A DNA stretch of 64,000 nucleotides from Ornithinimicrobium sediminis (lineage in GTDB: Bacteria; Actinomycetota; Actinomycetes; Actinomycetales; Dermatophilaceae): the NCBI RefSeq assembly GCF_021272345.1, contig NZ_JAJSDQ010000003.1, positions 186,001 to 250,000 of the forward strand, written 5' to 3'. The notes below the pieces were generated by a model, which saw only the letters and a list, made by a program, of their open reading frames with translations, was not told where the DNA came from and ran no database searches. The position numbers and the translations under genes were made by a program. Shown here piece after piece: positions 1 to 64,000 of this stretch. Each line of letters begins with the position of its first letter. The first letter of the stretch is position 1.

Positions 1-2
1 CC

Positions 3-773
3 TGGCACTTCGGCGCCGGGCTGCGCCACGCCGGCGACGTCGCGGCCGAGCTCGACCGCCTGGCGGACGACCCACGCTTCGCCGACGCGGTGGCACACGA
101 CCGCGCCCTGGTGCTCGACGTCTTCGAGCAGGTCTTCGACCACCGCTCGTTCACCGGGCGCTCGGGCACGTTCTTCGCCTTCGAGGGCCTGGGCAGCATC
201 TACTGGCACATGGTGTCCAAGCTCCTGCTCGGGGTGCAGCGTGCCGTGCTGAGCGAGCCGTCCACCCCCTCGGAGCTGCTCGAGGCCTACGAGGACGTGC
301 GCCAGGGCCTCGGCTACTGCAAGGACCCGCAGACCTACGGTGCCTTCCCGACCGACCCCTACTCACACACTCCGGGAGGCCGCGGGGCCCGGCAGCCCGG
401 CATGACCGGGCAGGTCAAGGAGGAGGTCATCACCCGTTTCGCCGAGCTCGGCGCACGGGTCCGCGACGGCTGCATCGTCTTCGACCACCGGCTCCTGCGG
501 CCGGCGGAGTGGCTCCGCGAGCCGACCCGCTTCGACTACCTCGACGCCGGCGGCGAGGCACGCACCCTACGGCTGCCGGCGGGCAGCCTGGCCTTCACGT
601 GGTGCCAGGTGCCCTTCGTCCTGCACCGCACCGGCGGGTATGCCGTGCGGGTCACCTTCACCGACGGCCTGGTCGAGACCGTCGAGGGCACGGTGCTGCC
701 GCGCGACGTCAGCGCCGAGATCTTCTCCCGGACCGGCCGCGTGGAGAGCGTCGAGCTGCGGCTCGAGGGATGA
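3..773 (+). CDS. Hypothetical protein, C-terminal part (5' end outside window)
   Basis: The reading frame is open from the first bases of the window, so the true start lies upstream and only the last 256 codons are seen. The visible part is soluble, with no signal peptide or membrane helix. It has an aromatic segment, YWHMVSKLL, at about residue 60, then a Gly/Pro-rich stretch containing PGMTGQVKEE, and a C-terminal half rich in beta-type sequence. The PGMTGQVKE stretch gives a vague impression of a large carbohydrate-active enzyme, but I do not recognise the family and assign no function. The gene ends 68 bp before ldh and points the same way; no clear terminator separates them. Confidence 0.75.
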   Translation, partial: WHFGAGLRHAGDVAAELDRLADDPRFADAVAHDRALVLDVFEQVFDHRSFTGRSGTFFAFEGLGSIYWHMVSKLLLGVQRAVLSEPSTPSELLEAYEDVRQGLGYCKDPQTYGAFPTDPYSHTPGGRGARQPGMTGQVKEEVITRFAELGARVRDGCIVFDHRLLRPAEWLREPTRFDYLDAGGEARTLRLPAGSLAFTWCQVPFVLHRTGGYAVRVTFTDGLVETVEGTVLPRDVSAEIFSRTGRVESVELRLEG

Positions 774-841
774 CGGGGCGGGGCAGGTCAGGCCGGGGAC
801 GGCGTCTGCACGCGCGACGCGGTTCCTGCCAGACTTGACCC

Positions 842-1798
842 ATGACCCCCACGTCCGCCACCCCGCCCACGCTCGCGATCATCGGTGCCGGCTCCGTCGG
901 TGCCACCCTCGCCTACACCGCCCTCGTCCGCGGCACCGCCCGCCGTGTCGTGCTGCACGACATCAACACCAAGAAGGTCGAGGCGGAGGCGCTCGACATC
1001 TCGCACGGCATCTCCTTCATGCCCGTCGGCGAGATCGTCGGCAGTGACGACATCGAGGTGTGCCGCGGCGCCCGCATCGTCGCGATCACCGCCGGTGGCA
1101 AGCAGAAGCCCGGCCAGAGCCGGATGGACCTGGCCGAGAGCACCATTGCCCTCACCCGCACGCTCATGCCGCAGCTGCTGGAGGTCGCACCCGATGCGAC
1201 CTACCTCATGGTGACCAACCCGGTGGACGTCGTCACCACGGCCGCCCTGCGGATCTCCGGGCTCCCGCCCCAGCAGGTGTTCGGCTCCGGCACGGTGCTC
1301 GACTCCGCGCGGCTGCGGCACGAGATCTCCACCCGCATCGGGGTCGCCGTGCAGAACGTCCATGCCTACGTCGCGGGTGAGCACGGGGACACCGAGTTCC
1401 CGCTGTGGACGTCCGCGAGCGTCGGTGGCGTGCCGCTGCTGCAGTGGCACGAGTCCCACGGCCGGCTGGACCAGGCGGAGCGGGAGGACATCGCCGACAA
1501 GGTGGTGCACGCGGCCTACCGGATCATCGAGGGCAAGGGCGCGACCAACTACGCTGTGGCGCTGGCCTGCTGCCAGGTCATCGAGTCGGTGCTGCGTGAC
1601 GAGCGCCGGGTCCTGCCCGTCTCGACCTGGGTCGACGACTACCTCGGGGTCAGCAACGTCTCGCTGTCGGTGCCCACGGTCGTGGACGCGCGCGGCGCCG
1701 ACGAGCGGCTGGTCGTGCCGATGTCGGACGGAGAGCTCTCCCAGCTGCGTGCCAGCGCCGAGTCGATCAAGGCGACGGCGGCACGCTTCGGGCTCTGA
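842..1798 (+). CDS. ldh: L-lactate dehydrogenase
   Basis: NAD-dependent interconversion of pyruvate and L-lactate in the cytosol, 318 aa, the usual length. The Rossmann glycine motif GAGSVGATLAY is at residues 15-25. Gln88 in GGKQKPGQSRMDL is the residue that selects lactate rather than malate, and Arg94 follows it. NPVDVVT is at 126-132, Asp154 and Arg157 in LDSAR, and the catalytic His181 in GEHGDTEF. All active-site residues of the family are present. The start has no Shine-Dalgarno sequence; a -10-like CAGACT lies six bases before the ATG, so the mRNA may be leaderless. No fermentation partner gene is adjacent. Confidence 0.95.
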   Translation: MTPTSATPPTLAIIGAGSVGATLAYTALVRGTARRVVLHDINTKKVEAEALDISHGISFMPVGEIVGSDDIEVCRGARIVAITAGGKQKPGQSRMDLAESTIALTRTLMPQLLEVAPDATYLMVTNPVDVVTTAALRISGLPPQQVFGSGTVLDSARLRHEISTRIGVAVQNVHAYVAGEHGDTEFPLWTSASVGGVPLLQWHESHGRLDQAEREDIADKVVHAAYRIIEGKGATNYAVALACCQVIESVLRDERRVLPVSTWVDDYLGVSNVSLSVPTVVDARGADERLVVPMSDGELSQLRASAESIKATAARFGL

Positions 1799-1819
1799 CC
1801 TCACCCCAGGAGGCCGTCA

Positions 1820-1844
1820 CGGTCCGGTAAGGACTCTCGGACCG
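1820..1844 (+). terminator. Weak hairpin after ldh
   Basis: Inverted repeat CGGTCCG (1820-1826) and CGGACCG (1838-1844) with an 11-nt loop, 21 bp after the ldh stop and 22 bp before the next start. There is no T tract. It is a possible terminator or simply a GC-rich hairpin. Confidence 0.3.
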
Positions 1845-1865
1845 CCCAGGGGACAGGCTGGTCCC

Positions 1866-2363
1866 ATGCGAACGACACTGATCAGCCTGGCGGTCGCCGC
1901 ACTGGCCCTGACGGCCTGCGGCACTGACGACGACACCACCCCGGGCGCCACCGGTACGCCGCAGCCCACGAGCGAAGAGGACCTGGGCGACAGTGACATG
2001 GGCACCGAGGACATGGGCACGGGCTCCGGCGAAGGACCGCCGGCCGCGCTTCCTGCGGGGGCGTACATCGACCACGCCACCTATGCCGCCGACACTGCGG
2101 CCCACGAGGACAGCACGGTCGTGCTGTTCTTCCACGCCGACTGGTGCCCCAGCTGCCGGGCGACCGACGCTGCGCTGACGGAGGACGGCGTGCCGGAGGG
2201 CCTCACGGTCGTCAAGGTCGACTTCGACAGCCAGACCTCCCTTCGCCAGGAGTACGGGATCGTCCAGCAGCACAGCTTCGTGCACGTCGACGCCCTCGGG
2301 ACGGCACTGGCAACCTGGAGCGGCAGCCCTGACGGCGAGGACATCCTCGCCAGGACCGGCTGA
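1866..2363 (+). CDS. Thioredoxin-like lipoprotein
   Basis: 165 aa. The N-terminus is a lipoprotein signal peptide (MRTTLISLAVAALALTAC) with a lipobox ending in Cys18, followed by a low-complexity Thr/Asp/Gly linker. A thioredoxin-fold domain starts near residue 65 and carries the redox motif WCPSC, so the protein probably acts on extracytoplasmic disulfides. The open frame extends far upstream inside ldh in another frame; I chose the ATG at 1866 because it opens the signal peptide. The next gene, 4 bp downstream, is a CcdA-type membrane electron carrier, so the pair likely forms a reductant relay across the membrane. The ultimate substrate is not shown by the sequence. Confidence 0.85.
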   Translation: MRTTLISLAVAALALTACGTDDDTTPGATGTPQPTSEEDLGDSDMGTEDMGTGSGEGPPAALPAGAYIDHATYAADTAAHEDSTVVLFFHADWCPSCRATDAALTEDGVPEGLTVVKVDFDSQTSLRQEYGIVQQHSFVHVDALGTALATWSGSPDGEDILARTG

Positions 2364-2367
2364 CCGC

Positions 2368-3105
2368 ATGCTCACCGTCCTGGGCGCCCTGGTGGCCGGT
2401 GTGCTCACGACCCTGGCACCCTGCGTGCTGCCACTGCTGCCCGTCATCGTGGGTGGCTCCGTCGCGCCGGAGGCCGACCGGGCGACCCAGACCCGGCGCG
2501 CCATGGTCATCGCGGCCTCGCTCGGCCTGTCCGTGGCCCTCTTCACGCTCGCCCTCAAGGGGACGACCGCCCTCATCGGCGTGCCACCGCAGGCCTGGCA
2601 GTGGCTCTCCGGCGGGATCCTGGTGGCCCTCGGCCTGGCCGGCGTCTTCCCCGGCCTGTGGGACCGGGTGGCCGTCGCACTGCGCCTGTCCTCCCGGACG
2701 CATGCCGGCCTGCGCGGAGCGCGCTCACACGACGGGGTGAGCGGGCAGGTGCTGACCGGGGCGGCCCTCGGACCGGTGTTCTCCTCGTGCAGCCCGCTCT
2801 ACGCCTACGTCGTGGTGACGGTCCTGCCCGCAGACCTGGGCTTCGGCCTGGTCCTGCTCGCTGCCTACTGTCTGGGCCTGAGCGCGACGCTGCTCGTCAT
2901 CGCCCTCGCGGGCCAACGGGCCGTGGGACGGCTGGGGTGGGCTGCCCAGGCCGACGGGTGGTTCCGCCGCTCGCTCGGTGTGGTCTTCCTCGCCGTCGGG
3001 CTGGTCGTGCTGCTGGGCTGGGACCGTGAGGTCCAGGCCTGGGTGCTCGAGCACTCCCCGGTCGCACCGTGGGAGCTCGACTCGGGCTTCATCCCGCAGG
3101 GGTGA
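2368..3105 (+). CDS. ccdA: CcdA/DsbD-type cytochrome c biogenesis transmembrane protein
   Basis: 245 aa with about six hydrophobic segments. The family's two transmembrane cysteines are visible in LAPCVLPLLPVIVGG near the N-terminus and in FSSCSPLYAYVV at about residue 137. CcdA proteins pass electrons from cytosolic thioredoxin to an extracytoplasmic thioredoxin-like protein. The gene directly follows such a lipoprotein gene (4-bp gap), which supports co-transcription and partnership. The last 17 bp overlap the end of the convergent histidine kinase gene. No other cytochrome c maturation genes are in the window, so a general thiol-reducing role is as likely as one dedicated to cytochrome c. 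Confidence 0.85.
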   Translation: MLTVLGALVAGVLTTLAPCVLPLLPVIVGGSVAPEADRATQTRRAMVIAASLGLSVALFTLALKGTTALIGVPPQAWQWLSGGILVALGLAGVFPGLWDRVAVALRLSSRTHAGLRGARSHDGVSGQVLTGAALGPVFSSCSPLYAYVVVTVLPADLGFGLVLLAAYCLGLSATLLVIALAGQRAVGRLGWAAQADGWFRRSLGVVFLAVGLVVLLGWDREVQAWVLEHSPVAPWELDSGFIPQG

Positions 3106-4117
3106 GCGGCACGCACAGGCGCAGCCGGCAGCCGGCGCCGTGGTTCGTCAGCCGCACCGTGCCGCCGTGCTCCTCCACGACGGCCCGCGTGATCGTCAGC
3201 CCCACGCCCGCCCCCGCCCCGGCCTCGGGGGTGCGCGGTGCGCTGCCGCGCCAGCCCGGGTCGAACGCGCGCTGCAGGTCCTCCGGCGACAGCCCACCGC
3301 ACGCGTCGTCCACCTCCACAAACGCCACCTGCCCGCCGGCGTCCGCCTGGCGGCCCGCGCGCACCGTCACCAGCCCTCCCCGGGGAGTGGCCAGCAGCGC
3401 GTTGCGCACCACGTTGGCGACGGCTCGCTCGAGACGGGACGGGTCGACCTCCGCCCGCACCGGGTCGGCCACGGGGAGGTCCAGCCGGACCCCCAGCCGT
3501 TCGGCGACCGGCACCTGGCCCTGGGCGACGTCGCGGGCCAGCTCCGAGAGGTCCACCGGCCGTCGTCGCAGCAGCTGCTCACCGTGCTGCAGGAGCGACA
3601 TCTCCAGGAGGTCGTCCACCATGCGGGCCATGCGGTCGCTCTCGTGGCGGATGCGCCGGTGGTAGGCGTCAGGGTCCTGCACGACCCCGTCCTCGAGTGC
3701 CTCGGCCATGGCACGGATGCCGGCCAGCGGTGACCGGAGGTCGTGCGAGGCCCATGTGACCATCTCCCTGCGGCTCGCGGCCAGCGCCTGCTCCCGCTCG
3801 CGCTGGGCGGCGGCCTCGGCAGTCCGACGGTCGATCGCCCGCACGGCGCGGTAGAGGAAGAAGCCACACGCCAGGGCCACCGGCACGGCTGCGGCGACGA
3901 GCAGCCACACGAGCGTCAGGTCGTGGCTGGACAGGAACATCGCCTGGGCCGTGACGAGGACGCCCGCGGCGATGCTGGCGACGACGACAGCCGGCCCCAC
4001 CAGCGTCGCCGTGGCCAGCGAGCGTCGCGCTACCCGCACCGTGGCCCAGGCACCCAGCGCGCCCACGACACCGGCCGTCCCGGCCGACAGGACGATGGCC
4101 TCGAGCTCCGGGGTCAC
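3089..4117 (-). CDS. Sensor histidine kinase
   Basis: 342 aa from a GTG start. The N-terminal 100 residues hold about three to four membrane helices, followed by a short basic linker, a dimerisation domain with the phospho-acceptor His in WASHDLRSPLAGIR, and an ATPase domain with N-box (VANVVRNALLA) and glycine motifs (GGLS, GAGVGLTIT). There is no obvious extracellular sensor domain, so the signal may be membrane-borne. An in-frame ATG upstream at 4150 would overlap the response regulator by 37 bp; the GTG at 4117 overlaps its TGA by 4 bp, the arrangement used repeatedly in this genome, so I prefer it. Confidence 0.88.
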   Translation of the reverse strand: MTPELEAIVLSAGTAGVVGALGAWATVRVARRSLATATLVGPAVVVASIAAGVLVTAQAMFLSSHDLTLVWLLVAAAVPVALACGFFLYRAVRAIDRRTAEAAAQREREQALAASRREMVTWASHDLRSPLAGIRAMAEALEDGVVQDPDAYHRRIRHESDRMARMVDDLLEMSLLQHGEQLLRRRPVDLSELARDVAQGQVPVAERLGVRLDLPVADPVRAEVDPSRLERAVANVVRNALLATPRGGLVTVRAGRQADAGGQVAFVEVDDACGGLSPEDLQRAFDPGWRGSAPRTPEAGAGAGVGLTITRAVVEEHGGTVRLTNHGAGCRLRLCVPLTPAG

Positions 4118-4809
4118 GGTCGCCGGTCCCAGCGGTAGCCCGCGCCCCATACCGTGACGATCCGCGTGGGGGTCGCCGGGTCGGGCTCGACCTTGTTGCG
4201 CAGACGGCGCACGTGGACCGTCACGGTGGAGTCGTCACCGAAGTCCCAGCCCCACACCTCGCGCATGAGCTGCTGCCGGCTCACCACCACCCCTGGGTGG
4301 GTGACGAGGTAGGTCAGCAGGTCGAACTCGCGACCGGTCAGCGCCAGCGGCCGGCCCGCGAGGTGGGCGGTGCGACCGGCGGGGTCGAGGCGGAGGTCAC
4401 CGTCGTGCAGGGGCTCGGCCGGCCCGGACTCCCCCGACGGGGGGTCGGCCACCCGGCGGAGCACGCCCTGCACGCGCAGGACCAGCTCGCGGACGCTGAA
4501 CGGCTTGCCGACATAGTCGTCCGCGCCGAGCTCCAGACCCAGCACCCGGTCCTCCTCCGTCGTGAGCGCGGTCAGCAGGATGACGGGCAGGCGCGGGTCG
4601 GTCTCGCGCATCCGGCGCAGCACCTCGATGCCGTCGATGCCCGGCAGCATGACGTCCAGCACCACGAGCCGTGGGCGGTGTCGGCGAGCCGCGGCCACCG
4701 CCTGCAGGCCGTCTGCTGCCTCGACGGTGGGCAGGCCGGCCCGGTGCAGGTAGGCGACCACGACCTCCCTGACGGTCTCGTCGTCGTCGACGACCAGGAC
4801 GACGCTCAC
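4114..4809 (-). CDS. OmpR/PhoB-type response regulator
   Basis: 231 aa. The receiver domain (about 1-118) has the acidic pocket VVDDDE, the phospho-acceptor Asp52 in LDVMLPGIDG and the conserved Lys in GKPF. The C-terminal winged-helix DNA-binding domain (about 135-228) has the ending typical of the family (VWGAGYRW). It is the first gene of a two-gene operon with the histidine kinase downstream. The targets are not known. The neighbouring nitrite reductase gene on the same strand is upstream and separated by 57 bp, so regulation of that gene is possible but not shown. Confidence 0.92.
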   Translation of the reverse strand: MSVVLVVDDDETVREVVVAYLHRAGLPTVEAADGLQAVAAARRHRPRLVVLDVMLPGIDGIEVLRRMRETDPRLPVILLTALTTEEDRVLGLELGADDYVGKPFSVRELVLRVQGVLRRVADPPSGESGPAEPLHDGDLRLDPAGRTAHLAGRPLALTGREFDLLTYLVTHPGVVVSRQQLMREVWGWDFGDDSTVTVHVRRLRNKVEPDPATPTRIVTVWGAGYRWDRRP

Positions 4810-4866
4810 GCGGCGAGCGTAGTGCCGACCCGGCCCAGGTGGTCTTGCCGGAGTATGACGTCCGGC

Positions 4867-7503
4867 TCAGTCGGTCACCCGGAAGACGCCGTGGGCGCCG
4901 CGCTCGGCGTCGACCATGATGTGGCTCACCAGCGGGTAGGTGCCCGCCTCGGGGAAGACCAGCTCGACGAAGCCGCCCTGCGCGGGCACGAGCGGCAGCA
5001 CCTGTGCACCGTCGGGCCCGTCGGGCGAGCGCACCGTGTAGGCCCCTTCGGTCCAGACGGTGTCGAACTGCCCGCCGACCACGTGGAAGGCGCTGCTGCG
5101 GCTGGGGCCGGCGTCGAGCACCCAGACCCGCACCCGCTCCCCGACCCGGACCTCGATCGGGGCGTGGGCGTACTGGTTGGCGTAGCCGTTGAAGACCACC
5201 AGGTCGGGCTGCTCCTCGGCGACGTTCGCGGCGTCAGCCTCCTCGCCGTCGGCTCCGAGGTACATCTCCGACTGCACCAGCACGAGCTCACGGTCGACGT
5301 CGGGCAGGTCGGGCGGGTCGATGACGACGGCCCCGAACATGCCGTTCGCGATGTGCACCGACATCGGCATCGTCGAGCAGTGGTACATCCAGATGCCGGC
5401 CCGCGTGGCGGTGAAGGTGTAGGTCAGCTCCTCACCGGGCGCGATGGTGCGCATCGGCCGGTCCGGGGCGAGGGCCCCGGCATGGAAGTCGATGCTGTGC
5501 CCGATGGTGCCGTCGTTGACGAGGGTGACCTCGAAGGTGTCGCCCACCGTGCCGCGGAGCACGGGGCCGGGCACCGTGCCGCCGAAGGTCCACGCAGTGG
5601 CCGTGACGCCCGGGGCGACCTCGGTCTCCTCCTCGCGCACGACGAGGCGGTGCCGGTGCACCACCGCGTCGGGTGCGGGGCGCAGCACCGGGTCGTAGGG
5701 GGCGAAGGTCGGGCCCGGGTCCTGCCTGAGGTCGGCGGCGCTCACCCCACCGGCGGTGCCGGTGCCGTCCTCGGCACCGGCCACGCCGTGCTCGCCCTCG
5801 TCCGGGTGCCCGGCTGCGGTGCCCGCCGGCGCGCCGACCGCGACGACGTCGAGCTCCATCCCCATCTGGCGGTGACCCGCGACCGAGCACCAGCCCTGCA
5901 GGTCGGTGCCGACCACCCCGAGGTCGAGCTCTGTGCGCTCACCCGGGGCCAGCCGGCCGCTGCTCTGCCCGGAGGCCAGGACGAGGTCGTGCACGTCGGT
6001 GTCGGCGTTGACGAGCTGGACCACCAGCCGGTCACCGGCGGGCACCTCCACGACGTCGGGCTCGAACCGCATCCCCTGCGCCTCGACCAGGACGGTGGTC
6101 GTGCGTCCGGTCGGCGTGACCCCGGCCGCCGCGTCGGTGGTGCCCAGTCCGGCCGCGACCGGGTCGACCGCGACCCCGGCGGCGACCGCCAGCGCGACGA
6201 CCCCCGCACCGGAGAGCAGCCCTCGCAGCCGCGTGGCACCCCGGCCACCGGGCACGCCGTCGCCCACCGCAGCGGGACCGGCCGACGGGACCAGGGACAG
6301 GTCACCCGGAGCCGTCGTCGCGCGGCGGTGCCGCCACAGCACGCGCAGCAGCAGCGGCACGACCGCGGCCAACGCGACGAAGACCACCAGGGAGGTGGTG
6401 ACCCGCACGACGCTGGGCACGGGCAGCAGGCACACCAGGAGCCCGAGGTTCGCCGCGGTGAGCCGCAGGGTCGCGGCCCGGTCCAGGGTGGCGCTCGCTG
6501 CCCGCACCCGCGCCGGGCCCCCTCCCAGGACGACCGGCACGAGGTAGGACAGGGCGCCGACGAGGACCTGGGCCACCACCCCGACCAGCAGGGCCGCCAC
6601 CAGCCAGCCGGTGCGCTCGCGCAGCACCGGGAGGTCCGGGGCCGTCGCGGCGACGCCGGCCAGCCCCAGCACGCTGCCGAGCAGCCAGGCCGTCCCGGCG
6701 CCCACCGACAGCGTCGCGAGATGCTGCGGAGCGCGCTGCCGGGCCGCCTGCACCATCGGCACCAGCAGCACGACCAGGCCCCCGGCATACCCGAGGAGCC
6801 CTGCGGCGACGACCGCGGTCGCGCCGGCACCGGCCCCGACGGCAGCGACACCGAGACCGGCCACGAGGAGCACGAAGCCCCGCCTGGCCGCCACCACGGC
6901 GCCGTCGGCGATGCGGGTGCGCAGCATGGTCGGCCAGAGGGTGACCAGCGTGCCCAGCACCGTCAGGCCCACCCAGCCGAGCACGTTGAGGAGCAGGTGC
7001 GCGAGCCGGAGCTCCTCGGCGGCCGCTCCCGCACCGCCCACCCCGAGGACGGCGCCCAGGACCACCCCCACGAGCACAGCCACGGCGGCGGCCACGTAGT
7101 AGCGGACGGTGACCGCGAAACGGTTGCCCAGGGCGCGGCGCACGCGGCGGAGCAGGTCGACGAGGTGCCAGGTCACAGCGCCGGCCACCAGCGCGGCCCC
7201 GGTCACCACGAGGGCGGCGACCGCCGAGGTCATGCCGGCGACGAGCACGAGGACCCCGCCGTTGAGCAGCACCAGGCGGCGGGCCTGGGCCGGCCGGTCG
7301 GCGTCCCCCAGACGCAGCAGGGCCTCGGCGAAGTGCCAGGTCCAGACCAGGATCGCGTTGCTCACCACCCCGAGCGCCAGCACATGGACGAGCAGCCACC
7401 CGGCGACCGGCAGGAAGGGATGGGTCAGCACCACGACGAGCAGGGCCACCGCCCACGCCAGCACCAGGCCGGTCGTGCGCGCGTGCCAGGAGGCGCGGCT
7501 CAC
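4867..7503 (-). CDS. nirK: Membrane-anchored copper nitrite reductase fusion (TM domain + cupredoxin + NirK)
   Basis: 878 aa from a GTG that overlaps the upstream regulator stop by 4 bp. Residues 1-455 form a polytopic membrane domain of roughly a dozen helices, several with histidines (TWHFAEALL, TWHLVDLLR, RLAHLLLNVLGW) that could bind heme. Residues 468-560 form a cupredoxin with candidate type-1 copper ligands (VHDLVL, GWCSVAGHRQMGM). Residues 600-878 match two-domain NirK: HSIDFHA supplies type-1 His, catalytic Asp and type-2 His; YHCSTMPMSVHIANGM supplies type-2 His plus the type-1 Cys, His and Met; FHVVGG gives the catalytic His and VSHIMVD the last type-2 His. Predicted reaction: nitrite to nitric oxide on the outer face. 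A plain multicopper oxidase is less likely given the NirK residue pattern. Confidence 0.8.
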   Translation of the reverse strand: MSRASWHARTTGLVLAWAVALLVVVLTHPFLPVAGWLLVHVLALGVVSNAILVWTWHFAEALLRLGDADRPAQARRLVLLNGGVLVLVAGMTSAVAALVVTGAALVAGAVTWHLVDLLRRVRRALGNRFAVTVRYYVAAAVAVLVGVVLGAVLGVGGAGAAAEELRLAHLLLNVLGWVGLTVLGTLVTLWPTMLRTRIADGAVVAARRGFVLLVAGLGVAAVGAGAGATAVVAAGLLGYAGGLVVLLVPMVQAARQRAPQHLATLSVGAGTAWLLGSVLGLAGVAATAPDLPVLRERTGWLVAALLVGVVAQVLVGALSYLVPVVLGGGPARVRAASATLDRAATLRLTAANLGLLVCLLPVPSVVRVTTSLVVFVALAAVVPLLLRVLWRHRRATTAPGDLSLVPSAGPAAVGDGVPGGRGATRLRGLLSGAGVVALAVAAGVAVDPVAAGLGTTDAAAGVTPTGRTTTVLVEAQGMRFEPDVVEVPAGDRLVVQLVNADTDVHDLVLASGQSSGRLAPGERTELDLGVVGTDLQGWCSVAGHRQMGMELDVVAVGAPAGTAAGHPDEGEHGVAGAEDGTGTAGGVSAADLRQDPGPTFAPYDPVLRPAPDAVVHRHRLVVREEETEVAPGVTATAWTFGGTVPGPVLRGTVGDTFEVTLVNDGTIGHSIDFHAGALAPDRPMRTIAPGEELTYTFTATRAGIWMYHCSTMPMSVHIANGMFGAVVIDPPDLPDVDRELVLVQSEMYLGADGEEADAANVAEEQPDLVVFNGYANQYAHAPIEVRVGERVRVWVLDAGPSRSSAFHVVGGQFDTVWTEGAYTVRSPDGPDGAQVLPLVPAQGGFVELVFPEAGTYPLVSHIMVDAERGAHGVFRVTD

Positions 7504-8240
7504 GCGGGACCGGCCACGGCGTCGGGCAGGAGCAGCACGCAGGCACCGGGCTCCGCGAAGGGCAGCAGCCGGACACCGGTCGGGTCCTCGCCCCGGACCG
7601 TGAGCATGCCCTCGACCATGCCCTGGTGGACCTGGCAGACCACCTCGGGGTGGGAGCGGGCCGCCTCGAGCAGCGGACAGCGGCGCAGCGCCACCCTGGT
7701 GGCGTCGGCGGACGGCTCGGGGCCGAAGCCGCCGCGCGTGAGCATCCGCACGACCTCCGTGCGGGCTGCGCGGTCGGGGTCGACCGCTCCGGCCGCACGG
7801 CGCTGCCCGGGAGCAGAGCCGGTCGGCGGCTCGGCCGTGGCGGCCATGGCAGCCCCCCACTCGCGCCCGATCTGCCGGGCCGACGCCGCCGGGTCCGCAC
7901 TCGTGCGGGCGACGTGGTGGGCGAACGCCGTGGTCAGGGCCAGGTAGTCGCGGGTGCGCTCGTCGATGCCGGCACCGGCGACGGAGGTGTAGGCCCACGC
8001 GGGTCGGCCCCGGCCGCGGGCGGGCTGACGGGAGCGCACGACCAGGCCGGCATCCACCAGCGCGTCCAGGGAACCGCGCGCCGTGTTGTGGTGCAGCCCG
8101 AGCTCAGCGGCGACCTCGTTGACCGTGACCTCCCCACCTCGGGCCTCCAGCACGTCGAGCACCCTGCGCAGGGCCGGCGAGAGCGCGGCCAGCGCCTCGT
8201 CCACGAGCGGGGTGGGCGCGGGTCCCGGACTATTTTTCAC
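7500..8240 (-). CDS. HTH regulator with C-terminal cysteine motif (SufR-like, possible Fe-S or NO sensor)
   Basis: 246 aa from the GTG at 8240; another in-frame GTG at 8267 exists. The N-terminal winged helix (about 20-85: LRRVLDVLEARG, NEVAAELGLHHNTARGSLDAL) resembles MarR/SufR-type domains. The C-terminal half has CPLLEAARSHPEVVCQVHQG, the pattern in which SufR-like proteins place cysteines that hold an iron-sulfur cluster. It overlaps the nitrite reductase gene by 4 bp, so the two are co-transcribed. By inference it senses nitric oxide or redox state and controls this operon and the divergent DUF2249 gene through the palindrome just upstream. No ligand is proven by the sequence. Confidence 0.7.
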   Translation of the reverse strand: MKNSPGPAPTPLVDEALAALSPALRRVLDVLEARGGEVTVNEVAAELGLHHNTARGSLDALVDAGLVVRSRQPARGRGRPAWAYTSVAGAGIDERTRDYLALTTAFAHHVARTSADPAASARQIGREWGAAMAATAEPPTGSAPGQRRAAGAVDPDRAARTEVVRMLTRGGFGPEPSADATRVALRRCPLLEAARSHPEVVCQVHQGMVEGMLTVRGEDPTGVRLLPFAEPGACVLLLPDAVAGPA

Positions 8241-8244
8241 ATCG

Positions 8245-8255
8245 GTTATCGTAAC
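8245..8255. promoter_or_regulatory. Candidate operator between divergent regulator and DUF2249 gene
   Basis: Palindrome GTTA-TCG-TAAC in an AT-rich island of an otherwise very GC-rich region, 5 bp upstream of the regulator's GTG and 39 bp upstream of the DUF2249 ATG. On the minus strand a -10-like TACATT lies at 8257-8262, so the palindrome would cover the transcription start of the regulator operon. Autoregulation is inferred. Confidence 0.5.
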
Positions 8256-8293
8256 AAATGTACGCACTGCCCGTCCGCACTCCGGAGGTTCCC

Positions 8294-8596
8294 ATGAGCA
8301 CGTCCCAGACCATCTCGTCGCTCCCCCTGGCCCAGCAGGCCTCGTCCTGCGCCTGCGGCTGCGCCGACGAGGGCGTCCCCAGCCTCGACGTCCGCCCGGT
8401 CCCGCACGCCATCCGGCACGCGACGGTCTTCGGGGCCCTGGGGGCGATCGGTCGCGGGGCCTCCCTGGTGCTGGTCGCCCCGCACGACCCGCTGCCGCTG
8501 CTCGCCCAGATCCACGAGCGGGAGCCGGACGCCTTCGCGGTGAGCTACCTCGAGTCGGGCCCGCAGGCCTGGCGCGTGCAGCTCACCCGCCGCTGA
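8294..8596 (+). CDS. DUF2249 domain protein
   Basis: 100 aa, starting at the ATG with a good GGAGG ribosome site at 8284-8288. After a short Ser/Gln-rich N-terminus comes a cysteine cluster, CACGCADEG, then the DUF2249 domain (LDVRPVPHAIRHATVFGAL ... LVAPHDPLPLL ... GPQAWRVQL). DUF2249 has a TusA-like fold and in many bacteria sits beside nitrite/NO-handling and denitrification genes. That fits the divergent nitrite reductase operon here; the exact job is unknown. The extra Cys cluster could bind metal or carry a thiol. Confidence 0.8.
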   Translation: MSTSQTISSLPLAQQASSCACGCADEGVPSLDVRPVPHAIRHATVFGALGAIGRGASLVLVAPHDPLPLLAQIHEREPDAFAVSYLESGPQAWRVQLTRR

Positions 8597-8717
8597 CGTG
8601 TGCTCCTCCTGCGGGTGCCGGGCGGTCGAGGTCGTCGGGCGATCACCGACGAGCACGGTCTGGACGGGCCCGAGTGGGAGGAGGTCCACGCCCTGACCCC
8701 CTCGCCGCCCGGCGGGC

Positions 8718-9506
8718 TCAGTCGTCCTCGGCGGAGTCCTCCGGTGTGCTCATCACCGCAAACGGCTCACCGTCGGGGCCGCTGACGACGGCCAGCCGGC
8801 CGTACTCCATGTCGAACGCGGGGGCGATGACCGCCCCGCCGGCCTCGGTCACCCGCGCCACCGCGCTGTCGGTGTCGGCCACCATGAAGGTCACGGCCCA
8901 GTGCGGCGGTGTGTCACCCTCGACCTCGCCGATCCCGGCGACCGGGCGCTCCTCGTCGCCGAGTGTGACGGTCGCGTACTGGTAGCCGTCGCCGGACATG
9001 TCCTGGTAGGAGTAGCCGAAGACGGTGCTGTAGAAGGCCTGGCCCTGCGCGAAGTCGCCGACCATCGCCTCGTTCCAGGTCACCGAGCCGGGCTCGTTGG
9101 CCAGGGTGTAGCCGGTGTGCTCGTCGGACTGCCACAGCCCGAAGACGGCGCCGGTGGGGTCCACTGCCAGGCACATGGTGCCGAAGGCGCCGACCTGCAT
9201 CGGCGGGAAGACCAGCTCCCCTCCTGCCTGGGTGACCGCGTCGGCCGTCTGCTCGACGTCGTCGACCGCCAGGTAGGTCACCCAGACGTGCGGCGGCTCG
9301 TCCATGCCCGGCATCGGGGGCGACATCCCGGCGACCGTCTCACCGCCGACCAACGCGTTGCAGTATCCGCCGTACTGAGGGTCGCTGTCGGAGAACTCCC
9401 ACCCGAGGACGTCCTGGTAGAAGTGCTGCGAGCGCTCCAGGTCGCTCACGGAGATGTCGACCCACGCCGGGGTCCCCTGTGCCCATGCCTCGTGCCGGAC
9501 GACCAT
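8718..9506 (-). CDS. VOC family protein with two glyoxalase-like domains
   Basis: 262 aa. Two tandem vicinal-oxygen-chelate domains are visible: the first (about 10-125) starts [24 protein letters not shown], the second (about 140-255) starts at [23 protein letters not shown]. Such two-domain proteins bind small molecules or act as lyases or dioxygenases; the substrate cannot be read. The frame stays open far upstream, but a GAGGAG ribosome site 8-13 bp ahead of the ATG at 9506 decides the start. It is divergent from the dipeptidase gene, with a 126-bp spacer that must carry both promoters. Confidence 0.82.
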
Positions 9507-9632
9507 CGCTGCCTCGTCTCTCCTCACGGCGCGACCCCGACCGACGCGCCCCTCGGCCCATGGTGCACCCAGCGAGGGCAGGCCGGTAGGGGGTTGCTGC
9601 GTGTCGCTGCCCGGGTGCGGCACGATGGCACG

Positions 9633-10775
9633 GTGACCACCGACACCGCATACCTGGCGCGGGTGCGCACGCTCCTGCGCGAGCACCCCCTCATCGACGG
9701 CCATAACGACCTGCCGTGGCGGGCCCGCACGCTGGCGGGCTACGACTGGGAGCGTCTCGACATCGCCGGGAGCACACCCACCCACACCGACCTGCCACGG
9801 CTGCGCAGCGGGTGCGTCGGCGGCCAGTTCTGGTCGGTCTTCGTGCCCTCGACCCTGCCCGCGGACCAGGCAGTGATCCAGACCCTGGAGCAGGTCGACG
9901 CGGTGCACGCGATGGTGCGGCGGTATGCCGACCAGCTGGGTCTGGCGACGACGGCCGACGAGGTGGAGCGCGTCTTCGCGAGCGGTCGGGTGGCCTCGCT
10001 GATGGGTGCCGAGGGCGGACACTCGATCGGGTCGTCGCTGGGGGTGCTGCGCGTGCTGCACCGCCTCGGGGTGCGCTACCTGACGCTCACGCACAACGAC
10101 AACACCCCGTGGGCGGACTCCGCGACCGACACCCCCGTGCACGGCGGGCTGACGGACTTCGGGCGCGAGGTGGTGCGGGAGATGAACCGGCTCGGCATGC
10201 TCGTGGACCTCTCCCACGTCTCGGCCGACACGATGCGCGACGCGCTGGACACGTCGGTGGCGCCCGTGGTCTTCAGCCACTCCTCCGCCCGGGCCGTGTG
10301 CGACTCACCACGCAACGTGCCGGACGACGTGCTGCAGACGATGGCGGCGGCGGGCGGCACGTGCATGGCGGTGTTCGCGCCGCAGTTCGTCTCCCAGGAG
10401 GTGCGCGACTGGCGCGAGGAGGCGGCGGCTGCGGCCCAGGCGGACGGTGTCGCGGCCACCGACCTGGAGCGCTTCGAGCCGTGGATGGAGACCTACCGGC
10501 TGCGCCACCCGGAGCCCAGGGCCACGCTGGCCCAGGTGGTCGAGCATGTCGAGCACCTCCGCGAGGTCGCCGGGGTCGACCACATCGGGGTGGGCGGCGA
10601 CTACGACGGGGTCTCCACGCTGCCCGTGGGCCTGGAGGACGTGTCGGGCTACCCACGGCTCTTCGCTGCCCTGGCCGCACGCGGCTGGTCGGACAACGAC
10701 CTGGCCAGGCTGGCCGGCGCCAACGTGCTGCGCACCCTGCGCGGCGCGGAGGAGGTCGCCGCCGCTCAGGCCTGA
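9633..10775 (+). CDS. Membrane dipeptidase family (peptidase M19)
   Basis: 380 aa. M19 zinc dipeptidases cleave dipeptides, often with a D-residue or dehydro residue. Metal-binding motifs are in order: [10 protein letters not shown] near the N-terminus (HxD), [10 protein letters not shown] (bridging Glu), LSHVSADTM and [15 protein letters not shown] (His ligands), and GVGGDYDGV (Asp). No signal peptide is seen, so it is probably cytoplasmic despite the family name. The start is a GTG at 9633. The last 10 bp overlap the end of the convergent GNAT gene. Confidence 0.9.
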
Positions 10776-11662
10776 GGCACCGCCCACCAGGTCGCCGACG
10801 CCACCGGCGCGAAGCCGAGGGCACGGTAGAGGGGCAGCACGGCACCGACATACCCCTCGGTGGCGCCCCGGGACGCGCACCGCCGCAGGGCCTCGGTCAC
10901 CGCCGCGGCGGCCAGGCCGCGGCGCCGGGTGTCGGGGTCGGTGCAGACCGGCTCGACCAGGACGTATGCCGTGCCCGGCGCGTGCCACACGCCGCAGTAG
11001 GAGGCATAGCTCCCGTCCGGGGCGAGCACGACCGTGTTGAGCCGCGGCACCATGCCGGGGCTGGACATGGAGCGCCGGCGCCACCGCAGGTCCTCCGGGG
11101 TGGCCGGCGGCTCCCCGGGGTGGTCGAAGCCGCGGTGCAGCAGCCGGTCGAAGCGGCGCACGTCGTCGGCCTCGTCGAGGCCGGCCAGGGTGTAGCCGGC
11201 GGGCAGCCCGGGCGGCGCCAGGCCCCTGAGCTCGAGGACCGAGTTGGGGTCACGCCCGTCCGTCGCCCGCAGCCCCCGCGCGAGCACCAGACGCTGCAGC
11301 TCGCGGTCGCCGTCGGCGACCAGCACCCGCACCGTCCCGTCACGCCGCAGGTGCTCGAGGGCGTGCTCCACCATGGCAGGCAGCAGCTCCCGGTGGGCGG
11401 GGTCGACGACGAGATAGGCCTCGCCCGTCTCGAGCTCGAAGGTGGCCAGGGCCACCACGGTGCCGTCGGCCTCCCACAGCCCGATCCGGTCCAGCGCCGC
11501 ACGGTCCTGGTAGGGCAGGCAGAAGGCCCACTCCCACCGTGCCCAGAGGAAGCCGGGGGTCACCACGGAGGGCTCGTTGATGCGCCGCAGGAAGTCCCGC
11601 ACCCGGAAGAAGTCGTCGGTGAACCCGGGGGTCGAGGTGTAGCGCCGCGCCTGCACCGTCAT
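10766..11662 (-). CDS. GNAT family N-acetyltransferase
   Basis: 298 aa. The C-terminal half has the acetyl-CoA-binding motif of GNAT enzymes ([17 protein letters not shown]) followed by a helix and the closing strand (YRALGFAPV). The N-terminal half looks like a degenerate second GNAT domain, as in two-domain members. The ATG at 11662 was chosen because a GGGGAG ribosome site precedes it; the frame stays open upstream across the SDR gene. The substrate is unknown. It is divergent from the SDR gene with a 51-bp spacer and overlaps the dipeptidase end by 10 bp. Confidence 0.82.
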
Positions 11663-11700
11663 GACGTCTCCCCTTCCCCGCACCCTGCGGCCACGGAGCC

Positions 11701-11706
11701 TAGGGT
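11701..11706 (+). promoter_or_regulatory. -10 element of a leaderless promoter
   Basis: TAGGGT lies seven bases before the SDR ATG and there is no ribosome site, so transcription probably begins at or next to the start codon. The same layout is seen at several genes in the window. Confidence 0.5.
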
Positions 11707-11713
11707 GGCAGAC

Positions 11714-12517
11714 ATGACGCACCCGACACGCGGAGTTCTGGTCACCGGCGCCTCCCGGGGGGTGGGGGCCGCGACGGCGCGGGCGTTCGCCGCACGGGGT
11801 GACCGGGTGGTGGTGCACTACCGGGGGGCGGCCTCGCTGGCGCAGTCGGTGCTGGAGAGCCTGCCGGGTGAGGGCCACGAGCTCGTCCAGGCGGACCTGG
11901 CGCAGCCCCAGGAGACGAGGGAGCTGGCCCAGCGGGCGGTGGCCGCGCTCGGTCGGGTGGACGTGCTGGTCAACAACGCGGCGTTGTTCCTCGACCCCTC
12001 GGGTGGCGGAAGGCGCCGGGGGGACCACCGCGTGACCGACGTCGACTACGACCAGTGGGTGCGCGCGTGGCAGACGACGCTGGCCACCAACCTGATGGGC
12101 CCGGCCAACCTGACCTGGTGCGTCGCGCGCCACATGCTCGAGGTGCCGCCGGCCGAGGGGCTGCCCACCGGACGGGTGGTCAACGTGGGGTCCCGCGGTG
12201 CCTACCGCGGAGAGCCGGACGTGCCGGCATACGGTGCGAGCAAGGCGGGCCTGCATGCCTTCGGACAGTCGATGGCCGTGGCCCTCGCGCCGCACGGGGT
12301 CGGCGTGGTGTCCCTGGCGCCCGGGTTCATCGCCACCGACATGGCGGCGCGCCTGCTCGACAGCCCCGAGGGCGCGACGATCCGCGCCCAGAGCCCGTTC
12401 GGGCGGGTCGCCACGCCCGAGGAGGTGGCCGACGCCCTGGTCACCCTCGCCGAGCCGAGCGCGGAGTGGGTCTCCGGCGCGGTGGTGGACTTCAACGGGG
12501 CCAGCCACCTGCGCTGA
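11714..12517 (+). CDS. Short-chain dehydrogenase/reductase
   Basis: 267 aa, classical SDR. The cofactor motif TGASRGVGAATA is at about 11-22, NNAALF near 87, a Ser/Tyr/Lys active site in VNVGSRGAY ... PAYGASKAGLHAF, and a C-terminal region typical of the family (RVATPEEVADALVTLAEP ... SGAVVDFNG). It probably acts on a ketone, alcohol or acyl chain with NADP(H); the substrate cannot be predicted. It stands alone, divergent from the GNAT gene. Confidence 0.9.
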   Translation: MTHPTRGVLVTGASRGVGAATARAFAARGDRVVVHYRGAASLAQSVLESLPGEGHELVQADLAQPQETRELAQRAVAALGRVDVLVNNAALFLDPSGGGRRRGDHRVTDVDYDQWVRAWQTTLATNLMGPANLTWCVARHMLEVPPAEGLPTGRVVNVGSRGAYRGEPDVPAYGASKAGLHAFGQSMAVALAPHGVGVVSLAPGFIATDMAARLLDSPEGATIRAQSPFGRVATPEEVADALVTLAEPSAEWVSGAVVDFNGASHLR

Positions 12518-12633
12518 GCGTGCCGTCGGACGGGCACATCGACCGGCTCACCCGGACGGTGCGGCCACGCAGCCCGGTGGTGCCCGTTCGCTAACACGCC
12601 CGCCGCGCCTGGGGGACTCCCCTCCCGTGCGGG

Positions 12634-15213
12634 TCAGCGCAGACGACGGACGTAGCCTGCGACCGCCCGGGCCTCCTTGAGCCGCTGCTCCCACGTGATG
12701 CCCACGCCGATGAGCACCGCGCCGGCCATCCCGATGAGGGCCCAGCGCGGCACCGCCTCCGCGACCGGCGTCGCCAGCCGCAGCACGAGCAGTGCGCCGA
12801 CCACGGCTGCGTGGACCACCGGCGCGGCCCAGTGCAGACGCAGCCCGGCGGCGAGCAGCCCCAGGCAGGCGGTGCCCAGCAGCAGCGAGCGCAGGGAGAC
12901 CGGGTCGTCCAGCGCCCAGACCAGGCTCGGCACGAGGGCCAGCAGCAGCCCGGGCGAGAGAGCACGCAGGGTGCCGGTGTCCGCGTGGCGGCGCAGGTGG
13001 GCCACCCCCACCACGACCAGCGCCAGGGCAGCGGGCAGGCTGTAGGCCTCGACGGTGTCGACGCCGACGTCTGCCAGACGCACCCAGCTGGCCGCGGCGA
13101 GCAGCACACCGCCGAGCCAGCCGACCGGCCGACGGTCCGCGCGCGTCAGCGCGACGGCCGAGGCGGTGGCACCGGTGACCGTGAGGTAGACCGCCGCCCA
13201 GGTGGCCTCGTCGGCGCTCCCGGCCTCCGTCACCGCGGCCAGCGAGACCGCCGCGGCCGCGAACAGGACACCGGCCTCGAGGCCCACCCCGGTCCACGCC
13301 GGGCCCGCCGCGCGCACGGGCGCCCCGACATACGGCATGAGGAGCACGAGGCCGGCCAGCACCAGCAGGGCGGCCAGGGCGGTCCACTGCTGCGAGACGT
13401 CGAGCAGCGCTCCGCCCGTCCACACCAGGGCCGCGGCCAGGACCGCCAGGGCGGCACCCGCCCCGGCTGCACCGACCCCCGCCGGACCACGCAGGTGCAC
13501 CGCGAGCGCGGCCGGCAGGCTCACCGCGACCGCGACCAGCGTGAGGCCCTCGGAGTGCAGCGAGACCAGCAGCCCGAGCGCGAGGGCCGCCACCGCCAGC
13601 AGGAGCGGGACGGACGATCCGGTGAGCACGGCCCGGCCGGCCAGCACGCCACCGGTCAGCAGGAGCAGGAGCAGCGGCAGCCACAACGGCACGGTGTAGG
13701 CGGTGAGCCCGAGCACCACCGTGGCCGCCGCCACCGCGACGAGCACGTCGGGGTGGGCCAGCGGCCGCAGCACCTCGTGCGCCCACCTGGCGGAGCGGGC
13801 GAGGGCGACGAGCCCGGCCACGGTGGCGACGACGACCAGCGGCAGGGTCCAGGCGGCCGGCTCGAGGTCGGAGACCGGTGCCGGGGGGTCCAGGACCGTG
13901 CCGACCGACCCACCCCAGACCGTGTCGCCGGCGGTCATGAGACGCGCGGTCGCATCGGCGGACAGGTCGAGGACGACCAGGAGCATCCACAGCGTGAGCA
14001 GCACGACGGGGGCCGCCACGCCGGGTCGCGCACGGGGTGGGAGGACCCCGACGAGGCCGGAGAGCACCACGAGCAGCCCCGCCCCCGCCAGGGTGGCGAG
14101 CGTGGCCGGCTCGTCACTGGTGGGCACGAGGACGACCGCGGCGAGGACGACGCCGGCCAGGGCGAAGGCAGACCGGCGCAGCACCTCGGGGAGGCCGCGG
14201 ACCAGACCCAGGGTGAGGAGGAGCGCGGCCGAGACCAGCAGCGGCCACACCTCGAGGTCCAGCCAGAGCTCGCGGAGGGAGGGGTGGTCCAGCGCCCGCG
14301 CCAGCGACGACACCGCCAGCAGCAGCCAGAGCACGGCCCCGGCGGCCACAGCACCGACCGCGAGCACCCGGAGCGTGGCCGCGAAGGCCGCCCGTGCCAC
14401 CAGCCAGGTGCCGACGACCGCGACGGTCGCGCCCACCGACCATGACAGCCCCTCGCTGGCGAGCGTGCCGGCCGCTGCCGTCGCCAGGCCGACGACGGCG
14501 ACGACCTGGCCACCGACGAAGGCGCCGACCGGGCTGCGGCGCAGCACCAGGGTCGCGCCCGCCCCGGCGGCGAGGAGCACGAGGCCGAGCACCAGGAGCA
14601 GTCCGGGCGTGCCGATGTCCCCCAGCCACCCGGCGTCCCGGGCCCCGACGAGGTCGAAGGCGAGCAGGCCCAGGGTCACCACACCCAGCGACTCCACGGC
14701 CGCTCGCAGGCCGCGCCGCGCGGTCCAGGCGGTCAGCGCACCCGCGGCCAGCGTGAACCCGACCAGCGTCACCGTCCGGCCGCCCACCCCCATGGCCGAC
14801 CACGTGACCGCGAGGAACACCAGGGCCGCCACGAGGAGGCAGAGGGCACCCAGGCCGAGCAGGATCGTGGGCACGGACGCGGTGCTCAGGCCCCTGCGCG
14901 CCGGGGCAGGCGCAGCCGGCGCAGCCGCTGTGCCCGCCGGGCCGGGGGCAGCGGGGGCCGCAGGGGCTCCCGGTGCCACGGGCTCGGCCGGCGGCCCGGG
15001 GGCGGCCGTGGCGGGCGCCGGGAGAGCCCCCGTCGGCGAGGCCGCCGCCGTGGCCATCTGCTCGAGCAGCCGGTCGGCGCGCGTGAGGGTGGCGAAGAGC
15101 TCGGCGCCCAGCGCCCCCTCCAGCCTGAGCCCGCACGAGGGGCACACGGCGGTGCCGGGCACGATCGGCCCATGGCAGCCCGGGCACCGCTGCGGGTCTG
15201 CATACCGGGCCAT
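12634..15213 (-). CDS. Large zinc-ribbon polytopic membrane protein
   Basis: 859 aa from the ATG at 15213; the open frame continues upstream but CPGCHGPIVPGTAVCPSCG at residues 10-28 is clearly the N-terminal domain. The four cysteines form a zinc ribbon. A short charged helix (ELFATLTRADRLLEQM) and an Ala/Pro-rich linker follow, then more than 20 Leu/Ala/Val-rich membrane helices fill residues 130-840. It resembles the uncharacterised actinobacterial family of membrane proteins sometimes named after SCO7613. Function is unknown. It is divergent from the small CPVC membrane protein, with an 94-bp spacer that contains a metal/sulfur-type operator. Confidence 0.75.
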   Translation of the reverse strand: MARYADPQRCPGCHGPIVPGTAVCPSCGLRLEGALGAELFATLTRADRLLEQMATAAASPTGALPAPATAAPGPPAEPVAPGAPAAPAAPGPAGTAAAPAAPAPARRGLSTASVPTILLGLGALCLLVAALVFLAVTWSAMGVGGRTVTLVGFTLAAGALTAWTARRGLRAAVESLGVVTLGLLAFDLVGARDAGWLGDIGTPGLLLVLGLVLLAAGAGATLVLRRSPVGAFVGGQVVAVVGLATAAAGTLASEGLSWSVGATVAVVGTWLVARAAFAATLRVLAVGAVAAGAVLWLLLAVSSLARALDHPSLRELWLDLEVWPLLVSAALLLTLGLVRGLPEVLRRSAFALAGVVLAAVVLVPTSDEPATLATLAGAGLLVVLSGLVGVLPPRARPGVAAPVVLLTLWMLLVVLDLSADATARLMTAGDTVWGGSVGTVLDPPAPVSDLEPAAWTLPLVVVATVAGLVALARSARWAHEVLRPLAHPDVLVAVAAATVVLGLTAYTVPLWLPLLLLLLTGGVLAGRAVLTGSSVPLLLAVAALALGLLVSLHSEGLTLVAVAVSLPAALAVHLRGPAGVGAAGAGAALAVLAAALVWTGGALLDVSQQWTALAALLVLAGLVLLMPYVGAPVRAAGPAWTGVGLEAGVLFAAAAVSLAAVTEAGSADEATWAAVYLTVTGATASAVALTRADRRPVGWLGGVLLAAASWVRLADVGVDTVEAYSLPAALALVVVGVAHLRRHADTGTLRALSPGLLLALVPSLVWALDDPVSLRSLLLGTACLGLLAAGLRLHWAAPVVHAAVVGALLVLRLATPVAEAVPRWALIGMAGAVLIGVGITWEQRLKEARAVAGYVRRLR

Positions 15214-15277
15214 ACCCCATTCACCCACCCCCGGGGCCCGGGAGACAGGGACGATGGTCCCGACGCGCCGGACAGGG

Positions 15278-15293
15278 ATACCCCTATGGGTAT
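15278..15293 (+). promoter_or_regulatory. CsoR/CstR-type operator in promoter spacer
   Basis: ATACCC-CTAT-GGGTAT, a 6-4-6 inverted repeat of the kind bound by CsoR-family repressors (copper CsoR or persulfide-sensing CstR). The -10 hexamer TAGAAT is at 15295-15300 and the start codon GTG at 15308, so the operator fills exactly the spacer between -35 and -10. No CsoR gene is in the window; the regulator would be encoded elsewhere. Confidence 0.65.
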
Positions 15294-15307
15294 GTAGAAT
15301 GCGCGTC

Positions 15308-15763
15308 GTGGACACCTGGACCGCCCTGACCCGATGGAGCGCGCGCCGCTGGCTGACCGCAGCCGCCGGTGCCGTCGTCACCGTGCTGGTGATCGCCGTG
15401 CCGACCGCCATGATCCCCACCCCGGTCTTCGGCCGGGAGATCGGGGTGACCTGGTGGTCGTGGCCGGTGCTGCTGGTCACCGCCGTGCTCTCCGGTCTGC
15501 TGCTCGCCACCTACGTGCGCGAGGCCGGGCAGACAGAGACCACCGCGTCGCGCCGGGGCGCCCTGGGCGGGCTGCTCACCTTCTTCGCCGTCGGATGTCC
15601 GGTCTGCAACAAGCTCGCGCTCGTCCTGCTGGGGTATGCCGGTGCGATGCAGTGGTTCGCGCCGGTGCAGCCGGTCCTGGGGGTGGCGGCGGTCGGCCTG
15701 CTGGTCTGGGCCCTGCGCGCCCGGCTGGCCGGCGAGGTCGCCTGTCCCGTGCCTGCTGCCTGA
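15308..15763 (+). CDS. Small membrane protein with CPVC motif, probably copper- or sulfur-regulated
   Basis: 151 aa, four hydrophobic segments: about 15-40, 50-72, 85-110 and 118-138. A conserved-looking motif, VGCPVCNKLALVLLGYAGA, lies at the start of the third, where the two cysteines could bind copper or form a reactive pair. The frame runs far upstream in the antisense of the neighbour. An ATG at 15299 sits inside the -10 hexamer and would not be transcribed, so the GTG at 15308, seven bases after the hexamer, is the likely leaderless start. Function is unknown; the operator suggests induction by Cu(I) or persulfide. Confidence 0.72.
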   Translation: MDTWTALTRWSARRWLTAAAGAVVTVLVIAVPTAMIPTPVFGREIGVTWWSWPVLLVTAVLSGLLLATYVREAGQTETTASRRGALGGLLTFFAVGCPVCNKLALVLLGYAGAMQWFAPVQPVLGVAAVGLLVWALRARLAGEVACPVPAA

Positions 15764-15770
15764 GCGCCCC

Positions 15771-16640
15771 TCAGCCGCGCCAGCGGAAGCCGACCTGCTG
15801 CCCCGGCTGGAGCTGGGCGGCCCGGTCGACGTCGGAGGGGACGACGACCCCGATGACGGGGTAGCCCCCGGTCACCGGGTGGTCGCTGAGGAAGAGCACC
15901 GGCAGCCCGCCGGCGGGCACCTGCAGGCACCCGCGCACCATCCCTTCGCTCGGCAGCTCGGTGCCCTCCCACCGCTGTGCCCGGGCCAGCGGCTCGCCCT
16001 CGAGCCGCACCCCGACCCGGTCGCTGCGGGAGGACACCTGCCAGGTCTGTGCCGCCAGGGCATCGGGGCGCGCGAACCACGCGTGCCGCGGGCCGGTCCG
16101 CACCTCGAGCACGACACGGTCGGCCGTGGGCGGGGGCACCGGGGCGACGTCGACGTTGGGGAAGGGCCCGCGGTAGCCGAGCACCCTCAGCACGTCCCCC
16201 GCCCGCACCGGGGCCGGGCCCAGCCCGGCCAGCGTGTCGGTCGACCGTGACCCGAGCACCTCCGGCACGGCCAGCCCGCCGCGCACCGTGAGATAGGTGC
16301 GCAGGCCGGCGGCCGGCACCCCGAGGCGGAGCACCTGGCCCGCGCGCAGGTGCAGCGGGGCCGCGTGCGGCACCGGCCGGTCGTCGACCAGCGCGGGTGC
16401 CGCGGCACCGGTGAGCGCCACGGTGAGGTCGCCGCCCCGGACGCGTGCCACCAGGCTGCCCAGCACGACCTCCAGGGCGGCCAGCCCCTCGTCGTGCGCG
16501 ACGAGCCGGGCACCGAGCCGGTATGCGGTGAGGTCGGCGGCGCCGGAGCGGCCCACCCCGATCGCGGCCACCCCGCGCCGGCCGAGGTCCTGCACCAGCG
16601 TGAGCGGCCCGGGGTCGAGGACCTCCAGGGCGGCGCTCAC
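15771..16640 (-). CDS. pxpC: 5-oxoprolinase subunit C (biotin-dependent carboxyltransferase-like)
   Basis: 289 aa, KipA/allophanate hydrolase subunit 2 family. It opens with LEVLDPGPLTLVQDLGRRGVAAIGVGRSGAAD, the family hallmark, and ends with FLSDHPVTGGYPVIGVVV and QLQPGQQVGFRW. PxpA, PxpB and PxpC together hydrolyse 5-oxoproline (pyroglutamate) to glutamate using ATP, recycling a product that forms spontaneously from glutamine and glutamate. The GTG start overlaps the pxpB stop by 4 bp, so translation is probably coupled. The convergent neighbour ends 7 bp away. Confidence 0.9.
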   Translation of the reverse strand: MSAALEVLDPGPLTLVQDLGRRGVAAIGVGRSGAADLTAYRLGARLVAHDEGLAALEVVLGSLVARVRGGDLTVALTGAAAPALVDDRPVPHAAPLHLRAGQVLRLGVPAAGLRTYLTVRGGLAVPEVLGSRSTDTLAGLGPAPVRAGDVLRVLGYRGPFPNVDVAPVPPPTADRVVLEVRTGPRHAWFARPDALAAQTWQVSSRSDRVGVRLEGEPLARAQRWEGTELPSEGMVRGCLQVPAGGLPVLFLSDHPVTGGYPVIGVVVPSDVDRAAQLQPGQQVGFRWRG

Positions 16641-17293
16641 GGCTCCTCCACGAAGCGGACGGCACGACCGGGGCGCAGCAGCGCCGGCGGCGAGCGGTCC
16701 AGGTCCCACAGCACCATCTCGGTGGAGCCGATGAGCTGCCAGCCGCCCGGGGAGGACCGCGGGTAGACGGCGCTGAACTCCCCGGCGAGCGCCACCGAGC
16801 CGGCCGGGACGGTGCTCCGCGGCGCCGGGTGGCGCGGCACCCGCAGCCGGGGGTCGCCGTCCACGAGGTAGCCGAAGCCCGGCGCGAAGCCGCAGAAGGC
16901 GACCCGCCAGGTGCTGCCCGTGTGCGCGCGGACGACCTCCCGCTCGGTCAGGCCGACGAGCCGGGCGACCTCGGCCAGGTCGGACCCGCCGTAGGCCACC
17001 GCGATCTCCACCCGGTCCTCGTCGTCGTCGGCACCCGGCACGGCGGGGGTGCGCGCGGCGACCGACTCGACCGCCGTGGCGAGCGCGCCCAGGTCGGTGC
17101 CGGTCGCGGCGTGCAGGAGCACCGTCCGGGCGGCCGGCACCAGGTCCACCACAGCGCCGAAGGGGCCCTCCTCGGCCTCCACCAGCGCGCGCAGCACTGC
17201 GGCGAGCGCCATGACCTGGGCCGTGTCGGCGACCTCGACGAGCAGTGCCTCCTCTCCCATGGGGAGCACCCGCAGGTCGATCCGGGAGGTCAT
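16637..17293 (-). CDS. pxpB: 5-oxoprolinase subunit B (KipI-like)
   Basis: 218 aa, the usual length for KipI-type proteins. Family sequence is visible in LPMGEEALLVEV at the N-terminus, VEIAVAYGGSDLAEVARLVGLTEREVVRAHTG in the middle and FCGFAPGFGYLVDGDPRLRVPR toward the C-terminus. It forms the PxpBC complex with the next gene. The ATG at 17293 begins 7 bp after the pxpA stop; the longer upstream frame runs into pxpA and is not used. Gene order pxpA-pxpB-pxpC matches other bacteria. Confidence 0.9.
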   Translation of the reverse strand: MTSRIDLRVLPMGEEALLVEVADTAQVMALAAVLRALVEAEEGPFGAVVDLVPAARTVLLHAATGTDLGALATAVESVAARTPAVPGADDDEDRVEIAVAYGGSDLAEVARLVGLTEREVVRAHTGSTWRVAFCGFAPGFGYLVDGDPRLRVPRHPAPRSTVPAGSVALAGEFSAVYPRSSPGGWQLIGSTEMVLWDLDRSPPALLRPGRAVRFVEEP

Positions 17294-17300
17294 CGCCGGC

Positions 17301-18065
17301 TCACGGGTGCACGAAGGAGCTGATCCGGATGCCGGCCTCGGTGAGGGCCGCACGCACCGCCCGCGCCATCTCGACCGCCCCCGGGGAGTCGCCGTGGGTG
17401 CAGATCGACTCGGCCTGCACCCTGACCTCCGTGCCGTCGACCGCCGTGACGACACCCTCCACGGCCAGCCGCACCATCCGGGCGGCCACGTCCCGCGGGT
17501 CGTCCAGGATCGCGCCGGGCTCGCCGCGCGGCACCAGCCGCCCCTGCGGGGTGTAGCCGCGGTCGGCGAAGGCCTCGGTCACCGTGGCCAGCCCGGCCTC
17601 GCGGGCCACCTCGAGGATGGTGGCCCCCGGCAGCCCCATCACCGTGAGCGAGCGGTCGTAGGAGACGACCGCCTCGACGACGGCGCGGGCGTGCCCTTCG
17701 TCGTCGGTGACGGCGTGGTAGAGCGCGCCGTGCGGCTTGACGTAGGCGACCCGGGTGCCGGCCACCCGGCACATCGCGTCGAGCGCGCCGAGCTGGTAGA
17801 GCACGTCGGCGGTGAGCTCGGGCAGGTCCATCGCGATGAACCGCCGGCCGAAGCCGGCCAGGTCGCGGTAGCCCACCTGGGCGCCGACGACGACGCCGCG
17901 CTCGGCCGCGAGCGCGCACGTGCGCTGCAACGTCAGCGCGTCGCCGGCATGGAAGCCGCAGGCCACGTTGGCGCTGGTGACGACCTCGAGCATCGCCGCG
18001 TCGTCACCCACGGTCCACGCGCCGAACGACTCCCCGAGGTCGGAGTTGAGGTCGATGCGCGTCAT
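17301..18065 (-). CDS. pxpA: 5-oxoprolinase subunit A (LamB/YcsF family)
   Basis: 254 aa. It begins with MTRIDLNSDLGESFG, the defining start of the YcsF family, and contains VTSANVACGFHAGD and YVKPHGALYHAV, which line the putative active site. It is the first gene of the three-gene pxp operon. The SDR gene upstream on the same strand ends 40 bp away, so read-through from it is possible. Confidence 0.92.
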   Translation of the reverse strand: MTRIDLNSDLGESFGAWTVGDDAAMLEVVTSANVACGFHAGDALTLQRTCALAAERGVVVGAQVGYRDLAGFGRRFIAMDLPELTADVLYQLGALDAMCRVAGTRVAYVKPHGALYHAVTDDEGHARAVVEAVVSYDRSLTVMGLPGATILEVAREAGLATVTEAFADRGYTPQGRLVPRGEPGAILDDPRDVAARMVRLAVEGVVTAVDGTEVRVQAESICTHGDSPGAVEMARAVRAALTEAGIRISSFVHP

Positions 18066-18105
18066 GCCTCCACGATCCCACTCCTCGGCGCGCGGACCCA
18101 GCCGG

Positions 18106-19017
18106 TCAGCCCGGGTAGGACACGCCGGTCAGCTCCTCCGAACGCTGCCACAGGTCGCGGGCGGCCTCGGGGTCGTAGGAGACCTCGCTGGAGGAGACGA
18201 CGACCGGGCGCCCCCGCTGCTGGTTGAGCCGGTCGGGCCCGAAGTACTGCCCGCCCAGGGCCCCCGGGTCGGTGGCGGCGCGCAGCGTGGGCAGCGCCCC
18301 GTCGTCGGCGCTCTGGGTGAGCCTGCGGAACACCGGCTGCAGCCGCCGCAGGCGCGCGGGGAAGAGGTGGTCGGACAGGCCCGTGCCGGCAGTGCCCGGG
18401 TGTGCCGCCAGGGCCAGGGCACGGGAGCCACGGGCCGCCAGCCGTCGCTGCAGCTCGTAGGTGAAGAGCAGGTTGGCCAGCTTGGAGGTGCCGTAGGCCC
18501 GCACCTTCCGGTACCCCTCCCCGGGTGCCTCGTGGGCGGCCGGGTCCAGGGTGCCGACCCGGTGGGCCTGGCTGCTGACGGTGACCACCCGTCCTGCCGG
18601 CGCGGCGGTGACGAGGTCGACGAGGTGCCCGGTGAGCGCGAAGTGGCCCAGGTGGTTGGTGCCGAACTGGCGCTCGAAGCCGTCGCGGGTGACCCCGGGC
18701 GGCACCATCATGATGCCGGCGTTGTTGACCAGCAGGTCCAGACGGGTATGCCGGGCGCTCACCTCCTTGGCATGCAGCCGGACGGACTCCAGGTCGGCCA
18801 GGTCCAGCGGAAGCACCTCGGCGGTGCCGCGCTGCGGGCCCAGGCCCGCCACGGCGGCCTCGCCGCGCTCGACACTGCGGCTGGCCACGACCACGTGGGC
18901 ACCCCGGGCGAGCAGCTGCCGCACGGTCGCCAGCCCCAGGCCCGCGTTGCCCCCGGTGACCAGGGCCACCACGCCGGTGAGGTCGGGCATGTCCTCCAGC
19001 GACCAGCGCCGCGCCAT
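18106..19017 (-). CDS. Short-chain dehydrogenase (retinol dehydrogenase-like)
   Basis: 303 aa. The cofactor site TGGNAGLGLATVRQLLARG is at about 21-39, NNAGIMMVPPG in the middle, and the Tyr-Lys pair in YGTSKLANLLFTYEL. The long C-terminus and the YGTSKLANLL signature place it among the retinol-dehydrogenase-like or protochlorophyllide-reductase-like SDRs common in actinobacteria; the real substrate is unknown. Its ATG overlaps the stop of the ene-reductase gene by one base (TGATG), so both belong to one operon and may act on the same substrate in turn. Confidence 0.88.
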   Translation of the reverse strand: MARRWSLEDMPDLTGVVALVTGGNAGLGLATVRQLLARGAHVVVASRSVERGEAAVAGLGPQRGTAEVLPLDLADLESVRLHAKEVSARHTRLDLLVNNAGIMMVPPGVTRDGFERQFGTNHLGHFALTGHLVDLVTAAPAGRVVTVSSQAHRVGTLDPAAHEAPGEGYRKVRAYGTSKLANLLFTYELQRRLAARGSRALALAAHPGTAGTGLSDHLFPARLRRLQPVFRRLTQSADDGALPTLRAATDPGALGGQYFGPDRLNQQRGRPVVVSSSEVSYDPEAARDLWQRSEELTGVSYPG

Positions 19018-20096
19018 CAGGAGGCCTGCTCGAGAGTCGGGTAGTCGATGTAGCCCTCGGCCCCGCCACCGTAGAAGGTTGCCTGGTCGGGCTCGTTGAG
19101 CTCAGCGCCCTGCTCCCACCGGACCGGCAGGTCGGGGTTGGCCAGGAACGGGCGGCCCACGACGACGGCGTCGCACAGACCGGTCTCGAGCAGGCTGTTG
19201 ACCTTGGACAGCGAGGTGACCTCGCCGAAGCCGTCGTTCAGCATCACCGGTCCGCCGAAGCGGTAGCGCAGGTGGCTGACGATGTCGTTGTGCGGGTGGG
19301 CCAGCATGCTGAGGTAGGCGATGCCCAGCGGGGTGATGGCGTCCACCAGGGCGGAGTAGGTGTCGTCCAGGTCCTCCCCGAAGCTCTCGCCGATGCCGTT
19401 GAAGGCGTGTGCCGGGGAGATCCGGAGCCCGACGCGCTCGGCGCCGATGGCCTCCGACACCGCGGTCACCACGTCGACCGCCAGCTGGGCGCGGGCCTGC
19501 GGGGAGCCGCCGTACTCGTCCTCACGACGGTTGACGGTGGAGTCCAGGAACTGGTGCAGCAGGTAGCCGTTGGCCGCGTGCACCTCGACGCCGTCCAGGC
19601 CCGCGGCGACCGCGTTGCGGGCGGCCGTGACGTACTCCTGCACCACACCGGGCACCTCGTGGGTGTCCAGGGCACGGGGGGTGGGGTGGGGCTTGGGTCC
19701 CTCGGCGGTCACCATCTCCCCCGGGGCGGCGACGGCGGAGGCGGAGACGCTCTCCAGCCCGTCCTTGTTGTCGGGGTGCGCGATGCGGCCGCAGTGCATG
19801 AGCTGGGCGACGATCGTGCCCCCGGCCGCGTGCACCTTCTCGGCCACCAGACGCCAGCCCTCGACCTGCTCGTCGGTGTAGAGGCCGGGCACGTTCAGGT
19901 AGCCCTGGCCCACGGCGCTCGGGGCGGTGCCCTCGGTGACGATGAGCCCGGCGCCGGCACGCTGGGCGTAGTAGGTGGCGTTGAGCTCGGTCGGGGCGTT
20001 GCCCGCACCGGCACGGTTGCGGGTCAGGGGGGCCATGACGAACGACTGGGGAAGGTCCCAGGAGCCGATGCGGACAGGTGCGAATGCGCGGGACAC
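19017..20096 (-). CDS. Old Yellow Enzyme family alkene reductase
   Basis: 359 aa from the GTG at 20096. This is an FMN-dependent enzyme that reduces activated C=C bonds with NAD(P)H. Visible family features are FAPVRIG near the start, VMAPLTRNRAG, AQLMHCGRIAHPDN, the substrate-binding HAAN in VEVHAANGYLLHQFLDSTVNRR followed by DEYGGS, and the C-terminal phosphate-binding stretch AVVVGRPFLANPDL. An upstream start at 20147 is possible but would add an atypical tail. Physiological role is probably detoxification of electrophiles; regulation is not visible. Confidence 0.9.
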   Translation of the reverse strand: MSRAFAPVRIGSWDLPQSFVMAPLTRNRAGAGNAPTELNATYYAQRAGAGLIVTEGTAPSAVGQGYLNVPGLYTDEQVEGWRLVAEKVHAAGGTIVAQLMHCGRIAHPDNKDGLESVSASAVAAPGEMVTAEGPKPHPTPRALDTHEVPGVVQEYVTAARNAVAAGLDGVEVHAANGYLLHQFLDSTVNRREDEYGGSPQARAQLAVDVVTAVSEAIGAERVGLRISPAHAFNGIGESFGEDLDDTYSALVDAITPLGIAYLSMLAHPHNDIVSHLRYRFGGPVMLNDGFGEVTSLSKVNSLLETGLCDAVVVGRPFLANPDLPVRWEQGAELNEPDQATFYGGGAEGYIDYPTLEQAS

Positions 20097-20181
20097 GATG
20101 TGTCGAGCCTCTCGGTCGGGGACGTGCGGGACTAGGGCTGCCAACACCGTCCCTACCGGCCGGTATTCCCTGAGCCGCAGG

Positions 20182-20670
20182 TCAGACGCTCATCGGGTCG
20201 TCGACCAGCCGGTGGTAGCCGTAGGCGAGGCTGGTCGCGACGGTCAGCCACAGGGCATACGGCACGAGGATCGCGCCGGCCAGCGAGATGATCTGCCAGG
20301 CCACGAACACCAGGCCCCAGGCCAGCACCGTGGCCACCGTCAGAGCGATGGCGGCGACCAGCAGCCGGTGCGGCGGCACGTAGAAGAAGAACGCCCACAG
20401 CAGCGCGAACGCGGTCGAGCTCAGCAGCACGTTGAGGAAGGCCAGCGACTGCTCCGGCGGGCTGTAGACCCCGATGGCGTAGCTCGCCAGGCCCAGGGCC
20501 AGGAAGTTGAGCGGCCACATCACCCCGAACATCCAGTCCGGCGGCTGCCACGCGGGCCTGGGGAGGCGGTCGTACCACCCCGGTGCGCGCGAGGTGAGGA
20601 AGGCCGACAGCCCGGCATACACGACCACCACCGCGATGCAGCTGGCGGTGATCAGGATCTGCGCGTTCAT
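20182..20670 (-). CDS. TspO/MBR family membrane protein
   Basis: 162 aa, five predicted membrane helices as in other TspO proteins. The signature is clear: W at the end of helix 1, LPRPAWQPPDWMFGVMWPLNFLALG between helices 1 and 2, and polar and aromatic residues in helix 5 (YALWLTVATSLAYGYHRL). TspO binds porphyrins and is linked to stress responses, often to oxygen or tetrapyrrole handling. It is monocistronic and divergent from the carboxypeptidase gene (166-bp spacer). Confidence 0.85.
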   Translation of the reverse strand: MNAQILITASCIAVVVVYAGLSAFLTSRAPGWYDRLPRPAWQPPDWMFGVMWPLNFLALGLASYAIGVYSPPEQSLAFLNVLLSSTAFALLWAFFFYVPPHRLLVAAIALTVATVLAWGLVFVAWQIISLAGAILVPYALWLTVATSLAYGYHRLVDDPMSV

Positions 20671-20836
20671 CGGTCCCCCTGTGTCATGCCCCCAGTATCG
20701 CGGACCGGACGGTGAGGCAGGACCGTGTGACGACTTTGCGCAACCTTGACCGGATCTTGACCGACACCTCGCCCCACACGACCGCGATCCCCCCTAGGGT
20801 GGCGTGGGTCACATCCCCTGCAGAAGGATTCCTGTT

Positions 20837-22000
20837 ATGCAGCAGTCCCCCGTCTCGCGCCGCACCCTCGTCGGGTGGGGCGCCCTCGCCGCCCTGGCCG
20901 CCCCCCTCGCCGGTGCCGGCGTGGCGCACGCCGACCCCACCTTCCCCGACACCGGGGAGAGCACGCCCCTCAACGCCATCCGCAGCTACGGCGACATGGT
21001 CGCCGAGCTCGACAAGCTCTCCCGCAGCAGCCGCTACCCCGTCACCGTCACGACCCTGTCGCAGCTCGGCACCCAGGAGGCCTACTCCGAGCAGGGCCGC
21101 GAGCTCTACGTCGCCACGGTCGGCTCCGGCGCCACGGCCGTCTGGGTGCAGGGACGCATCCACGGCAACGAGCCCTACGGCCTCGAGTCGATCCTCAGCA
21201 TGCTCAGGACGCTGGGCAGCAACGGCTCCCGCGAGATGCGGCAGATCCGCGAGGAGTTCACGGTCCACTTCATCCCGATCTACAACCCCGACGGCTCCGA
21301 GGCCAACATCCGGGAGACGATCCTGTGGGACCGCGAGACCGACCAGCCGCGGCTGGTGGACGGCCGCGAGCGGCGCGTCGACCTCAACCGTGACTGGGCG
21401 CCCGACGCGTTCGTCGCCCGCGAGTCGCTGGCGTGGTACGAGTACTGGACCAGGGTCAAGCCGGAGTTCGCCCTCGACATCCACCACCAGGGCCTCAAGC
21501 GCAACCGGGACACCGGCGAGCCGGTCACGTTCTCGCTCGGCATCTCCCTGGCGCCCGGCGGTCCGACCCTGCCGGGCCTGGAGGGCGGGGAGTACGACGT
21601 GCTCACGCGCCAGATGCAGAGCCACGTGTGGCTGGAGACCAAGGACCGTGGCTTCATCGGCATCGACAAGTACGACGTCGGCGAGGGCACGGTCATCGAC
21701 ATCCGCGGTGGCGTCGTCTCCGCGATGATGCTGGGGCTCGACTACGACGGGCTCAACCCGACGGGGCACAGCAACGCCGCGGTGTTCTTCGAGACCTCGG
21801 GCAACACCCGGGACGGCAGCATCGGCCAGAAGGGCCGCGGCAAGTTCGTCCAGCAGAACATCCTGGGCATCACCGCCTGGCTGGGCGGCCTGGCCGACGG
21901 CAGCGTCCAGGACCTCGACCCGACGATCTGGGACGACCAGATCCCCGGCACCGAGGTGCTGCGCTACCTCACCGACTGGGGCGGCGTCATCCCCGCCTGA
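20837..22000 (+). CDS. Secreted zinc carboxypeptidase (M14), first of a tandem pair
   Basis: 387 aa. The N-terminus is a Tat signal peptide (SRRTLVGWGALAALAAPLAGAGVAHA), so the enzyme is exported folded. M14 zinc ligands HGNE (HxxE) and the downstream DIHHQG are present, with YNPDGSEAN and DLNRDW between them and the catalytic Glu in VFFETSGN. The ATG at 20837 has an AGAAGG ribosome site. It probably trims peptides in the envelope or outside the cell. A strong terminator hairpin follows, and the next gene is a shorter paralogue. Confidence 0.88.
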   Translation: MQQSPVSRRTLVGWGALAALAAPLAGAGVAHADPTFPDTGESTPLNAIRSYGDMVAELDKLSRSSRYPVTVTTLSQLGTQEAYSEQGRELYVATVGSGATAVWVQGRIHGNEPYGLESILSMLRTLGSNGSREMRQIREEFTVHFIPIYNPDGSEANIRETILWDRETDQPRLVDGRERRVDLNRDWAPDAFVARESLAWYEYWTRVKPEFALDIHHQGLKRNRDTGEPVTFSLGISLAPGGPTLPGLEGGEYDVLTRQMQSHVWLETKDRGFIGIDKYDVGEGTVIDIRGGVVSAMMLGLDYDGLNPTGHSNAAVFFETSGNTRDGSIGQKGRGKFVQQNILGITAWLGGLADGSVQDLDPTIWDDQIPGTEVLRYLTDWGGVIPA

Positions 22001-22010
22001 CCAGCAGGCT

Positions 22011-22056
22011 CGTATGCCGTGGGCGCGGGGTCGAGGGATCGCGCCCACGGCATACG
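22011..22056 (+). terminator. Strong hairpin terminator after first M14 gene
   Basis: Seventeen-base arms (22011-22027 and 22040-22056, starting CGTATGCCGTGGGCGCG) separated by 12 nt, perfectly complementary, 10 bp after the stop codon. No T tract, as is usual in GC-rich actinobacteria. Confidence 0.75.
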
Positions 22057-22130
22057 TCTGCCCTCGCAGGCACCCGCCACCTGGCCTGTCCCACAGCCGA
22101 TGTGCAAGGAGGCGGTCAGGGTTGGCCCAA

Positions 22131-22143
22131 TTCTTGGCAAGAA
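22131..22143. promoter_or_regulatory. Perfect palindrome upstream of second M14 gene
   Basis: TTCTTG-G-CAAGAA, a 6-1-6 palindrome just upstream of where the -35 region should be: the -10-like TAGCGT is at 22170-22175 and the ATG at 22182. Its place suggests an activator site or an operator; the regulator is unknown. Confidence 0.4.
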
Positions 22144-22181
22144 CCCTGGCCCTGCCCGGCCCAGGCTCCTAGCGTGCCGTC

Positions 22182-23219
22182 ATGAACCTTTCTCGACGCA
22201 GCCTCGTCGCGGTCCTCGCGGCCGCCCCGATCGCACTCACCCCCGTTGCCGGCACCGCCGTCGGCAACGGGCCGGAGTGGGACGGCAAGGGCAACATCAC
22301 GACCGCCCACCTGTCCACCTACGAGGACCTGGCCTCCTTCCTGCAGAAGCAGGACGCCCGCCAGGACGCCATGGACCTGACCGTCATCGGACAGTCGGTC
22401 AAGGGGCGCGACCTCTACCTCGCGTCCTGGGTGAGCGACCCGGACAACCCGACGATCCTCTACCTGACCCAGCAGCACGGCAACGAGCAGCTCACCACCG
22501 AGGGCGCGATGGAGTTCATCAAGCACCTCGGCACCGGCCGCGGCCAGGACGTGCTCGACGGCGTCAACATCCTCGTCGTCCCCATGCTCAACCCGGACGG
22601 CGCCATGGGTGACGTCGACTTCTCGCTCGACAACTACATCGCCCACGGCGACCGGCACCTGACCCGCTTCAACGCGGTGGGCGCCGACCTCAACCGCGAC
22701 CACGTGAACCGGCTCCAGCCGGAGACCGCGGCGCTGCACGACAACGTGCTCGCCGCCTACGACGTCGACTACATGATCGACCTGCACCACCAGGGCGCCT
22801 ACAGCGCCATCGACGACGAGTGGGTCTCCGGGTCGATCCTCTACCCCACGACCGCCAACGCCGACCCTGAGGTCGTCGAGCGCTCCAAGCAGCTCGGCGC
22901 GGTCGTCTACGACGCGGTCGACTCCACCGGCTGGGGCCTGCTCGGCAAGTACAACGGCGGGTCGGCGGAGACGATCAGCCGCAACGGTCTCGCCGTGGAG
23001 TACGGCATCGCCACCCTCCTGTTCGAGATGCGAGGGATGGCGGACCACTACAGCCCGACCGCGGTCCTGGGAGCCCGCAGCAGCGGCTACCTCATCCGCC
23101 AGACGGTGATCACCCTGGAGGCCACCGCACGGGCCATCGCCGACGGGTCGGTCGACACGGTGGACACCTCCTTCTGGGACACCCTGCCGACGCAGTACTA
23201 CTACAACCCCGACGAGTGA
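22182..23219 (+). CDS. Secreted M14 carboxypeptidase paralogue
   Basis: 345 aa with a Tat-type signal peptide (SRRSLVAVLAAAPIALTPVAG). Zinc site HGNE in QQHGNEQLTTEG and IDLHHQGAYS; NPDGAMGD and DLNRDHVN between them; catalytic Glu in LLFEMRGMADH. It shares the layout of the preceding gene but is 42 residues shorter and clearly diverged. There is no Shine-Dalgarno sequence, and TAGCGT lies six bases before the ATG, so the mRNA is probably leaderless. Because the terminator lies between them, the two paralogues are separately transcribed. Confidence 0.88.
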   Translation: MNLSRRSLVAVLAAAPIALTPVAGTAVGNGPEWDGKGNITTAHLSTYEDLASFLQKQDARQDAMDLTVIGQSVKGRDLYLASWVSDPDNPTILYLTQQHGNEQLTTEGAMEFIKHLGTGRGQDVLDGVNILVVPMLNPDGAMGDVDFSLDNYIAHGDRHLTRFNAVGADLNRDHVNRLQPETAALHDNVLAAYDVDYMIDLHHQGAYSAIDDEWVSGSILYPTTANADPEVVERSKQLGAVVYDAVDSTGWGLLGKYNGGSAETISRNGLAVEYGIATLLFEMRGMADHYSPTAVLGARSSGYLIRQTVITLEATARAIADGSVDTVDTSFWDTLPTQYYYNPDE

Positions 23220-23242
23220 CCGGCTGACCTCGGCCCCGCGCC

Positions 23243-23286
23243 GGCGAAGACCCCCGCCACCCCGTCCGGTGACGGGGGTCTTCGCC
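23243..23286 (+). terminator. Strong hairpin terminator
   Basis: Perfect 14-bp stem, GGCGAAGACCCCCG (23243-23256) with CGGGGGTCTTCGCC (23273-23286), 16-nt loop, 23 bp after the M14 stop and 26 bp before the next start. Confidence 0.75.
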
Positions 23287-23312
23287 GCCCTGGTGTGGTT
23301 GGCTAGGACGGC

Positions 23313-24842
23313 ATGGGCGAGGTGCCCGAGGTCCGGTTCGCGCAGGCGAGCGGGTCGTCCGTGGCCTACACGGTCTACGGCGACGGCCCGGTCACCATCT
23401 GCGGGGTGCCGCCGATGGCTCAGAACGTCGAGCTGGCCTGGGAGTCGCCGGTCATGCGGCGAATGTTCGAGCGGTATGCCGCGTTCTCGCGCCAGGTCGT
23501 CTTCGACAAGCGGGGCACCGGGCTCTCGGACCGCTCGCTCGACATCCCCGGCCTCGACGAGCGGGTCGACGAGCTACTGGCCGTCATGGACGCCGCCGGG
23601 GTCCAGCGGGCCTTCGTGCACGGCGTCTCCGAGGGCGGCCCGATGGCCATCATGTTCGCCGCGACCTACCCCGAGCGGGTCGAGGGCCTCGTCCTCGAGG
23701 GCACGGCAGCGTCCCTGCTGTCGTCGGAGCAGCGCCGGGCTCGCAGCACCCGCGAGGGCATGGCGGCGGCTCGCGAGCGCTGGCGGGCATTCGTCGAGAC
23801 CTGGGGCACACCGCAGTCGCGCAGCGTGGCCCACTTCGGCCCCTCCTTGCTCACCGACCCCGAGTTCTGTGCCTGGTGGCCGCACTACGAGCGGCACAGC
23901 GCCAGCCGCGACGCGCTGATCGACCTCTTCCGGACCAACGGCGACATGGACGCCCGCGAGGTGGTGGGTCGCGTCGAGGCGCCGGTGCTCATCGTCCACC
24001 GCACCGACGACCCCGTCATACCTCTCGCGCGGGCACGGGAGACGTACGCGCTCTTCAGGCGGGCCCGCGCTGATGTGCGGATCGAGGAGCTGCCCGGGCA
24101 GGACCACTGGACCTTCGCAGGTGACCTGGACGCGCTCTGTGACGCTGTGGAGCGATTCACCACGGGGAGGGTTCAGGCACGTGTCTCTCCCCCCAGCACG
24201 CGCGGAGAGCGCCCGCGGCATGCCGTCAGGGTCGTGGCCATGGGCCGGTTCGAGGTCGTCGTGGACGGGCAGGCGGTGCCGCTCGGCTCCTGGGGGTCCC
24301 GGCGGGCTCGCACACTGCTCAAGCGTCTCATCGTCGCCCGCGGCTGGCCCGTGCCACGGGAGGAGCTGCTCCACACGTTGTGGCCCGATGAGCAGTCTGG
24401 TCGTCTCGGCGCCAGGCTCTCGGTGCAGCTGTCCGCCGCTCGACGCGTGCTGCACGGCGCTGTCGTCGCCGACCGGTCGACGGTGCGCCTGGACCTGGAG
24501 TCGCTCGAGATCGACGTGGAGGAGTGGTTCGGGCTCAGCGACGACAGGCAGGTCGTGGAGTCCTACGCAGAGCTCCTCCCCGAGGACCGCTACGAGGACT
24601 GGACCCGGCCCCTGCGGGAAGAGATGCGCGACCGGTTCGTCACGGTTGCGCGACGTGTAGCCGAGCAGACCACGGCAGCGGCGGAAGCTGCGGTCCTGCT
24701 CCGAAGGGTGCTTGAGCTGGACCCCTATGACGAGCACGCGCACCGGCTCCTCGTCCTGCGGCTGCGTGCGGACGGTCGGCACGGAGAGGCGGCCGTCGCA
24801 CAGGAGCGCTACGACGCGGCGATGGCTGAGCTGGAGGCCTGA
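23313..24842 (+). CDS. Alpha/beta hydrolase fused to a BTAD-type transcriptional regulator
   Basis: 509 aa. Residues 1-285 are an alpha/beta hydrolase: FDKRGTGLSDR oxyanion region, nucleophile Ser in HGVSEGGPMA, acid in VLIVHRTDDPVI and the final His in PGQDHWTF. Residues 305-509 look like a SARP/AfsR-type regulator: a winged helix with RRARTLLKRLIVARGWPVPREELLHTLWP, then a helical bacterial transcriptional activation domain. The hydrolase half could bind or hydrolyse a ligand that gates the DNA-binding half. Related hydrolase-cyclase fusions are known; this pairing I regard as unusual. The targets may include the two genes just downstream. Confidence 0.75.
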   Translation: MGEVPEVRFAQASGSSVAYTVYGDGPVTICGVPPMAQNVELAWESPVMRRMFERYAAFSRQVVFDKRGTGLSDRSLDIPGLDERVDELLAVMDAAGVQRAFVHGVSEGGPMAIMFAATYPERVEGLVLEGTAASLLSSEQRRARSTREGMAAARERWRAFVETWGTPQSRSVAHFGPSLLTDPEFCAWWPHYERHSASRDALIDLFRTNGDMDAREVVGRVEAPVLIVHRTDDPVIPLARARETYALFRRARADVRIEELPGQDHWTFAGDLDALCDAVERFTTGRVQARVSPPSTRGERPRHAVRVVAMGRFEVVVDGQAVPLGSWGSRRARTLLKRLIVARGWPVPREELLHTLWPDEQSGRLGARLSVQLSAARRVLHGAVVADRSTVRLDLESLEIDVEEWFGLSDDRQVVESYAELLPEDRYEDWTRPLREEMRDRFVTVARRVAEQTTAAAEAAVLLRRVLELDPYDEHAHRLLVLRLRADGRHGEAAVAQERYDAAMAELEA

Positions 24843-24879
24843 GCCCGTCCGAGGGTGGGACCGAAAGGTTCTCTGAAGG

Positions 24880-25482
24880 GTGTCGTCGCAGAGTGCCGTC
24901 ATGAGCATCAGAGCCAGCCAGTCAGAGCACGCCAGCAAGTGCAGGAACCAGCCCCCGGTCAGCTCCAGTGACGACGACCTCAGCCGCTTCCAGCACCTTC
25001 CCGAGGGAGCCGGGGTGCACCGAGCGTTCCTCAACCACCTCGCAACGGTCAAGGTCGAGCCCGGCGACTCGGCCTCCGGGCTCGGGGCCGTGGAGTTCCT
25101 CGCTCCGAGGGGCTTCGGGCCTCCGCTGCATGTGCACCGCGAGGAGGACGAGCTCTTCTACGTCATCGACGGGTCCGTCCGCTTCCAGCTCGACGGCAAG
25201 GTCGTGAACGGTGAGGCCGGCGCCGTGCTCGCCTTGCCATGCCGGGTGGCCCACACCTTCCAGGTCGAGTCGACCACGGCGCGCTTCCTGACCGTGGTGG
25301 CGGGCCGCCGCAGCGCACCGAGCTTCATCGAGCTCGTCGGCCATCTCGGTCTCGAGATGGCCGAGGCTCGGCTACCCGAGCCCGTCGAGATCCACCCCGG
25401 CCAGGTCGCCGACGCCTGCAGCCGGCACGGGATCGACGTCCTCGGTCCGCCTCCTGCACGCCAGGAGCCGGCCTCGCGCTGA
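24880..25482 (+). CDS. Cupin domain protein
   Basis: 200 aa from a GTG at 24880; an ATG at 24901 is a close alternative and neither has a strong ribosome site. A cupin barrel spans about 75-155: PRGFGPPLHVHREEDELFYVIDG holds the first metal-binding motif with two His and a Glu, and LALPCRVAHTFQV holds the second with its His. Metal binding therefore looks intact. Candidate roles are dioxygenase, isomerase or ligand binding; none can be singled out. It starts 37 bp after the hydrolase-regulator gene and may be under its control. Confidence 0.75.
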   Translation: MSSQSAVMSIRASQSEHASKCRNQPPVSSSDDDLSRFQHLPEGAGVHRAFLNHLATVKVEPGDSASGLGAVEFLAPRGFGPPLHVHREEDELFYVIDGSVRFQLDGKVVNGEAGAVLALPCRVAHTFQVESTTARFLTVVAGRRSAPSFIELVGHLGLEMAEARLPEPVEIHPGQVADACSRHGIDVLGPPPARQEPASR

Positions 25483-25564
25483 GGAGCTGCCTCGACCCCC
25501 TCCCCCCGACGACATACCCACCCACCGGTCGCGTGGACGACCGGACACACAAAGGAGTCACAGA

Positions 25565-26068
25565 ATGGCAACGACTGGCCCATCCCTCCGTACCCGCCCC
25601 CGGACCGTCGCAGCACTGTGCGCGCTCGTCCTCGCCGCCGGTACACCCGTGGCCACCGCCTCCCCGGACGACAGGAAAGACGCCCACGACCGTGCCGTAC
25701 TGGCGCAGGTCCGGGCATCGACCGCGAAGTACCATGACCTCGACGCGGCGGTCTCCGATGGCTACCGGCTCTCCTCCCCGTGCGTGCCGCACATGGGTTA
25801 CCACTACCAGCGTGGTGTCGCCGCCACCGCCGGGGACCTGGATGCCAGCTCCCCGGAGATCCTGGTCTACGCACCGCGCGCGGACGGCACTCTGCGGCTG
25901 GTGGCCGTCGAGTACGCCACCTGGGACGCGTCGGCCACACTCCTCGGCCGCGGCTTCGACGCCCCCCACTCAGGCGGGCCTCCGTTCCACACGCTGCACG
26001 CGTGGGTCTGGCAGGGCAACCCCGACGGGATGTTCGAGCCGGTGAACCCCAACGTCAGATGCGACTGA
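25565..26068 (+). CDS. Secreted protein of unknown function
   Basis: 167 aa with a Sec signal peptide (hydrophobic core AALCALVLAAGTPVATA, likely cleavage near residue 33). Start fixed by AAAGGAG 8 bp ahead. The mature part has SSPCVPHMGYHYQRG, PEILVYAPRADGTLRLVAVEYATW and LHAWVWQGNPDGMFEPVNPNVRC. The two cysteines are well placed for a disulfide across the domain. Similar secreted proteins with a GYHY motif and a closing NP-x-C exist in other actinobacteria, but no function is known to me. Confidence 0.75.
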   Translation: MATTGPSLRTRPRTVAALCALVLAAGTPVATASPDDRKDAHDRAVLAQVRASTAKYHDLDAAVSDGYRLSSPCVPHMGYHYQRGVAATAGDLDASSPEILVYAPRADGTLRLVAVEYATWDASATLLGRGFDAPHSGGPPFHTLHAWVWQGNPDGMFEPVNPNVRCD

Positions 26069-26093
26069 CCGGACGGGCTGCCGGAACGAGAGC

Positions 26094-26762
26094 TCAGAAG
26101 CCGCGCAGCTCGGCAAACTCCTCGACGGGCGCGCGCTCGGTGCGCAGCCGGTTGACCTCGTGCTCGTCGGCGTGGCCGAGGGCCATGCCGCAGTAGACCG
26201 TGTGGTGCTCGTCCAGCCCGAAGTGCTCGGCGAGCGGCGCCCGGACCACACCCCAGAACTCCTGGAAGCAGGTGGCCAGGCCGCGCTCGGTGGCCGCCAG
26301 GGCCAGCGACTGCATGAACATCCCCAGGTGCGCCCACTGTCCGTGCCCCAGCCGCCGGTCGACCACGAAGAAGACGCCGACCGGGGCGCCGAAGAACTCG
26401 AAGTTGCGCGCGACGTGGGCGAGACGGCCCGGCTTGTCCTCCCGCGGGATGCCCAGCACGGCATACATCTGCTCACCCATGGCGAAGCGGCGGGTGCGGT
26501 AGGGCTCGTGCAACGGGGAGGGGTAGACGGGGAACTCCTCGCCACCCCCGTCACGGCCCTCCGCCTGGGTCTGCCGGGCGAGGTCCACGACCGCCTGCCG
26601 CTCCTCGCCGGCGACGACGACCACCCGCCAGGGCTGCAGGTTGCCGCCGGAGGGTGACCACCGGGCCACCTCGAGCAGCTCGCGGACGGTCTGCTCGTCG
26701 ACGGGGTCGGGCCGGAACCGGCGGGTCGAGACGCGCTGCTGCAGGGCCGTCGTGACATCCAT
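26094..26762 (-). CDS. Nitroreductase family flavoprotein
   Basis: 222 aa. FMN-binding features of the nitroreductase fold: QQRVSTRRFRPDPV at the N-terminus, WSPSGGNLQPWRVVVV near 40, HLGMFMQSLALAATERGLATCFQEF in the middle and the C-terminal GMALGHADEHEVNRLRTER. It probably reduces nitro compounds or quinones with NAD(P)H. A longer start at 26774 overlaps the -10 sequence TATGCT (26770-26775); the ATG at 26762, seven bases after it, fits a leaderless transcript and is preferred. It is divergent from the ornithine cyclodeaminase-like gene. Confidence 0.88.
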   Translation of the reverse strand: MDVTTALQQRVSTRRFRPDPVDEQTVRELLEVARWSPSGGNLQPWRVVVVAGEERQAVVDLARQTQAEGRDGGGEEFPVYPSPLHEPYRTRRFAMGEQMYAVLGIPREDKPGRLAHVARNFEFFGAPVGVFFVVDRRLGHGQWAHLGMFMQSLALAATERGLATCFQEFWGVVRAPLAEHFGLDEHHTVYCGMALGHADEHEVNRLRTERAPVEEFAELRGF

Positions 26763-26769
26763 GGTGGCG

Positions 26770-26826
26770 AGCATAGGCAGACACGTGACCTTCGACCCTG
26801 GCCAGGGCCCTCGGGCGAGGTAGCGT
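26770..26826. promoter_or_regulatory. Divergent pair of leaderless promoters
   Basis: Minus-strand -10 TATGCT (26770-26775) lies 7 nt before the nitroreductase ATG; plus-strand -10 TAGCGT (26821-26826) lies 7 nt before the ATG at 26834. Neither gene has a Shine-Dalgarno sequence. The two promoters share a 45-bp spacer. Confidence 0.5.
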
Positions 26827-26833
26827 CACGACC

Positions 26834-27805
26834 ATGACCGCACCCACCGCCGACACCGGCATGCTCGTCCTCAACCGTGCCGACCTGGAGGGGATGGGGG
26901 TGACCTGGCCGGAGATCATCGACGTGCTGGACGACGCCTTCGTCCAGAAGTCGCAGGGGCAGGTGCAGAACCCGCCCAAGCCCAAGGTGGCCCCCCGCTC
27001 CGACGCCTTCATCAACGCCATGCCCGCCTACCTGGGCGGGTCCGACCGCGCCGGCATCAAGTGGGTCGCGGGCTACGAGCAGAACCGCACCAAGGGGCTT
27101 CCCTACATCTACGGCGTGCTGGTGATGACCGACGCCGAGACCGGCCGGCCGATCGCCCTCGTCGACGGCGGCTGGGTCACCGAGAAGCGCACCGCGGCCG
27201 CGTCCGGTGTCACGATGCGGCACGTGCAGGAGGAGCCGCGGACGCTGGCCGTCATCGGCTGCGGGGTGCAGGGCCGGGCCCACCTGGACATCGCGGTCCA
27301 CAGCTACCCGGGCCTGGAGCAGGTGCGCGTCTACGACCACACCCTCAGCAAGGCCGAGGCGATGGCCGACCTCGCCGGCGGACGTGAGCTCTACACGGCG
27401 ACCTCGGAGGTCGACGCCCTCGCCGGCGCCGACCTGGTGATCACCACCGTGACCCGGCCGATGGACCCCAAGCTCGACTGCGCCGGCACGTCCGAGGACG
27501 CGCTGGTCCTCCCGGTCGACTACGACGACGCGATCGCCACCTCCGTCTTCAACGACGCGTCCTTCTTCGCGGTCGACGACCTCGGGCAGTACTCCGCGGT
27601 CGGTGCGAAGTCGAGCCACTTCGCCGGCTTCCGGGAGCCGGACGCCGAGCTGGCCGCCATCGTGGCCGGCCACGTCGAGGTCCCCGCCGAGGGTCGTCGC
27701 GTCATCATGAACATGGGCATCGCCACCGAGGACGTCGCATTGGGCGGGCTGCTCTACGACCGGGCCGTCGCCCAGGGTGTCGGCCGCTGGATCGACTTCC
27801 CCTGA
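26834..27805 (+). CDS. Ornithine cyclodeaminase/mu-crystallin family protein
   Basis: 323 aa. The family's substrate-binding N-terminal part has FINAMPAYLGGSDRAGIKWVAGYEQN, followed by VDGGWVTEKRTAAASGVT and the NAD-binding Rossmann motif VIGCGVQGRAHLD at about 140-152. Members act as ornithine or alanine dehydrogenases, ketimine reductases or opine-like synthases, so the exact reaction is open. It stands alone with its own promoter. Confidence 0.88.
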   Translation: MTAPTADTGMLVLNRADLEGMGVTWPEIIDVLDDAFVQKSQGQVQNPPKPKVAPRSDAFINAMPAYLGGSDRAGIKWVAGYEQNRTKGLPYIYGVLVMTDAETGRPIALVDGGWVTEKRTAAASGVTMRHVQEEPRTLAVIGCGVQGRAHLDIAVHSYPGLEQVRVYDHTLSKAEAMADLAGGRELYTATSEVDALAGADLVITTVTRPMDPKLDCAGTSEDALVLPVDYDDAIATSVFNDASFFAVDDLGQYSAVGAKSSHFAGFREPDAELAAIVAGHVEVPAEGRRVIMNMGIATEDVALGGLLYDRAVAQGVGRWIDFP

Positions 27806-27836
27806 CGGCTTGGGCAGCGGTCGGGAGCCACCGGCG

Positions 27837-28490
27837 TCAGTTGAGCCACATCGGCTTGTCGGCCTCGTAGCCCACGACGTTGAACGAGCTCGCCAGGGTG
27901 AGCTCTCGGCGCAGCAGCCCCAGGCCGAGCCGCAGCCTGGCCTCGGTGTCCGGGCTGGCCAGCAGCGACTGGCGGTCGTGCAGGTCGAGGGTGACGGCCT
28001 GGGGCAGCCAGTAGGCCAGCTGCCGGTCGTCGTCGGGGACCTCCGGGTCCTCCCCACCGACCGTGGCGGCATACGTGGCCACCGCCGAGCGGAGCAGGTC
28101 GGCCAGCCGCCCGACCTGGCCGGGGTCACCCTCCGGCTCGCCCAGGTGCGTGACCGTGCCGGTGAGGTACGGCGTGCCTGCTGCCTCGTCGAGGCCGTTG
28201 AGCATGAAGCGCGAGGTGCCCTCCGACACGGTGAGCAGCCGGTCCCCGGGCAGCACCGCGACGCGCTGCAGGCGGGCCACACAGCCCACGGAGTGCAGCG
28301 CCCGGGCCCCCTCGCTGCCGACCTCGTAGCCCTCCTTGATAGCCACCACGCCGAACACCGGGTCGCGCTCCCCCTGCCACTCGATGAGCTCGTGGAACAG
28401 GTCGAAGTAGCGCTCCTCGAACACCTGCAGCGGCAGCAGCGACCCCGGCATGAGGGCGGTGCCCAGCGGGAAGAGCGGCAACGTGGCCAT
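27837..28490 (-). CDS. LON substrate-binding domain protein
   Basis: 217 aa. It opens with MATLPLFPLGTALMPGSLLPLQVFEERYFDLF, the signature of the stand-alone Lon N-terminal (PUA-like) domain; there is no ATPase or protease part. VGCVARLQRV and GTSRFMLNG further identify it. Such proteins are widespread in actinobacteria, with an undefined role in protein quality control. The ATG at 28490 lies 5 nt after a -10-like TACGCT, so leaderless initiation is possible. It is convergent with the upstream cyclodeaminase-like gene. Confidence 0.85.
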   Translation of the reverse strand: MATLPLFPLGTALMPGSLLPLQVFEERYFDLFHELIEWQGERDPVFGVVAIKEGYEVGSEGARALHSVGCVARLQRVAVLPGDRLLTVSEGTSRFMLNGLDEAAGTPYLTGTVTHLGEPEGDPGQVGRLADLLRSAVATYAATVGGEDPEVPDDDRQLAYWLPQAVTLDLHDRQSLLASPDTEARLRLGLGLLRRELTLASSFNVVGYEADKPMWLN

Positions 28491-28557
28491 GCTCCAGCGT
28501 ACGGCGGCAGGACCGACCTGGCCCCACCCCCTCGGGTGGCACGGGCAGGCTTGACCC

Positions 28558-29301
28558 GTGCACACCGCCCCACGAGGATCGCGAGCCATGGACCGAGCCA
28601 TGGACAGGGACGGCAGGACGCGCCTCGCCGCCCGCAACAACGCCCACTGGTGCCACGTGCTGTGCCGCACCCACGGGCTGCAGGGCCGCTACGAGCCCGG
28701 CCTGTGGAGCTGCCCGGAGCGCACCCCGCCCTCCTACCCTGACGCCGTCACCCTCGACGTCGGGCAGCGCACACTACGCATCGCCGACGCGGTCGACAGC
28801 GGCCCGGGGTGGACGGTCAAGGACAGCTTCGCCGACGTCGACCTGCGCCCGGTCGGCCTGGCGGTGCTGTTCGAGGCGACCTGGGTCTGGCGCGATGCCG
28901 GGGGCCCCAGACCCCGCGCCGACGGCGACGTCCACTGGCAGCCGGTGCGGGACGTGGCCGACCTGCGGCGCTGGGAGGTCTCCTGGGACGCGGGTGGCCC
29001 GTCGGCCGGCCTGTTCCACCCCGGCCTGCTGGACGCGGCCGACGTCGTCGTGCTGGGCGGCTACGCCGACGGCGAGCCGGTCGCCGGGGCCGTCCTGAAC
29101 CGGACCGGTCCGGTGCTGGGCCTGTCCCACGTCTTCGGGCACGGGCTGCCACCGGCGCAGGTGTGGGCAGGCTGTGTCGGGGCGGCGCTCGACGTGCACC
29201 CCGGGCTGCCGCTGGTCGGCTACGAGGCGGGCGCCGAGGAGCGGGCCGCCGCACGCAGCGCCGGCTTCGAGGAGCTGGGGCCGCTGCGGGTCTGGGGCTG
29301 A
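28558..29301 (+). CDS. Hypothetical protein (possible GNAT-like C-terminal half)
   Basis: 247 aa from a GTG at 28558; an ATG at 28588 with a GAGGA ribosome site is an alternative. The N-terminal 60 residues carry ARNNAHWCHVLCRTHGLQG with two close cysteines and a histidine. The C-terminal half (GYADGEPVAGAVLNRTGPVLGLSHVF ... GYEAGAEERAAARSAGFEELGPLRVW) reads like a degenerate GNAT acetyltransferase ending. I have seen similar actinobacterial proteins but know no function. A -10-like CAGGCT lies six bases before the GTG, the same spacing and the same following bases as at ldh. Confidence 0.65.
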   Translation: MHTAPRGSRAMDRAMDRDGRTRLAARNNAHWCHVLCRTHGLQGRYEPGLWSCPERTPPSYPDAVTLDVGQRTLRIADAVDSGPGWTVKDSFADVDLRPVGLAVLFEATWVWRDAGGPRPRADGDVHWQPVRDVADLRRWEVSWDAGGPSAGLFHPGLLDAADVVVLGGYADGEPVAGAVLNRTGPVLGLSHVFGHGLPPAQVWAGCVGAALDVHPGLPLVGYEAGAEERAAARSAGFEELGPLRVWG

Positions 29302-29326
29302 GACCTGCCCGCGCCGGCAGCCGCAG

Positions 29327-30814
<1,488 letters not shown>

Positions 30815-30860
30815 AAATTGCGGGCGCCGCGGCCGCACGTGCCGCCGGACCCCGGACATG

Positions 30861-30896
30861 GGACGAAGCCCCAGGACCTGTCCTGGGGCTTCGTCC
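30861..30896 (-). terminator. Hairpin terminator after tRNA-Leu
   Basis: Perfect 16-bp stem, arms 30861-30876 and 30881-30896 (GGACGAAGCCCCAGGA and its complement) with a 4-nt loop, directly downstream of tRNA-Leu on the minus strand. Confidence 0.8.
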
Positions 30897-30901
30897 GCTG
30901 G

Positions 30902-30985
30902 TGCGCGAGGGGGGAGTTGAACCCCCACGCCCTTCCGGGCACACGGACCTGAACCGTGCGCGTCTGCCTATTCCGCCACTCGCGC
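30902..30985 (-). tRNA. tRNA-Leu (anticodon CAG)
   Basis: 84 nt on the minus strand. Acceptor arms GCGCGAG and CTCGCGC pair fully, the anticodon loop is TTCAGGT giving CAG, there is a long variable arm (CCCGGAAGGG region) as expected for a class II tRNA, and a TTCAACT T-loop. A CCA end is encoded (30899-30901). Its place beside fhaA matches leuT of mycobacteria. Confidence 0.95.
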
Positions 30986-31220
30986 GAGTGCCGGGAAAGA
31001 TTAGCACGGTGCGCGGTGGGCACCGACATCCGTGCGGCTGCAGGGCACCGGCGCCAACCGCAGACGGCTGCCGTCCGGGCTCACGCCGCCCGGTCCGGCG
31101 GCACCCCGCCCCGACGGCGTGCGACGTGGGCAGGGGGGTGGCAGATACGATCACTAGGGGTCAGGCCGACTGCCGGGCCCCGGCGTGCCGAGCACCGAGC
31201 AACCCGAGAGGAGTGGCGCC

Positions 31221-32131
<911 letters not shown>

Positions 32132-32135
<4 letters not shown>

Positions 32136-32602
32136 GCGAGCTCACCCTCAACGTCATCCGCCTCGGCCTGCTCGCCCTGCTCTGGGCGTTCGTCTTCTCC
32201 ATCGTCGGCGCGCTGCGGGCCGACCTCTACGGCACCAAGGTGCAGACCCGCACCCAGGGGCGGCGCGCCGACGCGCGCGCCCCCAGGCCGGGGCGCGGCA
32301 AGGGCCAGGCCGGCCCCACCCACCTGGCGGTGGTCGCCGGGTCGCTGCGGGGCACCACCGTGCCGCTGCACTCCGACGGCATCCTCATCGGCCGCAACCC
32401 CGAGTGCACGCTCGTGCTCACCGACGACTTCGCCTCGGGTCGCCACCTGCGCATCTATCCGGGCTCGGACGCGTGGTACGCCGACGACCTGGACTCCACC
32501 AACGGCACCTTCGTCGACCAGCGCCGGATCGACACCGGCTACCGGCTGGAGCCGGGCTCCCAGATCCGGATCGGGCAGACCGTCCTCGAGCTGCGCCGGT
32601 AG
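32132..32602 (+). CDS. fhaB: FHA domain protein FhaB
   Basis: 156 aa. An N-terminal membrane helix (about 8-28, LGLLALLWAFVFSIVGAL), a basic linker and an FHA domain (about 65-150) with IGRNPECTLVLTDDFASGRHLRI and DSTNGTFVDQRRI. It would bring phosphothreonine recognition to the membrane near RodA and PbpA. ATG overlaps the fhaA TGA by 4 bp; pstP begins 6 bp after the stop. Confidence 0.93.
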
Positions 32603-32608
32603 ACCGCC

Positions 32609-33940
32609 ATGTCCGTCGCCCTCAGGTATGCCGCGCGCTCCCACATCGGCCTCGGCGCCAAGTCCCGCAACGAGGACTCCGCGTATGCCGGGCCCGAGCT
32701 GCTCGTGCTGTGCGACGGCATGGGAGGTCACGCGGCCGGTGACGTCGCCAGCTCGCTGGTCGTCGGCGAGCTGGTGCACCTCGACGGGGAGTCGCACGGC
32801 GCGGACGACATGCTCGACATCCTCGAGAACGCCGTCATGGACGCCAACGACCTGCTCGCCGAGGTCAGCCACGACGACACCGAGGCCGGCGGCATGGGCA
32901 CCACGTGCATCGCCATGCTCCGCTCGGGCAGCAAGCTGGCCGTGGCCAACATCGGCGACTCGCGGGCCTACCTGTGCCGCGGCACCCGGGTCACCCAGAT
33001 CACCCGGGACCACTCGTTCGTGCAGCAGCTCCTGGACGAGGGCCGGATCACCGCGGAGGAGGCGCTGCACCACCCGCAGCGCTCGCTGGTCACCCGCGTG
33101 CTCACCGGCAGGGTGGAGGACCACCCCGACCTGTCCATGCGCGAGCTCCAGGCGGGCGACCGGCTGCTGCTGTGCTCCGACGGGCTGACCGACTACGTCG
33201 CCGAGTCGACGGTCTCCGACATCCTGCGCAGCCCGGGGTCCCCCGGTGACATCGCCGACCAGCTCGTGGCCATCGCCCTGCGCGCCTCCGTGCGCGACAA
33301 CGTCACCGTCATCGTGGCCGACGTGGTCCGTCCCGGCGACGGCAGCACGCAGCCGCAGGTGGTGGGGGCGGTCAGCGAGCTCGGCACCACCCCGGCCAGC
33401 AGCACGCCCTCCCCGGCCGAGAAGGCGGCCGCCCTCGCACGGCATACGCAGGGCGAGCCGGAGGCCCCGACACTGGCGGAGGAGGACAGCGGCTCCTCCC
33501 TGCTCACCTGGCTGCGCCGGGGGCTGCTCGCAGTCGCGGTCGCCGTAGTGGTCGCCGGGGGCGCCTGGGCCTCCTACGAGTGGAGCCAGGAGCAGTACTT
33601 CGTCGGCGAGGTCGACGGTCAGGTGACCATCTTCCGCGGCGTCTCCCAGGACCTGGGGCCGTGGGCGCTGTCGACGCCCGAGCAGACCGTGGACCTGGCC
33701 GTCGCCGACCTGCCCGACTACTACCAGGGCAGGGTGCGCTCGACCCTCTCGGCCGACGACCGGGCCGACGCCGACAACATCGTGGCCGAGCTGCGCTCCC
33801 TCGTCGCGCTCGACTGCACCCCGATCCCGGTCGTGCCGCCGACCGGGGAGAGCGAGCTCGTGCTGCCGCTGCCGCAGGACGCCACCGCGACCACCGCGCC
33901 GTCCCTCACCGTGCTGCCCGAGGGGTGTGACGAGCCGTGA
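32609..33940 (+). CDS. pstP: PP2C-type Ser/Thr phosphatase
   Basis: 443 aa. The catalytic domain (about 1-240) has the metal-binding motifs KSRNEDSAYAG, LLVLCDGMGGHAAG, ANIGDSRAYLC and CSDGLTDYV. A linker precedes a single membrane helix at about 306-326 (GLLAVAVAVVVAGGAW), followed by an extracytoplasmic tail of about 115 residues, longer than in many homologues. It dephosphorylates PknB and its targets, so the kinase and its antagonist are encoded together. It overlaps rodA by 4 bp. Confidence 0.94.
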   Translation: MSVALRYAARSHIGLGAKSRNEDSAYAGPELLVLCDGMGGHAAGDVASSLVVGELVHLDGESHGADDMLDILENAVMDANDLLAEVSHDDTEAGGMGTTCIAMLRSGSKLAVANIGDSRAYLCRGTRVTQITRDHSFVQQLLDEGRITAEEALHHPQRSLVTRVLTGRVEDHPDLSMRELQAGDRLLLCSDGLTDYVAESTVSDILRSPGSPGDIADQLVAIALRASVRDNVTVIVADVVRPGDGSTQPQVVGAVSELGTTPASSTPSPAEKAAALARHTQGEPEAPTLAEEDSGSSLLTWLRRGLLAVAVAVVVAGGAWASYEWSQEQYFVGEVDGQVTIFRGVSQDLGPWALSTPEQTVDLAVADLPDYYQGRVRSTLSADDRADADNIVAELRSLVALDCTPIPVVPPTGESELVLPLPQDATATTAPSLTVLPEGCDEP

Positions 33941-35295
33941 GCACCGTCACCGACGTGCGCCCCCCCACGGGCCGCACGACCGAGCTGCTGCTGCTGGTCT
34001 TCGCGATCGCCATCGTGCTGCTCGCCTATGCCAACGTCGGGCTGTCCACCAGCGGCTCCCTGCCGGTCGGGCTCGTCGCGCACGGCGTCGGCTTCCTCGT
34101 CGTCACGGTCGCCTTCCACCTGGTCATCCGCTACCGCGCGCGGTATGCCGACCCGCTCCTGCTGCCCATCGCGACGCTGCTCAACGGGCTGGGCCTGGTG
34201 ATGATCCACCGCATCGACATCGGCACCGGCAGCGGTGCCGCCACCCGCCAGCTCATCTGGACGGCGGTGTCGATCGCAGTGGCCGCCGGGGTGCTCTGGC
34301 TGGTCCACGACCATCGCGTGCTGCGGCGCTACACGTTCACGGCGATGGCGCTCGGCTTCGTGCTGCTCCTGCTGCCGATGCTGCCGGTCGTCGGGCTGGA
34401 GATCAACGGCTCACGGCTGTGGATCTCGCTCTTCGGCTTCACCTTCCAGCCCGGTGAGATCGCCAAGATCGCGCTCACCGTCTTCTTCGCCGGCTACCTG
34501 GTGCAGACCCGTGACGCGCTCTCCCTGGTGGGCACCCGCGTGCTGGGCCTGCAGCTGCCCCGTGGCCGTGACCTCGGCCCGATCCTGGCAGCGTGGGGCC
34601 TGTCCGTGCTGATCCTCGTCGCGCAGCGCGACCTCGGCTCCTCGCTGCTCTTCTTCGGCCTCTTCGTGGCGATGCTCTACCTGGCCACCGAGCGCATCTC
34701 CTGGGTGGTCATCGGCCTGGCCCTGTTCGCCGGCGGCGCCTACATCGCGTGGCGGCTGTTCAGCCACGTGCAGACCCGGGTCGACCTGTGGCTGGACCCC
34801 TTCGCGCCGGGACTGAGCGACCAGGTCGCCCGCGGGGTGATGGGCATGGCCCACGGCGGGCTGTTCGGCACCGGTCTCGGAGAGGGCTACCCCTACGAGA
34901 CCTACTTCGCCAACAGCGACTACATCGTGGCCAGCTTCGCCGAGGAGCTGGGCCTGGTGGGCATCTTCGCAATGATCATGCTGTTCGCCCTGCTCGTGGA
35001 GCGCGGGCTGCGCACCGCCATCGGTGCCCGCGAGGGCTTCGGCAAGCTGCTCGCGGCCGGCCTGTCCTTCTCCATCGCGCTGCAGTGCTTCGTCGTCATC
35101 GGCGGCATCACCCGGGTCATCCCGCTCACCGGCCTGACCACGCCGTTCCTGTCGGCCGGCGGGTCCTCGCTGCTGGCCAACTGGATCATCGTGGCCCTGC
35201 TGCTGCGCATCAGCGACCACGCCCGCCGGCCGGTCTCCGAGCGGCCGGTCGAGCCGGTGCGCCGGGCCGAGCAGCCCGTGGGGGGTGGCACGTGA
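33937..35295 (+). CDS. rodA: SEDS glycosyltransferase RodA/FtsW
   Basis: 452 aa, about 12 membrane helices. SEDS proteins polymerise lipid II into glycan strands. Family motifs are ISLFGFTFQPGEIAKIALTVFFAGYL, DLGSSLLFFGLFVAMLYLATER, the conserved Asp region GLGEGYPYETYFANSDYIVASFAEELG, and the C-terminal TPFLSAGGSSLLANW. The gene for its cognate class B transpeptidase follows with a 4-bp overlap. Start is a GTG overlapping the pstP stop. Confidence 0.94.
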   Translation: MSTVTDVRPPTGRTTELLLLVFAIAIVLLAYANVGLSTSGSLPVGLVAHGVGFLVVTVAFHLVIRYRARYADPLLLPIATLLNGLGLVMIHRIDIGTGSGAATRQLIWTAVSIAVAAGVLWLVHDHRVLRRYTFTAMALGFVLLLLPMLPVVGLEINGSRLWISLFGFTFQPGEIAKIALTVFFAGYLVQTRDALSLVGTRVLGLQLPRGRDLGPILAAWGLSVLILVAQRDLGSSLLFFGLFVAMLYLATERISWVVIGLALFAGGAYIAWRLFSHVQTRVDLWLDPFAPGLSDQVARGVMGMAHGGLFGTGLGEGYPYETYFANSDYIVASFAEELGLVGIFAMIMLFALLVERGLRTAIGAREGFGKLLAAGLSFSIALQCFVVIGGITRVIPLTGLTTPFLSAGGSSLLANWIIVALLLRISDHARRPVSERPVEPVRRAEQPVGGGT

Positions 35296-36745
35296 ACACC
35301 CCGATCCGCCGCCTGGCGCTGCTCGTCTTCACGATGTTCACCGCCCTGCTCCTCTCGACCAGCTGGATCCAGTTCGTGCAGGCCGACGACCTGCGCCAGC
35401 TCCCGCAGAACCGGCGCACCCTGCTCGACACCTACAGCCGCGACCGCGGGGCGATCCTCGTCGAGGGCAACGCGATCGCCGACTCGCAGCCGACCGACGA
35501 CGACCTGCGCTGGATCCGCACCTACCCCCAGGGCGAGCTCTACGGCCACGTCACGGGCTACTACTCCTTCACCTACGGCGCGGGTGCCGGCCTGGAGCGG
35601 GCGATGAGCTCGGTGCTGGCCGGCACCGACGACAGCCTCTTCTACCGCCGTGTCGTCGACCTGGTCACCGGCACCACCCCGACCGGTGCCGCGGTCGAGA
35701 CCACCGTCGACCCGCAGGTGCAGGCCGCTGCGGCTGCCGCGCTGGGGGACCGGCGCGGCGCGGTCGTCGCCCTCGACCCCCGCACCGGGGCCGTGCTGGC
35801 CATGGTCAGCCACCCGTCGTACGACCCGAACTCGCTGGCCTCGCACAACCTCGGGGCCGTCGAGGACGCCTGGGAGGCGCTCAACGCGGACCCCACCCGG
35901 CCGCTGGTGAACCGCACGATCGCCGGGGACCTCTATCCCCCGGGGTCGACGTTCAAGCTCGTGGTCGCCGCCGCCGCCCTGGAGTCGGGTGAGTTCGCCC
36001 CCGACAGCCTGCTGGAGGGCCCGCAGACCTACACGCTGCCGGGGACCTCCACCGACCTGCCCAACTTCGAGGGCGGCACCTGCGGCCCGACCGACGAGGT
36101 GTCGCTCGCCGACTCCATCCGGGTCTCCTGCAACACCTCCATGGCCTGGCTCGCAGGCCAGATGGGCACCGAGGCTCTCGACGACCAGTCGCAGGCCTTC
36201 GGCTTCGAGCAGGACATCGAGGTGCCGATGCCGGTGACCCCCAGCGTCTACCCCGAGGACGCCGACGCCGCGCAGCTGGCCCTGACCGGCATCGGGCAGT
36301 ACGACGTGCGGGTCACCCCCCTGCAGGTCGCGATGGTCTCGGCGGCGATCGCCAACGGGGGCGAGGTCATGCAGCCCTACCTCGTGCAGACCGTGCGCGA
36401 CGGCGACCTCGACGTGATCGACGAGACCGACCCCTCACGTCTGTCCCGGGCGGTCTCGGCGACGACAGCACAGGAGCTCACGGACATGATGGTCGACGTG
36501 GTCGACAACGGCTCGGGCCGGGCCGCCGCGATCCCGGGGGTCCCGGTCGCCGGCAAGACGGGCACCGCGGAGTTCGGCACGAGTGGTGCGGCGCACGCCT
36601 GGTTCACCGGCTTCGCACCCGCCGACGACCCGCAGATCGCGGTCGCCGTGGTCGTGGAGAGCGCCAGCGAGGACTGGACCGGCGAGAGCGGCGGCCGGGT
36701 GGCCGCCCCCGTCGGTCGTGACGTGCTTCAGTCAGGAGTGCAGCG

Positions 36746-36749
<4 letters not shown>
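35292..36749 (+). CDS. pbpA: Class B penicillin-binding protein PbpA
   Basis: 485 aa from a GTG that overlaps the rodA stop by 4 bp; the much longer open frame upstream lies within rodA. A membrane anchor (about 6-26) is followed by an N-terminal dimerisation region with the RGAILVEGN motif and a transpeptidase domain: Ser219 in STFK, SCN at 279-281 and KTGT at 422-425. It cross-links peptidoglycan made by the adjacent RodA. It overlaps pknB by 4 bp. Confidence 0.95.
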
Positions 36750-38815
<2,066 letters not shown>

Positions 38816-38870
38816 CGGCGCTGCCTGCCCGGGGCATCGAGGCCGACCTGCCATCCGGTGGTGCTGTGGA

Positions 38871-38965
38871 GTCCGACCGGTGCCGCCTTGTCTGACCGGT
38901 GCTGCCTTGTCTGACCGGTGCTGCCTTCTCGGACCGGTGCCGCCTTGTCTGACCGGTGCTGCCCT
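38871..38965. repeat. Five tandem copies of a 19-bp unit downstream of pknB
   Basis: Units begin at 38871, 38890, 38909, 38928 and 38947, consensus GTCTGACCGGTGCTGCCTT. Copies 2 and 3 are identical and the others differ by one to four bases. The unit contains the palindrome ACCGGT. The array lies in the convergent gap between pknB and the DUF881 gene, and no gene covers it. Confidence 0.85.
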
Positions 38966-38985
38966 CCAGTGCAGCACTGGTCAGA
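38948..38985. terminator. Hairpin formed by last repeat unit and an inverted copy
   Basis: TCTGACCGGTGCTG (38948-38961) pairs with CAGCACTGGTCAGA (38972-38985), one mismatch in 14, 10-nt loop. It sits between two converging genes and probably ends transcription from both sides. The other four units could compete for the same inverted arm. Confidence 0.6.
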
Positions 38986-39090
38986 GAGGACAGCACCGGA
39001 ACGCTCCACCACCCCGTCTCACCACGCGTCGTCGGCAGCCGACGTGCCGAGCGCCCCTCACCCACCGGTCGCCGGCCCGTGGTGCGGCCG

Positions 39091-39918
39091 TCAGCGCTGG
39101 TTGAGCTCCGCGGTGCCGGGGTCGGGCTCGTCCTCGCCTGGGGTGGAGGTGTCGTCGACCGAGTTGCTGTCGGGACCGACGATCTGCACGTGCTCCGGGC
39201 GCACGGACCCGGAGAAGCCGGGCATCTGCACGGTGTCCAGAGACTCGACGAGGTAGCCCAGGCCGAGCGCAGCAGACCAGGCGCGGTAGTTGCTGACGAT
39301 GTCGTCCTCGGCCAGGGACGTGGACATCGCGTCGAGGTCACCGATGGCGGTGATGACGTAGGGCGGTGAGTAGACCCGGCCCTGCAGGTAGAGCGTGTTG
39401 CCCACACAGCGCACCGCGCTGGTGGACACGACCCGCTGGTCCTGGATCATCAACGCCTCGGCCCCTCCGGCCCACAGGGCGTTGACCACTCCCTGCACGT
39501 CCTGCTGGTGCACCACGACGTCGTCGACGGTGTACCCCTCCGGGAGGGTGTCCAGCGTGTAGCCGGCGTCGTCGAGCGTCACCCGCAGAGCCGCCCCCTC
39601 CACCGGGCCGAGCCCAACCACGGGGGCGAGCTCGTCGGCGTCGGCGGAGATGTCGGTCGAGATGATCGAGGTGCCGGACCGGCGCTCGAGCTCGTCGATC
39701 TGCGTGCTCAGCCGGCTCGCGTCGCGGCTGAGTGCCTCGACCTGCTGCGTGCGCTGCTGGATCAGCTCGGGCAGGCTGCCCGGCTGTCCCGGGAAGTCGG
39801 CACCCTTCGCCAGGGCCGCAGAGGTGCCGAAGAGGAGACCGGCGCCGAGCGCCATGACGGGCACGGCCCAGCCCCACCCGTGCCGGGTGGTGCGCGGGGT
39901 CGGCGTCTCCGAGGGCAT
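39091..39918 (-). CDS. DUF881 family membrane-anchored protein
   Basis: 275 aa, homologous by position and sequence type to Rv0012 of mycobacteria. One membrane helix (about 18-38), a coiled-coil segment (about 52-80, QQRTQQVEALSRDASRLSTQIDELERR) and a globular extracytoplasmic domain (VVGLGPVEGAALRVTLDDA ... LWAGGAEALMIQDQRV ... CVGNTLYLQGRVYSPPYVITAIGD). The ATG at 39918 is supported by a -10-like TACCCT at 39926-39931 seven bases upstream, suggesting a leaderless mRNA. Function is undefined; location next to crgA suggests a cell-division or envelope role. Confidence 0.88.
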   Translation of the reverse strand: MPSETPTPRTTRHGWGWAVPVMALGAGLLFGTSAALAKGADFPGQPGSLPELIQQRTQQVEALSRDASRLSTQIDELERRSGTSIISTDISADADELAPVVGLGPVEGAALRVTLDDAGYTLDTLPEGYTVDDVVVHQQDVQGVVNALWAGGAEALMIQDQRVVSTSAVRCVGNTLYLQGRVYSPPYVITAIGDLDAMSTSLAEDDIVSNYRAWSAALGLGYLVESLDTVQMPGFSGSVRPEHVQIVGPDSNSVDDTSTPGEDEPDPGTAELNQR

Positions 39919-39986
39919 CACCGCCAGGGTATCCCGCCGCCGAGCACGTATCCTGTGTGCACCATCCACGATCGAGGAGCCTGACC

Positions 39987-40274
39987 GTGCCTGAGTCCAC
40001 CGGCCGTCCCGGAGCCAACAAGCCGTCGAAGCACTCCGGCGACCCTGCGACGAGGGCTCAGGCGCAGGGCCGTCCAGAGCCGAAGAAGCAGCGCGTCGGC
40101 AACCCGTCCTGGTGGGTGCCGGTGATGTCCGGCCTGATGATCGCCGGGGTGCTGTGGGTCTCCACCTTCTACATCACCCAGGGTGCCCTGCCGGCACCGA
40201 TCGGCTACTGGAACCTCGCCATCGGGATGTCCCTCATCATGGTGGGCTTCCTGATGTCCACGCGCTGGAAGTAG
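39987..40274 (+). CDS. crgA: Cell division protein CrgA
   Basis: 95 aa from a GTG with GAGGAG at 39974-39979. Basic, Lys/Pro-rich N-terminus, then NPSWWVPVMSGLMIAGVLWVS and a second helix ending in the invariant TRWK. CrgA recruits peptidoglycan synthesis proteins to the division site in actinobacteria and interacts with FtsZ and PBPs. It is divergent from the DUF881 gene; -10-like TATCCT at about 39949. Confidence 0.93.
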   Translation: MPESTGRPGANKPSKHSGDPATRAQAQGRPEPKKQRVGNPSWWVPVMSGLMIAGVLWVSTFYITQGALPAPIGYWNLAIGMSLIMVGFLMSTRWK

Positions 40275-40310
40275 CCCCACGGGGTGGGTGTACCCCCACG
40301 GGGTGGGTGT
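40275..40310. repeat. Two near-identical 19-bp direct repeats between convergent genes
   Basis: CCCCACGGGGTGGGTGTAC starts at 40275 and its first 17 bases recur from 40294. Each copy can form a small CCCC/GGGG hairpin and may serve as a terminator for crgA. Confidence 0.5.
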
Positions 40311-40320
40311 TGCCCACACG

Positions 40321-40329
40321 TTATCCACA
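40321..40329 (+). promoter_or_regulatory. Perfect DnaA-box-like nonamer
   Basis: TTATCCACA, identical to the classical DnaA box, in an AT-rich pocket and flanked by an inverted GTTATCC/GGATAAC pair (40320-40326, 40336-40342). It is single and lies in the crgA-rhomboid gap about 24 kb from the expected origin. It could titrate DnaA or be chance. Confidence 0.35.
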
Positions 40330-40356
40330 GGATGGGGATAACTACAGGGGTGTAAC

Positions 40357-41256
40357 TCAGCGGCCCACCATGGTGAACAGGCCCTGGACCTGCTCGACCC
40401 GCCAGCTCGCGGCGGCGAGCAGCAGGATCACGATGCCGACGAACAGCGGCCACTGCAGGGAGCGGCGGCGCACTGCAGCAGGGTCGCGACCCTTGGCGGC
40501 GGTCAGGGCCAGCACCCCTGCCACGGCCGCCCCGGTGACGGCGCCGCCGAGGTGGGCCTGCCAGGCGATGTTGGGGATGACGAAGCCGATCACGCCGTTG
40601 ATGGCGAGCAGCACGAGGATGCCGGCTGTGTCGCGACCCAGGTGCCAGTTGAGCACCAGCACCGCGGCGAACAGCCCGAAGACCGCCCCCGAGGCCCCGA
40701 CGGTCGGGGTCAGCCACCCCTGTCCGGTGGCCAGCAGGACGTAGCCCACCGACCCGCCCAGCGCGCTCACGAAGTAGAGCACCCCGAAGCGCAGCCGCCC
40801 CAGCATCGGCTCCAGGTAGCCGCCGATGATGTAGAGGGCATACATGTTGAACAGGATGTGGAAGAGGCTGGTCGGCGAGTGCACGAAGGCGGCCGTCAGC
40901 ATCCGCCACGGCTCCTGCACCGTGAGCACCGGCACGAACATCAGCTCACTGGTGACCTGGGGGTTCAGCCGCTGGCCGAGGTAGACGACCACGCAGACGC
41001 CGATGATCGTCAGGGTGACGACGGGGCGGGTGTCCGGGCGCGCCGGCGCCCCGAAGCGTGAGGTGGGCCGGGGGGCGCTCCGGCGTGCCTCGGCGACGCA
41101 GTCGACGCACTGGATGCCGACCGCGGCCGGCCGCTGGCACTCCGGGCACGTCGGACGCCCGCACCGCTGGCAGCTCACGTAGGCCACCCGGTCGGGGTGG
41201 CGGGGGCACACCGGCGGCCCGGTGGGGGCCGGCTCCTGCTGCGGGGAGGACGTCAC
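40357..41256 (-). CDS. Rhomboid family intramembrane serine protease with N-terminal zinc ribbon
   Basis: 299 aa. Residues 15-55 hold a zinc-binding segment with cysteines in CPRHPDRVAYVSCQRCG, RPTCPECQRP and QCVDC. Six membrane helices follow. The catalytic dyad is Ser in VGASGAVFGLFAAV and His in IAWQAHLGGAVTGA; FNMYALYIIGGYLEP is the family's helix 2 region. Rhomboids cleave membrane proteins within the bilayer. The same gene position beside ppiA and crgA is kept in mycobacteria and related genera. Confidence 0.92.
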   Translation of the reverse strand: MTSSPQQEPAPTGPPVCPRHPDRVAYVSCQRCGRPTCPECQRPAAVGIQCVDCVAEARRSAPRPTSRFGAPARPDTRPVVTLTIIGVCVVVYLGQRLNPQVTSELMFVPVLTVQEPWRMLTAAFVHSPTSLFHILFNMYALYIIGGYLEPMLGRLRFGVLYFVSALGGSVGYVLLATGQGWLTPTVGASGAVFGLFAAVLVLNWHLGRDTAGILVLLAINGVIGFVIPNIAWQAHLGGAVTGAAVAGVLALTAAKGRDPAAVRRRSLQWPLFVGIVILLLAAASWRVEQVQGLFTMVGR

Positions 41257-41298
41257 TGGGGCGCGAGGAGTGTGGTCGCTGGCCGACCGTGGCGGTCG

Positions 41299-41829
41299 TC
41301 AGTCCTGCTGGACGCTGACGCGCTCGATGACGACAGGCTCGACCGGCTTGTCGTTGCGGCCGGTCGGCACGGCGGCGATCGCGTCGACGACCGCGCGGCT
41401 GTCGGCGTCGGCGACCTCACCGAAGATCGTGTGCTTGCCCTGCAGCCACGGGGTGGGCTCGACCGTGATGAAGAACTGGGAGCCGTTGGTGCCCTTGCCC
41501 ATCCGCTTGCCGGCGTTGGCCATGGCCAGCAGGTAGGGGACGTTGAAGTGCTTGTCGGGGCTGATCTCGTCGTCGAAGGTGAAGCCGGGGCCACCCATCC
41601 CCTCGCCGAGGGGGCAGCCGCCCTGGATCATGAAGCCCGGGATGATGCGGTGGAAGACCAGGCCGTCGTAGAAGGGCTGCGGGTTGCTGCGGCCGGCGTC
41701 GTCGGAGTAGTCCAGCGAGCCCTCGGCCAGTCCCACGAAGGTGGCCACGGTCTTGGGGGCGTGGTCGGCGAACAGGGTCATGGCGATGTCGCCGTGGTTC
41801 GTGTGCAACGTGACGTTCATGACACACAT
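41299..41829 (-). CDS. ppiA: Peptidyl-prolyl cis-trans isomerase, cyclophilin type
   Basis: 176 aa, cytoplasmic (no signal peptide). Cyclophilin core: VFHRIIPGFMIQGGCP with the catalytic Arg, MANAGKRMGKGTNGSQFFITVEPTPWLQGKHTIFGEV with the substrate-binding residues. A GGAGG site precedes the ATG. It assists proline isomerisation in protein folding. It marks the left border of an inserted block of about 14 kb before tRNA-Ala. Confidence 0.95.
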   Translation of the reverse strand: MCVMNVTLHTNHGDIAMTLFADHAPKTVATFVGLAEGSLDYSDDAGRSNPQPFYDGLVFHRIIPGFMIQGGCPLGEGMGGPGFTFDDEISPDKHFNVPYLLAMANAGKRMGKGTNGSQFFITVEPTPWLQGKHTIFGEVADADSRAVVDAIAAVPTGRNDKPVEPVVIERVSVQQD

Positions 41830-41931
41830 CCTCCCACGCCTGCTCAGGGCTCCGGCGGCCCCGGGGGTCGGGTGGATTAGGCCAGCGTAAAGGGGCAGGA
41901 TGGGGGCAAGAACTCACAGAGGAGGGTTTCC

Positions 41932-42747
41932 GTGCTTCGCACCAACACCGAGAAGTCCAAGGACAAGGCCGTGTCCCATGCCAAGGACGCCGGCGCGCAC
42001 GCAGCAGCCGCGGGGGAGAAGGCAGGCGAGACCGTCCTCAACGCGGCGAGCTCGCTGATGCACGCCGTGTCCGAGGCCGTGGCGCCCCGGGCCGAGGCGG
42101 CCGCCAGCGTGACCCGTGACCGCACCCAGCACGCCCGCGAGGTGGCCGCCGAGAAGGCTGTCCACGCCCGTGCCGCTGCCGTGTCGGGCGTCGACCGGGG
42201 CATCGACACCGCCGTGCCCCGTGCCCAGGAGGGCCTGGCGCACCTGGGCCCCAAGGTCGACCACGCTCGCGACAGCATCGTCGACGACCTGCTGCCCAAG
42301 CTGCAGGAGCTCATCGGCTCCGTGCAGGTCGCCAAGGACGACATTCTGTCCCGGCAGGAGGGTCCCATCGCGGCCGTCACCGGCTCGCCCAAGAAGAAGA
42401 GCCGCAAGGGCGGCGTGCTGCTGACCTTCGGTGTGCTCGCCGCGGTGGGTGCGGCGGTGGCCTACTACCTGTCGCAGAAGCAGGACGAGGACGTGACCGA
42501 CCCCTGGGCCGGCACGGTCGACCGGCCCGTGGGCGGTTCACCGGGCGTGGACACCCAGGTGCGCGAGGACGTCGCCCCGGGCGCGGCGGCCCCCGAGGTC
42601 GCTGCTCCCGCTCCCGGCGCCGGTGTGCAGGCCACGCCCGTCGAGCCGGTCGAGGACGACGTGCCGGGCACCGACCCGGACGCGCGCACCGGCTTCGGCA
42701 CCGACTTCGGTGAGGGAGAGGCCGAGGAGCACAAGCCGCAGGCCTGA
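41932..42747 (+). CDS. Helical membrane-tethered protein of unknown function
   Basis: 271 aa from a GTG with AGAGGAGGG just upstream. Residues 1-140 are almost purely helical, rich in Ala, Glu, Lys and His and resembling apolipoprotein/LEA-like amphipathic repeats (KDAGAHAAAAGEKAGETV ...). A basic KKKSRKGG precedes a membrane helix (about 158-176), and the remainder is an acidic, Pro/Ala/Val-rich tail (VAAPAPGAGVQATPVEPVEDD). Topology suggests the helical part in the cytosol and the tail outside. No family recognised. Confidence 0.72.
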   Translation: MLRTNTEKSKDKAVSHAKDAGAHAAAAGEKAGETVLNAASSLMHAVSEAVAPRAEAAASVTRDRTQHAREVAAEKAVHARAAAVSGVDRGIDTAVPRAQEGLAHLGPKVDHARDSIVDDLLPKLQELIGSVQVAKDDILSRQEGPIAAVTGSPKKKSRKGGVLLTFGVLAAVGAAVAYYLSQKQDEDVTDPWAGTVDRPVGGSPGVDTQVREDVAPGAAAPEVAAPAPGAGVQATPVEPVEDDVPGTDPDARTGFGTDFGEGEAEEHKPQA

Positions 42748-42765
42748 GCCACGACATACGGCAGA

Positions 42766-42794
42766 GCGGTGACCACCCGGGAGGTGGTCACCGC
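42766..42794 (+). terminator. Hairpin terminator
   Basis: GCGGTGACCACC (42766-42777) pairs perfectly with GGTGGTCACCGC (42783-42794), 5-nt loop, 18 bp after the preceding stop. Confidence 0.75.
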
Positions 42795-42940
42795 CCTTCG
42801 TCGTCCCCGCGGGAGCACTCCCGTCGGTGACCTCAGTTTTCACTCCTGTCCCGCGTGGCGTCGCCACGGAAGCGTCTGCTGCTCCTACGCTCGCCGTGTA
42901 GCAGACCCGTTCGCCCGTGTCGCCGAAAGGGGGGTCGCCC

Positions 42941-45184
42941 GTGACCGTTCCGGCACGCCCTGCCTACGGAGAGCGGCCCGAGGGCGAGGACGGCCGGCCC
43001 CCGGGCACGGTCGACCTGCTGGAGGCACCCGCCCGGTCGCGCCGGCCCCCGCCCGTCACCCCCCACGCCCCACCCCGGCCCCAGGTCGACACCGGGCGCG
43101 TGACGCGCCGCGGCGGCGGCCCTCGTGGCCCGAGCGGCATCGACCCACGGCCCGGTCACATCCCCGGCCTCGACGGCATCCGGGCACTGGCGATCCTGGG
43201 CGTGCTGGTCTTCCACTACACCCCTGCCCTGCTGCCCGGGGGCTTCCTGGGGGTCGACGTGTTCTTCGTCGTGTCCGGCTTCCTCATCACCACCCTGCTC
43301 ATGCGCGAGCTCGCCCAGCGCGGCCGGATCGACCTGCCGCGCTTCTGGCTGCGGCGGGCCAGACGTCTGCTGCCGGCCCTGTTCACCGTGGTCGTGCTCA
43401 GCGTCGCCGCGGCCCGGGTGGTGGGCGGCGACCTGCTCGTCGCGATCGGACGGCAGACCTTCGGTGCCCTGACCTTCTCGACGAACTGGGTGGAGATCGT
43501 GGCCGGGGCGAGCTACTTCCACTCCACCTCCCCGCTGCTCTTCGTCAACTTCTGGTCGCTCGCGGTCGAGGAGCAGTTCTACCTGCTGTGGCCGTTCGGC
43601 CTGGTGCTCGTGCTGGCCCTGACCTCCGGCACCCGGCACCGTCTCTACGTCGCGGGCGGGCTCGCCCTGGCCTCCGCCACCGCGATGGCCGTCCTCTACA
43701 CCCCTGGCGAGGACGCGACCCGCGTCTACTACGGCACCGACACCCACGCCTTCGGCCTGATGCTCGGCGTGGCCCTCGCCTTCGCCTGGGCCGGTCCGGA
43801 GCGGGCCTGGCTGCGCACCGAGACGTGGCGGCGCTGGCGAGGAGCGGCCGTGGGCCTGTCGCTGCTCACGCTGGTCGGTCTCATGGTCTGGCTCACGGAG
43901 GCCACCGCCTTCACCTTCCGCGGAGGCATCCTGCTGGCCTGCCTGGCCACCGTGGTCCTCATCGCCGGCCTGCTCGAGAGCAACAGCCCGTGGCGGCTGT
44001 GGATGAGCCTGCCGGTGCTGGGCTGGCTGGGCAGCCGGTCCTACGGTCTCTACCTGTGGCACTGGCCGGTGCTCGTGATCGCGGCGGCGCTCGTGCCCTT
44101 CGCCCACGGCACCCTGCGCGGCTGGCTGGTGATCTCCACGGCGCTGCTCGTCTCCTTCGTCATCACCGAGCTGTCCTACCGGCTCGTGGAGACCCCCATC
44201 CGCCGACACGGCTTCCTGGCGCCGCTGCGGAGCGCCGTGCGCTGGCTCGCGACCCCCTGGACCCACTCCCGGCTGCCCCGCCTGGTGGCCGGTGGGCTGG
44301 CGCTGGTCCTGCTGCTGACGGTGGTGGCGGTGCTCACGGCACCGGAGAAGTCGGAGACGCAGCGCCAGATCGAGGCGGCGGAGGCAGCGATGAACGCACC
44401 CGTGACCGGTTCGGCCGCCCGCGTGGAGGCGGCGCGCGGGCTCGCCCTGGGCACCATGGCGACGCCGCTCGAGGAGGACGCCGGGGCTCCGGCCGTCGAC
44501 GAGGCCCTGGAGGATGAGACCGAGGAGGCCCTCGAGGAGGACGCCGGGGCTCCGGCCGTCGACGAGGCCCTGGAGGATGAGACCGAGGAGGCCCTCGAGG
44601 AGGAGGCCGACGAGGGGGCGGAGGCCGCCGAGCAGCCCGCATCGGGTGCTGCGGCCGACTGGGGCTGGACCGAGGACGAGGACGGCCTGCTGGTGCCGGC
44701 CGGGGAGGACCTCACGGCGATCGGTGACTCCCTCGTCGTGACCAGCCGGGACGGCCTGTCCTACCGCTTCCCCGACATCAGCTATGCCGCGAAGTCGAAC
44801 CGGCAGTGGAAGGACGCCCTGCCGGTCCTGGAGCAGGCGCTGGCCGAGGGGTCCGTGCGCGACAACGTGGTGGTGCACTTCGGCACCAACGCCGGTGTCG
44901 ACGAGGAGCAGGCCAGGGCGTTCGTGGAGGCACTCGGCCCCGACCGGCGCGTGGTGCTGATGAACCTCTACGGCTCCAGCACGTTCGTGCCCGGCTCCAA
45001 CGAGGTCATCGCCGAGATCGCCGCCGACCGCCCCAACGTCGTCGTCGGGGACTGGCAGGCGGCAGCCACGGCGCAGCCGGAGACCCTCCAGTCGGACCGG
45101 ATCCACCCGGACATCGACGGCATGCACGTGTATGCCGAGGTGGTCGCCGAGTCCTTCGACGCACTGGCCCGCGGAGAGGGCTGA
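42941..45184 (+). CDS. OafA-like acyltransferase with C-terminal SGNH domain
   Basis: 747 aa from a GTG preceded by AAAGGGGGG; an in-frame GTG at 42917 is an alternative. A 70-residue Pro/Arg-rich cytosolic N-terminus, then the acyltransferase-3 domain with about 10 helices, starting GLDGIRALAILGVLVFHYTPALLPGGFLGVDVFFVVSGFLITTLL (catalytic His in the first helix). After a further membrane helix comes an acidic linker with a perfect 21-residue duplication and an SGNH esterase/transferase domain (GDSLV ... HFGTNAG ... IHPD). Such proteins acetylate cell-wall polymers or surface glycans. Confidence 0.9.
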   Translation: MTVPARPAYGERPEGEDGRPPGTVDLLEAPARSRRPPPVTPHAPPRPQVDTGRVTRRGGGPRGPSGIDPRPGHIPGLDGIRALAILGVLVFHYTPALLPGGFLGVDVFFVVSGFLITTLLMRELAQRGRIDLPRFWLRRARRLLPALFTVVVLSVAAARVVGGDLLVAIGRQTFGALTFSTNWVEIVAGASYFHSTSPLLFVNFWSLAVEEQFYLLWPFGLVLVLALTSGTRHRLYVAGGLALASATAMAVLYTPGEDATRVYYGTDTHAFGLMLGVALAFAWAGPERAWLRTETWRRWRGAAVGLSLLTLVGLMVWLTEATAFTFRGGILLACLATVVLIAGLLESNSPWRLWMSLPVLGWLGSRSYGLYLWHWPVLVIAAALVPFAHGTLRGWLVISTALLVSFVITELSYRLVETPIRRHGFLAPLRSAVRWLATPWTHSRLPRLVAGGLALVLLLTVVAVLTAPEKSETQRQIEAAEAAMNAPVTGSAARVEAARGLALGTMATPLEEDAGAPAVDEALEDETEEALEEDAGAPAVDEALEDETEEALEEEADEGAEAAEQPASGAAADWGWTEDEDGLLVPAGEDLTAIGDSLVVTSRDGLSYRFPDISYAAKSNRQWKDALPVLEQALAEGSVRDNVVVHFGTNAGVDEEQARAFVEALGPDRRVVLMNLYGSSTFVPGSNEVIAEIAADRPNVVVGDWQAAATAQPETLQSDRIHPDIDGMHVYAEVVAESFDALARGEG
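44471..44596 (+). repeat. Perfect 63-bp tandem duplication inside the acyltransferase gene
   Basis: Bases 44471-44533 and 44534-44596 are identical and in frame, each encoding a 21-residue acidic unit (EEDAGAPAVDEALEDE followed by TEEAL) in the linker before the SGNH domain. Identity at the DNA level points to a recent or continually homogenised event. Confidence 0.9.
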
Positions 45185-45216
45185 CGCCTGCCTGCGTTTA
45201 TGGCAGGCTCGGTGAC

Positions 45217-46437
45217 GTGAACATCGTCTTCGTCGAGCCGCACTTCCCGAAGAGCCAGCGCGAGTTCGTGCGCGCACTCGCGGAGGCAGGGGCGTTCGTG
45301 ATGGGCGTCGGCGAGACCCCGGCGGAGTATCTGGACGACCAGCTCAGGTCGTGGATGGGTCACTACGAGCAGGTCGGCTCGGTCACCGACCTGGAGGCGA
45401 TGACGCACGTCGTCCGCCGCCTGCAGAGCTGGGTGTGGGTCGACCGCCTGGAGTCGACCATCGAGTCGCACATGATGCCCGCGGCCATGGTCCGCGAGGC
45501 GACCGGCATCCCGGGCACCTCCGTGCACACCACCTGGCTGTGTCGCGACAAGCCGTCGATGAAGGAGGCCCTGCGGGCGGCCGGCGTCCCGACGGCCGCC
45601 TCGGTCGCCGCCGACGACGTGGAGCAGATCCGCGCCTTCGCCGCACAGGTCGGCTACCCGCTCGTCCTCAAGCCCCGGGACGGCGCGGGCGCGGCCGCGA
45701 CCAGCCGGGTCGACAACGACAGCCAGCTCGAGGAGGCGCTGGGGCAGTTCGGCCACGGCACCACCTCGATCGCCGTCGAGGAGTTCGTGGAGGGCCACGA
45801 GGGCTTCTACGACACCATCAGCATCAACGGCGAGCCCGCTCTCGACTTCGCCTCGCACTACTACCCGGGCGTGCTCGAGGCGATGCGCACGCGGTGGGTC
45901 TCACCGCAGTACATCGCGACCAACCGCATCGACAGCGGAGGGCTCTACGACGAGATCCGTGAGATGGGCCGCACCGTCGTGCAGGCCCTCGGCATCCAGA
46001 CCTCCGCCACGCACATGGAGTGGTTCCACGGCCCCAAGGGTCTGAGGTTCAGCGAGATCGGCGCCCGCCCGCCGGGGGTGGGCTGCTGGGACCTCTACTC
46101 CGCCGGCAACGACATCGACGTCTACCGGGCCTGGGCCGAGGCCGTGCTCTACGGCCACACGGACATCCGGCCCACCCGCAGCCACTCCGCCGGCATCATC
46201 GCGCTGCGCCCCGACCGCGACGGCACGATCAGCCACTACTCCGGGCTGGAGGACGTGGAGAACCGCATGGGTCGATGGATCATCGACGCGCACCTGCCGG
46301 GGTCGGGCACGCCCACCCAGCCGGTGGCCAACGGCTATATGGCCAACGCCTGGATCCGTATGCGGCACCCGGACTACGACGTGCTGCGCACGATGCTCGA
46401 CGACGTCGGCAGCAGCGTGCAGGTCCATGCCCACTGA
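45217..46437 (+). CDS. ATP-grasp ligase of unknown product
   Basis: 406 aa from a GTG at 45217. N-terminal pre-ATP-grasp domain (NIVFVEPHFPKSQREFVRAL), ATP-grasp fold at about 105-310: ATP-binding Lys in YPLVLKPRDGAGAA, hinge VEEFVEGHEGFYDTISING, and the metal/carboxylate region RFSEIGARPPGVG. Family members join a carboxylate to an amine or other nucleophile via an acyl phosphate. The next gene starts inside its last codons (11-bp overlap) and the third follows with a 4-bp overlap, so the three form one translation-coupled unit. Product unknown; a peptide or amide is the most likely kind. Confidence 0.82.
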   Translation: MNIVFVEPHFPKSQREFVRALAEAGAFVMGVGETPAEYLDDQLRSWMGHYEQVGSVTDLEAMTHVVRRLQSWVWVDRLESTIESHMMPAAMVREATGIPGTSVHTTWLCRDKPSMKEALRAAGVPTAASVAADDVEQIRAFAAQVGYPLVLKPRDGAGAAATSRVDNDSQLEEALGQFGHGTTSIAVEEFVEGHEGFYDTISINGEPALDFASHYYPGVLEAMRTRWVSPQYIATNRIDSGGLYDEIREMGRTVVQALGIQTSATHMEWFHGPKGLRFSEIGARPPGVGCWDLYSAGNDIDVYRAWAEAVLYGHTDIRPTRSHSAGIIALRPDRDGTISHYSGLEDVENRMGRWIIDAHLPGSGTPTQPVANGYMANAWIRMRHPDYDVLRTMLDDVGSSVQVHAH

Positions 46438-47359
46438 GCCGCACATCACCTTCCTCGGCCCCCAGCGCACCCCTCGTCTCGACGAGGTCGTGGCCTCGCT
46501 GGGCCTGCACGGCCCGTTCGCGACGGTCAACGCCGGCTGGCAGGAGCGCGAGCCCGAGGACGAGCTGCTCGACAGCATGCTCGGCGGCCGGAGCCACAAC
46601 CTGCACCTGTGGCGTCGCATGCAACAGCTGTGGGAGGCCGACCCGGAGTTCGCCGAGGCCGACCGCGAGCGCCGCGACGTGCTCGAGGAGATGCAGCAGC
46701 TCTACCTGCAGGGTCTGGACCATGCTATGGCGGCGATCACCGAGCTGCACCAGCACACGCCGCGCAACGCCTGGGTGATGGAGACCGCCCTGGCGGACAC
46801 CGAGCGCATCGTGCGTGACCTGGACGCCCGGCACCTGGAGCGGGTCGCCGAGGTGCACGCCGAGTTCTGGTCGCGCACCACACCACACGAGCGGGCCGAG
46901 CTGGCCGAGGCGCGGGAGGCCATCGCGGTCGAGCTGAGCGACGTGGAGGCCGTCGTCATCCCCGGCGGCCACGTGGGGGTGCTCCTCGGCGCGCTGCACC
47001 TGTTCAACATCGCGCCGGCGCTGGACGTGCCGGTCGTCGCCTGGGGCGCCGGTGCCATGGCGCTCACCGAGCGCGTCGTGCTCTTCCACGACCGGGCCGC
47101 GCACGGCCCGGCCGTGGCCGAGGTGTTCGCTCCTGGTCTGGGGCTGGTCAAGGAGACCGTGGCCCTGCCGTCGGCCCGTGAGCGCCTCGACCTGGCCAAC
47201 CACGACCGGATGGCGATCCTGGCCCGCCGGTTCGCCCCCTCGCGGTGCCTGCTGCTGGATGCCGGCGCGCAGGTCCACGTCGGCGCGGACGGACGGCTGC
47301 CCGCGGGCGCGACGGTCATCGGACCCGCAGGCTCCGCCCAGCCCCTGGAGGCGGCATGA
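46427..47359 (+). CDS. Peptidase S51/class I GATase-like protein lacking the nucleophile serine
   Basis: 310 aa. The N-terminal half is helical and unrecognised. The C-terminal half (about 165-305) looks like the S51/cyanophycinase fold: AVVIPGGHVGVLLGALHLFN, then VPVVAWGAGAMALTERVVLFHD, then a LARRFAPSRCLLLDAGAQV ending. In S51 enzymes the elbow reads xSAGA with the nucleophile Ser; here it is WGAGA, so catalysis by the usual Ser is excluded. It may be a binding or scaffold partner of the ATP-grasp enzyme. Overlaps both neighbours. Confidence 0.7.
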   Translation: MPTEPHITFLGPQRTPRLDEVVASLGLHGPFATVNAGWQEREPEDELLDSMLGGRSHNLHLWRRMQQLWEADPEFAEADRERRDVLEEMQQLYLQGLDHAMAAITELHQHTPRNAWVMETALADTERIVRDLDARHLERVAEVHAEFWSRTTPHERAELAEAREAIAVELSDVEAVVIPGGHVGVLLGALHLFNIAPALDVPVVAWGAGAMALTERVVLFHDRAAHGPAVAEVFAPGLGLVKETVALPSARERLDLANHDRMAILARRFAPSRCLLLDAGAQVHVGADGRLPAGATVIGPAGSAQPLEAA

Positions 47360-48540
47360 CGACCACGCCCGTGGAGCACCCGAGCAAGCAGCGGCGGCGG
47401 CACAAGCTCGCGATCAACCGGCTGCGGGAGTCCGAGGGCCTCGACGAGGCGGCGGTGGACGCCTTCGTCGCCGAGCACGCCGTCCCCGTCGTCGAGGGCT
47501 CCAAGTGCACCTTCCTGTTCCGCGGGGAGGCCGACGAGGTCTGGGTGCGGCACCGCATCGTCAACCAGCCGCAGCGGGTGCCGATGAAGCGGGTGCCCGG
47601 TCTGTCCCTGTGGTGGGTCACCATCGAGCTGCCGGAGGGCTCCCGGGTGGAGTACCAGCTCGAGATCCGCCGCGGGGAGCACTACGAGCACCTCAACGAC
47701 CCGCTGAACCCGCACGTCGCGCACAGCCCGGTCGGGTCGTCGTCGGTGTGCCACGCGGTCGGCTACACCACCCCCGACTGGGTGCTGCACGACCCCGACT
47801 CCCGCCCCGGCGAGCTGCACGACCTGCAGTTCCACTCCAAGGCGCTGCGCCGCAACACCACCAGCCGCGTCTACCTGCCGGCACGCTTCCGCCGCACCAC
47901 GTCATACCCGCTGCTGGTCGTGCACGACGGTGACGACTACCTCAACTACGCCGCCATGAAGACCGTGCTGGACAACCTCATCCACCGGCTCGACATGGCC
48001 GAGACCATCGTCGTCTTCTCCAACCCCGCCGACCGGCTGCGGGAGTACCCCAACTACGCCGCGCACGCCCGCCACATCAGCGCCGAGCTCATCCCGTCGC
48101 TGCACGAGCGGCTCCCGCTGATCGACCGACCCGACGCGCGCTGCCTGATGGGGGCCAGCTTCGGCGGCGTCGCCTCGCTGTCCGTCGCCTACCGCAAGCC
48201 CGACCTGGTCGGCTCGCTGCTGCTGCAGTCGGGCTCGTTCGTCTTCACCGACATCGGCGACGAGCACGGTGGAGGCCCGGCCTTCGACCCCGTCGTGAAG
48301 TTCATGAACCGCTACCGCGAGCGCCCTCGCAAGGTCGCCGAGCGCATGTTCATGACCTGTGGCGTCTACGAGCCGCTCATCGTCCACAACCGCTCGATGG
48401 TGCCGGTCTTCGAGTCGACCGGCACGACGGTGCGGTATGTCGAGGCGCGGGACGGGCACTCATGGGAGAACTGGCGCGACCGGCTGCGGGACGGCCTGTC
48501 GTGGATCTTCCCCGGCCCACAGCGCTTCGTCTACGAGTAG
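47356..48540 (+). CDS. Fes-like esterase (alpha/beta hydrolase with N-terminal E-set domain)
   Basis: 394 aa from the ATG at 47356 (4-bp overlap with the previous stop). Residues 40-140 form an immunoglobulin-like domain as in enterochelin esterases (CTFLFRGEADEVWVRHRIVN, WWVTIELPEGSRVEYQLEI). The catalytic domain (150-390) has LLVVHDGDDYLNY, nucleophile Ser in LMGASFGGVASL, and the final His in EARDGHSWENWR, so it looks active. Members hydrolyse ester bonds in siderophores, peptides or cell-wall lipids. Coupling to the ATP-grasp gene suggests it releases or edits that enzyme's product. Confidence 0.85.
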   Translation: MTTTPVEHPSKQRRRHKLAINRLRESEGLDEAAVDAFVAEHAVPVVEGSKCTFLFRGEADEVWVRHRIVNQPQRVPMKRVPGLSLWWVTIELPEGSRVEYQLEIRRGEHYEHLNDPLNPHVAHSPVGSSSVCHAVGYTTPDWVLHDPDSRPGELHDLQFHSKALRRNTTSRVYLPARFRRTTSYPLLVVHDGDDYLNYAAMKTVLDNLIHRLDMAETIVVFSNPADRLREYPNYAAHARHISAELIPSLHERLPLIDRPDARCLMGASFGGVASLSVAYRKPDLVGSLLLQSGSFVFTDIGDEHGGGPAFDPVVKFMNRYRERPRKVAERMFMTCGVYEPLIVHNRSMVPVFESTGTTVRYVEARDGHSWENWRDRLRDGLSWIFPGPQRFVYE

Positions 48541-48550
48541 TCTCGCGAGG

Positions 48551-48573
48551 ACCGGACCCGGAGGGGGTCCGGT
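48551..48573 (+). terminator. Short hairpin between esterase and NYN genes
   Basis: ACCGGACCC (48551-48559) pairs with GGGTCCGGT (48565-48573), 5-nt loop, 10 bp after the esterase stop. It may end or attenuate the three-gene cluster transcript before the NYN gene. Confidence 0.55.
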
Positions 48574-48594
48574 GGTATCGAGCTAAGGACCCTG

Positions 48595-49170
48595 ATGAGC
48601 ACGGAGACGCCCGCACCGGAGCGGCTGACCTACCTGCTGGTCGACGGCGAGAACATCGACGCGACGATCGGCAACTCCATCCTGAGCCGCCGGCCGCACC
48701 CCGAGGAGCGACCTCGCTGGGACCGGCTGCTCACCTTCGCCGAGGGCCAGTGGGAGCAGCCGGCCAAGGGGCTGTTCTTCCTCAACGCCTCCTCGGGCCT
48801 GCCCATGGCCTTCGTCCAGGCGCTGCGCGCCATCGGCTACGCCACCGTGCCGCTGTCCGGCTCGGGCGACGACAAGGTCGTCGACATGGCCATCATCCGC
48901 ACCCTGGCCGCCATCCAGGACCGCGCGGCCGACGTCATGCTCGTCAGCCACGACGGTGACTTCGTCGATCAGATGGACCCGCTGGTGGACGGGGAGCGCC
49001 GGGTCGGCCTGATGGCCTTCGAGGAGTTCCGCAACCACGGCTTCGCCGCCCTGGAGGCGCGCGGGATGGAGTTCTTCGACCTCGAGCACGACGCCAAGGC
49101 CTTCAACACCCGCCTGCCGCGCCTGCGGATCATCCCGATCGAGGAGTTCGACCCGCTGGACTTCCTCTAG
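48595..49170 (+). CDS. NYN domain (PIN-like) nuclease
   Basis: 191 aa with AAGGA ahead of the ATG. PIN-like acidic residues are visible in YLLVDGENIDATIG, GSGDDKVVDMAIIRTL and VMLVSHDGDFVDQMDPL, so metal-dependent RNase activity is likely. It resembles the LabA/Rv-type NYN proteins of actinobacteria. It follows the three-gene cluster by 54 bp with a small hairpin between, so a functional link is uncertain. Confidence 0.85.
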   Translation: MSTETPAPERLTYLLVDGENIDATIGNSILSRRPHPEERPRWDRLLTFAEGQWEQPAKGLFFLNASSGLPMAFVQALRAIGYATVPLSGSGDDKVVDMAIIRTLAAIQDRAADVMLVSHDGDFVDQMDPLVDGERRVGLMAFEEFRNHGFAALEARGMEFFDLEHDAKAFNTRLPRLRIIPIEEFDPLDFL

Positions 49171-49200
49171 GCTCCGGGCGCCTGGACAGGAAGGTCGTTC

Positions 49201-49917
49201 ATGGCCACGCCACCGGACCCGTGGGGCTCCGGACCGCTGTCGCCGGACCCGGTCGAGGGCGCCGACCCGCAGGCGGTCCGTGCCGCCCGCACCCGGGCCC
49301 TGCGGTGGGCCCTGGCCGGTGGGGCCGGCCTGCTGGCCATCGGCGCCGTCGTCGTGATGGCCGACCCGTGGAGCCCTCCGTCACCGGACGCGGAGGACGA
49401 GACCACCGACGCCGCCCCAGGCCCCACCCGGGTGCCGGTGGACCCCGGGGAGGCGACCCGGGCCTGCCTGGAGGCTGCCGCCCGGCAGGTGGAGGAGCGG
49501 TCGGCCGATCCGGTGACGCTGGAGGTGCTGCTGAGGGAGCAGCGGTCGGACCGGTTCTTCCTCGTGGTCGTCGACCAGGGCAGCATCTCCGTCTGCGACC
49601 TCACGGGCGCGGACGACGCGGCCGTGACGACCTACTGGAAGGACGACTACGTCACCGAGCCGGAGGACGACGGCCTGGTCTACGACCAGAGCTGGACCTA
49701 CCCTGTCGACGTGGGTCCGGGCGGCTACCGCACGATCGTGACGGGACGGGTCGGGCCCGAGGTGAGCGGGGTCTCCGTGGTCCTGGTCGACGGCAGGCGC
49801 CGTCCCGCCCTGGTGGAGGACGGCTTCTTCGCCACCTCGTGGGCCGGTGCCGCCCAGTTCGTCCCCGACTTCGTGGTGGAGCTGCGTGACGGCGAGACGA
49901 GGGACGTCTCCCCATGA
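49201..49917 (+). CDS. Membrane-anchored hypothetical protein
   Basis: 238 aa, AGGAAGG ribosome site. A 35-residue cytosolic N-terminus, one membrane helix (about 36-57, WALAGGAGLLAIGAVVVMAD), an acidic linker, then an extracytoplasmic domain of about 155 residues with two cysteines (ACLEAA, SVCDLTG) that could form a disulfide. No recognised domain. Thirty bp after the NYN gene, so possibly co-transcribed with it. Confidence 0.7.
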   Translation: MATPPDPWGSGPLSPDPVEGADPQAVRAARTRALRWALAGGAGLLAIGAVVVMADPWSPPSPDAEDETTDAAPGPTRVPVDPGEATRACLEAAARQVEERSADPVTLEVLLREQRSDRFFLVVVDQGSISVCDLTGADDAAVTTYWKDDYVTEPEDDGLVYDQSWTYPVDVGPGGYRTIVTGRVGPEVSGVSVVLVDGRRRPALVEDGFFATSWAGAAQFVPDFVVELRDGETRDVSP

Positions 49918-49921
49918 CCAC

Positions 49922-49951
49922 TTGACAGGTAAGTTTTCGCTTGCCTATGGT
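49922..49951 (+). promoter_or_regulatory. Leaderless promoter with operator in the spacer
   Basis: Consensus -35 TTGACA (49922-49927), 18-bp spacer, -10 TATGGT (49946-49951), then six bases to the GTG start. The spacer contains the inverted repeat AGGTAAG (49927-49933) and CTTGCCT (49940-49946), one mismatch, a likely binding site for the ArsR-family product itself. Confidence 0.65.
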
Positions 49952-49957
49952 CGCGGG

Positions 49958-50242
49958 GTGGGTGACCTCTACCGTGCACTCGCCGACCACACGCGTCGGG
50001 TGATCCTGGACGAGCTCCAGGAGCGCGACGGGCAGACCCTGTTCGAGATCTGCTCGCGCCTGAGCACGCGGCACGGGCTCGGCTCCTCCCGGCAGGCAGT
50101 CTCCCAGCACCTCGCCGTCCTCGAGGAGGCCGGCCTCGTCTCGAGCCGTCGCCAGGGCCGCTACAAGTTCCACCATCTGCACACCACCCCCCTACGGGCC
50201 ATCGCCGAGCGCTGGCCCGCCCCACCCGAGGAGCAGCCATGA
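49958..50242 (+). CDS. ArsR-family transcriptional regulator
   Basis: 94 aa from the GTG at 49958; the upstream frame is cut off by the promoter. Winged-helix core: YRALADHTRRVILDELQERD, recognition helix SSRQAVSQHLAVLEEAGLVSSRRQGRYKFHHL. No metal-binding Cys pair is seen, so it is probably a non-metal member of the SmtB/ArsR group. It overlaps the VOC gene by 4 bp and likely represses this operon until a ligand, possibly a VOC substrate, appears. Confidence 0.88.
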   Translation: MGDLYRALADHTRRVILDELQERDGQTLFEICSRLSTRHGLGSSRQAVSQHLAVLEEAGLVSSRRQGRYKFHHLHTTPLRAIAERWPAPPEEQP

Positions 50243-50625
50243 AGATCAACCTGACCAGCGTCTTCGTCGACGACCAGGCCCAGGCCCTCGCGTTCTACAC
50301 CGAGGTACTCGGCTTCGAGAAGCGCACCGACATCCCCATGGGCGAGGTCAGCTGGCTCACGGTGGCCTCACCCGACGACCCAGAGGGCCCGGAGCTCGTC
50401 CTGGAGCCCAGCAGCCACCCGGCGGTGGGGCCGTTCAAGGAGGCACTGGTCGCCGACGGCATACCGTTCACCTCCTTCGCGGTGGACGACGTCCACGCGG
50501 AGCACGCCCGCCTGAGCGGACTCGGCGTGACCTTCGTGCAGGAGCCCACTGACCTGGGCACGGTCACCATCGCCGTGCTGGACGACACGTGTGGCAACCT
50601 CATCCAGATCGCCTCGGTGCCTTGA
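50239..50625 (+). CDS. VOC family protein (glyoxalase-like)
   Basis: 128 aa, a single vicinal-oxygen-chelate domain pair: MKINLTSVFVDDQAQALAFYTEVLGFEKRTD, ELVLEPSSHP, and IAVLDDTCGNLIQIAS. Often found behind ArsR-type regulators as a small-molecule-binding or resistance protein. ATG overlaps the regulator stop by 4 bp. It is the last chromosomal gene before the integrated element. Confidence 0.88.
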   Translation: MKINLTSVFVDDQAQALAFYTEVLGFEKRTDIPMGEVSWLTVASPDDPEGPELVLEPSSHPAVGPFKEALVADGIPFTSFAVDDVHAEHARLSGLGVTFVQEPTDLGTVTIAVLDDTCGNLIQIASVP

Positions 50626-50757
50626 CCGTCACGTTGGACCAAGCGGCACCGCGCTCCAGGACCCAGCACCCGGCCGAACGCCAGAACGACTCTGCCATGT
50701 AGGGCGCGGCGGTCGGCCTGCTGCGCCCATTCGGCTTGCACGAGGGCGACCGCACTG

Positions 50758-50772
50758 ACCCCCTGCTTGCAA
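50758..50772 (+). repeat. Candidate attachment-site core, left copy
   Basis: ACCCCCTGCTTGCAA, identical and in the same orientation as bases 56262-56276 within tRNA-Ala. It lies between the VOC stop and the excisionase gene, as expected for an element end. Confidence 0.55.
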
Positions 50773-50877
50773 GGCCGGTTCGTCGTCCGGTGGATTATCC
50801 AACGGGACGGTCGAGCACCTGTCTGGTCCGCACGGGATCTGGCCTCTGGAGGTCGCTCCCTGACGAAGGGAGTGGAC

Positions 50878-51126
50878 ATGTCAACGATGGCAAGCGGAAG
50901 TCCGGAGCAGCGGCGGAAGGCGCCTATCGGCCTGATCCAGCGGCGGTGGTACACCGTGTCCGAGGTCGCGGAGATGCTCGGCTACGGACCGACCAAGGTG
51001 CGGATGATGTGCATCAGCGGCGACCTGCGCTTGCTCAAGGACGGCGGGTCCCGGCGCATCCTGCCGGCGTGGGTCGACGAGTACGTCGCCATGCGGGCCG
51101 CCGAGGCGGAGGCGGACTGGCCGTGA
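50878..51126 (+). CDS. Excisionase-type helix-turn-helix protein
   Basis: 82 aa with GAAGGGAG just before the ATG. A MerR-like winged helix: RWYTVSEVAEMLGYGPTKVRMMCISGDLRLLKDGGSRRILPAWVDEYV, typical of excisionases and of helper proteins encoded directly before tyrosine integrases. It overlaps the integrase reading frame by 4 bp. Probably controls direction of recombination; with the integrase broken it may be inert. Confidence 0.8.
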   Translation: MSTMASGSPEQRRKAPIGLIQRRWYTVSEVAEMLGYGPTKVRMMCISGDLRLLKDGGSRRILPAWVDEYVAMRAAEAEADWP

Positions 51127-52340
51127 GCAGGCGAGCCAACATGGAGGGGTCGATCTACCCGTACCGGGACGGCTCGCAGCGCATGTGTGGATCACACTCC
51201 CGCGGGCCGGCGGCAGCGCAAGTCGGTCTATGGGCAGACCCGGGCCGAGGTCCATGAGAAGTGGCTGCGTCTGCACGAGCGGGCACGGCGTGGCTCGGTC
51301 GTCCCGGTCCCGCCAAGCTGCGCGACTTCCTGGAGCAGTGGCTCAAGGGGACCGTCCGCCCCGGGCTGTCACCGGCCACCGCGAGCAACTACGAGACGTT
51401 CACCCGGCTCTACATCGTCCCCGACCTGGGGACCTCAAGCTCGAGAAGCTGGCGGTCCGCGATGTCCGGACCCGGGTCAACGAGCTGCGGGCGCAGTGCC
51501 CGTGCTGCTTTCAGAGCAAGGACACCGCGCGGCCGGATCCGCAGTGCTGCGCACGGGGGCAGTGCTGCCACGAGGTCGCCTCGGAGTGGACGGTGCACCA
51601 GGCGTGGCGGGTGCTCCGCGCGGGGCGCTGACCCAGGCGATGCGGGAGGAGCTCGTGTACCGGAACGTGGCCGCGCTCGTGCGCGTGCCCGTGCCCCGGG
51701 CGAAGCGATCGGCCGTTTGGTCGGTGGACGACGCGCGGCGGTTCCTCGAGTCGGCCCGTGACGCCAAGGATGCGATGTATGCGCCCTACGTGCTGCTCCT
51801 CGTGCTCGGGCTGCGGCGGGGCGAGGTGTTTGGGCTGGCGTGGAAGGACGTCGACCTGGAGCGGGGCGAGGCGTACATCGCCTGGCGGGTGCAGCGGGTC
51901 GACGGCCGGTTGCTCCGGCGGCGGACGAGGACCCCGTCGTCGGACGCGCCGCTGCCCCTGCCCGACATCGCGGTGCAGGCGCTCGAGCGGCACCGGGCCG
52001 ACGAGGATCGGCGACGGATCGCCGCCGGCGACATGTGGGGCGACTGCGGCCTCGTCTTCACGACCCGTCTGGGCGACCCGGTCGATCCGCGCAACTTCCA
52101 CACGGCGTTCAAAACCCGGGCGCGCAAGGCCGGCGTCCCTCTCGTCCCGGTTCACGCCACGCGACGGACCTGCGCGAGCCTGCTCGTCTCGCTCGACGTG
52201 CACCCACGCGTGGCGATGGCGGTGCTGCGTCACAGCAGGATCGCGCTGACCATGGGGTCTACTCCCAAGTCTCGTCCCACGCCACGCGCGACGCCCTGCG
52301 CCAACTCGGCGGGCGGTTGGGGGAGGCCTCAGCCGGGTAA
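51123..52340 (+). pseudogene. Tyrosine integrase, broken by five frameshifts
   Basis: The product would be about 405 aa. Pieces in different frames give MEGSIYPYRDGSQRM, then KSVYGQTRAEVHEKWL, FLEQWLKGTVRPGLSPATASNYETF, a Cys-rich insert CPCCFQSKD ... CCARGQCCHEV, and a catalytic domain with LGLRRGEVFGLAW (Arg), VHATRRT (His-x-x-Arg) and LRHSRIALT (His). Shifts lie near 51187, 51311, 51434, 51618 and 52257; the last separates the catalytic Tyr (VYSQVSS) from the rest. Neighbouring genes are intact, so decay is likelier than poor sequence, though three shifts touch short homopolymers. Confidence 0.85.
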
Positions 52341-52356
52341 GAGGGAACGGGCACGG

Positions 52357-52388
52357 CAGTGCCTTCCCGCGGCCGCGGGAAGGCACTG
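52357..52388. terminator. Perfect 32-bp palindrome after the integrase
   Basis: CAGTGCCTTCCCGCGG (52357-52372) followed at once by its exact complement. Either a terminator of the integrase transcript or a protein-binding site near the convergent AbiEii end. Confidence 0.6.
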
Positions 52389-52478
52389 GCTCTGGGAGAA
52401 GTTCCGGGCTTGCCGTGCTCGGCTCACCGTCCCCCGACCCAGTCGTGTCGACGTGGAAGAGCCCTTACTCGACCGGGG

Positions 52479-53363
52479 TCAGGAGGAACCCACGGGTCTC
52501 GCATCGTCCACCGGCTCAGACGGGCCAGCGGGGCGCCACCCAGACTCCAAAGCCACCAGAATTTCATCACGCCGTCCTAAATCACTGGGCCAGGCTCCAA
52601 CACTGGTGTCCAGAATGAACTCGGCAATCAGGTCATCCTTAGATCCAGGCCACCTGTCATTCAATTCGTCGACTCGCTGTTGACCGACGTGAGTGGCGAT
52701 GTCAACACCGAGAATGTGTGCCGCAGCCTGCCTGACGTCCATGTCGTATCTGGTCAGTGCTTGGATTCCGGCTGCCGTGTCATAGAGCAGAGACCCCACG
52801 GCGCTTGACTCGGCATACCAGTGAACGCACGTCGCTAGATCTCGCGCGTCCTTAAACTCACCGTAGGCATGTCGGTCCAACCAAGCTGCAAGTTTTAGCG
52901 CTGCGTATCCCTCGACCGCCGGGATCCGAATTTCAATTCCGCTCGGCAGGACCAAGGGCATCGATCCTGCAAACACCTCACGAAATGCCCAGACACTTAG
53001 TGGCTCGCCTCGCCCGTGCGGCGTCACCATTCCGACTGGGTCTTCGACGTCACCGAAAGGCATCAAGTCGGTGACCACGCCGCCAAGCTTGTATCGGATT
53101 CCCGTCTTACCAGAGGAATCCAAAGGACGCACGATTTCTTCGTAATCGCCCAAGTCGGAAATCATTATGCCTATGTCAAGGTCACTCGTAAGGGCGAGGC
53201 CCTCGACGTGGCCTAGTGCACTGTGGATCACATCTCGACAGCGGGCCCCCACCAGCATTATCCGGTCGGCACTCAGGCCCTGCGACTTCTCCAAAAGATC
53301 TTCGACGACCCTATCGGGCAAGTGTAGGAGGCCCGGCTCACATCGACTGAAGTCAGGCTTCAT
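52479..53363 (-). CDS. abiEii: Nucleotidyltransferase toxin, AbiEii-like
   Basis: 294 aa from the ATG at 53363, which overlaps the antitoxin gene by 11 bp. Polymerase-beta-type nucleotidyltransferase core: GAR at 39-41, Asp61 and Asp63 in SDLDIGI and Asp99 in VVTDLMPFG complete the acidic triad. AbiEii-type toxins arrest growth by adding nucleotides, for example to tRNA ends, and protect populations against phage. Codon use is less GC-biased than in neighbouring genes, a sign of transfer. It could also be a nucleotidyltransferase of another type IV-like pair. Confidence 0.75.
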   Translation of the reverse strand: MKPDFSRCEPGLLHLPDRVVEDLLEKSQGLSADRIMLVGARCRDVIHSALGHVEGLALTSDLDIGIMISDLGDYEEIVRPLDSSGKTGIRYKLGGVVTDLMPFGDVEDPVGMVTPHGRGEPLSVWAFREVFAGSMPLVLPSGIEIRIPAVEGYAALKLAAWLDRHAYGEFKDARDLATCVHWYAESSAVGSLLYDTAAGIQALTRYDMDVRQAAAHILGVDIATHVGQQRVDELNDRWPGSKDDLIAEFILDTSVGAWPSDLGRRDEILVALESGWRPAGPSEPVDDARPVGSS

Positions 53364-54351
53364 GCGCCACTCGCCACTCCTTGGCGACCTCGGCCAATCG
53401 AGGGTCACCGCTAGCGAGAAGATCGGCGTAGACGATGGGCCAAGGCGCCAGTTGTTGACCCTTCAGGTCATGCTGCCCGATTTCCAGTTCGCCGCCCCAG
53501 AAGCGGCGTCTTACGAATATGTTGGGATGCTTCTCCGGATCGCGCCTCCACCTATTCACGATAGCAAGTGAAGGATCGAATTGGTCTACGTAGATGGTCA
53601 GAGTCCTTTGGCGACCCAAGTAGGTACTCACGGCGGCCTCGCCGCTGACAGCGGGCATTTCCCACATGTCGGTGCCCAGCACATGGGCGGGCGACGGGTC
53701 GCCGACAAAACTATCCAACGCGAGCGTTGGTCCAAGTCCCGTGGAGTAGGCGGCCGCCCAAAGTTCCAGCAAATCTCCCGATCGCCGAAGTCCCGAGTTG
53801 CCGATGAAACCGGCTTTCTGAAGTTGGCTGAGAGTATCGTGCACGAGTCCAATGGACACGCCGGACGCATCAGCTAAGTCCTGCAAGCGTGCTTGTTCAA
53901 GGGTTGGGCGGGTCAGAAGGGCACATATCACTTGGGCACGACGAGCACTGAAGAGGTTCGTCCCCGTTTGAGCGGAGTGGCCTTGACCATCATTTATTTT
54001 CTTTTGGACCTGCCCCCGTACTTCTATGTATACGTCCCCAAAGTCCAAATATGCGTTGCCGCCAGTGTCGACGTACTGAATGTGAGCTTCGCGGAACGCA
54101 GCTGCGCTTTGAGGGCTAATGCGCACACCAATGACGAGGAGCGGCAGGGAGCGCCAAGAGTTGGCAACCGTGGCAACGGATGCAAGCGTGGGTTGCCGTT
54201 TGATCATGACCGCGTATTTCTGACTGCTGGTGCCGCGAGTGAGTGTCGCCACGAAGTCGACTTCGGCTTCTCCGCGCTGCGCCTGCCACCTGGACTTGAC
54301 GCCGAAGGCGGCGAGGATCGACTGGACGTCCTGCAGCACGCCCTGCTCCAT
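53353..54351 (-). CDS. abiEi: AbiEi-type antitoxin and repressor
   Basis: 332 aa; the ATG at 54351 follows a GAGGAG site, while a GTG at 54363 lies upstream of it. The N-terminal 130 residues match the AbiEi_2-like domain (VDFVATLTRG, YAVMIKRQPT, IQYVDTGGNAYLDFGDVYIEVRG). A winged helix lies at about 135-190 (RAQVICALLTRPTLEQARLQDLADASGVSIGLVHDTLSQLQKAGFI). AbiEi proteins neutralise AbiEii and repress their own operon by binding inverted repeats, and a symmetric operator is present just upstream. Confidence 0.78.
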   Translation of the reverse strand: MEQGVLQDVQSILAAFGVKSRWQAQRGEAEVDFVATLTRGTSSQKYAVMIKRQPTLASVATVANSWRSLPLLVIGVRISPQSAAAFREAHIQYVDTGGNAYLDFGDVYIEVRGQVQKKINDGQGHSAQTGTNLFSARRAQVICALLTRPTLEQARLQDLADASGVSIGLVHDTLSQLQKAGFIGNSGLRRSGDLLELWAAAYSTGLGPTLALDSFVGDPSPAHVLGTDMWEMPAVSGEAAVSTYLGRQRTLTIYVDQFDPSLAIVNRWRRDPEKHPNIFVRRRFWGGELEIGQHDLKGQQLAPWPIVYADLLASGDPRLAEVAKEWRVAHEA

Positions 54352-54363
54352 GAGTCTCCTCAC

Positions 54364-54414
54364 TTTCAGTCAAATGCAGGTTTCAGTTTAACTGAAACTC
54401 ACCCAAGACTGAAA
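54364..54414. promoter_or_regulatory. Four-half-site operator upstream of abiEi
   Basis: Half-sites TTTCAGT at 54364-54370 and 54381-54387, ACTGAAA at 54391-54397 and 54408-54414. Inner and outer pairs share one centre, 54389, and each outer site is 17 bp from the inner one on its side. The inner pair extends to a perfect 9-1-9 palindrome (GTTTCAGTT/AACTGAAAC). This is the expected place for AbiEi autorepression. Confidence 0.75.
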
Positions 54415-54509
54415 CGGCTGTGGGTGGGCCCCGTCCGCGGCGACGGTCCGGTGCTCGAACGCTAGCGTGGTCACGTGGCCCCGGGACACCCGCGACTGAC
54501 AGACCCCGA

Positions 54510-54591
54510 TGTCCCTCAGTGCCTCGTTCCAGCGGTCCATCGTGTCCCGCTGTCCCTCAGTGCCTCGTTCCAGCGGTCCATCGTGTCCCGC
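54510..54591 (+). repeat. Perfect 41-bp tandem repeat
   Basis: Bases 54510-54550 and 54551-54591 are identical (starting TGTCCCTCAGTGCCTCG). 41 is not a multiple of three, so this is not a coding repeat in either frame. It lies in the otherwise gene-free gap 54415-54800 between the AbiE operator and the small membrane protein. Confidence 0.85.
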
Positions 54592-54741
54592 GCTACCAGC
54601 CCCGTGGCCTACCACCCCAACGTCCTCATGCATGACGGGGCACCGGGTGACTACCGCCAGAACACCGTCTACAGCGTCCAGCGGATCATCACCTACTACA
54701 AGAGCCGCGGCTACCGCTTCACCAACCCCTCCGGCCGGTAG
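54592..54741 (+). pseudogene. C-terminal fragment of a polysaccharide deacetylase
   Basis: The translation VLMHDGAPGDYRQNTVYSV followed by RIITYYKSRGYRF matches the end of NodB-type deacetylases (HDG with the conserved His, then the closing helix and RGYRF strand). The catalytic N-terminal part is absent and replaced by the 41-bp repeat. A remnant, not expected to work. Confidence 0.6.
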
Positions 54742-54800
54742 GTAGGCAAAGCCTCCCGAGGCCCACGCACGGTGCAGCCTCACCCTCAGGAGCGCACTTC

Positions 54801-55205
54801 ATGGAGAACATCTCCCTCATCATCCTGCTGGTCATCCTGGTGCTCATCGTGCGGGAGGGCCGGGCGGGCAACCAGATCGTCAGGGCCGACCCGAACATCG
54901 AGCTGCAGCCGAGCGAGCGCTTCCGCACCCTCCGGATGCAGCTGCTGGAGCCGTTGGTCGCTGTCGTGGTGGTCGGGTCACTGCTGGTTACCGACCTCGA
55001 GCGCGCACCAGGGCACGCGGTCGCCGCGCTCGTCGGCGCGGTCGCCGGCTACGTGTTCGGGGCCTACCGTGCCCGCGCGACCTACGTCGCTGCGGTGCCC
55101 GCACACCAGGGCGTGATCCTGCGCTACGGCATCGCGTCGTTCCTCACCCTGGGGCTGTTGCTGGTGATCAATCGTGGCCGAGGACGACCTGTTGCCCGAC
55201 CGTGA
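54801..55205 (+). CDS. Small membrane protein, probably frameshifted at its end
   Basis: 134 aa, four membrane helices (about 3-18, 50-66, 70-90, 107-122). Between the first two lies RAGNQIVRADPNIELQPSERFRTLRMQ, a cytosolic or outside loop. The last residues RGRGRPVARP are arginine-rich and end abruptly, while a different frame continues with another helix (next entry). A CAGGAGC site precedes the ATG. No family recognised. Confidence 0.6.
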   Translation: MENISLIILLVILVLIVREGRAGNQIVRADPNIELQPSERFRTLRMQLLEPLVAVVVVGSLLVTDLERAPGHAVAALVGAVAGYVFGAYRARATYVAAVPAHQGVILRYGIASFLTLGLLLVINRGRGRPVARP

Positions 55206-55353
55206 GGTCTTCCGTATCGCCGTGGCGGGACTCCTCGGGTTCCTCCTGATGGAGTCCATCGCTCGGGTGCTGACGCTGGTCCGCTTCTACCGCCGCGACG
55301 AGGCAACCATGGCCACCACCGAGGGGCCGGACTCACCGGCTCGACGCAGGTGA
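55174..55353 (+). CDS. Continuation of the small membrane protein in another frame
   Basis: 59 codons from a GTG at 55174: VAEDDLLPDREVFRIAVAG and a membrane helix (GLLGFLLMESIARVL) then an Arg-rich end. It overlaps the previous gene by 32 bp. Either a separate overlapping gene or, more likely, the C-terminus of one protein displaced by a frameshift near 55172. Confidence 0.4.
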   Translation: MAEDDLLPDREVFRIAVAGLLGFLLMESIARVLTLVRFYRRDEATMATTEGPDSPARRR

Positions 55354-55389
55354 GTTATCCCAAGGGTCGGGCCTCGCCACGAGGTCGTG

Positions 55390-55727
55390 GGTCCGGGAGC
55401 GGCCGGCGACATGTTGGGGCGGCTGTGGCATGGTCCTCACAACACGGCTCGGCGACCCGGTCGACCCCCGCAACTTCCACCGCGACTTCAAGCTGCGAGC
55501 AGAGAAGGCCGGGGTGCCCGTCCATCCCCGTCCACGCGACACGTCGGACCCGCGCCAGCCTCCTCGTGGCCCTCGACGTGCACCCTCGGGTGGCGATGGC
55601 GGTGCTGCGCCACAGCCGCATCGTCCTGACGATGGAGGTCTACTCCCAAGTCTCGTCCCAGGCGACGCGCGATGCCCTCTGCCAGCCGGGCGGGCAGCTG
55701 GGTGATCGTCCGGCAGAGGGAACATAG
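55390..55727 (+). pseudogene. Second tyrosine integrase fragment
   Basis: Homologous to the C-terminal third of the integrase at 51123-52340 but clearly diverged. It begins near the GDMxG segment, passes through at least two frames (LTTRLGDPVDPRNFH, then VHATRRTRASLL), and ends with LRHSRIVLTMEVYSQVSSQATRDAL, here with the catalytic Tyr in frame. No N-terminal part exists. A relic of a second element. Confidence 0.75.
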
Positions 55728-55752
55728 CTCTGACAGGCACGGGACGTAGGAC

Positions 55753-55974
55753 TCAGTTCCCGACCGCCTGCCCTGCCTTCTGCACGTCGTCCCGTGGGGT
55801 CATGAACCGACGCACGAGGAACGCGGCCACAAAGCCTGCGGCAATCGACAAAGGCAACCTGACGAGGCTGCTCCAGTCCGTCGTCGTGGCGAGCAGAATC
55901 ATCATGAACGTGATCACGATGAAGAGCGTCAGGGTAGCCGCGGTGGAGCCCCCCGAGTTGCGAGCTTCAGACAT
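55753..55974 (-). CDS. Small membrane protein
   Basis: 73 aa, two membrane helices (about 12-32, TLTLFIVITFMMILLATTT, and 38-57, VRLPLSIAAGFVAAFLVRRF) and a charged tail. The ATG at 55974 removes an implausible N-terminal extension. No family recognised. Last gene before tRNA-Ala, probably part of the element or at its border. Confidence 0.55.
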   Translation of the reverse strand: MSEARNSGGSTAATLTLFIVITFMMILLATTTDWSSLVRLPLSIAAGFVAAFLVRRFMTPRDDVQKAGQAVGN

Positions 55975-56235
55975 GGCCGCAGCGTAGCCTCTAGCGCCAA
56001 CCACAGCGACACGCCTGGGGCGCGGCCCCTACACGTCCTTCTCACCGATGTGCTCGAGGAGCTCGCCAACGCCTGCAAACCCGGGATCTGGCCCCTCCCG
56101 GGAACCGCTCCTGACCACATACCTGCAGGTCAGACCCATGATTGACGTGTTTGCTGCAGTACTTTGCTGGGGTATCGGGGTATCGGGGTGTCGGAAGGCC
56201 CCTCCCGACAAACGAAAAGGGCCTCTGACCTGCGG

Positions 56236-56308
56236 TGGAGCCAAGGGGACTCGAACCCCTAACCCCCTGCTTGCAAAGCAGGTGCGCTACCAGTTGCGCC
56301 ATGGCCCC
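56236..56308 (-). tRNA. tRNA-Ala (anticodon TGC)
   Basis: 73 nt on the minus strand. Acceptor GGGGCCA pairs with TGGCTCC, including the G3-U70 wobble pair that identifies tRNA-Ala. Anticodon loop TTTGCAA, T-loop TTCGAGT. No CCA is encoded. The gene remains complete although a mobile element is attached at its 3' side. Confidence 0.95.
56262..56276 (+). repeat. Candidate attachment-site core, right copy, inside tRNA-Ala
   Basis: ACCCCCTGCTTGCAA covers tRNA positions 33-47, that is most of the anticodon loop and the 3' stem strand, a classic target of tyrosine integrases. It is the direct repeat of 50758-50772. Confidence 0.55.
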
Positions 56309-56338
56309 GAGGGGCTGACCAGCGCGGTCAGCCGTTGT

Positions 56339-56467
56339 TCAGGTGTCGTCGACGGTGTCGGTCGCCTCGGCCCACAGGTCCCGTTCGGCCTGGGCGTCCT
56401 GCTGCTTCTTCAGGGCGGCCAGGGCCGCCAGGGCCGCAGCGGTGATGACGAGGAGTCGTCCCTTCAT
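56339..56467 (-). CDS. DLW-39-type small protein
   Basis: 42 aa, too short for usual gene finders, with a strong AGGAGG site 6 bp before the ATG. It has a hydrophobic N-terminal helix (LLVITAAALAALAAL), a charged middle (KKQQDAQAE) and RDLWAEATD, the motif for which the actinobacterial DLW-39 family is named. The family is found between gyrA and the tRNA-Ile/tRNA-Ala genes, as here. Function unknown; probably membrane-associated. Confidence 0.8.
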   Translation of the reverse strand: MKGRLLVITAAALAALAALKKQQDAQAERDLWAEATDTVDDT

Positions 56468-56513
56468 GCTTTCCTCCTGGTGGCTCTCGGCCGCCGTTGA
56501 GTGAGGCGGGTGG

Positions 56514-56587
56514 TGGGCCTAACTGGACTTGAACCAGTGACCTCTGTCTTATCAGGACAGCGCTCTAACCGACTGAGCTATAGGCCC
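56514..56587 (-). tRNA. tRNA-Ile (anticodon GAT)
   Basis: 74 nt on the minus strand. Acceptor GGGCCTA pairs with TAGGCCC, anticodon loop CTGATAA gives GAT, T-loop TTCAAGT. A CCA end is encoded at 56511-56513. Position after gyrA and DUF3566 matches ileT in other actinobacteria. Confidence 0.95.
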
Positions 56588-56694
56588 GCGTGCTGCCGCC
56601 GGCCCGCTGGACGGTCCGGTCGTGCGACGCATGACGTTACCCCACCGCGGACCGGCCCACCAAACCGGGCCGGTATGCGGTGGCGCACCGGTGG

Positions 56695-57431
56695 TCACTC
56701 GTCGGACAGCGTCAGGTGCATCCCGCCGACGAGCGCCGTGCAGACGTTGTAGAGGAAGGCCGAGAGCGTCGCCAGGGCGGTGAGCAGGATGACGTTGACC
56801 ACGCCGAAGACGACCGCCAGGGACACGACACGACCGAAGCCGAGGTAGTCCATGAGGTCGAACGTGGAGGCGGAGTCCTCACCTGTGGTGACCGCGATGA
56901 TGAACTCGTTGAGCGTGGCGAAGACGTTCATGCCGCTGAGCACCGTCCACAGCACGGCGACCGCGACCACCCCGGCGATGCCGAGCGCCACGGACACCAG
57001 GAACGAGATCTTCATCACCGACCAGGGGTCGATGCGCTGCACCGTCAGGCGCACCCGCCGCGGGCCGACCGCGCGGCGCTGCCGCGGCGGTCGCGTGCCG
57101 CGGGTCCCGGGGGGCGTGCCGCCCTGGGACCGGGTGCGTCCGCTGCCGGCCGAGGCACCCGCCGCAGACCCGGCACCCCCCGCGCCACCGGCGGAGCGGG
57201 GCGGTCCGGGGCGGCGTGAGGCCAGGTCACGCCGGGGGGCGATGCGGGCCATGGCGCCGTCCTTCATGGAGGCGGCCTTGGCACGTGCGTCACGGGAGTC
57301 TCCGGACTCCTCACGACGGCTGTCGGACTCACCTTTGGCCTGCTGGCCTCCGGGCCGGCTCAGCCGCTGGGTGGCGTCGGAGTCGTCCTCCGACCCGGGC
57401 GCGCGGGCGCCGGTGTCGTGCTCCGTGGTGC

Positions 57432-57435
<4 letters not shown>
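56695..57435 (-). CDS. DUF3566 family membrane protein
   Basis: 246 aa from a GTG overlapping the gyrA stop by 4 bp. The first 125 residues are disordered and rich in Ser, Gly, Arg and Pro. The DUF3566 domain follows with [38 protein letters not shown] (first helix), [14 protein letters not shown], and a second membrane helix [28 protein letters not shown]. It corresponds to Rv0007, whose role is not defined, but the link to gyrA is conserved across actinobacteria. Confidence 0.92.
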
Positions 57436-60041
<2,606 letters not shown>

Positions 60042-60050
60042 CGCGAGTCC

Positions 60051-62219
<2,169 letters not shown>

Positions 62220-62375
62220 ACGGTCCGCGACCCCCGAACGTGCCATCCACAGCCTTCGGACGGCGATTTCAGCCCAGGAGACACCACGGTCCACGGTCCA
62301 CCATGGACCCGAGGGGCTCAGCGGCCCACAGCCGCCTCTGCCGGATCCGGGTGCCGGCGGTCCGCGGGGACCGTC

Positions 62376-62939
62376 TCAGCCGTAGGTGTCGCGCGGTCCG
62401 GGACCCTGCGAGCGCAGCGGTCCCTTGCGCCAGCTGGGCCCGCCGGGAGCCTTCACGACGATGCTCGTGACGACCTCCGCACCGACCTCGGCGGTGATCC
62501 GGGTCAGCACGGAGCTGACGAGCAGGCGCATCTGGGTGGCCCAGGCGGTGGAGTCGGCCTGCACGGTGAGCACCGTGCCCTCGAACGCCACCGGGGTGAC
62601 GTGGGCGGCCACCTGGTATCCCACGATCGCCGGCCACCGGCCCACGACGGACCCGACCTGCAGGTCCGCCTCCCACCCGCGGGCGGACATCAGCCGGTCG
62701 AGCTCGTCGCCGAGGGCCTGCGGGTCGCGGCCGCCCTGGCCGGTGGGGCTGCGCCGCTGGTGCAGCCCCCTGCCCTGCCCGGCCGACCGGGCGGCCTGGC
62801 CCGGCCGGAAGCCACGCTCGCGGGCGCCTCGTCGGGCGCGTGCCACAGCGTCCCGCGCCGCCGCCAGCGGGTCGGCCTCCTCGGCCTCGTGCGGCGGCAG
62901 CCCCTCGGCCCCCCGGCCGTCCTCCGGTGGTGTCGTCAC
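62376..62939 (-). CDS. DUF721 family protein
   Basis: 187 aa from a GTG overlapping the recF stop by 4 bp. N-terminal basic and disordered part, then the DUF721 domain (about 85-180): [60 protein letters not shown] and [19 protein letters not shown]. It corresponds to Rv0004. In some bacteria the family (DciA) loads replicative helicase, and the place next to recF and dnaN fits such a role. Confidence 0.92.
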
Positions 62940-64000
62940 GACGCCCGCCTGGTGACGGCGCCGTCGGCCACGTCGAAGACCGCGCCGGTGACCAGCTCCG
63001 CAGGCACGTCGTCGGGCACCGCCGCCGTGATGAGCACCTGCTCGCAGTCGGCCACGAGCTGCGCCAGCCGCCTGCGGCGACCGCTGTCGAGCTCGGCGAA
63101 GACGTCGTCGAGCACGAGCACCGGGTCGGTGCCGAGGTCGGTGCGCAGCAGGCGGAACGCGGCCAGCCGCAGCGCGAGGGCGATAGACCAGGACTCACCG
63201 TGGCTCGCGTAGCCCTTGGCCGGCAGGTCACCGAGCGAGAGCACGACGTCGTCGCGGTGCGGCCCGACGAGGCTGACCCCGCGCTCCTGCTCCTGGCGGC
63301 GCACCTGCTCGATGGTCGCGAGCACCGCCTGCCCGAGCTCCTCCTGCTCTGGCACCTGCCCCTGGGCCAGGGCCTCGGCGACCTCCGCGTGCAGGGAGGA
63401 CCGGTAGGTCGCGAGCACGGGCGTGTCCGCGTCGCTGATGGTGCGGTAGGCGTCCTGCAGGTAGGGCCCCAGGTCACGCAGCAGGCGCAGCCGGGCGTAG
63501 GTGAGGGCGGCACCGACCTGCGCCAGGTGCGCGTCGAACACCGTGAGGGTGGACAGCGCCGACTCCCGGGCGTCCTCCAGCGACTCCCCGGGGCCCAGCC
63601 GGGGCGCCGGCGCACGCCGTCGCGAGGAGCGTGGGTCGCGCCACAGCGCGGCGCCCGACCTCAGCAGGGCGTTGCGCTGCTTGAGCGCCTTGTCGTAGTC
63701 GGCACGCACCCCGGCCCAGCGGGGCTGGCGGGCCACGAGCAGGTCGTCCAGGAAGCGGCGCCGCTCCGAGGGGTCGCCCTTGACCAGGGCGAGGTCCTCC
63801 GGCGCGAAGAGCACCGTGCGCAGCGTGCCGAGCACGTCCCGCTGCCGGGTGAGCGCCGACCGGTTGAGCCGGGCGCGGTTGGCTTTCCCGGGCACGATCT
63901 CCAGCTCCACCAGCGAGGTGCGCCCGTCCCGCACGACCTCGGCCCGCACGACCGCCGAGGTGGAGCCGAAGCGCACCAGCGGGGCGTCCTGGGCCACCCG
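62936..64000 (-). CDS. recF: DNA replication/repair protein RecF (5' end outside window)
   Basis: The frame runs off the right edge, so the N-terminus with the Walker A ATP site is missing; 354 codons are seen. Visible are [26 protein letters not shown], the long coiled region [14 protein letters not shown], the ABC signature [22 protein letters not shown] and Walker [18 protein letters not shown]. RecF loads RecA at gapped DNA and works with RecO and RecR. dnaN is expected just upstream. Confidence 0.95.

Follow-up and report, generated by a model that had tools for sequence, protein, structure and literature searches.

A conserved ATP-grasp ligase and esterase gene cassette with a possible link to alpha-glucans

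Three overlapping genes in a 64-kb stretch of actinobacterial DNA (the window, by which we mean the whole stretch analysed) appear from sequence comparison to make up half of a conserved multi-enzyme system. The remaining half is found in this genome on another contig, as a pair of genes for a second small esterase (Est2) and a RimK-like ATP-grasp enzyme. The genes of this cassette very probably form one system. Our reading of what it does is tentative and falls somewhat short of even odds: an alpha-glucan-linked aminoacyl or peptidyl ligase-esterase, with a product that we infer. The ligase-esterase set is ancient and apparently undescribed. The first-pass annotation knew of no described function for such genes, and our literature searches likewise found no description of the cassette; the 2009 amidoligase survey by Iyer, Aravind and colleagues fell outside this comparison.

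The trio and its flanks

The overlaps between neighboring genes are 11 bp (P0001/P0002) and 4 bp (P0002/P0003, ATGA), exactly as first annotated. The features of the locus are as follows.

45180..45213, + strand: stable hairpin with no T run, in the gap between the acyltransferase gene and P0001 (RNA fold -20.3 kcal/mol, z -3.15)
45217..46437, + strand: P0001, L-amino-acid-ligase-type ATP-grasp enzyme, 406 aa, GTG start (from Pfam, PDB 4wd3 and clade membership)
46427..47359, + strand: P0002, S51 (cyanophycinase/peptidase E)-like protein, 310 aa (from AlphaFold2, Foldseek and family-level Peptidase_S51 matches)
47356..48540, + strand: P0003, Fes/CE1-like esterase, 394 aa (from PF00756, conservation and a structure model)
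48551..48573, + strand: 9-bp perfect hairpin with no T run, 3' of P0003 (fold of 48538-48594: -27.1 kcal/mol, z -2.0)

The first hairpin may mark a boundary of the transcription unit and the second its end. Neither was picked up by a scan for T-run terminators, whose single match lay within the NYN gene at near chance level, and a scan for sigma-70 promoters gave no match.

The flanking genes, an acyltransferase upstream (42917-45184) and the NYN gene downstream (48595-49170), are syntenic across the genus. We rejected both as members of the system because they are not constant beside the trio: the acyltransferase was not found in two loci of the genus whose flanks are long (L015, L025), and neither gene was found next to the trio in three other genera of the family that we examined (L045, L048, L049). 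An anti-phage defence reading was also set aside, the trio and NYN gene giving 0 PADLOC model matches at E<=0.1.

The three proteins

P0001 matches the Pfam ATP-grasp family PF02222 at 7e-11, above the cut-off (42.5 bits against 27). Its closest solved relative is the L-amino acid ligase 4wd3 (4e-20, query residues 45-352), and its nearest solved relatives (4wd3, BL00235 and BacD) are ligases of free amino acids. Residues K152, E188, E268, E280 and R284, among others, are conserved in at least 97% of 53 P0001-clade sequences, the window's included; their roles in ATP and Mg motifs are putative. Taken with the PF02222 match, these putative ATP/Mg residues support the ATP-grasp ligase with an apparently intact ATP site that had been proposed for this gene. 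The ligases fall into three clades, of which that of P0001 is one, and each clade draws its members from three phyla.

For P0002 taken alone, neither Pfam nor NCBIfam gave a family match. A single-sequence search of the PDB for its S51 relatives returned nothing, and profile searches of the PDB were weak, with no S51 entry better than E 0.19. At the level of the family, 26 of 37 members match Pfam Peptidase_S51 (PF03575) at E<=0.1, the best at 1.1e-8. The AlphaFold2 model of P0002 (pLDDT 88.8) finds its best Foldseek matches in pseudo-CphB (7uqv, 4.6e-5), cyanophycinase (3en0) and peptidase E. Two long helices, at residues 73-109 and 115-151, make up a stretch that, in the model, is probably an insertion in the S51 fold. 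At the nucleophile position the protein reads WGAGAM where WSAGAM would be expected, the serine being replaced by Gly207; because P0002 lacks the nucleophilic serine, we treat it as an S51-fold protein and not as an S51 peptidase. The S51 Foldseek matches and Gly207 thus agree with the initial description of a cyanophycinase-like fold without its nucleophile.

Glycine occupies this position in all 25 parsed loci of the genus (overlapping loci counted apart), and the serine is kept in 38 of the 44 distant regions, out of 60, that the nucleophile parse covered. Loss of the serine is typical of the window's genus, not of the family at large. It is therefore unlikely that the S51-like protein originally served for the 'holding' of a product, as had been suggested for P0002. 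We considered a catalytic histidine at the 'LP-H' position of P0002, where 29 of the 44 distant regions have His; we do not claim it as catalytic, because D, E, N or Q also occur there. A viral origin of P0002 was rejected as well: no viral protein matched in Foldseek at E<=0.001 (best 0.016).

The best structural match of P0002 is a cyanophycinase relative, and P0001 is weakly similar to the NCBIfam cyanophycin synthetase (2.3e-11; 42 bits, far under the cut-off of 850). Both points favor a cyanophycin-like peptide storage polymer, which the ATP-grasp ligases would build and the S51-like enzyme would break down. We nevertheless consider such a polymer very improbable. Cyanophycin synthetase carries a Mur-ligase-type domain, and the Pfam matches of P0001 include none; the nucleophile of P0002 is lost; and the esterases, as well as the glycogen synthase GlgA found beside the cassette in relatives, would be left unexplained. 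If a cyanophycin synthesis system is taken to be a synthetase plus an active cyanophycinase, the trio falls outside it.

P0003 matches the Esterase family PF00756 (7e-19) and consists of an N-terminal beta domain and an alpha/beta hydrolase. Its model is nearest to the enterobactin esterase Fes (3c8d, 5e-24) and then to CBM48-CE1 esterases (7b5v, 7e-23), at about 20% identity to these structural matches. Ser268 and His368 are invariant in 17 of 17 sequences, and retention of these catalytic residues is consistent with the esterase being active, as had been surmised. P0003 scores 95 bits against the NCBIfam enterochelin esterase, below the cut-off of 222; it is Fes-like, not Fes. A CBM48 assignment for N-domains of this type was rejected, the matches not being significant (E 0.14-0.16 in two of four such proteins).

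A conserved cassette in three phyla

The trio recurs in the same gene order among relatives and is therefore not a chance arrangement. Its families have two further partners, the RimK-like ATP-grasp enzyme and Est2, whose genes stand side by side on another contig of the window's genome; the three-gene scope of the first-pass annotation was thus too narrow. Among 58 relatives, P0002 and the RimK-like gene occur together in 31, P0002 alone in 1 (G005, 84% complete), the RimK-like gene alone in 2 (G031, G048) and neither in 24. A further genome, G333, combines two ligases with the RimK-like gene at a locus that lacks P0002 and P0003.

A cassette of P0002, P0003, the RimK-like enzyme, Est2 and one to three P0001-type ligases is seen repeatedly in Actinomycetota, Myxococcota and Planctomycetota. 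Similar trios had been mentioned for other actinobacteria; they do recur in relatives, but across the actinobacterial phylum the S51-like family is rare, in at least 5 of 296 genomes. The RimK-like gene is present in at least 24 of the 296, including all 5 in which P0002 was found, and in all of a set of six distant P0002 genomes. The P0002 family is commoner in Myxococcota (at least 58 of 188 genomes) and Planctomycetota (at least 29 of 199); absence in all of these phylum-wide counts means 'not found'. Three of the 58 genomes from the Myxococcota count (G361, G423, G540) were left out of the region analysis, and planctomycete regions were taken from 20 of the 29 P0002 genomes. One region, L172, was picked around its RimK-like gene, and its missing P0002 reflects that choice.

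P0002 and P0003 are adjacent and on the same strand in 53 of 53 distant regions that have both. In 56 of 59 distant loci P0002 has P0003, a P0001-type ligase or the RimK-like gene, or more than one of them, nearby; in the stretches analysed, 25 of the 59 are without a RimK-like gene and 23 without a P0001-type ligase, some stretches ending at contig ends. The families are thus not usually found singly, and the conserved co-occurrence that had been put forward as the check on a shared system is strong, with the same families recurring in three phyla.

Unrelated housekeeping genes brought together by chance might be suspected given that the flanking NYN and acyltransferase genes are likewise syntenic within the genus. 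Such an origin is almost certainly wrong. Order and partners persist in three phyla, P0002 and P0003 adjoin each other in every distant region with both, and none of 20 control regions, drawn from the same genomes and partly the same contigs as the cassettes and hence not fully random, contained the cassette families.

The RimK-like partner raises the question of protein tagging. RimK adds amino acids to ribosomal protein S6, and the RimK-like family is weakly similar to rimK_fam (1.6e-3). With glycogen enzymes nearby, RimK-like and P0001-type ligases could add amino acids to proteins, and the hydrolases remove them, to control glycogen enzymes or granules. We judge this improbable: the P0001-type ligases look like small-molecule ligases, two esterases suit the removal of esters and not of isopeptides, and no recurrent gene for a small substrate protein was conspicuous in the neighbor clusters, which covered ORFs above 90-100 aa.

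The link to glycogen genes

Of 60 mainly myxobacterial regions, 12 have a GT5 GlgA gene, and in all 12 it abuts a P0001-type gene (alignment gaps 10-122 nt; same strand in 11). All of the genomes concerned hold a second or even a third GT5 copy, making the cassette GlgA an extra one. Three of the 12 cassette copies were tested for a starch-synthase domain, which was matched at 1e-75 to 3e-62. Of 20 planctomycete regions, 11 have GlgA, 8 GlgC and 5 phosphorylase (6 at a looser cut-off), with at least one of the three in 14; the 20 control regions have GlgA in none and GlgA, GlgC or phosphorylase in 2. In one actinobacterium, G232, the entire cassette sits amid glycogen genes, a single run holding three ligases, P0002, P0003, GlgC, GlgA, Est2, the RimK-like gene, a branching-enzyme-like protein, GH57 and phosphorylase. 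In G033 and G140, which belong to the window's own family, the RimK-like gene has TreS-like, Mak-GlgB and Pgm genes as neighbors.

The recurrent link points away from a free small amide and so argues against the small peptide or amide first suggested as the product. A broader form of that suggestion, which we rate as rather unlikely, is that the ligases build a soluble dipeptide, oligopeptide or amide, that the esterases and S51-like enzyme trim or recycle it, and that the glycogen genes are mere neighbors, present either because the product uses stored carbon or because it is a glucosylated small molecule, GlgA serving as a small-molecule glucosyltransferase. The free-amino-acid ligases nearest to P0001 speak for this, as do the lack of a GT5 GlgA in the window's genome and of any glycogen gene found beside the trio. 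The co-occurrence of the polymer-handling GlgC, branching-enzyme-like protein, GH57 and phosphorylase speaks against it, as does the position of GlgA directly beside P0001 wherever it occurs in the 60 regions.

For the glucan-linked reading we also counted the match of the P0003 model to Fes and then to CBM48-CE1 esterases. Against it we counted several observations. No GT5 glycogen synthase turned up in the window's genome at E<=1e-15 (its Mak-GlgB gene lies about 0.5 Mb from the RimK-like gene), and alpha-glucan queries against the 64-kb window gave no match. No alpha-glucan gene was found in 47 of the 60 mainly myxobacterial regions, partly with single-sequence queries. The branching-enzyme cluster occurs in only 4 of 25 RimK-like loci. 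The CBM48 matches of P0003-type N-domains are not significant, and many of the 59 distant P0002 loci are without the RimK-like gene (25) or a P0001-type ligase (23) in the stretch analysed. Finally, parts of the cassette travel alone (G031, G048, G333).

Under the glucan-linked reading, the ATP-grasp enzymes would convert carboxylates, of amino acids or short peptides, into acyl phosphates and so activate them for transfer to an acceptor with an amine or hydroxyl group. An alpha-glucan or a glucan-derived oligosaccharide would serve as this acceptor or else carry the product. P0003, with its Fes/CBM48-CE1-like two-domain fold, and Est2 would take off or edit groups attached by ester links. The S51-like protein would cleave peptide links where its serine is kept, and the nucleophile-less form of the window's genus would probably be a binding or scaffold subunit.

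Significance and comparison with known systems

Bacterial glycogen is usually seen as a plain branched glucan whose synthesis takes only a few enzymes. The glycogen gene neighborhood hints at chemical modification of glycogen or at a glucan-linked metabolite; if this is true, a glucan that is covalently modified or bears amino acids, or else a new class of glucosylated peptides, has so far escaped notice. A bolder claim, which we offer as a doubtful possibility, is that bacteria of three phyla attach aminoacyl or peptidyl groups to glycogen, or to oligosaccharides derived from it, and take them off again. The product would be a hitherto undescribed covalent nitrogen-carbon storage or marking polymer, and the dedicated enzymes would comprise as many as four ATP-grasp ligases together with two esterases, an S51-type enzyme and, in part, their own extra glycogen synthase. 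The gene list opens direct tests, such as mass spectrometry of purified glycogen and single-enzyme assays, and the window's genus offers a natural variant whose S51 subunit lacks the nucleophile and whose genes lie in two separate places. In the text covered by a term search, a 2024 review of prokaryotic alpha-glucan enzymes (PMC11046441) does not contain 'ATP-grasp', 'esterase' or 'amino acid ligase'.

Several known systems resemble parts of the cassette. P0001 shares the ATP-grasp fold, and a match along much of its length, with the L-amino acid ligases 4wd3, BL00235 and BacD. These are presumably single dipeptide ligases or a bacilysin enzyme, whereas P0001 belongs to its own clade and travels with P0002, P0003, the RimK-like enzyme and, in part, GlgA. 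P0002 has in common with peptidase family S51 (CphB, pseudo-CphB, peptidase E) the fold and the W-S/G-AGA nucleophile segment, but differs in its helical stretch (73-151), the change of Ser to Gly in the genus and a sequence too distant for a Pfam match. P0003 has the two-domain architecture, fold and conserved Ser and His of Fes and the CBM48-CE1 feruloyl esterases; its neighbors, however, are ligases and, in relatives, glycogen genes. Amidoligase gene clusters, reportedly catalogued by Iyer, Aravind and colleagues in 2009, are of the same general kind, with ATP-grasp or GCS2 ligases beside peptidases. As for glg and TreS-Mak-GlgB clusters, GlgA, GlgC, a branching-enzyme-like gene, phosphorylase or TreS/Mak-GlgB is in several lineages a neighbor of the cassette or of the part with the RimK-like gene; the trio in the window differs from a glg cluster in having no glycogen synthase, which is present in part of the relatives only.

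Organization of the trio

The three genes lie on the forward strand of the window:

45217-46437, +, P0001, an L-amino-acid-ligase-type ATP-grasp protein, first of the trio
46427-47359, +, P0002, an S51-like protein, overlapping P0001 by 11 bp
47356-48540, +, P0003, a Fes/CE1-like esterase, overlapping P0002 by 4 bp

RNA folding places a stable hairpin directly upstream of P0001 (z -3.15) and a second downstream of P0003 (z -2.0). A T-run terminator scan found no T run at either, so we infer, rather than observe, that the trio is a separate transcription unit.

Upstream of the trio, a SucT-like acyltransferase (PF01757) has an acidic repeated linker, with EEDAGAPAVDEALEDETEEAL present twice (approximately 44450-44600). 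At 50767-52683, an excisionase-like ORF and integrase-like sequence, the latter seemingly split across more than one frame, look like the border of a decayed integrated element; a dip in G+C to 0.585 at 53-54 kb adjoins this stretch, and tRNA genes lie nearby at 56.2-56.6 kb.

Properties of the three proteins

P0001 matches an ATP-grasp family (PF02222, 7e-11), and its best solved relative in a PDB search is L-amino acid ligase 4wd3 (4e-20). It is the only gene in its own genome to score at its level, two other matches reaching 22-25 bits; across the actinobacterial phylum, at least 6 of 296 genomes have P0001-like genes at a cut-off of 1e-30. In a midpoint-rooted tree of 119 ligases, labeled by best match, P0001 and two further ligase groups, AG2 and AG3, each form a clade of exactly their own members, and each clade includes members from Actinomycetota, Myxococcota and Planctomycetota.

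P0003 matches Esterase (PF00756, 7e-19), and its structure model (pLDDT 85.2) finds first Fes (5e-24) and next CBM48-CE1 feruloyl esterases. All 17 sequences compared keep Ser268 and His368. The N-domain of the P0003 type has no significant match to CBM48.

On its own, P0002 matches nothing in Pfam or NCBIfam, and a single-sequence search of the PDB gave no significant match. The top structural matches of its AlphaFold2 model (pLDDT 88.8, pTM 0.88) are pseudo-CphB, cyanophycinase and peptidase E (4.6e-5 to 4e-4). Of 37 members of its family, 26 have a match to Peptidase_S51 (E<=0.1; best 1.1e-8). Superposition on the S51 matches is poor overall (TM 0.41-0.46 by query length, rmsd 6.5-11), probably because of long helices at residues 73-151. 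The segment around the nucleophile reads WGAGAM in 27 loci, from the window's genus or its close relatives plus the planctomycete locus L032, and WSAGAM in 21, with some loci overlapping. A wider parse finds Gly at the nucleophile position in all 25 genus loci, and Ser in 38 of 44 distant regions (the remainder being G in 3 and A, T and C in 1 each). Within the genus, excluding frameshifted locus L024, P0002 is 50-64% identical to the window's copy, compared with 73-81% for P0001 and 71-77% for P0003. Because P0002 has been retained without its nucleophile in 30 of 31 genus genomes (own genome counted), a binding or scaffold role is suggested.

Distribution and gene order

Among the 58 relatives examined, which include the genus, P0002 is also present in 2 of 5 other family members and in 0 of 22 other genomes of the order. 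It occurs in at least 5 of 296 genomes spread over the actinobacterial phylum, and is commoner in the phyla of a Myxococcales genome (at least 58 of 188) and of a planctomycete genome (at least 29 of 199).

We compared 60 distant regions: 55 from the 58 Myxococcales-phylum P0002 genomes, 4 from other genomes reached via Myxococcota-type P0002 loci, and 1 from a planctomycete. They contain P0002 (59), P0003 (53), P0001-type ligases (37), a RimK-like ATP-grasp gene (35), a second small esterase, Est2 (26), the GT5 glycogen synthase GlgA (12), GCS2-CBS (10) and a formylglutamate-amidohydrolase-like family (7). Wherever both are present (53 regions), P0002 and P0003 are neighbors on the same strand (alignment gaps -3 to 288 nt), and the trio is often followed by the RimK-like gene and Est2. 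The RimK-like gene is missing from the fetched stretch at 25 of 59 distant P0002 loci. At three of the 59 (L124, L135 and L152), profile search found no P0003, ligase or RimK-like gene nearby; these P0002 homologues are possibly solo forms or parts of scattered cassettes.

An AstE/AspA-like amidohydrolase (1.7e-15) lies at one cassette edge (L119:10851-12014). The N-formylglutamate-amidohydrolase-like family, whose one tested member matched at 7e-5, below the cut-off, precedes GlgA in L142, L143, L144, L146, L147, L148 and L150.

A second locus

The RimK-like protein has no Pfam match and weak similarity to rimK_fam and D-Ala ligase; Est2 matches PF00756. In the window's own genome (G000), the two genes adjoin on one strand, 43 bp apart as called, and form the second half of the system:

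G000:C7:884107-885318, same strand as Est2, RimK-like gene, from the RimK-like profile search
G000:C7:884086-886129 (L054:8087-10130), -, RimK-like and Est2 pair

Candidate dapB and dapA genes, judged by sequence, lie divergently beyond Est2.

P0002 and the RimK-like gene occur together in 31 of the 58 relatives, P0002 only in 1 (a genome 84% complete), the RimK-like gene only in 2, and neither in 24. The RimK-like gene is present in 6 of 6 distant P0002 genomes checked. All 5 P0002 genomes found across the actinobacterial phylum fall within the RimK-like-positive set (at least 24 of 296), which by our arithmetic has a probability of about 2e-6 assuming an independence that related genomes do not have. 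Many actinobacteria without P0002 have the RimK-like gene beside Est2 and a distant P0003 paralogue; thus, this module is able to exist without the trio. In one actinobacterial family (L085, L087, L088, L089, L091 and L095) the module lies near ABC transporter permease-like genes and beside a conserved protein of 560-660 aa.

Linkage to glycogen genes

The gene families are linked to one another and recur with glycogen genes. GlgA abuts P0001 in 12 of 60 regions (alignment gaps 10-122 nt), on the same strand in 11; the 12 genomes concerned carry two or three GT5 copies apiece. Among 20 planctomycete regions, drawn from 29 matched genomes, 11 have GlgA, 8 have GlgC and 5 have phosphorylase, with at least one of these genes in 14. 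Of 20 control regions from the same kinds of genomes, 2 have at least one of these genes and 0 have GlgA; the cassette families are absent from all 20. The actinobacterium G232 has a single run of P0001, AG3, AG2, P0002, P0003, GlgC and GlgA, then Est2, the RimK-like gene, a branching-enzyme-like protein (CBM48 and alpha-amylase domains), GH57 and phosphorylase. Within the window's own family, two genomes (G033 and G140) have the RimK-like gene near TreS-like, Mak-GlgB and Pgm genes.

Several results count against a glycogen link. The window's own genome has no GT5 match at E<=1e-15, half a megabase separates its Mak-GlgB from its RimK-like gene, and alpha-glucan queries had no match within the 64-kb window. 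Alpha-glucan genes were not found in 47 of the 60 regions, and the branching-enzyme cluster is absent at 21 of 25 RimK-like loci. The lack of a significant CBM48 match in the P0003-type N-domain, and of a RimK-like gene at 25 of 59 distant P0002 loci, also count against it.

Proposed mechanism and known systems

A term search in a 2024 review (PMC11046441) that covers alpha-glucan enzymes of prokaryotes found no mention of ATP-grasp, esterase or amino acid ligase. In the mechanism we propose, the ATP-grasp ligases would load a glucan-linked acceptor with amino acids or short peptides. P0003 and Est2, together with the S51 enzyme where its Ser is retained, would take off or edit the attached groups. 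In the window's genus, the system is divided over two loci, neither the AG2 nor the AG3 ligase is present, and the S51 subunit, P0002, looks inactive; the system may therefore act on a different acceptor. Full-text searches of open literature found no description of the gene set among the matches listed; an earlier notice of this neighborhood is possible, for example in a 2009 amidoligase survey. ATP-grasp enzymes, with VanA-type ligases and graspetide cyclases as examples, are capable of forming esters as well as amides, a capacity that would match the presence of esterases.
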